Source of the DNA: Dacryopinax spathularia
Lineage: Eukaryota; Basidiomycota; Dacrymycetes; Dacrymycetales; Dacrymycetaceae
NCBI GenBank assembly: GCA_037974965.1
Contig: JBBPFI010000004.1
Coordinates: 1,302,001-1,366,000, forward strand
Reading direction: 5' to 3'
Length of the DNA stretch: 64,000 bases
Part shown: piece after piece, positions 1 through 64,000 of the stretch
Position numbering within the stretch: the stretch's first letter is position 1
Layout: every line of letters begins with the position of its first letter
Translations under genes and position numbers: made by a program
The notes under the pieces: model-generated
Database searches by the model: none
Seen by the model: the letters and a program-made list of their open reading frames with translations, nothing else
Told to the model about the DNA's origin: nothing

Positions 1-362
1 GTTCCTACACCTACGGAGACCACACCCTGCAGCGGCCCAAATCCATCACTCAGCCACCCGTTCCCCCGCTCCCGCTCCCACTTCCACTTCCATTCGCCGC
101 TCCTACTTCTTCCTCTTCCTCTTCGTCAGCCAGCACAGCCGCTGCCGCAGCAGGAGCAGTATCGAAGAAACGCCGTGCTGCGCTCCAGCTTACAAGTGTG
201 AGGGAAGACCATAGTTCGAGCGAGGACACGTTTGGCACAGTGGGGGAGTCGCCTTGCGCACGGATGATCGCCCCGCCTTGCAGAGGACCACTGTCGGCCG
301 ATCCGAGCAACCCCAAGAGCTTGGGGAGGAACGTGTTCGAGCGGGCTGTTTCCTTCAGGTAA
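1..362 (+). CDS. C-terminal end of an unrecognised low-complexity protein (5' truncated)
   Basis: An open frame enters from the left edge (first full codon at base 3) and runs about 119 codons to TAA at 360-362, followed at once by a second stop, TAG. The visible part is rich in Ser, Pro and Ala, with a run of eight Ser, an Ala-rich stretch and a basic KKRR patch that could act in nuclear import. It ends in AVSFR. No domain is visible, so no function can be given. The stop sits where a GT donor could also be read (AGGTAATA), so a spliced continuation is possible, but the pyrimidine-rich sequence that follows looks like 3' UTR. The strand is the less certain part, since the whole call rests on one open frame. 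Confidence 0.45.
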   Translation, partial: SYTYGDHTLQRPKSITQPPVPPLPLPLPLPFAAPTSSSSSSSASTAAAAAGAVSKKRRAALQLTSVREDHSSSEDTFGTVGESPCARMIAPPCRGPLSADPSNPKSLGRNVFERAVSFR

Positions 363-1525
363 TAGCCTGCTCTTCTCCCGCACCGTACTCCTGTTTTGTC
401 CCAGTTTTCTGTCTCTCTCTCTCGCATTTTCAACTGCCCCGATCTATTTATTTTTTCTTGCATTTTTTTTTTCCCTTTGACGATGCACGTGTTGGTGCAT
501 GCTGGATCTGCGCCAACGCGCTTTCCTGTTTATATCGCCTTGCTTAACTCTGTTTCTTGCTTTCTGCTCGATCTATTCCGCTCTCCTCTACTCGATTTGT
601 CTCTCCTCCGTCTTCTTCATTTCCAGCATCGTTATCCCTCACTCTGATCTCCCGGCGCCCAAAACGCCCCGCACGCTCTCTTCACTTCACGCTCCTTAAT
701 CCTCACTCCTTACTCGTCGCTCCTTTCCTGCAATCGCACCGCAACGAACCGCACCGCACCGCACCGTCCGGCATTCCACTTCCGCTCTTACGTTCCAAGA
801 TATCTGTAACTGTCTTCTCTTCTCTTCTCTTCTCTATGCATGCCTTGCATTTCTTAGCTGTATCTATGTTACGACGCTCTCTTCTCGTTTTGTCCTGCAT
901 TTCCTCTATCCTCTTGATCGATCAATCTTTTCACGCACTCTCGAACAAAGCCAACCCGACCCGACCCAACCTTCCATATCCTCTTATCACCCGCCCTTCG
1001 CGCTAGAGCTGATATACCCGCACCTTGCCGCGACTCTGGAGATCTAATCTTGCTGGTTATCCTTACGGTAACGGTCACGGCCTTTTCGTATACGTTTTTT
1101 CGTGAGCTGTATCTCCCTTTTCTGGTCGTTGAGTGTGGAGTACTTACGTTAGGGGAATGGATATTGTGGCTTTTTTTTGACTTCGGAAGGATTGTCCTTC
1201 TTCGATGCCGTGTCCTCTGTGCACGGTAAGCAATGCACATGAAAGTCACAAGCAAACGATGCCTGCATTGCTTCTCCTTCTAAAACTTACAAGCAATGTC
1301 AAGTGGATTCATCTCATACGCACTTGACTTATCGGCTGACAAGCAATCCACGGAGTGCACTTCATTATGGAACGGTCAACGCACCAAGAGCAGATTTGCA
1401 CACACGTATTTGATTGTTCATGGCATTCATTTCATTGTTGCGTGCTGCCCAATCTAATCATGAGAGAGAAGAAATGGAAAAACTAAGCTACACAGGTCCC
1501 TATGCTAGGAGTCATTACGATGCAT
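363..1525. other. Intergenic, pyrimidine-rich
   Basis: Space between two convergent genes. The + strand is strongly C/T rich from about 400 to 900, with CT runs near 413-424, a TCTTC microsatellite at about 811-835 and ACCGC repeats near 745-765. No coding signal or RNA gene was seen. Confidence 0.6.
811..835 (+). repeat. TCTTC microsatellite
   Basis: Short run of TCTTC units (tcttctcttctcttctc) inside the pyrimidine-rich intergenic space. Confidence 0.6.
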
Positions 1526-2573
1526 TTAGTCGACCTCCTCGACACTCGGCTCATCAGCGGAGAAGCCGCCAGGTGCGCCACCAGCGCCCGCGCCGGGTGC
1601 GCCTGGGAAGCCGCCGCCCGGTGCACCGCCCGCCTGGGCGTACAACCGCTGCATGATCGGGTTGGCGACGGCCTCGAGCTCCTTCTGCCTGCTCTCGTAC
1701 TCGTCCTTCGACGCCTCCTGGGAAGCATCGAGCCACTTGATGGTCTCGTCGACGGCCTCCTGGAGCTTGGCCTTGTCGCCAGCATCGAACTTGTCGGCGA
1801 GCTTGTCGTCGGTGAGCGAGTTCCTCAGGTTGTAAGCGTACGACTCGAGGCCGTTCTTGGCGGTGATACGAGCCGCAGCCTCCTCATCCTCCTGCTTGTA
1901 CTTCTCGGCGTCGCGCACCATCCGCTCGATCTCCTCCTTCGACAGACGGCCCTTGTCGTTGGTGATGGTGATACGGTTCGACTTGCCGGTGGTCTTATCG
2001 GAAGCCGAGACGTTGAGGATACCGTTGGCATCGATATCGAACGTGACCTCGATCTGAGGAACACCACGCGGTGCCGGAGGAATGCCGGTAAGCTCGAACT
2101 TGCCGAGAAGGTTGTTGTCCTTTGTCCGGGCACGCTCACCCTCATAGACCTGGATGAGCACACCGGGCTGGTTGTCGGCGTAGGTGGAGAAGATCTCGGA
2201 CTTCTTCGTCGGGACGGTGGTGTTCCTCTTGATGAGAGGAGTCATGACACCACCAGCGGTCTCGATACCGAGGGACAGAGGAGCGACATCGAGCAGGAGG
2301 AGATCCTGGGTCTTCTCCGAGGTGTCGCCCGAGAGGATAGCTGCCTGGACAGCAGCACCGTATGCGACGGCCTCATCGGGGTTGATGCTCTTGTTGGGCT
2401 CCTTGCCGTTGAAGAAGTCGGACACGAGCTTGATGATACGAGGAATACGGGTGGAACCGCCGACAAGGACGATCTCGTGGACGTTGGACTTGTCGATCTT
2501 CGAGTCACGGAGGACCTTCTCGACGGGCTCGAGGGTAGAGCGGAAGAGGTCCTGGCAGAGCTCCTCGAACCGG

Positions 2574-2605
<32 letters not shown>

Positions 2606-3472
2606 CTCGAACAGCGAGTCGATCTCAATGGAGGTCTGGGCCGCAGACGAGAGAGTGCGCTTGGCACGCTCGCAAGCAGTCCTCAAGCGACGGAGGGCAC
2701 GAGCGTTGGTGCTCAGGTCCTTCTTGTACTTCCTCTTGAACTCCTGGACGAAATGGTTGACGAGGCGGTTATCGAAGTCCTCACCACCAAGATGGGTGTC
2801 ACCGGCGGTGGCCTTGACCTCGAAGATACCCTCCTCGATCGTCAGCAGGGAGACATCGAACGTCCCACCACCAAGATCGAAGATGAGCACATTGCGCTCG
2901 CCCTGGGTCTTCTTGTCGAGACCGTAGGCGATGGCAGCGGCGGTGGGCTCGTTGATGATACGGAGGACGTTGAGGCCAGCGATGACACCGGCATCCTTCG
3001 TCGCCTGGCGCTGTGAGTCGTTGAAGTAGGCAGGGACGGTGATGACGGCGTTGGTGACCGTCTGGCCGAGGTAGGACTCGGCGGTCTCCTTCATCTTCAG
3101 GAGGACCATGGAAGAGATCTCCTCTGGCGAGAAGACCTTGGTCTCACCCTTGAACTCGACTTGGATCATCGGCTTGCCGCCCTGGTTGATGACCTTGAAG
3201 GGGTAGTGCTTGATATCAGCCTGCACCTCAGGGTCGTCGAACTTGCGGCCGATGAGTCGCTTGGCGTCGAAGACGGTGTTGTGCGGGTTCATGGCGACCT
3301 GGTTCTTGGCCGCATCGCCGATGAGCCGCTCGGTGTCGGAGAAGGAGACGTATGAGGGCGTTGTTCGGTTGCCCTGGTCGTTTGCGATGATTTCGACCCG
3401 GTCATTTTGCCATACTCCTACGCAGGAGTAGGTTGTACCGAGGTCAATGCCGATGGCTTTTGATGAAGACAT
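1526..3472 (-). CDS. SSA1: Cytosolic Hsp70 chaperone (Ssa type), intronless
   Basis: A single 648-codon exon encodes a full Hsp70. ATPase signatures are present: IDLGTTYS near residues 8-15, [12 protein letters not shown] near 200 and [12 protein letters not shown] near 340. The substrate-binding domain and helical lid follow, then a Gly/Ala/Pro-rich tail ending in EEVD, the motif that binds TPR co-chaperones and marks the cytosolic or nuclear form. It folds nascent and stress-denatured proteins using ATP with J-protein and exchange-factor partners. Length is normal for fungal Ssa proteins. It is the only complete gene here with no intron, in keeping with heat-shock genes that must be expressed when splicing is impaired. 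The upstream sequence carries a TATA box and a heat-shock element. Codon choice is strongly C-ending, as in highly expressed fungal genes. Confidence 0.97.
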
Positions 3473-3598
3473 TGCGGAAGAAGTGGTATAGGGTTATGCG
3501 GGATGTGGTGGTAAGAAGGAAAGGGGGGTTTGGTGTTCGTAAGATGGTGAATCTTTTGAAAGTACGCTGAGTGCATATTGTGCAGCTGAGAGTCGTCC

Positions 3599-3605
3599 TT
3601 ATAAA
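3599..3605 (-). promoter_or_regulatory. TATA box of the Hsp70 gene
   Basis: On the minus strand the sequence reads TTTATAA, about 127 bp upstream of the Hsp70 ATG and just downstream of the heat-shock element. Confidence 0.5.
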
Positions 3606-3633
3606 CGTCTTCAAAGGCGGAGACAGATATTTG

Positions 3634-3651
3634 TTCGAGAATGGCATCGAA
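3634..3651 (-). promoter_or_regulatory. Gap-type heat-shock element of the Hsp70 gene
   Basis: On the + strand the bases are TTCgaGAAtggcatcGAA: an inverted TTCnnGAA pair followed after exactly 7 nt by a third GAA in phase with the 5-bp HSE unit. This is the gap-type element bound by fungal Hsf1. It lies about 160 bp before the ATG and 30 bp before the TATA box. Confidence 0.6.
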
Positions 3652-4075
3652 GGACGCTTGGACCTGAACACGGATTCAATTCCCTTTTAGGGGAATGCTA
3701 GCAGCTTCCATCTGACACCTCCTCCGCGTCACTGGGCCCTTCTACTCCCGTCTCGCGGGTTCCAGCTCCGCCTACGCACGGCCAGGCGCTGCGGTCTATT
3801 GCGCGACCTTACTTTGCTATCACAACGGGATCCCACTATACGCAATGCAGTGTACCATTCCGCAGTCTGGATCATCCTAGGAAGTACCAGAGCCTGGCCC
3901 AATCCCGGAGAAGACGCTCGTAGGCTCTACGTCATTGTAGGCGAACCTGGCATATTGTCGAAATTTCATTGTCATTATTGTTGGACTACAATGCAAGAGT
4001 GGTGGTGTGTCGACAATTCGCGGGATTCAGGAACATGAAAGCAATGCAACTCGAATGTAGAATCATGCTCAAACT

Positions 4076-5836
4076 CTATTCGGCAAACTCCTCAACATTC
4101 CTAGGCCGGATCTCCCGCTGCTTCCCACGAATTCCCCACACTCCCCAATTAGGTCTGATCATGACCCGGGGGTCGAAGTCCGCTACATCCCACTTCTCGC
4201 TCCCGAACGGATTGCTCCCCGGCGTTAGGATCCAGTCGAACTCGCCTTCGACGCCGGGGACGCCGTCGAGGCTCTTGACGTCCCGCTCGACGTCGGTGGG
4301 CGAGAAGCCAGTAACGAAGATTGCGCATTTGGTCGGAAGCAGCTTCTGAAGCACTCCGCCCCACTCGTCGGGAGACTCGATCTGCAGCATCTCGGGATGT
4401 GTCGGTGAGGGGAAGCCGAACCCAGGGCAGAAGAAGAAGAAGACGTCGGTGTAGGGGTCGAAAGGACCAAATAGATCGTGCATGTCGTCCCACCGCGACC
4501 GGATGGACGTGAGCGTGAGATGCTTGTTCCGAGGGTCAGTATATGAGGGCGCGCCGAACTTCTCCAGCTCGGAGCGACTCCTGATACCTGGCCTGGTGAT
4601 GACAGGCGTGGCCGGTTCCCAGACTGCAACAGTTGACGGACCTCCCTCGGCGTTCTTCTGGATATCAGCTGCAGGTTGGAACTTCGGCGTGGCTTCCTTG
4701 GCTTCTTTCTCCAGTACACGTCGAATTTCCTCTTCCTCATTCGGGGGAGGAGGAGGAAGGGGGACCTCCAGCACGCCATCCTTCACTACAGGCTCGGGTT
4801 TCGAAGTGGCCGTTGCTTGCGGAGCAGCCTCTGCTTTGGGCGTAGCATTTGCTTGCTGAGCGCCTGGAGCGAGATTAGGGGGCAGGGCGGCTTGGGGGCC
4901 AACAAAGTGCAGGTGAAGGTTGACATTCGGGAAACAGTGGTTCAACTGCTCCCAGACGTGTGGTGGGAGGGAGGATTCGCCCCGCGCACCGACGACGAAG
5001 ACACGGATGGTGTCTTGCAGCGCGAGGACATTTTCTCGGGAGGATATAGCAGCGTCGGAGAAGAGGACGGAGCGGAGCGCTGTTCAGCACACATTCAGTC
5101 GCATATAAGAGGAGCTATAGGGGAGTAGGACGTACCGGCCATAGACCGCGCTCCTTCGGGTGTTAAGCGCTGGTTGCGAGTCGTAAAGCCGCTGTACTGA
5201 TGCAGTATACCGGCGATGGTCATTGGATATGTTAGCAGCTTGCTGAGATGCCTTCTTGCTCGGTCTGTGTCGATTGATGGGAAGCCGCGTGTGTACCATA
5301 GCAGATCCCAGTTGGCGAACGAGATGGCTTCCTCATAACTCTGCTCGCCTGTCCCACAGGTCAGACGATGCGCGATGGAAGTAGGTCAAAAGAGGCGTAC
5401 CTGGTAGCTCAAACTCCCATAACTGCCTTCCACTTCGCAAGTCGTGCTCATCCTCGTTCACCTCCCGCAGCCTCCCGCAATACTTCGCATGCTCGCTATC
5501 CTGTGCATGATGCTCCTCCGAACAATGTGTCGGCCACCCACAATCCGGACAATCATATTGCACTCTCCTATTCTCGCCATTCACGTCCAAGCACACTGGA
5601 CACGGCGCCATCGACTTGATTGTTTGTGCTCGTGCCCGCAATGCCGGGATGGGTGAGCTCGAGAACGGGTGGAAGAGGTCATCTTGTTCCAGAATCGGTT
5701 TCGACCTGGCCTTTTCTTCCTTTTGTTTTGACTTGAACCAGCCAAAGAGCGTTCGCCTCGGAAGGCTTGATTTTCGACATTGGAGAGCGAGCGCCCGAGA
5801 GCAGGCAGGCCGAGTGGGTATCCGAGAGAGCAGCAT
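4076..5836 (-). CDS. MSS51: Mss51-type mitochondrial translational activator of COX1
   Basis: Three exons (5836-5401, 5348-5136, 5079-4076) give 550 aa in frame. The first 35 residues are basic and hydroxylated with an RRTLFGWF segment, as in mitochondrial presequences. A MYND-like zinc finger follows, with Cys79, Cys82, Cys96, Cys99, Cys105, His109/116 and Cys120. Then comes the diagnostic Mss51 stretch with SFANWDLLWYTRGFPSID and LTYPMTIAGILHQ, and a long C-terminal region with a Pro/Ala linker and a conserved block ending at WGVWGIRGKQR. In yeast Mss51 activates COX1 mRNA translation and binds new Cox1, coupling synthesis to cytochrome oxidase assembly. Two Cys-Pro motifs (CPV at 79, CPD at 96) match the heme-responsive positions reported in yeast Mss51. 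It is longer than the yeast protein, mainly in the linker. Confidence 0.92.
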
Positions 5837-6347
5837 TATGGCTCTTTAGAGGCGCATACACCGAGCGAGCCGCGTCCCTTGCCCTCTTTCAGCGCGCATT
5901 CGGCAGGGAGCACATGCAACGTCGTTTACTGCTTCCGCTCTATTGGCAGGCGAGCGGGCTTTCTAACTGATTGGAACTCGCTTTGACGCATTCCATTCTC
6001 CGACACTGGCTGAGAGTCCAACTTCTTCGCAAAGTACGTTACAAAGCAACATCAATATTGCCGCAACAATGTTGCTCCTTTGATTATCTTCATCATCTGC
6101 TTATCGTCCGCACCTCACCTCATGAACGGCCTCCTGTCATGCACGTGCCCGTCGTAAGCTGAGACCCCGAAAGTGGGTGAGACTCGCAGTGCTATAAGGT
6201 CCCGTGGGCGCGGTTTGAAAGCTGCCCCCAAAAGTTTGACTCCGACGAACCCCCGCCATCCCCTAATCCGCGCTCGCCGCCGTCGTCCACAAGCGCCCGT
6301 GCGGCCAACGACGACGATATAAACTCGGGGCGTGCGGCAGGCCTGGT
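5837..6347. other. Divergent promoter region, MSS51 and Zn-cluster regulator
   Basis: About 510 bp shared by the two diverging genes. A TATAAA at 6318-6323 sits only 25-30 bp before the ATG at 6348. Nothing else was recognised. Confidence 0.55.
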
Positions 6348-7829
6348 ATGCTCGGTTACTACGGCGCAGGAGGCGGGCAACAGCAGAATCCGAACGGTGG
6401 AGGAGTGATGTCGAATATGACCGGAATGGCGGACTCATCCCCTTCGCGCTCAGTTCAAACCCCGTCCAATGCCGGTAATGCGCCACCAAACCCCGCAAAC
6501 TCACCTTCGACCGTCGGTCCAAATCATAATCCCTCACAGAATGCAAACAATCCAAACGTGAATGACAACTCGCCGACGGTCCAGCAAAGTCAACCTCAGC
6601 AGCATCAGGCTATTTCGAGCTCATCATCACCTGTTAATCCGACGGCATATGCGCCTTTTGTGCCCGGCGTCATCCAACCCCAACAGCAGCCGCCATTCTA
6701 CTACACGAATGACTATAATGCCGGGCAAGGTGGATCTGCTCAAGGCGACAGCAGCCAGGATGGTGGAAGCTCGCACTCACGTCAGTCGAGCGGAGCCTCG
6801 GCGAACGCACCGGTGAACTTGCAACCAGCGGCACCCATGGCCATCCCGGCGGGTGCGCCCATACCTCAAATGATCCCGACGTATGGCTACGCTATGCCTA
6901 CTCTGCCCTTCTATGGTGCTCCCCTCGCCAACAACCCATCTCTTCTACCGGTGTATCCGGCCATGCCGCACTATATTCCACCGGCGATCCCGACAGCGCA
7001 GGCGGCTGCTCAGCAAGCGGCTCTCGATCAGAAGTCCAAGCGCAACCAAGTGAAGAACGCTTGCAGGAACTGTCAGAAAGCGTGCAAGAAATGCGATGAT
7101 TGCCGTCCTTGCGTGCGATGTGTCAAGTACGGTATCAGCCACGAGTGCAAGGACAGCGAGCGTAAGGAGAGGAAGAAGGGTGTCAAGCGCGGGCCGTACA
7201 AGAAGAGGGAGCAGAAGAGTACGTCGCCCCATTTCGTTGCTCGCTGTATGCGCTCGTCGCTGACTTCTCGTCAGTGGCTGAGATGGCATACGGCTCGTTG
7301 GCTGCGGCTGACGTCTTCGTTCCAGGATTCTACGCTGCTGGGTACGCTGGATTCGCTGGCGCGAGTTGAGACGGCTAGCTGAATCCAGATGGTAGGGTTA
7401 CACCGCCGTATCCCTACTATATCCCTCAGGCGGTCCAACCTGTGCAGGCGGTTCAACCCGTTCAGACCGATGGTACCCCACAACCGGTGCAAGCTGCCGC
7501 ACCGGTGCACTATGCCTACCCGTACTTCGGAACCCCCTATGCGTACGTCTTATCCTGTGGAGGTGTGCCATACAAAAGCTGACGGCGGTGTCATCTGCAG
7601 CGCATATACTCCAGCCTCAGTCGACGGATCTGCTGGTGGAACCCCAGCGTACGCTCCCGTCTATACCGTCGCTCCCACGCCCACCCCTGCCGATGCCAGT
7701 GCCACCACCCCTCGCCGCGCCTCGCAAGAGGTCTCATCCCAAGCCAGTCCTCCCACTACCAAAGAGAGCCCTGGAAAGAAGAAAGCTTCCAAGCCCAAGC
7801 CCAACACCGCAATCGCCGCTGCTAGCTAA
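6348..7829 (+). CDS. Zn2Cys6-type transcription factor with internal zinc cluster
   Basis: Four exons (6348-7218, 7275-7341, 7396-7542, 7601-7829) give 437 aa. Residues 1-225 are Asn/Gln/Pro/Ser rich and disordered, typical of activation domains. The zinc cluster spans Cys239-Cys267 with spacing C-x2-C-x6-C-x5-C-x2-C-x8-C, an extra Cys inside, and a basic tail RKERKKGVKRGPYKKR that should contact DNA. The cluster lies mid-protein rather than at the N-terminus, and a Pro/Val/Gln-rich tail ends in a Lys-rich patch. The product is probably a nuclear DNA-binding regulator; its targets are unknown. The 54-nt second intron is the least certain, because the acceptor was chosen to keep frame. A TATAAA lies only 25-30 bp before ATG 6348, so the in-frame ATG at 6408 may be the true start. 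Confidence 0.8.
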
Positions 7830-8578
7830 CGCCAGGCAGGGCGGGGAAAGCGCGTTCCTGAGCCTGTGCGAGGTTCTCACATTGCCGCTGTCCCCGCCTG
7901 TCCACGGCCCCCACCACCGCGCATCGCAGTTCCGTACCCTCTTTTCCCTCTTTTCCCGGTTTACCGTCGTCGTCCCACCTGAATTAACTATCCCGACCCC
8001 TATGCCTGTTGTACAAGCTTGTACAAGAACTCTCTGCCTAACTGACTGACTGATGGAACGGTATCCCCCGTGTACTATGTAGTTACCCGAGTTCCCCATA
8101 CGTAGGATAATGCCAGCCAACTGAAGCCTTTGTCCGCTTTTGGGCTTCCAGAAGCAGTTCCCACTCCGCGCGTCCGATAGGCTCAGGCACATTATCATCA
8201 TCATCATCATCCATCCTACTGAATTCTTCCCATTCTCACAGCTCCGCATTGCCGCATGCTCCACATGCATGTGCAAGCCAGCTGCGGGGATTCTATCTTT
8301 ATCTACTCTGCTGGACCTATACCACCTAAATACAGTATATGAGGCGCTGTCACCTCGTCTGTTGCTGCTCCAGTCCGTTGTTGTCGGGACCGCCTCCGGA
8401 CGTCATCCCATCATCCCATCACTCCATCATCCCATCAAACCCATCAAGTTGGAGTCCTACGTCCAACAAGCGTATATAACACCCACACTACTCGGCTCAG
8501 CCTGCATCGTCCAGCCCAACAAACAGCAATACCCGCAGGCCCGACCAGGCCAAACATAAGCAAAAGAAGCCAGCAAGG
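7830..8578. other. Intergenic with promoter of the downstream secreted-protein gene
   Basis: Contains an ATC/CAT trinucleotide run near 8192-8212, CCCATCAT-like repeats at about 8405-8450 and a TATATAA at 8473-8479, about 100 bp before the next ATG. No gene seen. Confidence 0.55.
8473..8479 (+). promoter_or_regulatory. TATA box of the secreted Ser-rich protein gene
   Basis: TATATAA about 100 bp upstream of the ATG at 8579. Confidence 0.5.
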
Positions 8579-9171
8579 ATGTTCTACATGCGCTTGCCAG
8601 CCCTCTTCGTCCTCGCCCTGCTGGGGACGCTCGTCGCCTCCCAGACCTTGTCGGGCATCTCGGGTGTGGGCCCAGTCCCGCCCATTACTTTCTCGCCTAC
8701 GTACGTCTCCCCTTCCTCTCCCTCTCTCCGCCTTAATCAGGCAGCTCTGGCTGGCTGGGTGCTGCGAGAGGTTCGGTAGGATGAACGCAGGCTGATATGA
8801 GATGATTATGCAGGGGTACCGCCTCACTGCCCGGTACGACACTAGCGACCCCCGTCCAGTCTGAATCCAGCGTGAACCCCGGCGGCCCAATGTCAGTCAC
8901 CTCCGGTGCCAGCTACTCCGCCCCCACAACGACGCTCAGCTCCGGCTCGTTGGTGAACATACCCAGTATCTCGGCCAGTTCGGCTCCACCTCCAGGGAGC
9001 ATGTCCAGCTTGTCTAGCGTTTCGTCTGTGTCGAGCATGTCCAGCATGTCGAGTCAGTCGTCGACTAGCGCAAGTGCGAGTGCTAGCGCGAGTTCGGGCG
9101 CTATGAGAGTCGAAGTTGGCGGGATGGGGCTGTTGGGCTTGTTGGGCGTTGTCCTTTGTCGGCTGTTGTGA
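8579..9171 (+). CDS. Small secreted Ser-rich protein, probably GPI-anchored
   Basis: Two exons (8579-8700, 8814-9171) encode 159 aa. The N-terminus is a clear signal peptide (hydrophobic LPALFVLALLGTLVAS, cleavage likely after VAS). The mature part is Ser/Thr/Pro rich with repeated SMSS and SASASA tracts, a good target for O-mannosylation. The C-terminus ends in a hydrophobic run (GLLGLLGVVLCRLL) after a small-residue stretch, as in GPI-anchor signals. I infer a cell-wall or membrane surface protein; no enzymatic domain is visible. The neighbouring gene at 10535 has the same plan (signal peptide in a short first exon, Ser/Thr-rich body, hydrophobic tail). Confidence 0.8.
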
Positions 9172-10534
9172 GCCGCGATCAGAGGGCTTCTTGAGTAACG
9201 AAAGGGCAAAGCGGCCTGGTGTACGAGGTTTGTATGTGTGTAGTTGTCTTGTACATTGAGCTGTTATGCTGCTGTCCTCTGTATGTACAATGTCTAAACA
9301 GTGCTCATCTCCTCGAAACCCCAGCAATCGCACCACTTTGCTGCAGCGGAGAACAACTTCTGTCTCTTATCCAGCACAGGCGATGTCTCTTCTGTGTCTA
9401 TGTCTTGTCCGCAAACCCCTCGCAGATGGTCGAGAACACAGCAGTTGTGGCTATCGTCAGCTTCAGCTGGCAATTGATCTGTTCCTGAGCTCATTGTCAA
9501 AGCTGTCTGAAACATGTTCAGGCACGCCAAGCCCACAGTACCTCCCCTCCTGGCAGTCGCCGACGCTGCCAGCTCTCTCGGATCTCACAATATCTCTGAT
9601 CGCGCTGGCAGTAAAAGACAAGCTCGACATGGCAGCGACCAGGTCCACTGAGACCGCGGTGTCGCACATCCTGGGCGGAATCTCGATAGCCAGTGAGAGA
9701 CAGCATGTGAATGTCAAGTTGTCAAACCTTGTCCTGCTTGTTTGTGGAGCTGCCGTTTCAATATGGCCTACATGGCATCCACGCCGATCTCATCCCAACA
9801 ACTCCGATAAAACGCCCCGCTCAACGGCTTCAACCTCTAGTGTAGCGGATGTGGGGCAGAAATCTGATCTGTCCCCTTCATCCACGTTCTCCAATAAGAA
9901 GAGGGAAAATGACGCTGCCGGGCGCTCCGTCCTCCTACTACGGAGCCGTACCAGACGCGTATGGGCGCTTCTGAGCTATCGCGTTCCTCCTTCTGCTCCC
10001 GGTCAACTCGTCTGTCTCTCTGTCTCTGAGCGCACCGATGAACGCATACCGATCATCGGCCCTTTCTTCCTTTACTTTGACAGGCTAGGGGACACACCGA
10101 CAGAGGGCTCATGTTCGGTTCTTAAATGATGGGAGGAACGGTCGACCCCTTCTTGCTTGGGCTGCTTGGCTGCGGATTGGCTTGCCAGCCTTGAGTGGGG
10201 GATGATGCATGCCTGCTTCTGCTAGGTCTTGGGAGATGAGGAAGAAGAGGGAGAAAGTACTGGGCAGGCGTCATCGTGATCGAACACTTGCTGGATCGTA
10301 TCGGGCTCGCAAGTCAGATCAACTCGTCGTGCTTGGTCTCAGAGAGCAGCGATGCGTCCTTATAAGCCTGTGAAGCTTGTTGCGAGGCAGGGCTGCCTCC
10401 TGCCTCTCTGCGTTCAACTCCTTCAGACCTGAGTCTATACTACCAACATCCACAGCACACGACGCACACGATCTACACGTTTATACTTCTGCACAACAAG
10501 CTACAAGCTCGTACCCTCGCAAAAGCCCAAAACA
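9172..10534. other. Long intergenic region between two surface-protein genes
   Basis: No recognisable gene. A 287-codon open frame on the + strand (9266-10129) has no domain, no coding-like composition and opposing frames, so it is not called. A TTATAAG near 10358 could be a TATA element for the gene starting at 10535. Confidence 0.5.
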
Positions 10535-11097
10535 ATGCCCTGCCTCCGCCGTATGCTCACTCTCTTCCTAGCCTTTGCGCTAGCCAGCGCCCTCCCAGGT
10601 CGTCAAGCCGAGTGCGTATCCCCTCTCTCCTACCCACGCTGGAAACCTTCTGACCCCTGTTCTACAGCGTCTCCCCGTCCGCAACAACCCAACCCCTCCC
10701 CCTCTCCGACCCCGCCTCATCTGCCCCCTCGGGCACAGCAACCAAACCAGAATACAGCATCCGCGCCACGACGATGTACGTTATCTCCGAGTCCTTCACG
10801 TACGACCCGACGACGTTCAGCACCACGACGATCTACGAGACGATCCTGCCGACGACTAGGACGACGCATGCGCCTGACGGTCAGGTGGGGTTCGGGACCG
10901 AGACGAGTGATGCTGCTGGTACGGATGGGAGTGCGAGTGGGACGGCGAGCGGGAGCGGCGGGAGGGTGACGCCTTCGTCGCCTTTTGCGGCGGTGGCCAC
11001 GACGCAGTCGAATACCTCTGGTGCGGGGAGACGTGTTGTCGGCCTGGGCGGCGGGCTGGTGGGCGCGGCGCTCGGCTTGATGGCGTTCTTCCTTTGA
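10535..11097 (+). CDS. Small secreted Ser/Thr-rich protein, probably GPI-anchored
   Basis: Two exons (10535-10611, 10668-11097) give 168 aa. The first exon encodes a signal peptide (MLTLFLAFALASALP). The body is Thr/Ser rich and includes a Tyr-containing segment (YVISESFTYDPTTFS), then Gly/Ser-rich spacer. The tail GLGGGLVGAALGLMAFFL is hydrophobic and follows small residues, fitting a GPI-anchor or a single membrane span. Its plan matches the gene at 8579, but the sequences are not closely alike, so shared descent is uncertain. I infer a cell-surface protein of unknown role. Confidence 0.8.
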
Positions 11098-11433
11098 TCG
11101 AGGGCTACATTAGACTGCATATATGCCGCTGCTCCCTGTAGAGGCTTCACGACCTGACCTATACATACATGTACCATTATTGCTTCCTGTACTACAACGA
11201 GACTTGTTCTCGTAATGCACACTCATGCCGTGCCGACAATATCAACCGTGACGACAGGAAGTCACGGCACAAGGATAATGGACTCTCAAGGCAGCTGCCC
11301 ATTTGCGATTGGCATGTTACTTGCATAAACCATCACTTGACTTCATTTCTTCCTTTATTTTACTACAGCATATACGCCGGCATCTACTCTTCTCCGGCAC
11401 CGTCACGAATCAGATCCTCCCGTCCTCTACAGC
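11098..11433. other. Short intergenic region, convergent 3' ends
   Basis: Lies between the 3' ends of the surface-protein gene and the first FKBP gene. Contains a GCATATATGC at 11118-11127; nothing else recognised. Confidence 0.5.
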
Positions 11434-12249
11434 TCAGTTGATCTTGAGGAGCTCGACCTCGAACTTTAGGGTCGCGTTGGGAGGGATGACACCGCCCACG
11501 CCACGGGCGCCGTAGGCCTGAGAACGGCGTAAGTAACAATTCACATGGATAATGATACCCCACAAAGGGATAAGAAGCAAAGCACATACGTAGTCAGGCG
11601 AGCAGATAAGGACCGCCTTCTGGCCGAGCGAGAGCTGAGGAACACCCTCGTCCCAGCCGCGGATGACCTGGCCGACGCCGATCTTGGTCTGGAAGGGCTT
11701 GCCGCGGTCGCGCGACGAGTCGAACTTGGTGCCGTCGAGGAGCGTGCCTGGCGCGAAGGGTCAGTCTGGGAGCAATAGGGACGCGAAAGGAAAGTGCATA
11801 CCGGTGTAGTGCATCGTCACGCTGGCGAGAGCGTAAGGGTCAGCATATGCGCGAAGCTAGGCCGGGTTCTGTGAATACTCACGTCTGTGACGAAGGTCAG
11901 TCTCAGGTCCGAACAGGAGAGCGAGGCGAAGAACTCACGTCTGTGATTCAGAAACGCGCAGGGAGAGCGCCAGCATGATGAGTTCCAGAACACTGGGATA
12001 CGGGTAGCTTGGGGAACTTACCGCCCTGCTTGGGGAAAGTCTGCGCGTGGCATACATGGTCAGCACCAAGAACCCGTCAAGAGCCTTTGAAGCTGGACGT
12101 ACCTTGCCGTCACCGGGAGAGATGGTCTGAACTTCGACACCCATTCTTGCAGGAGATGATGAGAAAGAGCGAGTGTAAAGTGGTTGTATGCGCGAGGTGG
12201 TGGTAGATCGAAGGGATGAGCGAGTGGACAAGAGGAGTCGTGCAGCCAT
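11434..12249 (-). CDS. FPR1: FKBP12 peptidyl-prolyl isomerase, copy A, with optional mitochondrial presequence and two 2-nt microexons
   Basis: Exons read 12249-12103, 12040-12022, 11940-11939, 11884-11883, 11821-11802, 11747-11590 and 11517-11434. From the inner ATG at 12144 this gives exactly 108 aa, the standard FKBP12 length; from 12249 it gives 143 aa. FK506/rapamycin pocket residues are present (Y of [37 protein letters not shown]). The enzyme isomerises Xaa-Pro bonds and is the receptor for FK506 and rapamycin. The 35-residue N-terminal extension is Arg/Ser rich, lacks acidic residues and ends RSFSSSPAR, as in mitochondrial presequences, so alternative starts could give mitochondrial and cytosolic forms. 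The two microexons supply the Asp-Thr codons of the GDTVTMHYTG strand. A competing single-intron model (donor GTTCCC at 12017) would give Gly-Asn instead but uses a poor donor. A second copy follows at 13327. Confidence 0.9.
11883..11884 (-). other. 2-nt microexon (AC) of FKBP copy A, second of two
   Basis: Minus strand ...CGTCACAG|AC|GTGAGT. AC plus C from the next exon gives ACC (Thr). Without it the frame of the next exon is lost. The paralog has no intron here. Confidence 0.6.
11939..11940 (-). other. 2-nt microexon (AC) of FKBP copy A, first of two
   Basis: On the minus strand the bases read ...GAATCACAG|AC|GTGAGT. AC completes a Gly-Asp junction (G from exon 2 + AC = GAC). The position and the Asp codon match the microexon of the paralog at 13756-13757. 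Confidence 0.7.
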
Positions 12250-13326
12250 TTAAGTTGGGACGAAAGGCGGGCAGGGGCTCAGCGTGCGTCGGATGGCGGA
12301 ACCACGAAAGGGTCAGTGACGAAAATGGGGCGAAGGGTCTCCCACCAATACCGTGACCCTGTGGCGCCATTGTTGGGTCTTTGGTCTCCCTTTTCCTCTT
12401 TAGGTAATGCGAGCCGACCTGCGACTGCTCGGCAACTGTGGTCGAACACAGCATAATCGTCAGTACTCATGTGCCCAGAGAAATGCATGTGCTGATGCCG
12501 CTAAGAACGTGTGCGGCAGCCAAGCCTTTTTTCCTGAAAGGTTGAAGCTTGGGCATATCCCCAACGGATCGGCGCGATATTGGTCGTAGACAGCCGGCAC
12601 AGCGATGTTTTCTAAAATCGTCTGGGCTTGAGGAGTACAATCTCTATAGGAACGAGCACCCCGCATCGACGGAAAGCTAAGGGGTCGAGTGCATATATGT
12701 ATATCCGTCTTCTCCGCGTCCTTCGGCCCCCACCGCACAGATTTCGGGTACGATAGATAGTATCAAGATTCCAACCCAAAGGGAAATACCAACATTCCAG
12801 TGATCTAGTGCTGACTGGTCGTGCGCTCGCCAATGTGCTCGGCAGACAGTCCGGATTTATGAATCCTGTCCCTTACGAGAGGACAAGTTCCTGCATCGAG
12901 AAGAAGAACAATTCGGGCCGAATCAGACGATTCCGAGATCTCGGATCCCTCGTCGGTACCGCATCGGGAACATTGTACTAGGGCAAACTTCATTCGTCAT
13001 TCTTTGGCTAGCTTGTACAAACATCAACATCGGGGTGGATTATCAGGGAATCGTGGTGGTGCTGGTGGGAATTGTGAATTGTGATTGTGGTTGGAATCGG
13101 TTTCGGCCCATCCCCCTCCTGTGCTGAACTCGGATCATCATCGTGCCTCGTCATCCCGATTACTACTACTGCCTTGCTGCTGCTGCTTCTGTTGTTGTTC
13201 TCGCTGGTAGGCCCTCTCACGCTCAAGATGGGCCCTCTCACGCTCACGCTGCTTGGCTGCTGCTTTGTCTCGGGGACTGACGTAGACATAGGGTTCTGTC
13301 AGCCAGTGTGGAGGAATCCGGCACCG
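12250..13326. other. Intergenic region between the two FKBP genes
   Basis: No separate gene recognised. Its right edge (13141-13326) is an open extension in the FKBP copy B frame, described as a finding. GCATATATG occurs at 12691-12699. Confidence 0.5.
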
Positions 13327-13956
13327 TCACTGGATCTTGAGGAGCTCGACCTCAAAGATGAGGGTCGCGCCAGGAGGGATGACAGGGGGATAGCCGCGAT
13401 CGGCATAGGCCTGAGCGTGGAGCATCAGTAAGATAATGTCCTGTCATCAGAAATAAAAAGAGCCTACATAATCAGGAGTGATCGTCAAGATCGCCTTCTG
13501 GCCTAGGGAGAGCTGGGGCACTCCCTCATCCCAGCCACGGATGACCTTGCCCTCCCCGATCTCGACCTCGAAAGGAAGGCGACGATCGCGCGACGAATCG
13601 AATACCTTGCCATCAGTCAGAGTGCCTAGGCCCAAGCATCAGCAGCTGACTATGGAGCATCAGAAGTAAGTACATACCAACATAGTGAAGCGTGACTTTC
13701 TGAAAAGATAAATCGACATCAGCGCGGAGTCTGGCGCCATAGTCTAGCCACTTACATCTGATGTTGACACAGAAAGAGACGACAAATATACATGTCAGCA
13801 TTACATAGACAATAATGGTACGGGCGAATACTAACCGCCCTTCTTGGGAAAAGTCTGGACGCAAAGGCCCAGGTCAGAGGTGTTATGGCCAGACCAGAAG
13901 AAGACTAAGCTTACCTTGCCGTCGCCTGGGGAAAGAGTCTGGATAGTGACACCCAT
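13327..13956 (-). CDS. FKBP12 peptidyl-prolyl isomerase, copy B, with one 2-nt microexon
   Basis: Exons 13956-13915, 13854-13836, 13757-13756, 13699-13678, 13625-13468 and 13410-13327 encode exactly 108 aa ([14 protein letters not shown] at the start, FEVELLKIQ at the end). Exon sizes 42, 19, 2, 22, 158 and 84 match those of copy A, except that copy A splits the 22-nt exon into 2+20. Pocket residues are kept ([31 protein letters not shown]), but several surface residues differ (KVF for [15 protein letters not shown]), so it may bind other partners. Unlike copy A it has no in-frame upstream presequence. A TATATAA lies about 120 bp upstream. It is a tandem duplicate in the same direction. After the TGA the frame stays open for 62 codons. 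Confidence 0.9.
13756..13757 (-). other. 2-nt microexon (AT) of FKBP copy B
   Basis: Minus strand ...TCAACATCAG|AT|GTAAGT. G from exon 2 plus AT gives GAT (Asp), followed by AAA GTC ACG. Exon 2 ends in phase 1 and the next exon starts in phase 0 after a strong TTTTCAG, so two extra bases are needed. Confidence 0.75.
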
Positions 13957-15034
13957 AATGGCAAGTTAGGTGGAAAGAGGCTGAAGGTAAAGCTGGAGGC
14001 GACGATTGCACTGCAAGGGGCAGAGGGGGAAAGACCTGGGGTAGTGCTTTCCCCAGCCCGCTGCAGTGCCTCATTATATACACCTGACCTCGCCGAAGGA
14101 GAACGTAAACCGGATAGACGGCGTAGGGCAACCCGACCCTCGCCCGGCGGCATCAGCGGTGCTCATGAATCGGGCCCGGCGGAAGCATGTGCAAGTTGGT
14201 GACAACGAGGCAAAAGAAGAAGGGGACATCGAGGCATTAACGTCGGGGAAGGGGTTAATTGAGGCAGCCGAGGGAGTCCACGGTGGAGCACTTCCAAGTT
14301 GGGAGAAAGGCGAGTGTGCATAGGGGTCGCACCTGATTTGCTCACATAGGCAGGTGAAGGTGAAGCGGCGGGCGTGAATGGCGGCATGATGTCTGCTTGA
14401 GATCCGGAAGATAACAATCGTTCCCTTATAAGGGTCTATCGCTGATAAACTCGCCAGCGTATACTCAGCGAGGACCAAACCTCGGCAATCCTCGTGGCAT
14501 TCCATCGGGATGACGTGCCGATGCCCTCACGCCATCGTAAAAGCGGGCTACACAGCATAAAGCAGACCGGGAAAGGTAAGAGAAATAAAAATGGAAAAAG
14601 GGACGAAACAGGCAAACAACAGGGGCATAGGCATACTCAGCGACAACTACCCCGTCCTTGATGTTATCGTAAATGTCCTCCTTCCCGATCGTTCGTACGC
14701 ATACGGGAATTGATCACGAGAGCATGTTACCATATCCATCGAACAGTCGGTGGAATAACCGGGCCGGAATCACTCCGACCGAACCCCATCAACCTTCTAG
14801 CTCTCTTGAGCCACCAGTTCGCCGTTGTCCAACGACCGATGATTTTGCAGATCACGGAGCACCCCGGGATCCACTGCCACAACTCGGTCAGAAGGGGCGC
14901 AACCTAAGGTTTACGCAAGCCGGACGTACCTGGCAGAACGCTCTTCCGGCGAACGTGCGGGCTCTGCTGTGGTGGGGACCCGAGCTCGGGTGCAGGTATA
15001 TTTGGGAAAGAGGTCTGAGTATGCCAAACTAAGA
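13957..15034. other. Intergenic: FKBP copy B promoter and B56 3' flank
   Basis: TATATAA on the minus strand at 14074-14080 is the likely TATA box of FKBP copy B. Several open frames of 80-140 codons occur on both strands (for example 14673-15032 +), none with recognisable features. Confidence 0.5.
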
Positions 15035-17347
15035 TTAAACGGACAGCATCCAGGGTGACCGCCTAGTACTAACCGAAGGCTCCGACATAGGGACTGCGTG
15101 CGATAGAGCAGAATCGTCCAAATCCACCTGCTGCAGACCCTCAGCCAAATCCAGGGTGACATCATCAATGTCGTCGTCCAGGGGCGGCGGTTGCGGGGGC
15201 TCGGGGAAGTCCTTCTCAAAGTCTTTCGGCAGGACACCGTTAGAATTCTGAATTGCCATCTCGCGAAGCCGCTGCCAGTTCTCGTAGCGCGTCTGCATGT
15301 GCTGATATTCTCTGGATGATCGCCAGCAGCCGTTAGAAGCTGATCGCGGAATATTCGCGGAAAACCACTCACATCTGGCGATCCCGTTTATAGTTCTGGA
15401 CGCATTCGTTGAAAACGTCTGGATTCATGTCCATAAACAGCTTCAGGGCGTTGAAGATCATGCCATGAATCGTTCTGGGGAGCGAATTAGCTCAGAAACA
15501 CACGCCAGACCGCAGAGCATACCGGTTCCAATGCGATTTAGAGTGTTGGTAGAGCGCTGGGAAAACAATAGGCAGAATTACGCTAATGTTATCACCCATG
15601 AGGTTGATGATGTATTCGTTGTTCCAGTAATACAGCGCTCGCTCGGCAACTTGGAAGTGCTGGCTGTTGATGCACTTTGCCAGTTGCCGGAACAGCGGGA
15701 CTTGAATCTTGACAAACTCGCTCGGTTCGATCACGTCAAGAATCTCCTCAACCTCGTTCAGGAACATGACTTCCTTCGGCGAGTTGACCTTTGGCCAGTA
15801 GCGCAGCAGTCCAGCGAGCACCTCCTCGGTGAGCGAGCTGTCCTTTTCGAGGAATTGGACCACGCAGTATGCCAGCTGGGGATGGTAGAGCGATAACGAG
15901 CGAACCTTGTGCAGGGGTATAAGAACGCGGGTAAGGAATACTTTGTGCTCTTCCTTGAGGGGAAGGGCGAAGCCGTTGATAATGGACCCAAGGATTTCCA
16001 GAAGCTCGGCAATGCCATTGTGCCGCTCGGTCTCGTAGACGAATTGGAAAAAGGTATTGTTGATCGAACGCCGGATGAATGCGCGGAGGTTGAGGAACTT
16101 GCCGTAGATGCGGTGCAGGGTGGTCTTGAGGAAATCGCGCTCGCGCGGGTCTTCGCTGTCGAAAAGTTCAAGCAGTTGAAGGACGAATTGCTGGTCAATG
16201 TATCGCTTGGCAATGTTGGTGTTGAAATCGGGGCTCTCCACAAAACGCAGGAAGAACTCGTAGACAATCTGAAGGTGGGGCCAAGCCAGTTCCAGGACGG
16301 GCTCGTCTTCCTCGGGATCGAACGCCTCGCCAGTCGGGTTGACCTGAGGGGGTATAGAGCGGAAAAGGTTCGCAGCGTACTAGGAGCATACATGAGATCA
16401 TCGTAATCGGGTTTCGCCGAACCAATCCCGGCTTACCATATTCACAACTTCTGGGTATACAGCCTCGGTGATGACGCCGCGCTGGGTGGTGATATATTCG
16501 AGCAGCTCGTGCAGGGTCTGGGCCTTGATCTGCTTGCCGCGCAGCTCCGAGCTCGCATCGGTGAAATCGAAAAGAACGTTGCATTGGTGCAACTTGCGGA
16601 CAAACAATGGTGTGCGGTCGGTAGGTGGCACCTCTGCATCTGCGTCAGATCCCGCCTTAACTCCAGACCACAGTATCACGCACCACTGAAGGATGGCAGC
16701 CTCTCAATCTCGACATGCTCCGTGACGTGGAACCGGCTACTTCGTTGTTTTCTAGGCGGCTTGCCAACAATAGGGATGGTGTCCTTCGGTGTAGCATTTC
16801 GCAAGCGGGTGAGAGTCGTATTCCTAGGTGGTGTAACGCCGTCCACAGCACCGGCCTGACGCGGGCTGCCACCGGCAAACGGACTTTGATACGGCAGAGG
16901 ATCGGCCGGCATCTCCGCGTTGGCAGTCACGACCACCACCGGCGGCGCAGGGGACGTCTTGTCCGGTACGGCCGTACCAGCCGGGGCGTTACCTACTCTC
17001 CGCTCAGGCGTGAGCGGTTGAGGCGCGGGAGCCCGCCGCGCGGCGGGATTGGAGGGGCTCGCACCGGAGGAAGGGTTCTGTGCCGAAGGAGCGGCATTTC
17101 CCTTACTGTTTGCGCCGGATGAGTTGGCCTGATTGTTAGAGCCCTGGGCTTGCGCTTGCTGCTGTTGCTGTTGCTGCTGTTGCTGCTGTTGTTGAGCAGC
17201 CTTGGCCTCCTTATCCTCCTTGCCCTTATCCTTGTCCTTCTTGCCATCAGAGGACGTTTTGCGGGTGAACTGCACACCAGATCAGCACCGTAGCCTACAG
17301 ACCGTGGGATGAGCGCGCACCCCGAGGTTCTTGCCCAATTTCTTCAT
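15035..17347 (-). CDS. RTS1: PP2A B56 (B') regulatory subunit
   Basis: Six exons (17347-17321, 17269-16684, 16633-16437, 16379-15523, 15474-15373, 15311-15035) join in frame to 681 aa. The first about 204 residues are disordered: Lys-rich start, a 14-residue Gln run, then Pro/Ala/Ser-rich sequence. From [16 protein letters not shown] on, the whole B56 core is present: [83 protein letters not shown] and [18 protein letters not shown]. These HEAT-like repeats attach to PP2A-A/C and choose substrates such as those of mitotic checkpoint and stress pathways. An acidic C-terminus follows. The start is the first ATG of a 9-codon exon (MKKLGKNLG). Only one B56 gene is seen in the window. Confidence 0.95.
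17157..17199 (-). repeat. CAG/CAA repeat coding for polyglutamine
   Basis: Mixed CAG/CAA run inside exon 2 of the B56 gene coding for 14 consecutive Gln, then Ala-Gln. Confidence 0.8.
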
Positions 17348-18501
17348 GATAGCCAGTAATGAACCTGTCGGTCGGACGAGCTGCCAGACGAAAGCCGACT
17401 CTCAATGCGCGCTATACTCGGCCCAGAAACGCGTCTCGCAGCGCCAAGAACCGACTACAACAGCTTTCAGTACAATCGATACGGGATGTCGGGTAGCCGG
17501 TGATGGTCGAGCGGGTTGGTGGGAGATGGGGAGCAGGACGTCGGACGTGTGGTGGACGACACCAGACACCGTTGGGCCAGTGGTGTTGTTGAGCGAGCGT
17601 CGAGGAGCGCGCGGGTCCTCGTCCTCGTGAGAAGACCCGTTCGTTTGCCTCCGTAACACACCCTCGAATCGCTCCTCGGTGCACCACCATCACAACAGAC
17701 TAGAGACATGTCGAACAGCAAACAAAGGTGCTCTGGATTGCAAGAAGAACTCGGGAAGCTCAAACCTCAGCAGGGAGATTACGATTTGCATTGTGGCCAT
17801 CCATATGCAGTCAAATGAATACTATCCACAGACCCGGAATCATTGGAATGTCATGATATCCAGCCCCTAGACGCGTCAAGAACCATCCCCGGCTGAAACT
17901 CCCATCGAAGCAGCGCTCTTTCCAGACGACTTTCCAGGCTCCTGATAATCTCTGCCGCGGAGGCGCACGAATGGAAGAACCGGTCGTGAGGGAAAAGTGC
18001 TAAGTATATCGTGTGGAACGAGGCTAGTGGGTTCTAACGCTCAGATCGCGTGACGCGCCGCGCGTCTCATAGTGCGGCGTGGGATGCATGCCCCTTCCAC
18101 GACTTGGTATATCGTCGGGGTGCTGCATTGTAGATACAACTGCTGGGCATAAGCAGGGCGGATTAGAAGGCAGTCCCTGTCCTTTACGTGACCTTTGATT
18201 GAGCGAGAGATTGGCCCAGGCACAACCAACGGTGATAAGTGTGAATAAGCTTAAGCCCGACGATAGAAGGCGTTATGTTGCGGAAGCAAACTCGCGTGTT
18301 GGTCGCTGTTTGACGGTGCGTTGCACCCTTTTGGCGCGGCCCATTCAGTCGACGCTCTGTTCAGCCCGTTTCCCACCACACCGCTCTCAGACCATACAAA
18401 CCCAACACGTCTCCATCACTCACCTCTCGCTCTTTTACCCATCTAACCCCCCTCTCCCCCCTCTCTTTACTTACCTCAGCGCTTGACAATCATCACCGCC
18501 A
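17348..18501. other. Divergent promoter region, B56 and the 377-aa protein gene
   Basis: About 1.15 kb between two diverging starts. The sequence just before 18502 is pyrimidine rich, like a leader. Short open frames only; no RNA gene seen. Confidence 0.5.
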
Positions 18502-19945
18502 ATGTCAGCCGTATACACCGTATTCACCTCACCAAACCACGCTCCTATCCCAAACCATCTCCCCACCCTGATCGTAACCCCTCACGGTACGCTCTATCGT
18601 TCGACACACCTTGCGTCATAACTCGACTAACATCAATGCAACAGGTCAACCCAACAACATCCTGTACTCCTACCTGCACACAAACTTTGTATGCTCCTAT
18701 CTTCACCCGGCGTCTACAAAGACTGACCCTGTGCATAGAATGCCGAAAACTACCTCCTAACCCCGTCTCCGCAAGGCGACCTCTGCGTAGCCAAGCTCTT
18801 CCCCCCGCCGCGCAACCAGCGTGGAGCCGCAACCCAATCCGACCCAGGGCACGGCTCCTCCAGCACGACCCGCTCCGTACGATGCGAAGCCTCCCGTAAC
18901 CTCAAATGGACAATAACAAACACGGGCATCATGGCGCCTATCTACAAGCTCTCCCTCCCCGCGCAGGACCAGACGGATCTCCCCCTGTTCCAGATCTCGA
19001 AGCCCAACCCAAACGCGACGTTCTGGAGCATGTTCTACTTCGCCTATGCGGGGCACCTCATCCCTCCAAAACGTATCGAGGTGAGCCCCCTTCCAGCAAC
19101 TTCCCCACGCGGGCGGGCGTGGCTGCGCATTCGCACGCGCGGATTCCGCTGGCTTCCACGATTCCCGAACCCTCGCGTCTATTTTTAGGACACTTTGCTG
19201 ACTTTTTCCCTTTTTTAGTTTGGGAAGATCCAGAAGAACCCACCGGGCGCTGGAGGTGGGGGGACCCGAATATCGATCACGGGCAAGACGCCGGAGGAGA
19301 AAGCGGTCTGGCAGACCTTAGGGGAGGGGAACGAGGATTGCGTCGAGTGGGTCGTCCTCTGTGCAGCTCTCAACCTACTCGAGTGCGTTCCCATCCTCTC
19401 AACTATTCCTCTCTTTCTGGCCCGGAAATGCTGACATCGTGACTAGCGACGAGATAATCAAAGCAGCCGAAAAGGCCTCCGCATCCTCCATCCCCTCCCC
19501 CACCACCATCGCCCAACCTTCCGCCCCAACCTCCGTCCCTCGCCCAATAGCCCAACCAGTCCAATCCGTCCCCCGCCCCGACCCGCGGAGCGCCGCCTCC
19601 CACCAAATGCCGCCTCCTCCCAACCCGCGGATGGCCTCTGCACCTCCGGCTCAGAACGGACGTGCACCCCCGCCGGGAGGCCAACAACAACAACTGCGTG
19701 CCCCTCCAGGGGCAAGTGTGTTAACGAGGCCGCAGTCGGCCAATGCCGTCCCGCCGCCGAATGGCCAGGCAAGGGCGGGGATGATACAGCAACGACCGGC
19801 GACGTCCAATACTGCTGCTTACCCGCCTCAGCAAGCAGGTCAGGGAGGGCGGCCACTGCAGCAGCATCAAGGTGCTCCGCAGCAGGCGCAGCAAGGGCAG
19901 GGGCATCATCATAAGCTGCTGCAGAAATACCCGAGGCGGATCTAG
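18502..19945 (+). CDS. Conserved-looking fungal protein of unknown function
   Basis: Five exons (18502-18586, 18645-18688, 18739-19080, 19219-19382, 19447-19945) join in frame to 377 aa. The first about 215 residues look like one folded domain with regular sequence, including LKWTITNTGIMAPIYKLSLP, FQISKPNPNATFWSMFYFAY and VWQTLGEGNEDCVEWVVLCA. The remaining 160 residues are Pro/Gln/Ala rich and disordered, ending LLQKYPRRI. No catalytic motif, signal peptide or membrane span is visible. The N-terminal domain is beta-rich by eye and could be a binding module, but I do not recognise the family. Phases agree at all four junctions, so the gene structure is firmer than the function. Confidence 0.8.
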
Positions 19946-20447
19946 CTGCGTTGCGGGCATGCGTTCCGTCCGTGCGTTCCGTCCGTGCGTGTGCGTGTAC
20001 GCGGGGGAGGACATAATCTGGTTTGTCGTTCGTCGTTTTTGGTCGCTTGCTTCGTACATTCTTGTTTCGCCTTTCATCTCTTTTGATCTCGTCAATACCT
20101 CCCCAAACAACCCTAGCATGTTGCTCGTACGTCCGCTCCGTGGAGCTGGCGCGCATTGTAACTGGTCTGCGATACCCCCTCACACCCCTTCTCATCAATC
20201 CCACTCACCCCAATCCACCCAATCCCATTCCGTTCGAGTCCATTCACGTTTCTCAAGATTCTTTCAAGATAGTATGTAAACGTTCGATTGAGCATTTGTA
20301 CCAGTATGCTATTTGCCCGTCTTGGGCTAAATATCCTCATCACTATCAACCTATGAAGTGTTCCACCTGCCCGCTTATGCCCAATCGCCCTGCTGCCCTT
20401 CGTCCTTTTGGCCAACTGCCGTTTTTCTGGGAAGATTGGTTGTGTGA
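19946..20447. other. Intergenic between convergent 3' ends
   Basis: Contains a short GTGCGTTCCGTCC tandem repeat at about 19962-19990. No gene recognised. Confidence 0.5.
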
Positions 20448-22491
20448 TCATGCGTTTTGTTTAATGAGGGACTCGATCTCGTCCATCGTCACGGCTGCAA
20501 ACGCGCGTGTCAGCGGTCGCCCTACAGTAGGAAGGAGGGAAAGTGGAATGGGAAGTGAAGGGAAAGGGAGGAAGAACGTACATTTCGGACGCTCGATTGG
20601 CAAGCCCAGAGCGCGGTCCCATACTAGTTGGGAGAGGCAGCCTAGGGCGCGCGAGACGCCGAATATGACGGTGTAGTACTGTTATTCCATCTTGTCAGTA
20701 CATGTTCCTTCGTGGGGGAAAAAGGGCAAGTACCTTGAACTCTGTCAGGCCGTAGTGGTATAGCAAGCAGCCTGAAGTAGCGTCCACGTTCGGGTTCGGG
20801 TTCTTCGTCTGCCCCGCACATATCAGTTTCGCGACGAGGTGGAAATAAGGGAGGAGCGATCCGCGCACCTTCCCATGCTCCCTCAACACCCCCGGGGCAA
20901 CCTGATAAGTCTTCTTAACCAGCTGAATAATCCCGCTCCCCTCCAGCTCGGGCCTCTTATCGCAGAACTCCTGCAACGCGATGAACCTCGGATCCGGATC
21001 GCGTAGCACGCCGTGTCCGTAGCCGGGGACGACAGAGCCGGATTTTAGAGTTTGCCAGAGGTAGTCTTTGATTTGCTCGGGGGTTATGGTTGTGCCGGAG
21101 CCGCCGAGGGAGGATTGCATGGCTAGCATCCAGCGGAGGACTTCTTGGTTGGCCAGACTGTGGGGTGGTTAGTCCGGCTTTCAACTCGTTTTGGAGATAT
21201 GACGTACCCATGCAGAGGACCGGCGAGACCGCAGAGTGCCGCAGCATAGGACAAATATGGGTCGGACAGAGCCGAGCCAACAAGGTCTGCACGGCGTCAG
21301 TTAGCCTATCATAGCGTTTGCGTGTATGACAGACGTACGCGCTGTGTGCGCAGAGACATTCCCTCCTTCATGATCCTGATGACTTGGGTCAGTTAAGGCG
21401 CATATATGCAGCAAATAGCACGCATACTCCATGCAGCGCGATATACAGCCTCAGATACTCCGTCATCCCCTCATTATCCCCGTACCCCAGCATATTCGAG
21501 TAATTCCCTACGCCAACCCATCAGCCATCTACCTCCCAAAAAAGAAAGCATACATGCGCACCAACAAGATCCAAATCCTTATTCACCCCCGGCAGTTCCC
21601 GCCCCGGATGATACGCATTCCTGTATATCCTCGCTGCTAGCGCTGGGAGGCGCGCGATGAGCCGCAGGGCATCCTCGAACGCGTATTTCCAGTATTCGGT
21701 CTTCTTGACTCCTCGCTCGTAGGCGGCTGCGAATTTGGACTCGGCGTTCATGGCTGCTACGCCCATGGAGAGCTGGGTCATAGGATGGAGGTCCTTGGGG
21801 AAGCTGCTCGCTACATGAGGATATGCGTAGACCAGGAGAGAGAATGGGACGCACGCATCGACGATACTGACGACTTGCTCAGGTAGGTCGCCCATCTCTG
21901 CCAGCTGGCGGGACAGTTCCTTTACTTGCTCAGGAGTGGGGACCTCCCCGGTGAGGAGAAGCCAGAGCATGCTCTCAGGGAGAATCTCCTTTCCCCCAGG
22001 GGCAGGAGGGAGCACCTTCTGGCAGTCGGGGATAGAGAGGCCGTGGAATCGGATTCCCTAGACGTGATGTCAGTCTCTTGGTCTGGAAGGGGAATAGGAG
22101 GGGACAGGACGGCATACGGTATTTGGGTCAAGGGCAGAACAGTGCCAGAGCATGGCTTTCAACCCCCTCATACCGCCGATGACGTTCTCGACCTTGACGT
22201 CGCCGAGCTTCGCACTCGCATGGTTCGTTCGCTAGTCCGTTGTCAGCAAGCATTGCCTGTAGATGCAAGGATGAGGGGGACGCACAAGAGCCTTGAGCTG
22301 CTCCTGCTTCGCGGGGATGACAGCAGCGAGCGTCTCCTCCAATGACTACCCGACCATGAGCAACCGCATAGGGAACAGCAGCAAGCAGGCAGGCGTACTT
22401 TGGTAGACGCATACCGCACGCCCGTTCTGCCCAGCCTGGCAGAGCCAGCTCTCACAATCCGGGTCACCGACCTAGTCTTAGCGAACGACAT
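20448..22491 (-). CDS. CIT1: Citrate synthase, mitochondrial
   Basis: Eleven exons, all in phase: 22491-22399, 22345-22286, 22231-22118, 22057-21562, 21507-21428, 21375-21339, 21286-21208, 21157-20869, 20808-20734, 20678-20582 and 20494-20448. The product is 488 aa. The first 31 residues are Arg-rich with RYAST, a mitochondrial presequence. Catalytic residues are in place: His283 in [12 protein letters not shown], His368 in PGYGHGVL and Asp425 in NPNVDATSG. It condenses acetyl-CoA and oxaloacetate to citrate in the TCA cycle. The end (NA) is not a peroxisomal SKL signal. One 60-nt intron (20868-20809) has no stop and a length divisible by three, so it can be mistaken for coding sequence; removing it restores [12 protein letters not shown]. 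The exon 4 donor was set to GTGCGC at 21561, which gives [10 protein letters not shown]. Confidence 0.95.
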
Positions 22492-23077
22492 GCTCGACGT
22501 TATGGAAGGTCGGTAGTGAGCTCAACGGGAAAGACGACGACGATGAGCGAGTAGTATGCGCCGGCCAATACGACCCGCTGGACCGGGACGGCCGATCATC
22601 CGGTTATATGCGCCCAAAGCTCCGTATGTGCTCGTGATGGTCCCGGTCCCTGGGTTTCATATGGTCACACTTGGGCGTGAGGGTGTGGGGGAAATGCGGC
22701 GACCCGTGGGTCTCCGAGACGCGTCATGTGGAGAAGCGGGGAAGGTCCGAAGCACCACAAGCCGGCGGGTGGATGTTCGAATGGTTTTCTCAGGTCATTC
22801 ATTATCATGTCTTTATCTCCCTTTGTCTATCGAGTCCTTTTTACCTCATCAGTTTGTCAATGAGTTGCTCTCTGTTAGGATTACATGCGTTGCCGCCTCG
22901 GACGGGATCGGGCGATTGTCCAGTCAGCAAGGGGGGATGACTAGGCACTGCGGGGTAAGTTCAGAGTCGTCGAGTAGATCAGGCGCCTCTATCGGATCAT
23001 CTCGGATCAAGAGAGATGGGCTCTCTGGTCTGAACCATACGACAGCCAAGGTCATAGCTTCTGCACCCTCTATCGCC
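22492..23077. other. Intergenic: citrate synthase promoter, TPR gene 3' flank
   Basis: About 590 bp. No TATA box or gene was recognised. Confidence 0.5.
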
Positions 23078-25130
23078 TCATCTCCGTCTGCCTTCCTGCG
23101 GCACAACAATCTCATCCAACCCCACCCTCCCCTCATCCACCTGCCTCCTGACCTCCCGCTCAAAAACCAAAGTCTGCTCAAGTATTTTGTCCCGTCCTCC
23201 AAGGGCGAGCTGCGAATGCTCCCATATCCTCTTCATCTGCGGCACCGATTCCCGTAGCTTTTCCATAAGGGGGAGGGTTATGCGGAGGGGGGCGCCGCCT
23301 TGCCAGAGGACGCCTAGGGCGGAGTTGAGGAACCCTATTTCACCGGCATTAGTGGTCAGTGGCTGCGGGTAGAAGCAGGAGATGTACATGTATGCGTCTC
23401 GTCATCTGCCGGCAGATGCGAAGCCGCCTCGGCATACAGCTCCCCAGCTCGAGCCAGATGCGGCATCGCCTCCGCCGCTTCTTTACTCTTCCCCGCCATC
23501 TCTCTATGATACAGCGCCTGCATGCTATACCCAACGCAAATGCTCGTCAGCGCTCAGACACAGATAAGAGTGTGCTGAACGTACGCTAGTGCTTGTGCGA
23601 GCGGCTGGTTGTAAAACGCCAGCAAGAACCCAGGCCCGATCTCCTGTTCCGGATCAGGAGGGTTGTCTTGAATGTCCTTTTCCAGCTCATCGGCCAGTTC
23701 TTTGAGCTTCTCCAGGTTGAACCCTTTGCTCCGCTTCGTATATGCCTGACTTTCTGCCTCAGTCTCGTCTCGGCAGAGGGAAGGATTTGAGACGTACTGT
23801 CATGTACGCTTCTAGCCTCAATGATTTGACACCTCGTATGAAGGTTGGCGTGAAGATGATCCCCCTTGTTTCGTCCGCCACGTCCGCCCAAGTCTGCCGG
23901 CCTCGAGTGAGGATATCGATCGCGTCATTGTAGAATGCTACGGCAGCGGCAGAGTCGTCCATCAAGCCGTCCGTCATGAAAGCGCGTAGGATGTATCCCC
24001 TACACCGAGCATGTCAGCTGCAGAAGCATGGAGCTGAACAGGAAACACACCGGACTGTCATGGACAGAGCTGGCCGGACGTCGTCCCAATTACTTTTTGC
24101 GAGCCGGTCTTGCGCTTGTTTTAGGATGGAGTCGGGACTTCCCTCTACCCACGCTTTTCGCGCAAATGCCTCGTAGCGCACTACCGACCCTCAGCACGGA
24201 CCCGTATCTCCTGGTCGAAGGAAAGCGTACCTTGATCGTTGAACTTGGTCAGAAACTCCGGGTCGGCAATATGGAACACCCTCTTATCCCGCATGATCGC
24301 ATTGGAGAGCTGCTGTATCGCCTACCCTCAAGTGCTCAGTTCGTACGGCAAAGTAACGATGAAGGGGGGAGGGACTCACTCCCGTACTACCGGTCATCTT
24401 GACTTGACCATTTTCCGTCTCCTTCTTTAGGTTGTTCATTATCTCCACGCCTTCTTGCCATGCTTCGTACGCGCCGAGGATGAGCCATGCCTGCCAAACA
24501 TCATCAACCACCCTCTCCTCGCAGCGGAAATACACTACATACGCTGCTGAACATCCCCTCCTGCCCCTTAGCCACCAGCTCCTCCCTCATCTTATCCGCC
24601 CTCTCCCAGGGCATCTTTCCCCCTTGAAGATTATCAACCTTACTCCCCTCACCCAATCCCTGTAAATACGCGTCCGCAGCCTCTTTCGCCTTTCTAGCCC
24701 TCCCAAGTGCATCCTCATACTCCTTCGCTTGCTTTTCCTGTGCTTCTGTACGGCCTTCGCTGGGGATGGAGGAAAGAGCTTTCTCCCAGGCTTCTATTGC
24801 TTTTGCGTGGGAACCGAGGTGCTGCTCGGCCGTCGCGACCCTCGACCAAGCCTTGGCGAACGAAGGGTCGAGTTCAGTCGCTTTCTTAGCGTCACTCAGA
24901 GCGTCCGAATACCTTCATAACGCATCAGTCGTCAGGATCGAGCTTTCGTGAAATGGGACATACTTCCGTAGATTGAGGTAACACGCAGCCCTATTAGACC
25001 AAAGGATCGCGTTCTCCGGGTCCAGGGCGATCGCAGCGTCATACTTGGCCGTAGCGTCCTTATACCGTTTCTGGACGAACAGGGCATTGCCCTCCGTTTT
25101 CAGGCTCTCGGCCTTCGTTGGGTCGCTCAT
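23078..25130 (-). CDS. TPR-repeat protein of unknown function
   Basis: Nine exons (25130-24964, 24912-24543, 24490-24380, 24321-24231, 24180-24051, 23999-23798, 23757-23585, 23524-23388, 23334-23078) give 545 aa in frame. The N-terminus is a clear three-motif TPR array (KTEGNALFVQKRYKDATAKY, NAILWSNRAACYLNLRKY, FAKAWSRVATAEQHLGSHAK), close to the co-chaperone type that binds EEVD tails. The remainder is helical and continues into a second, less regular repeat region (AYMTAESQAYTKRS, GPGFLLAFYNQPLAQALA). I infer a scaffold or Hsp70/Hsp90 co-chaperone role from the N-terminal array only. One intron (23797-23758) would be only 40 nt, chosen because it alone keeps the frame. The gene diverges from the AKR gene at 25451. 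Confidence 0.8.
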
Positions 25131-25450
25131 CTGTGTCCCGACGAGAGGAGTGGCAAAGACTGAAAGAAAGAGATCTATGAAGTAATGTGCGCGATTCTTG
25201 GGCTGGTCATCGTGTTCTGATTGGGTGGGTTCGGCGTGCTTCGCGTTCTCGTAATAAGCGCGTGTAAGGGTTCTCAAACGCGACGTTCCGTAACTCTTGT
25301 CTACCTGCCAGCAGCTCATCTCTGCATGGCCATCATTCATGCGCACCAGGAAGCGATAGCGGATAGCTTCCTACCGAGGTAGCAGGACATCCCAGCGACT
25401 GCAAGGAACGGTCTGCCTTACTTCTACGGCGATAACCCCAGATCACCGCG
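25131..25450. other. Divergent promoter, TPR gene and AKR copy 1
   Basis: About 320 bp between two diverging ATGs. No clear TATA box. Nothing else seen. Confidence 0.5.
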
Positions 25451-26663
25451 ATGCCGATCAGGACGACTACTTTGGGCGGGACGGCGTCCGATGTGAACGT
25501 TGGCAAGGTCGGAGAAGGGCTCATGCTTATGACGTGCGTCGATCTGCTAGACATGATCATGATCATCCGTACCGTTGCCTTGCAGATGGAAGCCGACCCC
25601 TGTGCCTGACGAGCAATGCTTCGAGACAATCAAAGCTGCGATCGATGGAGGAGCAACATTCCTCAACTCTGGTGTGTCTCATATCCAGCATCCACTCGAC
25701 AAGCTGATTCATGTGTTGTAGGCGAGTTCTACGGCATGAACCCTCCGACTGCAAACCTGGACCTCATCGCCCGCTTCGTGGCCAAATATCCGGAGTACAA
25801 CGACAAGTTCTTCCTCTCCGTCAAAGGCGGTCTGGTAAACATGGAGCCCGACGCGTCTGAAGAGAACCTCCGCCGGTCGATAGACAACATCAACGCCCAT
25901 CTCGGCGGCAAGAAACTCGACTTGTTCCAGATGGCCCGCGTGGACAAGCGGGTGCCGATCGAGACTGCTATGCTGCGCTTGGAGAAACTGAGACAGGAGG
26001 GGAAGTTTGGGCACATTGGGATTAGTGAGGCGAGCGCTGAGACGCTCAGGAGGGCGTGTAAGGTTGTCAAGGTTGCGGCGATCGAGATTGAGATCAGCCC
26101 GTGGTCGTGGGAGGAAGAGACGCAGAAAGGTATCGTGTCTCACTCTCGCTGTTGGCGTCGGTGTCTGAGTGCATATACGCAGTCATCGCTGCTGCCAAGG
26201 AGCTTAATGTTGCGGTGATCGGCTACAGCCCGCTCGGGCGAGGGTTCCTGTCTGGTGCCATCAGATCGACCGATCAGCTGGAAGAAGGCGATCGCCGCAG
26301 GTTTCACGAGCGTTTCAGCGATGAGGTGCGTACATCCGCTTTCCTCCTCTAATGTGTGGAAGCCTGAGACCAAAAATTCAGAACATCGCCAAGAACCTCA
26401 AGCTCACCGATGCGCTCAAAGCTTTCGCCGAGACAAAAGGCCTCACAGCAGCGCAGCTCTGTATCGCCTGGGTCGCCTCCCTCGGCCCGAAGGTCATCCC
26501 CCTACCAGGAGCGTCCCACCCCAACAGGCTGCGGGAGAACATCGCTGCTGCCGATGTCGTCCTCAGTGAGGAAGATCTCAAGCAGATCCAGAAGATTATG
26601 CAGGAGAATCCTGTTAGCGGGGCGAGGTATTCGGGACATGCTGCGAAGCAGATGTGGGGCTAG
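25451..26663 (+). CDS. Aldo/keto reductase, pyridoxal-reductase-like, copy 1
   Basis: Five exons (25451-25533, 25586-25671, 25722-26129, 26183-26325, 26382-26663) give 333 aa. The AKR barrel is complete: GEGLMLMTWKPTPVPDEQ at the start, GEFYG (Tyr60), FLSVKGG (Lys91), SEASAETLRRA, YSPLGRGFLSG for cofactor binding, and GASHPNRLREN near the end. It most resembles fungal AKR8 pyridoxal reductases, which use NADPH to reduce pyridoxal to pyridoxine in vitamin B6 salvage; the substrate here is inferred. Two positions of the usual Asp-Tyr-Lys-His tetrad differ (Asn55 for Asp, ARVD where a His is expected), shared by all three copies. Copy 2 lies 1 kb downstream in the same direction. Confidence 0.92.
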
Positions 26664-27656
26664 TCGAGGAGATGGATGAGTGAATGGACGTGTCGCCGAA
26701 ATGTACACGGCCTGTACTGATTGGATGCGCTATACACATACACGCCCCGTCCTCCAACAGTCGGGGCCGGTTCGTGATGGGCAACCACGTAGCGCATGTT
26801 GCGGTCATCCACAGCGAACTCATGTCCATTCTGCTATGAGGAAGGGGCCAAAGGTCGTCATCGTTCTCGCTGTTGAGCCGCTGTTGAGCCGGACATCGCA
26901 GTGGCCGAAGGATATCGCCGAGGGCAAGGGTATCAGCTGTGTTTCGCGGGGGAACGCGGTCTAGGGGCGAACGTTAAACCTACTCCAAGGTCTGGGTGCG
27001 TCGAATCCCAGCCCCATGCACCTGTCCCATGCTGATAATCAGTGTGGTAGACATGCCAAGCGCACCCTGGGCCAGCCGACATTGTCTTGAGCAGAGAAGG
27101 TATCTTAGCGGTCAAGAAAGCAGTGCAGGATTATTTCGCTACAGAGTCAGTATTCCGGACTATGAGACCATCCGACGTGGGGTTAAGGAGGCATCCAACT
27201 CGATTCTAAAAATAACTATCGTCCGGAAGTTTCTCTTCCGGACATCTAACCTCCAGCCTCCCTATGTTCTTCACCACGTATTTGTCCATAACTCTCCAAA
27301 CGGCGGTCAGTCTCCAGAACATACACTCCTTACCAGGAGCTGGTTGTCGGACAAGCAAAGCGGCTTGTGCTAGCCGCGGCCCCGGCATAAGACACGTCAG
27401 CACCTTCGTCACGTTACCTGTACCCTGCATTTCGTGGAAAAGGCGCCCTTCGTCGTGGACGCGTCCACGCGCCCTGGCTCTCCCATACCGAGACACCCAT
27501 CAAGCATGCTGTCGCCTTTTGAGCGTCGACCCGACCATGCTTGGGAGAGGTGATGGAAGACTATATAATGCGGAGTAGATTGGCGATGAATGAACCCACA
27601 CGCGCCTCGAACTTAACCAACCAGCCTGTTGCTACACCGAATCCAACAATCACAGC
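26664..27656. other. Intergenic between AKR copies 1 and 2
   Basis: About 1 kb. A TATATAA at 27562-27568 is the likely TATA box of copy 2. No remnant of a further AKR copy was recognised. Confidence 0.5.
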
Positions 27657-28857
27657 ATGCCTATCAAAACCACTTACCTAGGAGGCTCGGCGTCTCATAT
27701 CCAGGTCGGCCGCATCGGAGAAGGGCTGATGATGATGACGTGCGTATAACACATCTAACTGCTGCATGAGTGCTTACCCCTGGTAGTGTAAGGGCGACTC
27801 CGGTGCCTGACGAACAGGCTTTTGAAACGATGAAGACGGCGATCGACAATGGTTGCAACTTCTTCAACTCGGGTATGATATGCCGCAATTTCTCCGGGTG
27901 TCGTACTGATCGTCGCGTAGGCGAGTTCTACGGCTTCAACCCTCCCACTGCGAACCTGGAGCTTATCGCTCGCTTCGTCGAGAAGTACCCGGATTACAAA
28001 GACAAGTTCTTCCTCTCCGTCAAGGGCGGTCTGGTGAACATGGCCCCCGACGGCTCAGAAGAGAGTCTTCGGCGCTCTGTGGACAACATCAACGCCAAGC
28101 TTGATGGTAAGAAGATGGATCTATTCGAGATGGCCCGTGTGGATCCGAATGTACCGATTGAGACGTCCATGGAGTACCTGGAGAAGCTCCGCCAGGAAGG
28201 CAAGTTTGACCATATTGGTATTAGCGAGGCTAGTGCGGAGACGCTTCGCCGCGCCTGCAAGGTCGCGAAGGTTGCTGCAATCGAGATCGAGATTAGCCCT
28301 TGGTCGTGGGAGGTAGAAACGCAGAAAGGCAAGCAGTCTGATCGTATCACAGGTACTCGATCCGCTGACTTTGAAGCAGTGATTGCGGCTGCCAAGGAGC
28401 TGGACGTCGCCGTCATCGGCTACAGTCCTCTCGGTCGCGGCTTCTTGACCGGCAGCATCAGATCAATGGATCAGCTTGCGGAGCGCGATCCGCGCCGGTT
28501 CCACGAGCGTTTCCAGCAGGAGGTGAGTGCTTTCCCCATACGTGCTCGCATTCACGCCCCCTAACGCATGGGCAGCGCTTCGAGCAGAATCTGAAGCTTG
28601 CGGATGCGCTCAAGGCGCTGGCGGAAAACAAGGGCATCACCCCTGCCCAGTTATGCATCGCTTGGGTCGCTTCGCTCGGACCGAAGGTCATCCCTCTGCC
28701 CGGCGCGTCCAGCTCCAAGCATCTGCTGGATAATCTGGCAGCTGCGGATGTGAGCTTTACCGAGGAAGATCAGGCCCAGATCGAAAAGATCATCAAGGAG
28801 CACCCGGTGAGCGGGGGAAGGTATCCTGAGCCTCATCGGAAGTTCTTGTGGGGTTGA
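27657..28857 (+). CDS. Aldo/keto reductase, pyridoxal-reductase-like, copy 2, with a GC-AG intron
   Basis: Exons 27657-27739, 27787-27872, 27921-28328, 28380-28522 and 28576-28857 have the same lengths (83, 86, 408, 143, 282) as copies 1 and 3 and encode 333 aa. The AKR motifs are kept (GEFYG, FLSVKGG, SEASAETLRRA, YSPLGRGFLTG). The third intron starts GCAAGC instead of GT; it is 51 nt with no stop, so retention would insert 17 residues without breaking the frame. The Trp at position 29 of the other copies is Val here (TVRATPVP), which may alter substrate fit. It ends RKFLWG. A TATATAA lies about 95 bp upstream. A tandem duplicate of copy 1, probably with a related B6-aldehyde reductase role. 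Confidence 0.9.
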
Positions 28858-29284
28858 ACAAGGATCGCAGGCTGTGTCGCTTCCTAATGAAGATAAAGCA
28901 GACCCGTTTCTGTCTCTGCCCGGTTCCCGCTATGTCATAGTTAGTTGAATATTGGCTATTCTGGTTGAATTCTGCTGCTGTGAACCGATGGAATACAGAA
29001 GCAATACGCAAGAATTCATATTTTCAGTCCGATGGGAGCAGTAATATTGCACAATCTACAATAGATGCACAAACAACTGAGCCAAGAAAATGATGAAGAC
29101 ACAATGTGACTGTTCCATATCTGACGAAGCTGGGTGAGATAATAATCGCAAGTCCCGACGTGGGCAAGATTACACCAAATAATGAACAAAAAGAAGACCC
29201 TGGATGAAAATCTAAAAAGTACACGGCTCATTTTGATCCTCGGCACCGCATCCAAGAAGGCGCTGGTGATGGATTGTTGCCCCG
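28858..29284. other. Intergenic between convergent 3' ends
   Basis: A/T-richer than its surroundings. No gene or element was recognised. Confidence 0.5.
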
Positions 29285-31751
29285 CTAACTGGTGCCGTTT
29301 GCCTGGAACGTATTCCACATTTGGGTGTCGTCCCAGAGGAGAGGATCCAGGAACGATGCGTTGAGCGTGGGATCCGGGAAGGACGGTTGCAGGAAGGGGA
29401 TGTCGAAGCCCTCCATCATCGGCTGCGTTCCCAGAGGGACCGGGAAGTTGCTATCGCCGTAGAGTGACTGATTGATGCTACCGCCGCCTTGGGTGAAGGT
29501 CGAATCCGTCGATGCTAGAGTTTCCAAATTAGGCATCATGTAGGCGTCTAGCGAAGAGCTACGCTTACCACTCGGGAAGTTCGTGTCGATCGGGAATGGA
29601 GGTTGCGCGGATGAGGTTCGAGAGGGGTCGCTCTCAGAGCTCAGTGCGGAAAACCCAGATCCGTTCAGGGTGTGCGGCGAGACGTCATCTACTATCGCTC
29701 AGATCAGTCGATGCCTTTTACGGCATGGCGCTAAGGATTGCTTACTCGGGCTTCTCCCCTTCCGCTCACTCCTTTCCATGGCTTGCTGGCCGAGCTTGGC
29801 CAGCGCCTCGGCAGACCACCACTGATTGCCAAGCGCTGCCAGCGCCCGATGAGCCCTCTCCCAATCGGCACGTGCCCGCATTTTGTGGATTTGCAGCTTC
29901 GATTCCCTGAATTGCCTGTACGCGACCGTCATGGACAGCGTCAATGCGTACGGGATGACCGGGATTGGTGGTAGCATGGCCAAGTTTTCTTCGTTTGCTA
30001 TTTTGACGATGCGCAATGCGGATAGCGATTGCAAGATCCGCGAGGGTGCGGATGGCGGGAGCGGAGTAGAATGCTTGAGACGGCATGACAGGATTGCTAC
30101 CGCGTGGTAGTATAGCTCGAACATTGCTACAAGCACACACATTAGCTCCGACACGACGGCACGGCGGGAGATAAGCATGCGTACCAATCTGCTCGGTTGT
30201 CAGGTTTTCGATATCATCCCCCAGAACCTCCTCGAAAGTGGGGAATCCATTCTCCCAAGGAACATCTGGTGTTTTACTTGGACGGTACAAGGCAATGACC
30301 TTATCGAGCAACGATGTTATCTTCATCCATAGATCGAAAGCACCAAACTTGGCCTTATCGGCGGGACCATTGCAGAAAGTCGCAGGTCTTTCTGCGACAT
30401 CGCGCTCATGGATAAACACAGCTCGACCGTTGATACCCGCATTAAGGCGGTCAAGACTCCACAGAGCCCAGAACAACCGCAAAGCACGTCGATCTTCGTC
30501 GCCCTCGAGCCCACGAGGGAGATGGAGACCGATCGTACCGGCGTGGTGGACTGCTGCGGAGAGACGGAGGGACGCGTCTTCGTTTCCAGTAGGTCCTTCC
30601 GCGTGCATCGATGCCAGCATCAGCACACGGATGAGGGTGAGCTTGTCTCTTTCGACCTCGGCTTTCAAGAGGGCTGTCAGCGTTGCAGCCACGGTGCGTG
30701 CGAACAGGCGGGGTTCCAGCGGGGTCCCATCGAACGTGAAACGCAAATGGGGCTTGGCCGACTCGTGTCTGCAGGCGGCTAGAACCACCGCAAGCAGAAG
30801 CACGAAGGATACCTTTCCCTTTTCGTATGCATGACGGAATGACTCCTCCTCCACCACGGGGATGATGTGATTGACGTGATTGAAATAGATGTTCATGAGT
30901 GCAAGGATGTCCGGTCGGTCAGGAAGCTTGAAGTTGGCCGCAGCGCTGATATGACCTTGCAACGTGGTGATCGCCGAGTACTGCACGTCCTCTTGTCGCT
31001 CGGGCTCCGAGAATTCGGACTCGGGGCTCCCAGGATCGAATATCTCCTGATGGGCCGCATCGGTGTGGTGTCGTGGCGCCTTCACCCATACGCCGATATC
31101 TCCCCTTTCATGGCTGCTCGCCCGAGATGACGCTCTCGAGGAGGGCGTCTTCTCCAATAACTGAGCTTCAGGATTCAGATCACCGACAAATCGGGAGACC
31201 CTTCCTCCGCGGCGTGCTGGGTTCGTGTTCGCACTACCACCGATCGAATCCTGCGGACTCTGGCTTGGTCCTGCTGCAGCCGTCGCCATGTTTAAGAGGT
31301 TGATGTCTTTGCGCTCGTCTTCTGGCGTAGGCAGCGTCGCATGATACGAGGGTATCGTGTTCAACGGCGGTGGCCGTTCTGCAGGGTGGGTGTGGCCTGC
31401 CGATGTTGACCTAGGCGGATCGGACGGTGGGCCATCGGACATTACCAGACTGTAAGTTTGGACACATTAGCGCCTTTGCTCGACAGACCGCTCAAAGCGA
31501 ACATAAACATACCTGCACGGTAGGCCGTCTTTCTGACATAGAGCGCATACCTCGTCTGGGGAAGGTTCACAGCGGCGCTACGACCGCGGATCAGCCAATT
31601 CCGGGTCAAGCGAGCGGAGGGCGGGGATGAGAGCATAGGTGGAAACAGCTCAAAAAGCGTGACGTACCCGTCTCTTCCGGCACTGGTCGCAAGCGCGGTG
31701 GACTCGCTTCCTCTTCCTATACTGGTCGTTTTGTGCGGAGAAAACAATCAT
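29285..31751 (-). CDS. Zn2Cys6 transcription factor with fungal-specific regulatory domain
   Basis: Six exons (31751-31668, 31577-31513, 31449-30185, 30126-29746, 29691-29569, 29514-29285) give 715 aa from the ATG at 31751. The N-terminal zinc cluster reads CDQCRKRRRRCEPSPDEVC and then CQKDGLPC, spacing C-x2-C-x6-C-x7-C-x2-C-x6-C, split by an intron. The middle has the fungal-specific TF domain: DILALMNIYFNHVNHIIPVV, LRLSAAVHHAGTIGLHLPRG and LFWALWSLDRLNAGINGR. The C-terminus is acidic, Pro/Phe rich and ends near WDDTQMWNTFQ, a likely activation region. It should bind paired CGG-type sites as a dimer; its targets are unknown. An upstream in-frame ATG at 31889 would add 46 residues, but a CTAAC branch site and CAACAG acceptor there suggest a leader intron. 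It diverges from the DUF1479 gene. Confidence 0.88.
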
Positions 31752-32318
31752 GTTGCCGCTGTAACTCTGCGGAGGGTATGCGGCAATGTAGCCCCCCTGT
31801 TGGTGGTGGTTTGTGTTAGCCAGGATTGCAATCGACTTCCGTTGGATGTTAGATGGATATGCGGGCCAGCGGGCGGGGGGGCACTGCACTGCAGGGGGTT
31901 GGAGGAAGCAGGGTTGGACCTTGAGGATAGGGTGGGGGACGCCACATCAGGTGGAAGGGACCGGTGAACCCTTAGGAGAAGGCGGGATGATTTCCCAAAG
32001 TGGAACACGATCCGCGAAATTGAGCCCCTACGACCGTTTACGTGAAAAGTGGGAAGGGCCGTTCCGGTGGATACCTCAGACTGAGAGCAGCGGGCCCCAA
32101 TCGTCCCACACATCCGAAGGCACCAGAGATGCGGACCTCACCCATCCTCCGCTATGCCCTTCTCCCCCCCTCCTCTCTCTCCGTCGGCTCATTCTCTTCT
32201 TCTTATCATATCGACCATCCCGAGGACATCCCGCTGATATAAAAACTCGACCAAGCTCATGCTCACACAACACCCCCAGGACGGTCTCAACAACCACCTT
32301 CTCGCATCCAGAGCTACC
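31752..32318. other. Divergent promoter, Zn2Cys6 factor and DUF1479 gene
   Basis: About 570 bp. A TATAAAAA at 32238-32245 serves the DUF1479 gene. The left part is probably the leader of the Zn2Cys6 gene and may hold a 5' UTR intron. Confidence 0.5.
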
Positions 32319-34055
32319 ATGGCAGTCTTGACACAACATGCTACATTGCCCGCGCTCGCACCGGTCGCGCCAATGCACCGCATGATGATGGGCAGGTCGT
32401 CCATGACCCCCGTCACTGCTAAGCCAGAGGGAGACATCTCCTCAGTCTTCGCTTCGTTGTCCGCTCAGGCCGTCGAGCTTCCAGAGCGGTTCGCGACGCT
32501 CAAGGAAGAGATCCTGGGCGCCGACGCTGAGCAGAGACGCAAGATTGAGGCCAGCTGGCAGAGGCTTATCTCATCGCTCGAGACGGAGTTGAACGAGATC
32601 GTTAAGCGAGGCAGTGAGGTAAGGCATATGGACGAATCGAAGCCAGCATTAGGGGACTGACCACGGAATTCCCAGGTCATCCCTGTTCTTGACTTTTCCC
32701 AGATCTCCAGCGTGTCGGACAGCACACGGGAGGAGATCCGGAAACGAGGCTCTTGCGTGATAAAGAACGTCGTCCCCAAACAACAGGCCTTGGAATGGAA
32801 GGACAGGCTCCGCGCCTATATCAAGGCGAATCCGTCCACAAAAGGTATGTCTTTTTACGTTATTCATTGCCATATCAAGCCTAACATCTGCCAGCTTTCC
32901 CTCCGAATGACCCGCAAGTGTATGAGTTGTATTGGTCGAGCAGCCAAATGGAGGCTCGCGCTCATCCCAATCTCCTTCGAGCGCAGCAATTCCTGATGAG
33001 GTTGTGGGATGACGACACCGACCGATCCAACCCTGCCGAGGCCATCAGCCTTGATCACAGCGCGACGTACTGTGACCGACTCCGGATTCGTCAACCCGGC
33101 GATAAGACGTTCTCCCTTGGCCCGCACGTCGACGGCGGCGGGGTCGAACGCTGGGAGGACTTCGAGTATCGTAGTCTGTACGGGCCGATCTGGAAGGGCG
33201 AGTGGGAGAAGTACAACCCGTACTCCGTCCGAGGTCGATTACGCGCCAACATGGACCTTTATAACGGTGCTGGCGCCTGCTCCATGTTCCGAATGTTCCA
33301 GGGCTGGGTAAGTTCTAGCATATAGTCCGTGCATCTGGCACCCGCTGATCCCTGCGCAGTTGAGCATGTCAACCGCGGGCGCGAACGAAGGCACGCTTCT
33401 GGTCATGCCTCTGCTCCGGCAGGCCACCGCCTATCTTCTGCTTCGGCCATTTTTCGGCCCGCCTCCCGGCACTCCTACTCCGGCAAAAGGCGAACTCTCC
33501 ACCGATTATCTCCGTTCCTTCCGCCTTCTCCCAAAACAGACATCTATCCTCCATGGTGCCACGCCCGGCATGGCACAAGAGCTCAACGACCTTCTTCACC
33601 CCCATTTACGGCTATCCGAGGCCATGACGCATATGCCAAGGGTCGAGCCCGGCGACTATGTGGCATGGCACTGCGATACCATCCATGCAGTCGACCCTGA
33701 ACACAAGGGCAAGACCGACAGCAGCGTGTTGTACATCCCGACCACGCCCTTGTGCTTGCGTAATATCGAGTACCTCGCGGCGCAGGCAGAAACTTACCAG
33801 AGCGGTACGTTGCCAGCAAGCCTTATCACGTATGATCCCAGCCTGACGTGAATATTAGGAACTCCGCCCCCGGACTTCCCAGGGGGACTGGGCGAGTCCC
33901 TGCACATCGGACGCGGCTCCATCGCCGACGCCGAGCGGATCGGCGGTATCGAAGCTGTCCGGGCCATGGGACTAGCCACGCTCGAACCGCTCGAAGCCTC
34001 CGACGAGAGGACAAAAGCCCTCTATGAGACGGCAAACGATATCCTGGGGTTGTAG
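32319..34055 (+). CDS. DUF1479 family protein, probable Fe(II)/2-oxoglutarate dioxygenase
   Basis: Five exons (32319-32618, 32676-32844, 32895-33307, 33360-33804, 33859-34055) give 507 aa. Family features include RGSCVIKNVVPKQQALEW, VYELYWSSSQMEARAHPN, the His-x-Asp of LGPHVDGGGVERW (about His234 and Asp236) and a later His in AWHCDTIHAV (about 400), a plausible facial-triad iron site of the double-stranded beta-helix fold. Homologues occur in bacteria (YbiU type) and many fungi; the substrate is not established. The ATG at 32319 was preferred over 32259, which lies only about 15 bp after the TATA box. No signal peptide is seen, so the protein is presumably cytosolic. Confidence 0.88.
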
Positions 34056-34676
34056 GGTTGTGAGGGGCACGTTGACGCCCGGGTGGATTTAGGGTTTGCC
34101 GTCTTATAGCGTGTTGCTTCTGCTCTATTCCCTTTCATAGGAACGCTCGCGTTGTAGTCGGGTGAATGTTGTAGCATTTATGCATATTTGAAATACCAAT
34201 CATTACTCCCCTTTTACGAGTCCGTCCACGCGCGTTAGTAACGCGCCGTGCAATCCGAAGGCCGCCGGTATTGTTTACCCAGCACAAAGCCTGCAATTCA
34301 GGGCTGGCTTCTGGCTGTCGGTACCGCGGGAACATAGGATGGCAAATGAACGTTTCTGCCAGCTAGATGCAGAAGAGAAGTAGCCTATTTCAAGAGGTTT
34401 CAACTGAGCTTCAAGTTGGAAGGATTCTCTGGAGCCACAGCATAAGGGAAGCTGTTCATACGGGAGCGTGATGACGTCTCGACCGCTTCTTCCCGGACCC
34501 TGATGCCCACCGTCCGTCCGTCCGTCACGTTCCCCTCTGCACCCGGCTGCCAAGCGGCCTTCTCCTCTTTGCCTGCCCTCTCACCGTTCACACGCCTTCA
34601 TCCGTCCAGCAGCAGGTCTCCTACGTTTACGAACAACCGACGCACTCTTACGCCCTTGTTACGAGTTGAAGATAGG
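34056..34676. other. Intergenic: CHO1 promoter
   Basis: About 620 bp between two genes on the + strand. Contains CCGTCCGTCCGTCCGTC at about 34509-34525. No gene seen. Confidence 0.5.
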
Positions 34677-35543
34677 ATGAGCGACCTTAGGGAGAGAAAG
34701 CAGAATGGCGGTTCGTCGGGGGAGAAGAAGCCGCTCATTGATGAGGGGAAGCTGCATGCTCTGCAGCAGTATCAGGACACAGAAGGCCATTTCACACTTG
34801 TTCGGTGCGCCCACCATACCATACCTCACTCAATCATACTGACACGAGTGATCGCACAGGAACTTCCGCCTAGCCGACCTCGTAACAATAATGAACGGCT
34901 TCTGCGGCTCATTCTCCATCTTCTCTTCCGGCCGGTACCTCCTAACAAGGGACAAATCCTACCTCTATACCGCGCTCGCTTTCCCTCTCGCGGGGATGAT
35001 GTTCGATTTCATGGATGGCAAAGTCGCACGATGGACGAACAGCAGTAGCATGCTCGGGCAGGAGATGGACTCGCTCGCCGATCTCGTGCGTTCTCCTTCT
35101 CCCCATTGTTCATCCTTTGAACCCCGCTCATGCACGTAATGTTTTAATGTTTGTAGGTCTCCTTCGGCGTGGCTCCATCGTTCCTCGCGTTCTGCTGCGG
35201 ATTACGTACGATGCTCGACACGGTCGTGCTCACCCTGTTCACCTGCTGCGGACTCGCCCGTCTCGCTCGGTTCAACGCCACCGTCGCCCTCGTCCCGAAA
35301 GACGAGTCGGGGAAAGCGAAGTACTTCGAAGGGCTTCCGATCCCTAGCACGCTCGCGCTCGTAGGGATGCTGACGTACTGGGTCAGCCAAGGCTGGATCG
35401 CGGGCGAGCAGGGGATCCCGTTTGGAACAGTCATGCTCTGGGGGGAGAAGGGAGGCAGCGGGGAGGTGCATTATGTATGCGCGATCTTTGCCGCTTGGGC
35501 CGCCGCGATGGTCAGCAAGACGCTCAAGGTTCCCAAGCCTTGA
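34677..35543 (+). CDS. CHO1: CDP-diacylglycerol--serine O-phosphatidyltransferase
   Basis: Three exons (34677-34804, 34860-35085, 35157-35543) give 246 aa. The CDP-alcohol phosphotransferase signature is complete: Asp92-x2-Asp95-Gly-x2-Ala-Arg100, then Gly109, Asp113 and Asp117 (FDFMDGKVARW, LGQEMDSLAD). Several hydrophobic segments (LYTALAFPLAGMM, VVLTLFTCCGLA, TLALVGMLTYWVS, CAIFAAWAAAMVS) fit a multi-span ER membrane enzyme. It exchanges CMP of CDP-diacylglycerol for serine to make phosphatidylserine, the precursor for ethanolamine and choline lipids. Fungi and bacteria have this route; animals do not. The N-terminus is hydrophilic and Lys-rich (RERKQNGGSSGEKK). The short length and serine-synthase-like LARFN motif argue against a choline or inositol transferase. 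Confidence 0.93.
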
Positions 35544-35913
35544 GTCGCTCGCTATTGATGTTGATGAATAATGAGTTGACGATGAGTTGATGCGGACTGT
35601 GTTGTGAACGGTTGGCTGAAATCGTAGATGAATCATTTTCCGGATTCCTGCGTTATGCAGGATCATGTAATCGATGCCTCACATCTCCGAATTGTATATA
35701 GCAAACAAGGACGTAATGATTACTCATCTCATGGCCTGATCTTTTCCTGCTCCGAACAGACCGTGAATAACGGTAACTTGTCGGTCGTCCCATTTTTTTG
35801 GAAGCTATTGTCACCTTCTCTGATGATGTTGGCCGATGATGACTTCAATGCACCCTGAACGACGCGTCCTCGACGCGTCCGTCTCTTCCTCACACATTCC
35901 TTACTTGACCACA
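35544..35913. other. Intergenic: NSE1 promoter
   Basis: About 370 bp. No clear core element was recognised. Confidence 0.5.
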
Positions 35914-37122
35914 ATGTCGCGATACACAGACGTCCACCGTCTCTTCCTCCAATCCCTAATCTCACGACGATGTCTCTCCGAGCGTCTAGCGCAAAAGCTC
36001 TACCGCCGAGCATGCGAAATCGTCGCCTGTACGTTTCCTTCCCTTCCCTCCTCCACCTTCCCTCCCCTCCTCTCTCCCAGAGCTAGACTGAGAACGCGCA
36101 TACAGCAGCAGAAAACACCGACCCCTCGCGCGAGCCGTACGAGCAAGCCCTCGAGCAGGTCGCCAATGCCATCAGCCCACTGTCGCTCGAGATCAGAGCT
36201 CTGGTGGATGAGAACTCGAGGGAGAAGATGATCGCTATTGTTAATACGAAGGGGGACGCGATCGCCCAGGTGGCGACGGACTTTTCGCCGAACGAGATCG
36301 CTTATTTCAAGCTTATCGTGCGTCTTTCCTTGTGCACTCCGATAACAAGCACAGGCTGATATTGTGGGCGATGCGAAGGTGGAATGCATAATGCTTGCTC
36401 CCGCCGAGGCGTTCTCTCTGTCGTCTATAGCGGCGATCAAGGAGAGCACGAACTTGCCGTCGAAGATGACCAAAACCGAGGCTGAGGCAACTCTGAACGC
36501 ATTCGTAGCCCGAGGCTGGTTATACAAGAGCAAGTACGTATTTTCGCCACATATATGCGCCTGCCTGAGCTGACGGGCACGACGCAGACGAGGCAGATAC
36601 TCCCTCTCTACCCGCTCCCTCCTGGAGCTCTCCACATACCTCAAGCAGACGTTCGAGGACGAGATCCAAGAATGCACCATATGCATGGAGATCGTCACTA
36701 AAGGCATCGCCTGCTCTACTGCGCGCTGCAAGACACATATGCACACGCACTGTTATGAGAACTATAGGGTTCGGCATCGAGTTTGTCCGGCTTGTGATGC
36801 GTCGTGGGAGACGAAGCGGCCTGTTCCGGTTGGGGAGGACGCGGCTCAGGACGGGCCGGAGCGGCGGCGGGTTAAGAGGCGGCCTGAGCCTGAGGAAGAG
36901 GAAGAAGAGGAGCAAGGGATTGAAGAGGAGGAAATGCAGGCTTCGGAGGAGGAAGTGGATCAGGCGATGATGGACGAGGAAGAGGAAGAGGAAGAGGCGG
37001 AGGAGACGCCGCCGCCTGCTCATCGTCGCAAGAGTCACAATCGCCGGAGAGAGCGGGATAGTAGGGTTAACTCTAGGTTTGTGGATGATGAGGCGGGTTA
37101 TGATGAGGATGAGGATGAGTGA
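35914..37122 (+). CDS. NSE1: Nse1-type RING subunit of the SMC5/6 complex
   Basis: Four exons (35914-36028, 36106-36317, 36355-36533, 36588-37122) give 346 aa. The N-terminus (HRLFLQSLISRRCLSERLAQ) and the winged-helix region (ISPLSLEIRALVDENS, IVGDAKVECIMLAPAEAFSL, LNAFVARGWLYKS) match Nse1. A variant RING follows: Cys198, Cys201, Cys211, Cys216, His221/223, Cys224, Cys235 and Cys238 (ECTICMEIVTKGIAC ... HRVCPACDASW). Nse1 with Nse3 and Nse4 forms the DNA-binding subcomplex of SMC5/6 and has ubiquitin-ligase activity in DNA repair. The last about 100 residues are a Glu/Asp-rich disordered tail ending DEDEDE, longer than in yeast. The 3' end lies about 110 bp from the convergent EF-hand gene. 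Confidence 0.92.
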
Positions 37123-37230
37123 TATGCATTTCCTGTACTATGTGGTGTCTTTGGGTCTGTGATATGTCGTATGTCATCGTTTCGGGTAATGATGTTGAAG
37201 GTATTCGTGATGTTCGCATGTGGGCGTACT

Positions 37231-38026
37231 CTATTCATCCGAAGCTCCGTTGTGCCTGCCCGACGGTTAGATATGGAATCGAGGAGCGAATATGGAACTT
37301 ACGGTTCTCCGCCTGTCGGCTTCTGGTCGACTTTCTCGCTCTCTTCGAGTTCTTCTCGCCGCGTCGGCGCAAGTTCGAGGTTGCGGTCAAATCCATGGCT
37401 CGCCTGCGATGATCAGTATTATGGATGCATGGGTGAAGTACAAACCTACCAGATCTCGCCAAGTCTCCTCCTCATCCATAGACGTCTGCAACTGATAAAT
37501 CTGCAACAACCCGGAAAATCTGCCATTCAATCAGCTCGCGACCTTAAAAGAACACCGCTTCCCTACGTAAGATAACCATCATCATTCGTATCCAAACTAT
37601 CCTTAATCTCCTCCTTCATATCATCCGAAAGCGGCTTCCCGTTCGTATCCTTCGCCCACTGATCCAGGGCTTCATCCGTGATGTACGCATCTTTCGGTAG
37701 CCAATCCAATTCTGGGGGAGGAGGCCGATCAGGGCCAGAAGCGGAGAGCCAGTCTAGCGGTCTGCTTGTGGGTGTGGGGGTGCAGTATTTGCTGAAGATG
37801 AACGCTAGGCATGTTTCGAACTACAGTAAACCGCGAGATGTGTTAGCTTTGGGGGAAGAGCAAGAGTGAGGAGACGGACTTCGGGAGTGAGATCGCCGTC
37901 ATTGTCGAGTAGTTGCACGTTTATGGGACGGCCGTGAGATGTCCCGAATGTGTTTCTGTGACCTTGTTGCGAGCCTGGCTCGGGTGTGTCACCTCGAGTT
38001 GGTGCAAGCTGCGTTATCCGATTCAT
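37231..38026 (-). CDS. Small EF-hand calcium-binding protein
   Basis: Five exons (38026-37880, 37820-37567, 37519-37450, 37403-37303, 37255-37231) give about 198 aa. Two EF-hand-like loops are visible: DNDGDLTPE near 41-49 and DTNDDGYLT near 126-134. The latter is followed by a Miro-like pattern FSGLLQIYQLQT and EETWRDLASHGFDR. A Pro-rich linker separates them. It probably senses Ca2+; no membrane span or GTPase domain is present, so it is not Miro itself. The first donor is GTCCGT, which is weak. The last intron has a perfect GTAAGT and a CTAAC branch; if it is retained the protein ends seven residues earlier at TAA 37299. It diverges from SEC66. Confidence 0.78.
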
Positions 38027-38397
38027 GATGCAGAATTGCCCCGTTGCAAACAGTCAGACAGGCCGAGGGAATGTAAGTCAAGCAGCGGATAGGAGAGAAG
38101 TAGGAAAGCAGTCAGATCTCAGATGTCCCCGGTCTGGCCTTGAGTTACGGTTTGATGCCAGACAAAGAAGACAAGTGCAACCTCCTATCCCGAGAAGATC
38201 AGTTCGGCGATAAATTGCGATGCTGTCGGAAGTCGTGCGACGCGTTGGAACGCATTCACCGCCACGAGCGCCCTTACGACCTGTCTTCTTGCCACGTCCT
38301 TCGGTGCTAACTTCATCAATAGTGCACCGCGCACCATTATTACGCTCGTTGAAAGTCTCTCTCTCCTCCCTTTCTCGCTAGGACTGCTAAGCTCGCC
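38027..38397. other. Divergent promoter, EF-hand gene and SEC66
   Basis: About 370 bp shared promoter. No TATA box recognised. Confidence 0.5.
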
Positions 38398-39186
38398 ATG
38401 GCCTCCATCTATGTCCCTGTAATATATATCGGCTTCCTGGTGCTTGGGATGCTCATCTTCAGCCATTTCTACCGGAAACGACGAGCACGTACGTCCTGAC
38501 ATTCATTGCACTTTAGGATGTCGCTGACAAGGCCGCATATATGTAGAAACCGCTGCTGCCAAATACGAGCCCTGGTTCCCCACCCATCCCGAGCGAGACG
38601 TCTACACCTCCCTCCTCTCCCAAGACCCACCAGCACACGACGCCCTGCTCAAAGCCGCGCTCCTGCAGCGAGCAGCCGCCGACGTTCGCCGGCTCATGCG
38701 TCTCACAGAAGATCGACAAGCCCTGAACAACCTCTTGCAGAAGGGCTCGATCAATGATGATCTGTGGGCGGCGTTCCAGCAGGCGGAGAGGGAGATGCAG
38801 GCGGAGATGGTGGAGGTTGTTAGGGAGGCTGCGACTTTCAAGGAGGGTTGGGATAAGACAATATTCGCTTCTGCGAACGAGATCGTCTTGAATGGGAGGC
38901 ATAAGGAGCAGTATATCAAGGTGCAGAAGTTGCACGAAGCGAAGGGTACGCGCTGAATTTACATGTCACTGCGGCCACGTATTGACGAGTTCTATAGCTG
39001 CTCAGGCTGGTCCAAAGAGCGCAAGTACCGAATCGACGAAGTCGGAGGACGACCTCGTAAAAGTGAAGGCTGAGGACGTAGTGCCGGAGACGGTGAGTTA
39101 CACCGTCCATTCAGCAAATTCGTGCTAACTAAGATGACCAGCCAACGCCAACAAGCGCAAGCAAGAAGTCTAAGAAGAGGAAATGA
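38398..39186 (+). CDS. SEC66: Sec66 (Sec71) subunit of the Sec63 ER translocation complex
   Basis: Four exons (38398-38488, 38547-38945, 38998-39092, 39142-39186) give 209 aa. Residues 5-24 form one membrane span (VPVIYIGFLVLGMLIF) followed by basic RKRR, placing the body in the cytosol. The Sec66 core follows: AKYEPWFPTHPERDVYTSLL, AALLQRAAADVRRLMRL, NLLQKGSINDDLWAAFQQAE, EVVREAATFKEGWDKTIF and NEIVLNGRHKEQY. Length is close to yeast Sec66. With Sec62, Sec63 and Sec72 it assists post-translational import into the ER. The C-terminus is charged and ends KKSKKRK. Confidence 0.93.
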
Positions 39187-39517
39187 GGGTTGTTGGGTGG
39201 ATGGCCGGTGGTTCACTCGCATATGTATTCCATACGCAGATTTCTCTTATAAAGCCTCCTTAATCGATGTGACCTTCCACATCAAGCCGGATCGAGCGTC
39301 GTGATAGACATGATGCAAATCCCATGAATACAGAATTGAGAAACAACTAAACAGAAGTAGCGTGCAAGTAACGACGCCCCCAAGGGGGCGGGATATGGTA
39401 TCACAATCGAGTGTCGACCCAATACGCCCAACTAGCATGCACCAGAGTGTAGCAAATCAGATCAACGCCCCGGACCCCAGGTGCTCTCTCCGCAGGGAGG
39501 GGACAGTGGAAGCCAGA
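39187..39517. other. Short intergenic between convergent 3' ends
   Basis: Between SEC66 and the USP7-type gene. Nothing recognised. Confidence 0.5.
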
Positions 39518-43355
<3,838 letters not shown>

Positions 43356-44720
43356 ACTATCTGACTGCTATGCCAGGCAATGTGTTATTAGTTGCTAAGG
43401 TGATGACCGCATATAGTAGGAGTAGGCGAAAGACGCACCATCTCAGTCTCTCGCAGGGTAAGCAGTTTCTACCGGTTTTTGCGCGGTTGCAGGTTGGTAT
43501 GAATGTGTATCTGTACAGAGCCGGTCGCTCGGTTTTGGTTTCGGTTGTGGTTGATAACAAGCAGTAGCAGTAGTAGTAAGTCGCAGATAATAGGTTGTCG
43601 AGGTTGATAGGCGTGTAGGCTGAGGGAGGGAGGGAGGGAGGGGAAAGAAGGACAGGACGATGACGAGAACAACGGGCTGTCGGCGTCAGTCAGTCCAATC
43701 AGTCCAAGTCCGTGGTTATACTGTTGCTGCTGCTCTCACACTCGCACTGCTCGGTATGGGTATGGACTGCTTGGGCTCTGCTGCATACGCCTTTGAAAGC
43801 GGTGCGGTGCGGGTGGACCGCCACAGCTACGGAGGCTTTTGGTTTAGACTCCGACGGTGTTATAGCGTCCGCACGGTCGGTCGGAAAACGGACCAAGGAT
43901 GACGACGCCCTCTGTTTGTTACTGTGCTTCAAACTAGTGCCTTCTACATGAGTATCTAACGATTACGACGGTCATTATAGTGGATAACAAACAAGCTTGA
44001 CGAAAGATACGCGGGATAGGAGACGACCCGGGAGTCGGAGTTGCCACAACTCGCTGGCAGCTTCCAGAGGCCTTACGCGTAAGGCGTGTCCTTCTTTGCC
44101 CGCTTACGGGAGACACGATGACTCGCTCTTAACACCGACAGGGGGCGGAGATAAGGCGTGCGCCGCCACGAAGAGCGAATATCTCGTGTTTTCGTGTTTT
44201 CGTGCTTTTGAGCACAACCCTCAGCGAAAAAAGTACCAAAAAGATGGCATTATCATCACGCAAGGACATGGTCGAGAACGTGCGCGAGTCGAATAGGTGT
44301 TCCCATCCAAATTGAGTGGTTACGGCTTTCCGGGGCTTGGTTGGAAGTTTTCTGCCGTTCATGCACTTCCTGCGTCTGCCTGATCATTTGCTGTACGGAC
44401 AACGTCCAGGCGATCAGGACCATGTTTGCTTCTTGGATCGACGCTGGGCACACCTCGAGAGTCTGTCGCTCGTTGAGATACCGACGAGCGTGTGCATGTC
44501 CGAGTCCCGTCCAGTACGGCCTTTCTAGCGAGGGTAAGAGACCGCTCGAATGGCGGCGAGGGATCTTACTTGGGGGGAGTGACCGAAAGGAGCATCATCA
44601 ATCTACGCACCCTCAGAGAATGACGATAATGAGGGCGAAATAGAACGTACGTCTTTCGTAGCAGTCCACCGGAGCACGTATACAAAGCGCGCATATATCA
44701 ACCCACGCAATAGTCCATCA
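43356..44720. other. Intergenic, about 1.4 kb
   Basis: USP7 promoter on the left, 3' flank of the methyltransferase on the right. Only short open frames; GCGCGCATATAT at 44688-44699. No gene or RNA recognised. Confidence 0.5.
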
Positions 44721-45698
44721 TCATCCCTCCTCCCCGCCAGTTCCATCAACCGCGACCCCGTCCTTATCCTTAGTACTGCCCCTCTCCCGCCTCAGCTCAA
44801 ACTTCCACACCTCCACCCCCTCCATCCCCTTCCATCCCATCCCACCCCTCTCCACACTCCTCCTAACCTTCCCCCCCTGTACTCTCCTCACACCAAACCC
44901 CCACACCTCCTTGGCCTCCCGCAGAGCTCTGTCAATCAGCGCTGGGTCTCGTCTTTCCAGACAGACGAGGACGGGGCAGGAGGAGCGCTTCCCTGGGTTG
45001 AAGGAGGCGAGTGCGAGGCGGTGCAGGGTGAGGAGGAGGGGGTGGAGGAGGTGGGGCGTGTAGAGCGTGTCGGCTGTTAGGATGAGGTCGTATGGCGCTC
45101 CCCATTCATCCCATTCTCCTTTCCCCCCTGCTTTAGCCTCAGGCTCGAGCTCGAGCTCAGGATCTTCCTGTGCTTGTGCATGGAGGTCGAGGAGCGAGTC
45201 CAAGCTGGTTTCATCTTCCCAGTCCAGCGCCCTCACCTCTACTCTCCCCCACCCCTCCCCAGCATGAAGCATATTACGCTCTATGTTGGGACCGAGGGTG
45301 GTAGAGCATATGAACGCCGTATCGGTCGCTAGCACGTCCCAGCCCATACTTGCTAGTGCTAGTGCTGTCAGGCCCGTGCCTGCACCTAGCTCAATGGCCC
45401 TCTTCCTCCTCCCTTTCCCATCTCCTTTCCCCCCCGCCCGTCCTCCCATAACAGCATCAGCAGACCCCCTCGCTCTGCCGTCCCGGCGCCCATTAGAAGG
45501 TAGGGGGTCGAGGGAGGCTTGTGCGAGAGGAGCGGGAGCGGGAAACTCGGCTGCGATATACAACGCGAGGACTTGTCCGCAGAGCCAGAGAGCTGTGCCG
45601 TTTGACTCGCTTGTCGCGCGCTGGGAGAGGGTGAATGTGTGGGTGTTGAACGGGAGGGAGAGGAGGGGGATGTGTTTCGTTTCGTGGGCTGATATCAT
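44721..45698 (-). CDS. METTL21-type (Methyltransf_16) SAM-dependent methyltransferase
   Basis: A 325-codon frame begins at ATG 45698. The SAM motif AIELGAGTGLTALALAS is followed by DVLATD, the acidic-adenine contact, and then APYDLILTADTLYTPHLL, the conserved post-II motif of the METTL21/EFM protein-lysine methyltransferases. These methylate lysines of chaperones, elongation factors and other proteins; the substrate is unknown here. An Arg/Gly-rich insertion before motif I and a charged tail are unusual. Upstream (45877 to about 45710) another frame reads on as a plausible N-terminus (LLLHRFYRPLPLAFSALP, TTSHRLPSSPP), out of phase by one base across a G5 run at 45707-45711. So either translation starts at 45698 or there is a frameshift or sequence error. 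Codons are extremely GC-biased. Confidence 0.82.
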   Translation of the reverse strand: MISAHETKHIPLLSLPFNTHTFTLSQRATSESNGTALWLCGQVLALYIAAEFPAPAPLAQASLDPLPSNGRRDGRARGSADAVMGGRAGGKGDGKGRRKRAIELGAGTGLTALALASMGWDVLATDTAFICSTTLGPNIERNMLHAGEGWGRVEVRALDWEDETSLDSLLDLHAQAQEDPELELEPEAKAGGKGEWDEWGAPYDLILTADTLYTPHLLHPLLLTLHRLALASFNPGKRSSCPVLVCLERRDPALIDRALREAKEVWGFGVRRVQGGKVRRSVERGGMGWKGMEGVEVWKFELRRERGSTKDKDGVAVDGTGGEEG

Positions 45699-45877
45699 CC
45701 GTTGCTCCCCCGCACCTTCTCCAGAGGTGGGCTTGATGGGAGGCGGTGGGAGGTGGTGGGAAGGGCTGAGAAGGCGAGAGGGAGGGGGCGGTAGAATCTG
45801 TGGAGGAGGAGCGTGTGCGGGGCGAGGTTGTGTGGTTGAGAGGATCTAGGCACGGGTGGAGGACCAGCAGGCGTCAC

Positions 45878-47147
45878 GCACTGCTCGGAGGACGAGAGAA
45901 GAGCAGACGGCTAAAAGCAGCACGCCAATCAAGTCGGCTCAAACTCGCGTTTTCTATGGTGCGTTCACAGTTATCAATCAAACACCTCATAATTCCAACC
46001 CCATTTTTACCGCTTATATCCTCCTCCCCCGCCAGCAGTCCAACCACACCTACGTAGTTCGGATGGCGGTAAAGCCGGGTCGGTGGTGAGAGGCACACGT
46101 ACACGAGTGAGACAACACGCGCCTGCCGCGTTGTCAGAAGCGCGTCCCTTCGTGCGCGTGCCTCGAAGGTGAGCGGGGGCATTTGATAGCGACCGCTTCA
46201 TCACCTCACCACCTCACCTCACTTCACCTCACCCCTCCCATCCAATCCGCCCGGCCCATCCCCTGCTATCCACCCAGCGCCCAAACGAGGGCTACCGACT
46301 ACCCTTCTCCTTCCATCTTTCGGTCAGACGGAAGATAGGCATATTCCCTTAGACTTTCTGAGTGCTTTTTCGATACCTTCTACTTGGGCTTCAGCGCCGA
46401 GGGAACGGGCAAAGAGCGGGAGCAGTGCTGTTACTGAACTGAAGGGTGACGGCAGCATCGTTGGCGCTTCCTGTGTCGGCTTCTCGTCGTCGTCCTCGTC
46501 GTGCTGTTCTGTTCCACGACGACAAGAACCCCACTCCCTCGTTCCAGAGCAAGAAGGAAAGAGAGTGACTTCCCACCGGTTCGACCCGACCTTCTCCGCC
46601 TTACCCTTACTCGTTCCCGTTCTTCTGCGTTCAGCGGCCGCAACCCACGTTTTCGTCCTTCACTTCTCCCTTCTGTCGTCCTTCTTCGCTGCCTGCAAGA
46701 TCAACCCTACAACCCTACAAGCTTGCGGTACCCGTGTCCTACGCTATCCCTCCCTCCACCCGCCTCACCTCGCCAACCTGCGCCCTCGAGGCTCCAACCA
46801 GCGATCGATCGCCCATCCGACCACTGACTGCCTATTTCAACACTCAAAGGGCTGGACCAGCTCACCCTCTGCTCCCACTCATACCCTTTCCTATCCTATC
46901 CCACCCCTACCCTGCTAGCAAGCTAGCTGCGGCACCATACACGCTCACCATCACCAACCATCACCGACCAACTACCTTCAAGCAGCATAACAGCCACGCA
47001 CGAACAGCACGTCATTCACTCGAGTCATACCACCCCATCGCTCGATACCCCCCACCCTTCGCTCATTCATCGATTGAGCCAAAAAGCTCAAGAAGCTGCC
47101 AGAAGCTGAGATTAGCAAGTGCGCTTCTGGTTGAGTGTTGAGAGAGG
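45878..47147. other. Divergent promoter and RhoGEF leader
   Basis: From about 46500 to 47050 the + strand is pyrimidine rich (CCCTACC, CTCAC runs), like a long fungal leader before the RhoGEF ATG. Tandem CACCTCACCTCACTTCACCTCACC at about 46203-46230. No gene seen. Confidence 0.5.
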
Positions 47148-50100
47148 ATGGCGATTAAGGCGCTTATCAGTCGGTGGAATGGGCTTGGTAAAAAAGAGAG
47201 GGAGAAGGAGAGGGATAGGGAGAAGGAGAGAGAGAAGGATAAGGCTTTGCCTGATTTGCCTGCTGCTCTTGGTACGTCCGTCATCTCCCCCGTTTATCTC
47301 TCCCATCTCCCCCTTATCATCATCATCATCCTCATCCATCTCCTACTCCTCGTCCTCATCCACTCCGCCGTTGACAGCGTGCTAATGTCTTAGCAGTGCC
47401 AGCCCAAACCCGCTCTACGCTCCCTCCCCGGCGTCCGCTCTCTGTCCCTCCTGCACCCCACGCAACAACAGGAGCAGCAGGCGAGATGGCCAAGATCGTC
47501 CCTCTAGAACCACTCGACACCCTCCTCCCCCCAGCGCTCCTCTCCTCCATACCCGAGTCCTCACCCGGCGGGTCATCCCCATCAGCAGGAGGAGCGTCAC
47601 CCCGCACCCCGCCGGCCAAGTCCTCCCCCTCCGCTACTGCCAACCAGAGGGGCAAAATGACCGCTTCCACCGCCGTCTCCAGTTCTACTGCTGCTGCGAA
47701 CGGCACAACAGCATCACAAGGACAAGGAGGAGGAGAGAAAGACCCCCAAGGAACGCAAAAACGCGTTGCCTTCATCTCCCCTCCACCCACACCCGGGGGA
47801 CTCAATACACTCCAACTCCCGTCCGAACATCCTCCCGGCTCGTCCTCCTCCTCCTCCTCGCCAGGGCAGGGAGGGCAGGGAGGAACGGGTAAAGAGGAGC
47901 CCAGGAGGAGGGGGAACAGCTTTACGGGCCCCGAGGCCGTTCCTTCCAGGGAGAAGGAAAGGGAAAGGGAGAAACTCAAAGCCCGTACCTATTCCACCCC
48001 CTCCTCTTCCTCCGCCTCCCGGCCCACTCCCTCCCGTCAATCCCAATCCGCCAACCCATCCCGCCTCGCCACCTCCCCTCCCGACGCCCTGGCATTTTCC
48101 CTAAGAAGCGGGACACCTTATTCCCATTTGAGTGGAAGAAGTTTCGTACAGCCCCCTAGGAGCTGGAGCGAGGCTGCTTCCCTTGAAGGGGAGGGGGATT
48201 TGGTTGGGCACCTTGGGGCGAGGGAGAGGACGAGGCAGGAGGTGTTGTGGGAGATTGTTGGTAGTGAGGAGAGGTGCGCGCTGTTTTTTGTTTTTGTTTC
48301 TTTTTTTTTCTTTTTCTTCTGCTGTTTTTTTTTTTTTTTTTTTGGCGTTGGTTCTTGGGTTGGTTGTGTGGGGTTTTGCGCGGGTTGGTTCTTTTAGCGG
48401 GTTGATGTTGTGTGGTGAGGTGGCTGAGATGATGGTGCGAGGTGTTGTGTTCTCAGGTGGTTGCTTGCTGGTTGGGGGGATGATATGGGGTTTGAAGACG
48501 CGGTGTTCTCTTGCACGATGGAATTCATCAGGCTCGCATGAAACGATATCCTCCATAACTTTCGTGTCATGCGAGCACCATCTCCTGCAATCCGGCTCGC
48601 ACTCTCTCCATCACCCTATCTCTCTCCACCGCTGCTGAGCAGTAACTGACCCCTTTCGGCGCAGATACGTCCAAGAACTGCTCAAAATGAAAGAAACGTT
48701 CATCGACCCCCTCCTGCACCCCTTCTCCTCCTCCGCACACGTCCCCCCTTCCTCCCCACCGATGGGCGGCGTCCCAGGCGGTGCCAACTTCCTCCCCCTG
48801 CCCGAAGAATCCGAGGACTTCTACCGGCCTACATCGCGTACCGCCTCCGCCTCTACTCATACTCATGGGCCTTCGACCCTCGCTACGGGGGGAGCGAACA
48901 GCTCAGCACCCGAATCACTCGAACACCTCCCCATTGCGGCCAGGTTCCTCTCGCCCTCCTCACTCGCAGCCCTGCCTTCCCCATTAGGGGATATAGAAGG
49001 GGAACAAAGCGGCACGCTAAGCAGCGAAGAAGCCGACCTAGCCGACGTGGATAATCATCAGCGGCGTGCAACAGCGACAGCGACGCGGAATGCGGCTCTC
49101 AGCCCTGGGCATGGGCCGACGGGGAGGAGTCCTTATGGCCAGCGAGCTGCTTCTCGCACGGGGGGACAGGGGAGAGCAGGACCGGTGCCGTTTCCTAGTA
49201 GGTCGCATCAGTCTTTGCCGCCCCCACCGAGGTCAGCAGGAGGAGGGGCGAACGGAGCTATTTCAGCTGTCTCTCTCGCTGGAGTGAGGAACGCGGAGGG
49301 GATGGCAGTTCCTTCAAGCCCAACAACAGCGACCTCTTCCTCCCCTTCCCAACCCTCTCAAGCCCAGTCCCGCACCACCCCCACCCCCAACCCCACCACC
49401 TCCCGTCTAACCCGCAGAAAACTGCACAAACGCCCCACCTCCCCCACCTCCCCTCCTCACAACCCCTCCCAACCAGATGCAGTCCCCCCCCAAGCCCTCC
49501 CCGAAGATCTGAGGGAGTGTTTGTTGACGCTTGAGAGGGGGATCTTGGGGGGTCATATTGCGCTTAGTGAGATGCTGAGGAGGAGGTATGAGGAGCAGTA
49601 TCCGCTTGTGAGGAGTTTGGCGGATGTTTTTGTGCTGCATGTGAGTCTTGAATCACCTCCCTGCTCAGATTTCCTCCCGGCGAGTTGCTGCACGCAAGCT
49701 GCCACTATTTGTCATACGTGTTTTGTTGCTGCCTGCGATGGATGAGTCGTTACTGACGCGCGTGTGCAGAGTCATATTCTTCGGGAGTATGCGACGTACG
49801 TGCTGCACCTTGAGCGTGCGCTCGAGCAGGTCGATGCGTTCCTTAGTACGGACGTTAAGAAGAAGCCGAAGAAGCAGGATGCCGTTGAGTGGATGCGGAT
49901 CTCCAAGATCCTGCAGGTGCGTTCATCCCTTAGCGTAGCACAGGTTGCGCGACGGCTCACTTCGTTCGCCCCAGCGCCTCGAAGAGACCGCCGCGGACAA
50001 AGGCGAGACCGGCCTGTCGATCTGTCTCTCAAAGCCCTTCCAGCGCCTGCTCAAATACCCGCTCCTCTTCCAAAACCTGCTGTATCACACCGACCCCTCG

Positions 50101-51422
50101 ACGTACGAATACGAAAGCACGCTCCTAATGGTCGCCGAAGTCGAGGAGATCGTACGTTCTATCGAGGACGAGAAGATCCTCAAGGAGTCTCGCGACCGCA
50201 CACGGGACGTGCTGGCGCGGATTGACGGGCTGGAGAAGGTCAAGCTCCTTGCTGCGCCTAAACCGAGCAGGGTGTTGCTGGATGAGAAACCGCTCGAGCC
50301 TGCCGGGTCGACGGATACGAACCTTTCTGCCAAAGATGGCCAGAGCCAGAGCCTGCCAAGCAGAAGCGTCAAGCAGAAAACGTCGTTCCGCCGGCTGAGC
50401 GAGAACGTCCTCGGCGTCGGTGGCGGCGGCGGTCCGCCAGCAATGGGGAGCAAGAAGGATCTCTGGCTCGTAACGTTCAACGACGTCTCTCTGCGCTGTC
50501 AACGCACAGGGGTCACTACACTCCCGTTGGTCTCTTCCGCTGCTGCTGGTGGCCCTGGACTGGGCGGGAAGAGCACGAGCGCACCCGATTTGGGGGGGAA
50601 GAGCAAGTATGCGACTACCGGGAAGAGAGCCGCGCATGTCAAGCCGAGGAACCTGTACAAGTTCGTGAAAATAGAGACGTGGGCTATGCCTGCTGATGCC
50701 GATCCGATGTCGCCGAAGATTGGCGTCGTATCTATGGAAGAGTGAGCCCTTCTCCCTCACTTCGCCATGCTGGAGCTGATGAATTGTGCAGCGTCAGCAA
50801 GACCCATGCGAAGCTCACGCAGGAAGCGCTTGCCGATGCCGGCTTGGCGGACGACGACGCAGAAGACTCGGACGACTCGGACCGGAAGTCGAAGATGTCC
50901 TTCTCCTATTGGGGGGCAGACAAGATCACCGTCAAGCGTACACCCCTTTCTGCTGCCAACGCTGGGCGCACAAGCGCGCGGTCGAATACGCCTCGACGCA
51001 CCCCTGTGGGGCTGAACATGCAAAGTTCGCCCGCAACGGCCAAGTTTGGCTCTCGCTTGCGGAACCCGGATCATCCGCCTACTGCTGGTGGACGGCCTAT
51101 GAGCAGGACGACTGGTCCTGTGCGGCGAAACACAAACTCAACGCAGGACGACAGCAAGCCGCAGCGTCCGCCATGGGGGAGCAACATGGGCTCCGCGAAC
51201 CGCGTCCCAACCTCGACAGCGCGAAAATCACAAAATGCCCCGTCGACCACCGCTTCCATCTCCCCAGCAGCAGCGGCGCGGAAAGACACCAACCCATCCC
51301 CCGTCCCGGAGACGGTGAGGACCACCAAATACTCTACCACGCCGAGCGAGGACTCTGGCGTCGGTCTCTACAGGCAGATCATCGCCGCCAACCCGTCTAT
51401 CAACAAGCTCAACATGATGTAA
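47148..51422 (+). CDS. Rho guanine-nucleotide exchange factor (DH-PH), with long insertions
   Basis: Six exons (47148-47271, 47397-48273, 48665-49640, 49770-49916, 49975-50741, 50792-51422) give 1173 aa. The N-terminus is charged, then Pro/Ser/Gly rich. The DH domain begins at RTRQEVLWEIVGSEERYVQE (about 320) and is broken by roughly 200 residues of low-complexity sequence before it resumes at LPEDLRECLLTLERG and continues with SHILREYATYVLHLERALE and GLSICLSKPFQRLLKYPLLF, the DH CR3 signature. A PH-like region follows (KDLWLVTFNDVSLRCQ, VKPRNLYKFVKIETW), then a disordered Ser/Pro tail. DH domains load GTP onto Rho/Cdc42 GTPases and so steer polarity and wall synthesis; the target GTPase is unknown. 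The second intron (391 nt) is far longer than the others and splits the first DH helix. Confidence 0.9.
48325..48343 (+). repeat. T19 homopolymer in a RhoGEF intron
   Basis: Nineteen consecutive T, preceded by a T-rich, C-interrupted tract from about 48283, within the 391-nt intron. Confidence 0.85.
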
Positions 51423-51900
51423 TTGTATATCTCTCTCCTCTCCGGCTCGCTGCAATGTACAGCGCACGCCTACCCTACACTCGCTATCTGGAAGGTAATC
51501 TAATGCGGCCGTTGTTGCCCATTCCTGTCGATCCTTACTTTATGATTTCTCCCTGCCTTCTCGGATCTGTTTTTCCGTTTCCGTTCCTATTTCTGCTGGC
51601 CAAAAGTGTTGATTCCATGTTGTTACCCCTCCTCACTTCATACCAGAACTGCACGAACAAAAACCTTTACTTACTCATTCATTACCCCGCTAGCTACATA
51701 CTACCTACATGCGCAACCCATTCCCCCTCCACACCTTTGGTGTCCTTGTACCCGCTTGAGCAAGCAGACGCTCCAAGAAGTACCGTACGATATAATCTAG
51801 CGCACGCAGGCATCCCGTGCGAATGTGCATTCGTTTTAAACCCCAAGTAGCGACGTCTAACTATGCCAAGATACAAGAAAGATTCTCAACACCAACAAAA
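51423..51900. other. Intergenic between convergent 3' ends
   Basis: Between the RhoGEF and asparagine synthetase stops. Nothing recognised. Confidence 0.5.
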
Positions 51901-53984
51901 TCAAGCGCCGTCCGCAGGGGCCTGGTAGGCCGCTTCGTGGATCGCCACACTCCGACCACTAGGATCGGTCGAGCATCCCCAGTCCTTCCGCGGGATCCAC
52001 CTCACTGCAGTGGACGCAGCAGCTTCCGTAGGGAAAAGCCGCTCGAAGATCTCGCGGATCATGTATGCTTCTTTCGTGTCGGGCGTATCGACCGGCCACC
52101 TCTCCTCAGCTTTGGCAAACTTCTCGTCGCTTACGATCTGTTCGGCGTGTTCTTTCATCCTGCGCCACAGAATTATCAGTAAAAATGTAAGGTTGAGCTA
52201 GGAAGCTGGGAAGAGCAAGCCGGGAAGAGGAAGTTGGTGGGAGGAAGTGAGACACACCCATCAATCCAAGAATACCCAACCCCATCAGAAAACTGCTCCT
52301 TCTGCCTCCACAAAATCGAGTCTGGCAAATACGGCTTCCCCTCCGGCGCACAATCAAACGCCTTCCTAAGAATATACTTCTCCATCTTCGGCCTCCCGTC
52401 CTCATCCACCTCCTTTTTCCCAAACATCTTCTCCCTCGGATCGATATTCATCGCCACTTCCAGGAACGCTTTATCCAAAAACGGCACGCGAGCTTCCAAG
52501 CCCCAAGCCATGGTAGATTTGTTAGCGCGCAGGCAGTCGGACGTGTGCAAGTTCTTCACACGCTTGACGCATTCTTTGTGCAGGTCTTCAGGCGTCGGCG
52601 CGGCGTGGAAGTACAGGTAGCCGGCAAAGATCTCGTCGGACCCTTCGCCCGAAAGGACCATCTTGACTCCCATAGCCTTGATCTTCCTGCTCAGGAGGTA
52701 CATGGGCGTGCTCGCCCTGCACGTCGTGACGTCGTACGTCTCCAAGTGGTAGATCACGTCTTCTAGCGCGTCGAGCCCTTCTTGGACGGTGAAGGTGTAC
52801 TCGTGGTGGATCGTTCCGAGGAAAGCGGCGGCTTTGCGCGCGGCGAGCAGGTCGGGCGAGTTGGGCAGGCCGATGGAGAAGGAGTGCAGCTGCGGCCAGG
52901 AGGCGATAGGGTGCTGATCTTCCGCCGATGTCTGCGTGGGTGTGGAGGAGCCGTTGACGAGCAAGTGTCGCTGCCTGCGCTGAGCGAGCTCAGTGGCGAC
53001 CTTGTCCGTCTCCCTCGCAGCGATCGAAGCGATCAACGAGCTGTCCAGCCCTCCACTCAGGAGCACGCCATACGGCACCTCCGACATCAGCCGTTTCCTC
53101 ACCGCCGCCTCCAGCGTCTCCCTCAACAGCGTCAGATCCGCCTTAGTCGTCGGCACAGGCTTAGTAGTGTCCGTATCCCACCACGAAGGATTATAGTACC
53201 TCTCCGTCTTCCCGGTCGCACTGTCATACACGTGCCCAGGAGGGAACGAGATGATCTTGTCGCAGTCGTCGATGAGCGCTTTGAGCTCCGAGGCGAAGAA
53301 GACTACGCCTGGTTGGGAGGATGACCAGCCTTGGTAGAGAGTCGTTATCCCGATCGGGTCGCGTGCTGCAATCAAGCGGGAGGGGGTGCGGGAGTTGTCG
53401 ACGAGGGCGAAGGAGAACATGCCGTCGAGCATGTTGCACATCCCCGTGTCGAATTCGGAATACTACGATCCCATCGCGTTAGCTTCCTGCTCTCTAGAGA
53501 TGGAGGTGGTGCGCACCAGGTAGAGCAGAACTTCGCAGTCCGAATGCGTCTTGAACTTGTGCGGCTCCTTCAACGTCTTCCGGAGCGCGACATGGTTGTA
53601 TATCTCCCCGTTCACGCAGAGCGCCAGATCGCCCGTATCGCTGATCAACGGCTGGGCCCCGGTATCTACCCCATCACATTAGCATCAACCTCCATTCTAC
53701 CAGACCAGAGACAGAGACAAGACGGAGACGGAGACGAAGGCAGAGACAGAGACAGAGACAAGACAAGACAGAGACACAGGCAGAGAGAGAGAGAAAGAGA
53801 CAGAGGGTGAGGACGCACCAACACCAACGATAGCCAACCTCTCATGGACAAGGATCGAGTCCTTCCCAACAAAACAGCCCGACCAATCCGGTCCCCGATG
53901 TCTCAGTCGTTTGGACATTGCGATCGCGTGTGCGCGCTGCGAGGCGGGGTTGTCGAGCCCGTGGATGGCTAGGATTCCGCACAT
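51901..53984 (-). CDS. ASN1: Asparagine synthetase (glutamine-hydrolysing)
   Basis: Four exons (53984-53825, 53665-53517, 53462-52258, 52159-51901) give 590 aa. Translation starts at the ATG that places Cys at position 2 (MCGILAIHG), as required for the N-terminal glutaminase nucleophile after Met removal; a GTG two codons upstream is not used. Glutaminase motifs [18 protein letters not shown] and CVNGEIYNH follow. The synthetase domain has the ATP PP-loop SGGLDSS (239-245), [20 protein letters not shown] and [14 protein letters not shown]. It transfers the amide of glutamine to an AMP-activated aspartate. A Thr/Gln-rich loop (about 265-285) is a small insertion. The first intron (159 nt) holds a purine-rich satellite. 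An AGAGTCA about 155 bp upstream resembles a Gcn4 site. Confidence 0.95.
53702..53805 (+). repeat. GACAGA-type purine satellite inside an ASN1 intron
   Basis: Tandem, imperfect GAGACA/GACAGA/GACAA units on the + strand (pyrimidine-rich in the transcript). They fill most of ASN1 intron 1 upstream of its acceptor. Confidence 0.8.
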
Positions 53985-54387
53985 CTTCACTTGACTTTCC
54001 TAGATGAGCAGACGGCAAGGGGATAGAGAGGTGTAGAGAGTGGGGATGAAGGGTAAGGGGATAAGAGAGTAAGTGCGAGTGAATTGAAAATGGATAACGG
54101 AGTGTTCAGTGAGCCGACAGTCGCGGCGGTTTTCAGAGTCACTCACTTTGGGCCCTGAGCCCTCAGAACCGACAGCCATAATTTGCGGAGGACCGTCGTC
54201 GGCCGAAACCGGCAATTGGGGTCATTGCTCCCGATTCTCTTGGCTCCCACTAAACATGTACCATGATATCTGGCGAACCGTATTCTTCTTACTATTATTT
54301 CACAATGACCCGATTATCCTTTCTTGTTTGAATTGTACAACCCTCCTTCCTGGAATGGAGTATGAGAGCTAATGGGGATGAGAACGC
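53985..54387. other. Intergenic: ASN1 promoter, AKR copy 3 3' flank
   Basis: Contains the AGAGTCA at 54135-54141. No gene seen. Confidence 0.5.
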
Positions 54388-55689
54388 TCAGCCCCACATC
54401 AACTTGGCCGCATGTCCCGAATACCTGCCCCCGCTCACAGGGTTCTCCCTCATGATCCTCTCCAGCTCCTTCTGGTCCTCTTCAGTCAGGACGATATCCG
54501 CCGCTTGGAGGTTCTCCTTCACCCTGTCGGGGTGGGACGCGCCGGGGATCGGGATGACCTTCTCGCCGAGGGAGGCGACCCAGGCTATGCAGAGCTGGGC
54601 TGGGGTGATTCCTTTCTTCGAGGCGAAGGATTTGAGCGCTTCGGCCAGTTTGAGGTTTTGGGCTAGGTGCTGCACGGGTAAGTTAGCTTATGGGATGTTT
54701 GAGGTATGGAAAGAGGGAGCAAAGTACCTCGCCCTGGAAACGCTCGTAGTTCCGCCGGAAATCACCTTCGTCAAACTGGTCTGCAGACGTGTACCTGCCC
54801 GTAAGGAACCCTCGTCCCAGCGGGCTATAAGCGATGACCGCAACATCGAGCTCTTTCGCCGCTTGCAGCACTAAACCCCACAGATCAGCACTCGCCCCGA
54901 ATCCAGAGGTTGAGGGTTGAAGCGCACTCACCCTTCTGCGTCTCATCCTCGAACGACCACGGACTGACCTCAATCTCGATCGCCGCGACCTTAGCGACCT
55001 TACACGCCCGCCTAAGCGTCTCCGCACTCGCCTCACTAATCCCAATATGTCCAAACAAGCCCTCCTTCCTCAGTTTCTCCAGGCGCTCCATAGTCAGCTC
55101 AATAGGAACATTCGGGTCCACCCTGGCCATCTCGAACAAGTCCAGCTTCTTCCCCCCCAGGTGAGCGTTGATGTTTTCTACTGAGCGCCGGAGGTTGGCT
55201 TCGGACGCGTCGGGCGCCATGTTCACCAAACCGCCTTTGACGGAGAGGAAGAACTTGTCTTTATACTCTGGGTACTTGGCGACGAAACGCGCGATAAGGT
55301 CGAGGTTCGCGGTGGGGGGGTTGACGCCGTAAAACTCGCCTGTCGTACGCCCACACAACATGCCCAGTCAGCATACGCTCTCCTACTCTCCTGCTGATGG
55401 AGTGAGACGTGTCCGCACCGGAATTCAGGAACGTGCAACCATTATCAATAGCAGTCTTGATAGTCTCAAAACACTGCTCGTCCGGCACCGGGTTGGCTTT
55501 CCATCTACGCATCACCCGAAGGCGCCAGCATCAGCATACCCATATACTCTTCGGAGGTCGACGTGGACCGAGTGGGGAAGAGGAAGAAGAGGTAGACGGG
55601 ACGCACGTCATGAGCATCAGCCCCTCCCCTACTTTTCCGACTTGGACGTGGGAGGCCGTCCCGCCCAGGGTGGTAGTCTTGATCGGCAT
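54388..55689 (-). CDS. Aldo/keto reductase, pyridoxal-reductase-like, copy 3
   Basis: Five exons (55689-55607, 55504-55419, 55339-54932, 54870-54728, 54669-54388) have the same lengths as in copies 1 and 2 (83, 86, 408, 143, 282) and encode 333 aa. Motifs are shared: GEGLMLMTWKANPVPDEQ, GEFYG, FLSVKGG, YSPLGRGFLTG and IPGASHPDRVKENL, ending AAKLMWG. It is closest to copy 1 by eye (same Trp29, similar C-terminus). It lies about 26 kb away on the opposite strand, so it reflects an inverted or dispersed duplication, or movement of one copy. Same inferred B6-aldehyde reductase role. A TATTTAA lies about 135 bp upstream. Confidence 0.92.
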
Positions 55690-56583
55690 CCTGTTCTTGA
55701 TCTTATCTCTTCTTTAGTTCTTCTTGAGCTCTTCTTAGTGCAGCTGGTAGACTTGAGGAGGTAGACGATAGGCGGTAGATGAGATAGACGCGTGTATGCA
55801 TGAATGAGCCAGCCATACGGCGGTTAAATACCCTCCCCAGGACCCATCCACCGATGCCCAAAGCTAGACGAGTTACGTCAGACTTCAGCTGTCGGCGCTA
55901 GGGACCTCGATCATCCGTCGCGTCCGACACGCCATATTGCCGACCAACCTGCGTGGGGCGCGTATGTCCATGCGTTCGACAGTCGGTGTTGGATTTACGA
56001 CTGTTAACTTTAAAGATCTAGGATCTAGACAATAGAAGAGGGTTTGGAGGGTTTGTTGTGGCGTGGGAGAGAGGCTTCGGCTTGGTTGTGGCGTGGGGAA
56101 GGGGGTGGTTTGGGCGTGGTCGTCGTGTATGTACAGTACGTGAAGTGGCGCAAGTGCGGGGTTGACAACGCCGCGCCCTACCAAGTTGCGAAACCGAACT
56201 GCTCTGAGTGATGCGCTCCACTTTTCCATGGGATCGATCCGAAGGATACGATTTCGAGGGATTGCTCCTGAGCAGACCGCCTCTAGCTGTCCGCGGTCCT
56301 CAAGGGACAAGTAATGGACCTCCCTCACCCAGCCTACCACGCTCCCCGGCCTGCGTTAGCCAGAGTGGACAAGGTGAGCTTCACCACACAAAAATCTCGC
56401 ACACAAACTAGGTCATTACGTACTAAACTTAAGTAAACACAGTCAGGAGGAACATAAGCCTACAACCAGAGACCAGAGACCACGAAGCGAAAGGAACTCG
56501 AAAAGGGGAGAGAGAAGGGATAAGCCAGGTTCAGATCGGGAGGCGAATTATACGTTCGTCCATTCGACGGGGTTTGGCCCAGC

Positions 56584-56680
56584 GCCTTCTACCGTTCCCC
56601 ACTTGTGTGGGGTTGGGAGGCGAGGAGATTCTTGCCTTCTACCGCTCTCCTTTTAGGGGAGGGGAGGCGGCCTTCGACCG
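56584..56680. repeat. Imperfect tandem block with hairpins
   Basis: GCCTTCTACCG occurs at 56584 and 56634, and GCCTTCGACCG at 56670. After the first comes CCCCACTTGTGTGGGG, a perfect 6-bp stem with a 4-nt loop; after the second, CTCCTTTTAGGGGAG can fold similarly. Each is followed by GGGAGGCG. Confidence 0.6.
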
Positions 56681-56717
56681 ATTACTGGACTGGCGAGAGA
56701 GACGGAATGGATACATA

Positions 56718-56735
56718 GACGTTGACGTTGACGTT
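56718..56735 (+). repeat. GACGTT tandem repeat
   Basis: Three copies of GACGTT in a row, with a further GTGACGTT at about 56743. The TGACGT core resembles CRE-type sites. Confidence 0.6.
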
Positions 56736-57228
56736 GCGTGTCGTGACGTTAAGAGTCCGGCGAGGAGTGTTGTACAATGATCGGCTTGGACTTGTTAAGC
56801 GTCGAGCTCCGGTCCACGTAGTAGGCCGCGCGAGAGGGGTAGGGATGTACAACATTGCGAGCCGGAATAGGGTGTCGAAAAAGGTAGGATAACGAAACGA
56901 AGCGGCCCCGGCACGTGGGCTCCAAGGGCGGATTAGAAGCGATGAAGCGGCGCACTGCGCTGCTTGCTTAGTTGACCAGGTGGGCTGACTCGCAGTCCGC
57001 GGTCTTGAAGGTCGGTATCGGTATCTGGCTGTTTGGTAGCTTGAAGGGGTAGCATAGGTTTCACATAAAGCCCAGAAGTGCGAGAAACTTGAGATGAGAT
57101 TGAGAGACGAAATGGCGATCCAGATCAGCGGCGTTTTTTTTTTGTTGTGGGAGCGGCCTGCGTTCCCGAGATGTTGTACACACGCCAGGTGCGAGTAGGC
57201 GAACTCTGTTCAGGTCGGCGCTCAGCGC

Positions 57229-59359
57229 TCAGCGCTCGTTGTGATTGCGGACTGCGTCGGGCAGACGGCCAACGCGCGACTCGGTCAGCCTCGTACTGGA
57301 TGGGAGGTCGTCTTCGGGAAAATCGAATGTCACACCAGGTCGATTCCGGCGGCCGTTCTTCTCCCGAGCTTTCGCGGCATCCATCTCGATCCAGCGGGAG
57401 ATCACGTCCTGCACGTCGACGCTCGGTGGCAAAGTGCCCCATGTCTGGTAGACTGACGAACGGGCAGACTCCATGCCGCTCGTATCGCCTTCGGTCGTCT
57501 CGCCCGTCCAGACCTCGAGAGAGGCGACGGAGAGCGTCTTCTTCTGGCGATGACGGAGGGCTGCTGCGACGGCGTGCTGCGGTGCCCGCTGGACAGGCCG
57601 AGTAGGCGGGCCAGCACCAGGCTGGCGGCGGATGGTCGGCAGTCCAGGAGGCGGGGCACCGTCCGCGTTCGTAGCGGAGGCACCGCGCCTATGCGTGTGG
57701 TGGAAATGCTCACGCTCGGCGGCGTCTGTGCCTGACTCGAGTGAGGCACGGCGGATGGACTCGGCAGTTGGCTGGGGTGGGCGGAGGGTAGCTAGTTCTT
57801 CCTCCGGGATACCGGCGAACCGGGTCTTGCGTACCATCCGGGCTGCACCCTCTGGTCCCAGGGCGGCAAATGCCATTGCCGGGTTCAGAGGGATGGGCGG
57901 CGGGGCAGGACGGGCCTGAGGAGCTGGCACCGAAGCAGGCGCGGGAGCAGGAGGAGAGACAGGGGTAGGCTGAGTCATTTCACCAAAAGCATTGCGCGGG
58001 CCCGAAACGGCAGGCGCAGGTGCGCTGGCAACGTTCTGCGATGGCAGCTCATGTCGGCGCCGTTCAGACGGCGACACGTTTGCTGGCGCAGGGAAGTAGG
58101 CGTAGTCTCGGTGCTTGAGGATCCCGGCTGGTGGGGCGGACTTGACGGGCGTGTTCGGCGGCGCCTGATTAGGTAGATCAGCATCAGCATCAACATCAAC
58201 ATCGGTGCATCAGCGGCGCCAACTCGGCGCCACGCTGAATGAGGAAGGTGGTGACATACCCTGGCTGCGCTCTCTGACAGGGTCCTTGGGCGCACGGGCT
58301 TGGAAGCCTGTGCTGCTGACTTGACGACCGAGGGTTCGCGATCACGATCACGCTGCGACGCATCCGAGTGACGCGAATTTGTTGACGAGCCTGACGCCGG
58401 TGCCGGCGGCGCTATGGGGAAACTGCGCGCTGTGGGCTCGGAATGGCGAGAATGCAGCGAAATGTTGCTCGAAGCGGAGCCCGCGGAGGACGGCGGCGAG
58501 ATCGAGGCCTGGTTCGGGCGAAAGTAGATAGGGGCCTGTGACGACGCTTGTTGCCTAACCGGGATGGGCACCGCCGTTGAACGCACAGGAGGCACAGGGG
58601 CCGCCGCGGCTGCCGGGGCGGGCACCGACCTGTTCTCGACCGAAGAACGCTTCTGTTCCCTGGTGGTCTGATGGGAGAAAGATGTATCAGCAACGGGAGT
58701 TAGGGGTTTAGCGGATATCGGCGCACCTCGGGCGGGTTCTCCGGAACTGACTCCAACCGCGGCTTCATGATGCTGCTGCCCGAGGAGCGACGCGAGTGGG
58801 TCTCAGGAGAGGCAGGGATGATGATAGGGATAGGGGCGGCCGTCGGTGCAGGCTCAGGCGCGGGGGTCGGAGCGGGGGCAGGAGGAACGGGGGGAACGGG
58901 CTTGCGGACAGGAGGAGTGGGACGGACATCTTGCACTGTGATGGAGATACCGTCTTGCTCGAGGACGATGCGGCGTGGGCGGCGTTCGGTGTCGCTCAGC
59001 GAATTGACGCCAGCCTGTGCGCGTATCGCAGCGAGCGATTGTCGGTTCTTCAGTGCAGCTTGAGCAAGGAACTCGTCGATCTTGTCAGCCTTGAGAGACG
59101 CAAAGTTAGTAGTCGCAGTCGAGGTTGTTCGAGGCATAGTCGCGTTTGGCGTAGTCGGTGTTTTGGTAGCCTTCTCTTTCGAGCGGCGACGAGCTTGAGC
59201 TTGAGCGATGTCGCGGAGTGCTTCGTTCGATGGAAAGTAGCGGACGGCGTGCAGAGTCGGAAAAGCTGGGCCGAAGTTTGTCATACGTTCGCGCCTTCTC
59301 TCAGACTCTGCGAGATAGTCCTTAGGATACCAGAACAACTCATTGGCAGCAGAGGCCAT
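57229..59359 (-). CDS. Unrecognised Pro/Ala/Ser-rich protein with a short conserved-looking N-terminus
   Basis: Three exons (59359-58727, 58667-58260, 58164-57229) give 658 aa. The first 60 residues look ordered (ANELFWYPKDYLAESERRRE, FPTLHAVRYFPSNEALRDIA), then a charged helix with Arg/Lys/Glu and several SH3-ligand-like Pro runs (PPVRKPVPPVPP, PPAPAPTPAP). A second ordered stretch near the C-terminus reads VASLEVWTGETTEG and VQDVISRWIEMDAAKAREK. No catalytic motif, signal peptide or membrane span is visible. I do not recognise the family; it could be a scaffold or cortical adaptor. The frame is open upstream to 59704 without a stop, but the ATG at 59359 is the first with a plausible protein. 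The first exon is long and GC rich. Confidence 0.75.
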
Positions 59360-61691
59360 GATGGTGGTGCATACAGGAGATGCAAAGTACGGGATGTTGA
59401 AATGTTGAACAAGAACCCAACAGACGCGTCGAGCGGGGGTCCTTCTTGTACGTTGTGCGCGGGTCGCGACGGGGGCACTGCACGGGGCGCGACGAGCGGC
59501 GAAGTTTAGGGGTTGGAATTTCGAATGGGCAGAGGGTTTCGAGGGCTTTGCACGGATTGGGTAATTTGCACTGTTGACAGAGATACGCTGATGGGAGATA
59601 AGCAGGTGAAGATGAGCGAGTAACCCAATCAACGCTAGGGAGGTGAGAGGGGGGAAAAGGGGAAGGGGAAGGAGGGATGATACTCCTCTCCCTATGCAAC
59701 CCACAGCTGAATATATGCGCCTATCGCATCATTGTGAAAATCCGTTGGAGTCGCCGCCTTACGCTCTCATCATTCCTTTGCGAATGAACACACGGGAAAT
59801 GCGGATATTTTCGGGGGTGAAGAAGCGCGTTCGGGTAAGGAAAGCATGAAGTAAGTACACGATGTAAGGGACTTTCTTTGTATTGACTGCGTGGATAAGT
59901 GGGGCGGGCCGTGCTTCTTCACTGACGTATTTCGCTCATCCCATCGCACGCTCTTCACACATTTGGTCCAACCCCCGGCGCTTCCCCTTCCTGACTTTTG
60001 GGGGTGTCTCGGGCACCGCAAGAACACGCTGCAACAAATTTTGCTCAATTGCTACAACGCATCTGTAATCGCCGCAGAAACACCGACCCAATTCAACGGG
60101 TCGAATCACCTTCCCAGCGCAGCAGAAACCATCCGGGAAGCCAGCTTCTCCTCCCACGCTTATCGCTGTCAATCAGCAGATCACAAGATCCTGTCCTGTA
60201 CCCTCTTTCTAGTGCAAATCCGCAGCACCGCCCTGCGACGGATGATGAGGAGGCCAGCTGACCACAGATCACAAGCCCATCATCATCGCCCCAAACTAAC
60301 AAATCCGTAATCACACTCCCGCACTAACAAAAGAGCTCAAATCCCGAGCCCATCACCCGTACTTCAACTCGCTAGCGCGCACCGCCCCTGATGCGCTTCC
60401 CTCGGTATCCGAAATCCCTTCTTCTGGGATCTTCCTATCTTCGCTATATGGCTGGTATTGCCGCGCAGTACCCTTCTTCGATACAAACTCGCAGGATCTC
60501 GCAGGCTGTTCGTGCTGAGCTGGCTGGCTAACTACCCGGTAGAACAAGGAGTGGTGCGTCATACGGTCATACCCTTGTCCCCTATACCACTAGTTGAAAA
60601 GTGTATTCCCGCGAGGTGGAGGCTGTAATCTAACAAGCGCAATCGGGCCGTCCTAGCGCCGTACCCAACCCGCCCAGCCGCCCAAACCCACGGCTCCTAG
60701 CATCAGCGAGTCGCACGACCTTGCAGTTGCCTCGTGTTGTTATTTTACTACCTCCAGTAACTAACGGGTAAAATCAACAGATAGACTAGCAGAACCCCTC
60801 CCCCTGCTCCACACCATCCAACCTTCTCTCGGTAAGCGGGAATGAAGGCACGCCCACAACATCCTCACCCGCTTCTGCGGGCAGTATTCACGTAACCTAT
60901 ACAATCCATTGGGGAGAACTGGGCTGCCGAGTGGAAATCTGGTGGCTGCCGAGCAGCTGAGCTGGAAATCTGGTGGGAGAAGGCAGGGGCGGAGGAATGG
61001 AAGGATCTTGCTGACAGTGATGGGCGGTGTTAGGCTTCTGGGTTTGCGTGCGGGATCGGCTAGATCGAAGATGCGCTGAGGAAGTGAGTGCGCGGGCAAC
61101 ATAGGATGAGTGTTAGGGCGGATTCATGGGACGGGTTAAGTTGCCCTTGAGTCATCTTGATGTCGCGAGCCGCCCTCAATACTGTCGCGCCAATCTCGAG
61201 GCTTTGGATGAGAGCGACCGGAACAGCCCGGCTGCTCAGCTTTTCCGATTCCTTTGCACGGCGTATAGGGGCGTAGCAACCCATTCAGCACGAGCACTGC
61301 ATACCGATTCAAAGTCCGCCAAGATCGTCCTAGAACACCATCAATCGCGCGAGATCCCGGAAAGAAATTTACGGCACGAAAGCCTCGTTGCCCGGATATC
61401 CGGAAGTGTGAAAGCAAAGAGATTCTGTGTCCTCGGGCGCCGGGCTGCACCGGCCCGACCAGTGCCGATGAGTCGATTGGCCATGCTGAAGGTAGCGAGG
61501 AAGTAGTCGTAACGACCCAGCGTCTTTCGATGATGTGATCCGTCGTCTGACCTGGTAATGATTAGGCAGAGATGCGTTTGCTGGTCAACACATTGTTATA
61601 CATGACAGTATGACATCAATTGATAATCTTACAATGCCTTCGACACGCCCGTCAAGGGTGCCGAAGAGATGGTATCGGTCCCCTCGCTACC
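59360..61691. other. Largest gene-free stretch, 2.3 kb
   Basis: Left part is the promoter of the 658-aa gene. ATATATGCGC at 59711-59720. Several open frames of 70-140 codons on both strands (for example 59891-60310 + and 60761-61102 minus) show no domain and cannot be joined convincingly. No tRNA-like T-arm was seen. Confidence 0.5.
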
Positions 61692-64000
61692 CTATCCCTG
61701 GTCCTCGGCATCCCGCTTCCGCTTCATCTCCTTTGATATCTTCTGCTGTGCCGCCTCGTGCTTTGCCAGCTCCGGCGGCACCTTCGACACGGGACTCTTC
61801 GAGATTTCCTGCTTCAGGTCGTACCTGTGATAAGAGATAAACCAAATCTGCCGGATCCGGCCGAACGGGGAAGAAGGCTTACATAACCTCGTCGTCATCG
61901 TTCGTGAGGAACGTGATTGCAACACCTTGCTTGCCGGCACGACCGGTACGACCTACGATCGGTTTGGTGAGGACCCTGAGATGACAAGGCATGACGACGG
62001 TACGTACCGATACGGTGAACGTATGCCTCGATAGTATTGGCCATCTGATAGTTGATGACCAGGCTGACGTCTTGCACATCGATACCACGGCCAGCAAGAT
62101 CTGTTGCGACGAGAATGTCTGCCTCGCCTGACCGCAATGCGGCCAGCGCAGCCTCGCGCTGTTCTTGATTCTTGCCGGAGTGCAAGGTCGTTGCGCTCCA
62201 CTACACATGATGATCAGTCGAGGAAACACGAGGAAGCCAGCCGAGCTTACCCCTGCGCGTTGCAGATCTCGAGCAACCATATCGGCCGTCTTCTTTTGAT
62301 TGACGAAGACGATGATCGGCGGGTTGAAACCACCAGTGTTGAGGATTTCCAACATCCTCTGCCTGCAGAAGACACGAGTCAGATCATTCCGATTAAAGCG
62401 TGAAAGCGCATACTTCTTCTTCTCGTCACCATGGATGAACTCTACACGTTGTTCAACCGTGTCGACAGCGCGGCCAGCTTCACCAATCGTGATTGTTGCA
62501 GGTCGCCTGAGATATTTGCGCGCCAAACGCTCCACAGCGGGCGGCATAGTCGCAGAGAACAGCGTTGTCACTCGCGTTTTCGCATTCCTGTTGTCCATGT
62601 CCACGTCTGCCGAGCCGTCTTCTGGCTTGAGATACTCGGTCGGGCAAGCATCCAAGATATAGTTCAGATCCGCTTCGAAACCGAGGTGCACCATACGGTC
62701 GGCTTCATCCATAACGATATATGTGCACTGAGAGAGCACAAGAACATGGCGATCGAGCACATCCTTCAGACGACCAGGCGTGGCAATGACGATTTCTGCG
62801 CCCTCGCGGAGATTGAATGCCTGCTCTTCCATAGCACGACCACCAACAATGGAGACGGTCGTGAAGCCGAGAGGTGCAGCAAACTTCCGCGTCTCGCTTT
62901 CGATTTGTTGTGCCAACTCGCGAGTGGGAGCTAAGATCAACGCGTATGGACCCAAATGTCGGTTGTCGTCCGTCAAAGGTGGTAGCTTGCTGATGTAAAC
63001 GAGCATAGGGATAACAAATGCGGCCGTTTTACCAGAACCTAACAGCGAGTTAGTGACTGCGCCTCGATTTGTCAGCGAGCATCACGCACCAGTCTCTGCA
63101 ATACCGATAAGATCACGATTTTGCAGTCCGATGGGAATAGCCTGGCGTTGGATGGGAGAGGGTTCCTCATACCCAATCTTAGCGATGATGTCCAATATGG
63201 GCACAGGGATGGTCGACTCTTGCCATGAGCGCAAGGGTAGGGGTATTTGTCCACCTGCCAAGCAGATTAGAGCGCATATATAAGGCATTTTGATATAAAC
63301 TCACCTCTCGCAGAAATGCTGAAGTCCTCGCGGAAGATACGCCAGTCCCGTTCCTTCATCTCGTGCAACGCCTTTTGGGTCCAGTGGCGCTCGTCCGCAC
63401 CATGCCTTGCAGCTTGCCGCCTCTCCATAGGATCCGTGTGCTTCTCATCCTGACCTCTGTCGCCGTGCGCTCCATCATCCATGCCAGCAAGATGTCCCCG
63501 ACCGAACATAACACCAGCCTTTACTGCGGGCAAAGGTGCCTCAACTCCCTCGCCAGTATCTTCCTGCTCATCCCAGTCGAATACAAACTTGCGATCGCTC
63601 ATCTTGCGAACCTTTCGCTTCTTCTTGTCGACACCAAGGTATCGCGACCGGATGGCCGAGAGGTCATCTTCGGTCATACTTGGCAAGGAGGCGGCGGATG
63701 TTGACGCATCCCCATTGCTGGAAGCACTGGGAGCAGCAGCTGATGGCCCGGTGGGCGCAGATGGCGTTGCTCTGCCGCTGGCTGGACCTGAGGGTGGTCC
63801 ACCATTTCGTTGTCGGTCAGCTCGAGGGCCGGTTGGTATTCCTTGATGGTAGGCAGGGCGTGGGGCATCGTCTCTCATCCGCTTGTCACGGTGCCGATCG
63901 CGATCGTCATCTGAGGGTATGTCAACATAAGTAACAACACGCAGGCCATAACGCACTTCTCGGACGATCCGGCGGTCCGCGGCCTTGGCCATTTTGACCC
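61692..64000 (-). CDS. PRP28: Prp28-type DEAD-box spliceosomal helicase (5' truncated)
   Basis: Exons within the window: 64000-63957 (partial), 63910-63305, 63254-63090, 63038-62414, 62362-62251, 62200-62008, 61952-61883 and 61824-61692, giving 648 visible residues. The N-terminal part is Arg/Asp rich ([14 protein letters not shown]). Helicase motifs follow: Q motif [12 protein letters not shown], motif [61 protein letters not shown] and HRIGRTGRAG. Prp28 displaces U1 snRNP from the 5' splice site so that U6 can pair. The open frame that starts at ATG 63986 instead of splicing is less likely, because an intron (63956-63911) makes a better RG/RD-rich N-terminus that continues past the window end. 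The C-terminus is Lys-rich ([13 protein letters not shown]). Confidence 0.93.

Follow-up and report, generated by a model that had tools for sequence, protein, structure and literature searches.

Two consecutive 2-nt microexons predicted in an FKBP12 gene of Dacryopinax spathularia, the first with a counterpart in the tandem paralogue

Two FKBP12-type genes lie in tandem on the minus strand of the analysed window, a stretch of 64,000 nt of the Dacryopinax spathularia genome (G000:C4:1302001-1366000; assembly of 29.2 Mb in 24 contigs), and one of them, copy A, very probably carries a genuine pair of consecutive 2-nt exons, recognised by ordinary short-intron recognition and probably spliced stepwise; the splicing, its order, the constitutive use of the exons and their age are here read from DNA sequence. 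It is also likely, if held a little less firmly, that the first of these exons persisted through a gene duplication after which the introns lost every detectable resemblance, and that exon size has practically no lower bound where this lineage recognises short introns, a recognition that could act three times in succession within four exonic bases.

Copy A (12144-11434, ATG at 12144) has seven exons of 42, 19, 2, 2, 20, 158 and 84 nt, encoding 108 aa, and six introns of 62, 81, 54, 61, 54 and 72 nt, every one GT..AG. Copy B (13956-13327, ATG at 13956) likewise encodes 108 aa, in six exons of 42, 19, 2, 22, 158 and 84 nt separated by introns of 60, 78, 56, 52 and 57 nt. The exon lengths 42, 19, 2, 22 (2 + 20 in copy A), 158 and 84 are thus common to both genes, whose structures are alike except for the one intron that divides the 22-nt exon of copy B into the 2-nt and 20-nt exons of copy A. 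In the two genes together six introns are undisputed, and these measure 52-72 nt. A single FKBP_C domain (PF00254) is found over residues 13-105 of both proteins (123.3 bits in copy A, 118.7 bits in copy B), occupying nearly the entire protein of about 108 aa as in FKBP12, the FKBP1A-type peptidyl-prolyl isomerase, and PDB matches to the copy A protein span residues 1-108 (e.g. 6vct_A). Exons 2 to 5 of copy A (11802-12040, minus strand), of 19, 2, 2 and 20 nt, form a run of four consecutive microexons totalling 43 coding bases, with five introns flanking and dividing them. The features of both genes, as modelled, are as follows.

12145..12249, minus strand: copy A upstream in-frame extension, 35 codons, open frame
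12103..12144, minus strand: copy A exon 1, 42 nt, inner ATG at 12144
12041..12102, minus strand: copy A intron 1, 62 nt, GTACGT..CAG
12022..12040, minus strand: copy A exon 2, 19 nt, TFPKQG and base 1 of the Asp codon
11941..12021, minus strand: copy A intron 2, 81 nt, GTAAGT..CAG, CTGAA near the acceptor
11939..11940, minus strand: copy A microexon 1, AC, completing GAC (Asp21)
11885..11938, minus strand: copy A intron 3, 54 nt, GTGAGT..CTGAC..CAG
11883..11884, minus strand: copy A microexon 2, AC, bases 1-2 of ACC (Thr22)
11822..11882, minus strand: copy A intron 4, 61 nt, GTGAGT..CTGAC..CAG
11802..11821, minus strand: copy A exon 5, 20 nt, begins C GTG ACG
11590..11747, minus strand: copy A exon 6, 158 nt
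11434..11517, minus strand: copy A exon 7, 84 nt including the stop
13915..13956, minus strand: copy B exon 1, 42 nt
13836..13854, minus strand: copy B exon 2, 19 nt, TFPKKG then G
13758..13835, minus strand: copy B intron 2, 78 nt, GTTAGT..CAG
13756..13757, minus strand: copy B microexon, AT, completing GAT (Asp21), in the same place as copy A microexon 1
13700..13755, minus strand: copy B intron 3, 56 nt, GTAAGT..CTGAT..CAG
13678..13699, minus strand: copy B exon 4, 22 nt, equal to copy A microexon 2 (2 nt) plus copy A exon 5 (20 nt)
13468..13625, minus strand: copy B exon 5, 158 nt
13327..13410, minus strand: copy B exon 6, 84 nt including the stop

The double microexon had been proposed in a first-pass annotation of this DNA, and all the sites it named are present: exon 2 of copy A ends GGGCG/GTAAGT (slashes mark splice boundaries) with the donor at 12021, CACAG/AC/GTGAGT is found at both 11940-11939 and 11884-11883, and exon 5 begins at 11821 in GCCAG/CGTGACG. 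Use of both AC exons gives a spliced coding sequence of seven exons and, as that annotation had it, 108 aa, and the loss of frame that it foresaw otherwise does occur, inclusion of neither leading to a stop after 21 aa and inclusion of only one to a frameshifted product of 78 aa. Absent from it was the 2-nt exon of copy B, at the position homologous to microexon 1 of copy A; the residues at the junction are G-D-T-V in copy A and G-D-K-V in copy B (GAT, then AAA for Lys). Microexon 1 has its strongest independent, and direct, support in this exon; microexon 2 has no direct support from it. All three are predicted ultra-small microexons in that AG and GT stand 2 bases apart (CAG/AC/GTGAGT twice in copy A, CAG/AT/GTAAGT in copy B) and inclusion of those bases is required for the reading frame and the conserved protein. 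Skipping the copy B microexon leaves 31 residues, and retention of intron 2, 3 or 4 of copy A truncates the product, so that faithful microexon inclusion would be needed for each copy to make FKBP12.

We enumerated the splice chains that could bridge the gap in each gene, with the outer exons fixed, one to three GT..AG introns of 40-260 nt and internal exons of up to 60 nt. Copy A yields 25 chains that are in frame without a stop, just two of which give the canonical protein length: the double microexon (introns of 81, 54 and 61 nt; GDTV) and a single 196-nt intron (12017-11822, donor GTTCCC; Gly-Gly-Asn-Val), the frame-keeping rival already recognised in the first-pass annotation. The double microexon, one of these two solutions, has the better donor match, first junction residue and Pfam score. 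Of the four in-frame chains in copy B two are of canonical length, and each of these places an exon in the gap: one has the 2-nt AT between good sites, the other the 6-nt ATGTAA and relies on donor GTGGCT and acceptor AAG; the enumeration finds no single GT..AG intron that solves this gap. Allowing introns down to 25 nt adds no chains in either copy. With GC donors allowed there are six canonical-length chains per copy, including a G-D-Y-V in copy B, and with AT donors and AC acceptors (up to two introns) there are eight in copy A, two of them a plausible G-E-T-V, and ten in copy B, where one chain reads G-D-V-F and another is a second G-D-K-V, again with a 2-nt exon, here preceded by a GAC acceptor; each chain added by these wider rules uses at least one rare boundary type. 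Excision of one contiguous block, the outcome common to single introns, to stwintrons and to recursive splicing that retains nothing, was tested for 19 canonical-length blocks per copy with any boundaries accepted. None of the 19 in copy A gives Asp21, and 12017-11822 is the sole GT..AG block, while in copy B none is GT..AG, two types of block with non-splice boundaries giving a plausible G-Q-K-V or G-E-K-V. Together these results mean that copy B, if its introns follow GT-AG rules, must retain a small exon, and that copy A can avoid one only through the poor GTTCCC donor.

Residues 21 and 22, where the two solutions for copy A differ, were compared with homologues, which also served as length markers: 32 bacterial loci on genome contigs and 11 loci on viral contigs (one viral-contig scan gave no matches, another the 11); neither the genome-contig nor the viral-contig matches include a fungal FKBP12 locus. 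In the 25 bacterial alignments (of 32) that cover the site, 18 of them from related actinobacteria, residue 21 is Asp 24 times and Gln once, and residue 22 is Thr 13 times. The nine viral-contig homologues (of 11) covering the site have Ser (4), Gln (3), Asp (1) and Asn (1) at position 21, with Thr in five and Asn in one at position 22. Matching PDB sequences number 163; in the best five alignments residue 21 is Asp four times and Gln once, and residue 22 is Glu twice and Lys, Thr and Asn once each (Asn in 6tz8).

Splice-site quality was scored as matches to CAGGTRAGT over nine positions for 12 donors. Introns 2, 3 and 4 of copy A each have 7/9, the remaining eight donors of the two genes 5 to 7 of 9, and the GTTCCC donor 3/9, the lowest of the 12. 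The consensus branch motif is CTRAY. A CTGAC lies 12 nt from the acceptor in intron 3 of copy A and 18 nt from it in intron 4; intron 2 is less favourable in both genes, copy A having no CTRAY in range and copy B its nearest one 37 nt from the acceptor, and both points count against the microexon model. A strict-motif scan for introns of 45-90 nt over 264 kb (the window and C1:100001-300000) returned 111 candidates versus 32, 29 and 40 in three simulations, and 84 of these candidates fall at 47-64 nt; as the scan was limited to 45-90 nt, intron length is weak evidence against a 196-nt intron. Such short introns with CTRAY-like branch motifs, together with the FKBP sequence and the genome size, point to a fungus, probably a basidiomycete; a PF00141 peroxidase gene was also matched, in two exons.

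The single 196-nt intron, with both AC/GTGAGT sites as decoys, is the main alternative for copy A. It keeps the frame and the canonical length and uses the same acceptor, its product still matches FKBP_C, at 118.1 bits compared with 123.3 for the double-microexon protein, and the Asn it places at position 22 is present in some homologues (2 of 39, one viral-contig and one PDB). We nevertheless judge it unlikely. Its donor is the weakest of those scored and sits 4 nt inside a strong GTAAGT donor, the Gly it requires at position 21 occurs in none of 39 homologues (0/25 bacterial, 0/9 viral-contig, 0/5 PDB), its 196 nt compare with the 52-72 nt of the six undisputed introns, and it leaves the copy B microexon unexplained. 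Still more improbable, we consider, is that copy A is decaying or mis-assembled and both AC sites are there by chance: a tandem duplicate could indeed cover for its loss, but copy A keeps a full 108-aa frame over seven exons, dN/dS between the copies is near 0.25, the chance estimates given below are low and the structure of copy B matches.

The several donor and acceptor pairs packed into one 200-nt block also recall stwintrons, described in fungi (PMC5639578), and recursive splicing at zero-nucleotide sites, by either of which the block would be a compound intron removed in steps with nothing retained. A zero-nucleotide recursive site, as described in PMC13149111, is an AG/GT in a long intron from which no base is retained, whereas here two bases needed for the frame separate AG from GT and the introns are 54-81 nt. 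In a stwintron a splice signal is interrupted by an internal intron; no intron of our model interrupts the donor or acceptor of another. Either scheme deletes one contiguous block, so the excision results above bear on both: no block in either copy gives the Asp, in copy A GT..AG is found only with GTTCCC, and in copy B none of the 19 is GT..AG, even if blocks without splice boundaries could give G-Q-K-V or G-E-K-V. We regard this explanation as extremely improbable. The double-microexon model predicts the copy A junction to read GGCGACACCGTG (also GGGCGACACCGTGACG), the 196-nt intron predicts GGCGGTAACGTG (also GGGCGGTAACGTGACG), and for copy B (13854-13678) the single-microexon model predicts GGCGATAAAGTC (also GGGCGATAAAGTCACG). 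A cDNA containing GGCGACACC would be at odds both with the GTTCCC donor and with a stwintron or zero-nucleotide scheme.

The microexon arrangement of copy A is more than chance. For each estimate 4000 Markov gaps of the right length were simulated with the outer donor and acceptor fixed, and searched for chains with introns of 45-120 nt, exons of up to 6 nt and YAG acceptors, no branch site being demanded. Any chain with four exonic bases arose in the copy A gap in 9/4000 cases with GTRNGT donors and 81/4000 with GTNNGN, falling to 0/4000 and 5/4000 once a plausible residue pair ([DEQN] then [TKSRVEQ]) was required; the corresponding values for the copy B gap are 5 or 59/4000 and, with the residue demand, 1 or 21/4000. 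A rule-based survey of the same 264 kb found three intron-2nt-intron arrangements against a simulated mean of 0.2, and seven gaps of 1-6 nt against 2.6. Two of the three are the copy A pair; the third (C1:138131) we read as spurious, probably lying inside an ordinary 23-nt exon. The survey missed copy B because its first donor is GTTAGT.

Copies A and B are identical at 80 of 109 codons (stop included), and a dN of 0.225 against a dS of 0.886 points to purifying selection on the coding sequence of both. No such likeness is left in their introns: the five homologous pairs show no more similarity than shuffled sequence (fractions 0.126 to 0.982), and the same holds for four other intron pairs. 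The AG-2nt-GT arrangement is nonetheless kept in both copies, and microexon 1 would therefore predate the tandem duplication, unless it arose twice. Intron 4 of copy A, which creates microexon 2, was either gained in copy A or lost in copy B. An origin of microexon 2 by tandem duplication within the gene is not supported, introns 3 and 4 of copy A being no more alike than shuffles (fraction 0.606). RNA folding of the copy A block, run without a null, singled out no structure.

In the mechanism we propose copy A would be a functional FKBP12 gene, the codons for Asp21 and Thr22 being cut by three short GT-AG introns, and its mature mRNA would keep both 2-nt exons, AC and AC. The introns of 81, 54 and 61 nt would each be recognised as a unit across the intron, and as each has its own donor and acceptor such recognition could suffice, with no need for exon definition. 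U1 pairing covers donor positions -3 to +6. U1 bound at the donor downstream of a 2-nt exon would thus reach, over -3 to -1, the G of the upstream acceptor AG, which suggests stepwise removal. The introns flanking one 2-nt exon would probably leave in turn; the simplest course would be cotranscriptional removal in 5' to 3' order, the exon after every joining step being longer and still carrying an intact donor. The donor context becomes GAC/GTGAGT once intron 2 is out and CAC/GTGAGT once intron 3 is out, both still usable. Of the ordered or recursive intron-defined splicing suggested earlier, the intron-defined part fits and an order is probable, while recursion is not needed, the introns being complete.

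Ultra-small exons are known. The earlier view held exons of 1-2 nt to be extremely rare and cited Arabidopsis APC11; such exons are less isolated than was thought, as 1-nt exons are also published for plant VPS55 (PMC8831610) and Fusarium CYP621A (PMC12940212). The 1-nt exon of APC11, established by cDNA and reporter constructs and constitutive (PMC4674806), is like those of copy A too small for exon definition and needed for the frame; it is however a single exon of 1 nt in a plant, while here two of 2 nt stand in a row and are predicted from DNA. CYP621A, whose 1-nt exon is supported by 18 SRA reads and claimed by its authors as the first for a fungal gene, is closer in being fungal, in having its tiny exon in a conserved motif, in using an intronless homologue as length marker and in solving a phase-1 to phase-2 mismatch by the tiny exon, and differs in that the exon is single, of 1 nt and read-supported (PMC12940212). 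Adjacent exons of 5 and 12 nt are described for a rice gene (PMC8831610) and for a Peptidase M1 gene of Zygnema (PMC11096116); these too are a pair of neighbouring microexons, and the ultra-small exons, that of VPS55 included, are conserved across species, but the pair totals 17 nt, in contrast to 4 nt for the copy A pair, both members of which are below 3 nt. Fungal stwintrons share with copy A the packing of short introns in one gene and stepwise removal, the latter here only probable, and differ in leaving no exon bases between introns, one of which interrupts a splice signal, where copy A has complete introns and 2 nt retained (PMC5639578). PMC12940212 cites Arabidopsis, Drosophila and human exons of 2-5 bp, which means that single 2-nt exons may have been recorded before. 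Exons down to 6 bp are described in P450 genes of Phanerochaete (PMC1184071), and FRR1 of Cryptococcus is described as having introns and exons (PMC12810828). Two consecutive 2-nt exons appear in none of the titles and abstract openings among the matches listed, mostly non-subscription literature, and a consecutive 2-nt pair with one member common to paralogues was not found in the literature searched, against which the copy A pair would be the smallest adjacent one.

The copy A block offers a natural substrate for asking how adjacent donors and acceptors are used in order when simultaneous occupancy is barely feasible, with copy B as a built-in control having one microexon instead of two. Annotation misses such exons, and FKBP12 models of the copy A or copy B kind are likely to be misannotated: the plant 1-nt exons are described as absent from reference annotations (PMC8831610), and of the Fusarium transcripts derived from gene models only one is described as not wrong at the 1-nt exon site (PMC12940212). 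If orthologues share the structure, the tiny exons would be old and tolerated and not accidents.

Upstream of the copy A start an in-frame ATG at 12249 opens a basic, Ser/Arg-rich extension of 35 residues (12145-12249, minus strand); in copy B an in-frame stop lies close upstream of the start, where copy A has the extension. The composition resembles a mitochondrial presequence and would suggest targeting to that organelle, and copy A may provide mitochondrial and cytosolic FKBP12 from two start codons of one gene. Neurospora offers a parallel.

Among the bacterial matches, loci L009-L025 and L037 (Frankia, Protofrankia, Streptomyces and Spongiactinospora) are uninterrupted FKBP12-like genes with 67-79% identity to the spliced copy A protein over residues 1-107 or 1-108, a close match for bacteria that may reflect transfer between fungi and actinobacteria. 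The IMG/VR viral contigs L063-L066 encode FKBP-type proteins with 50-53% identity to the query.
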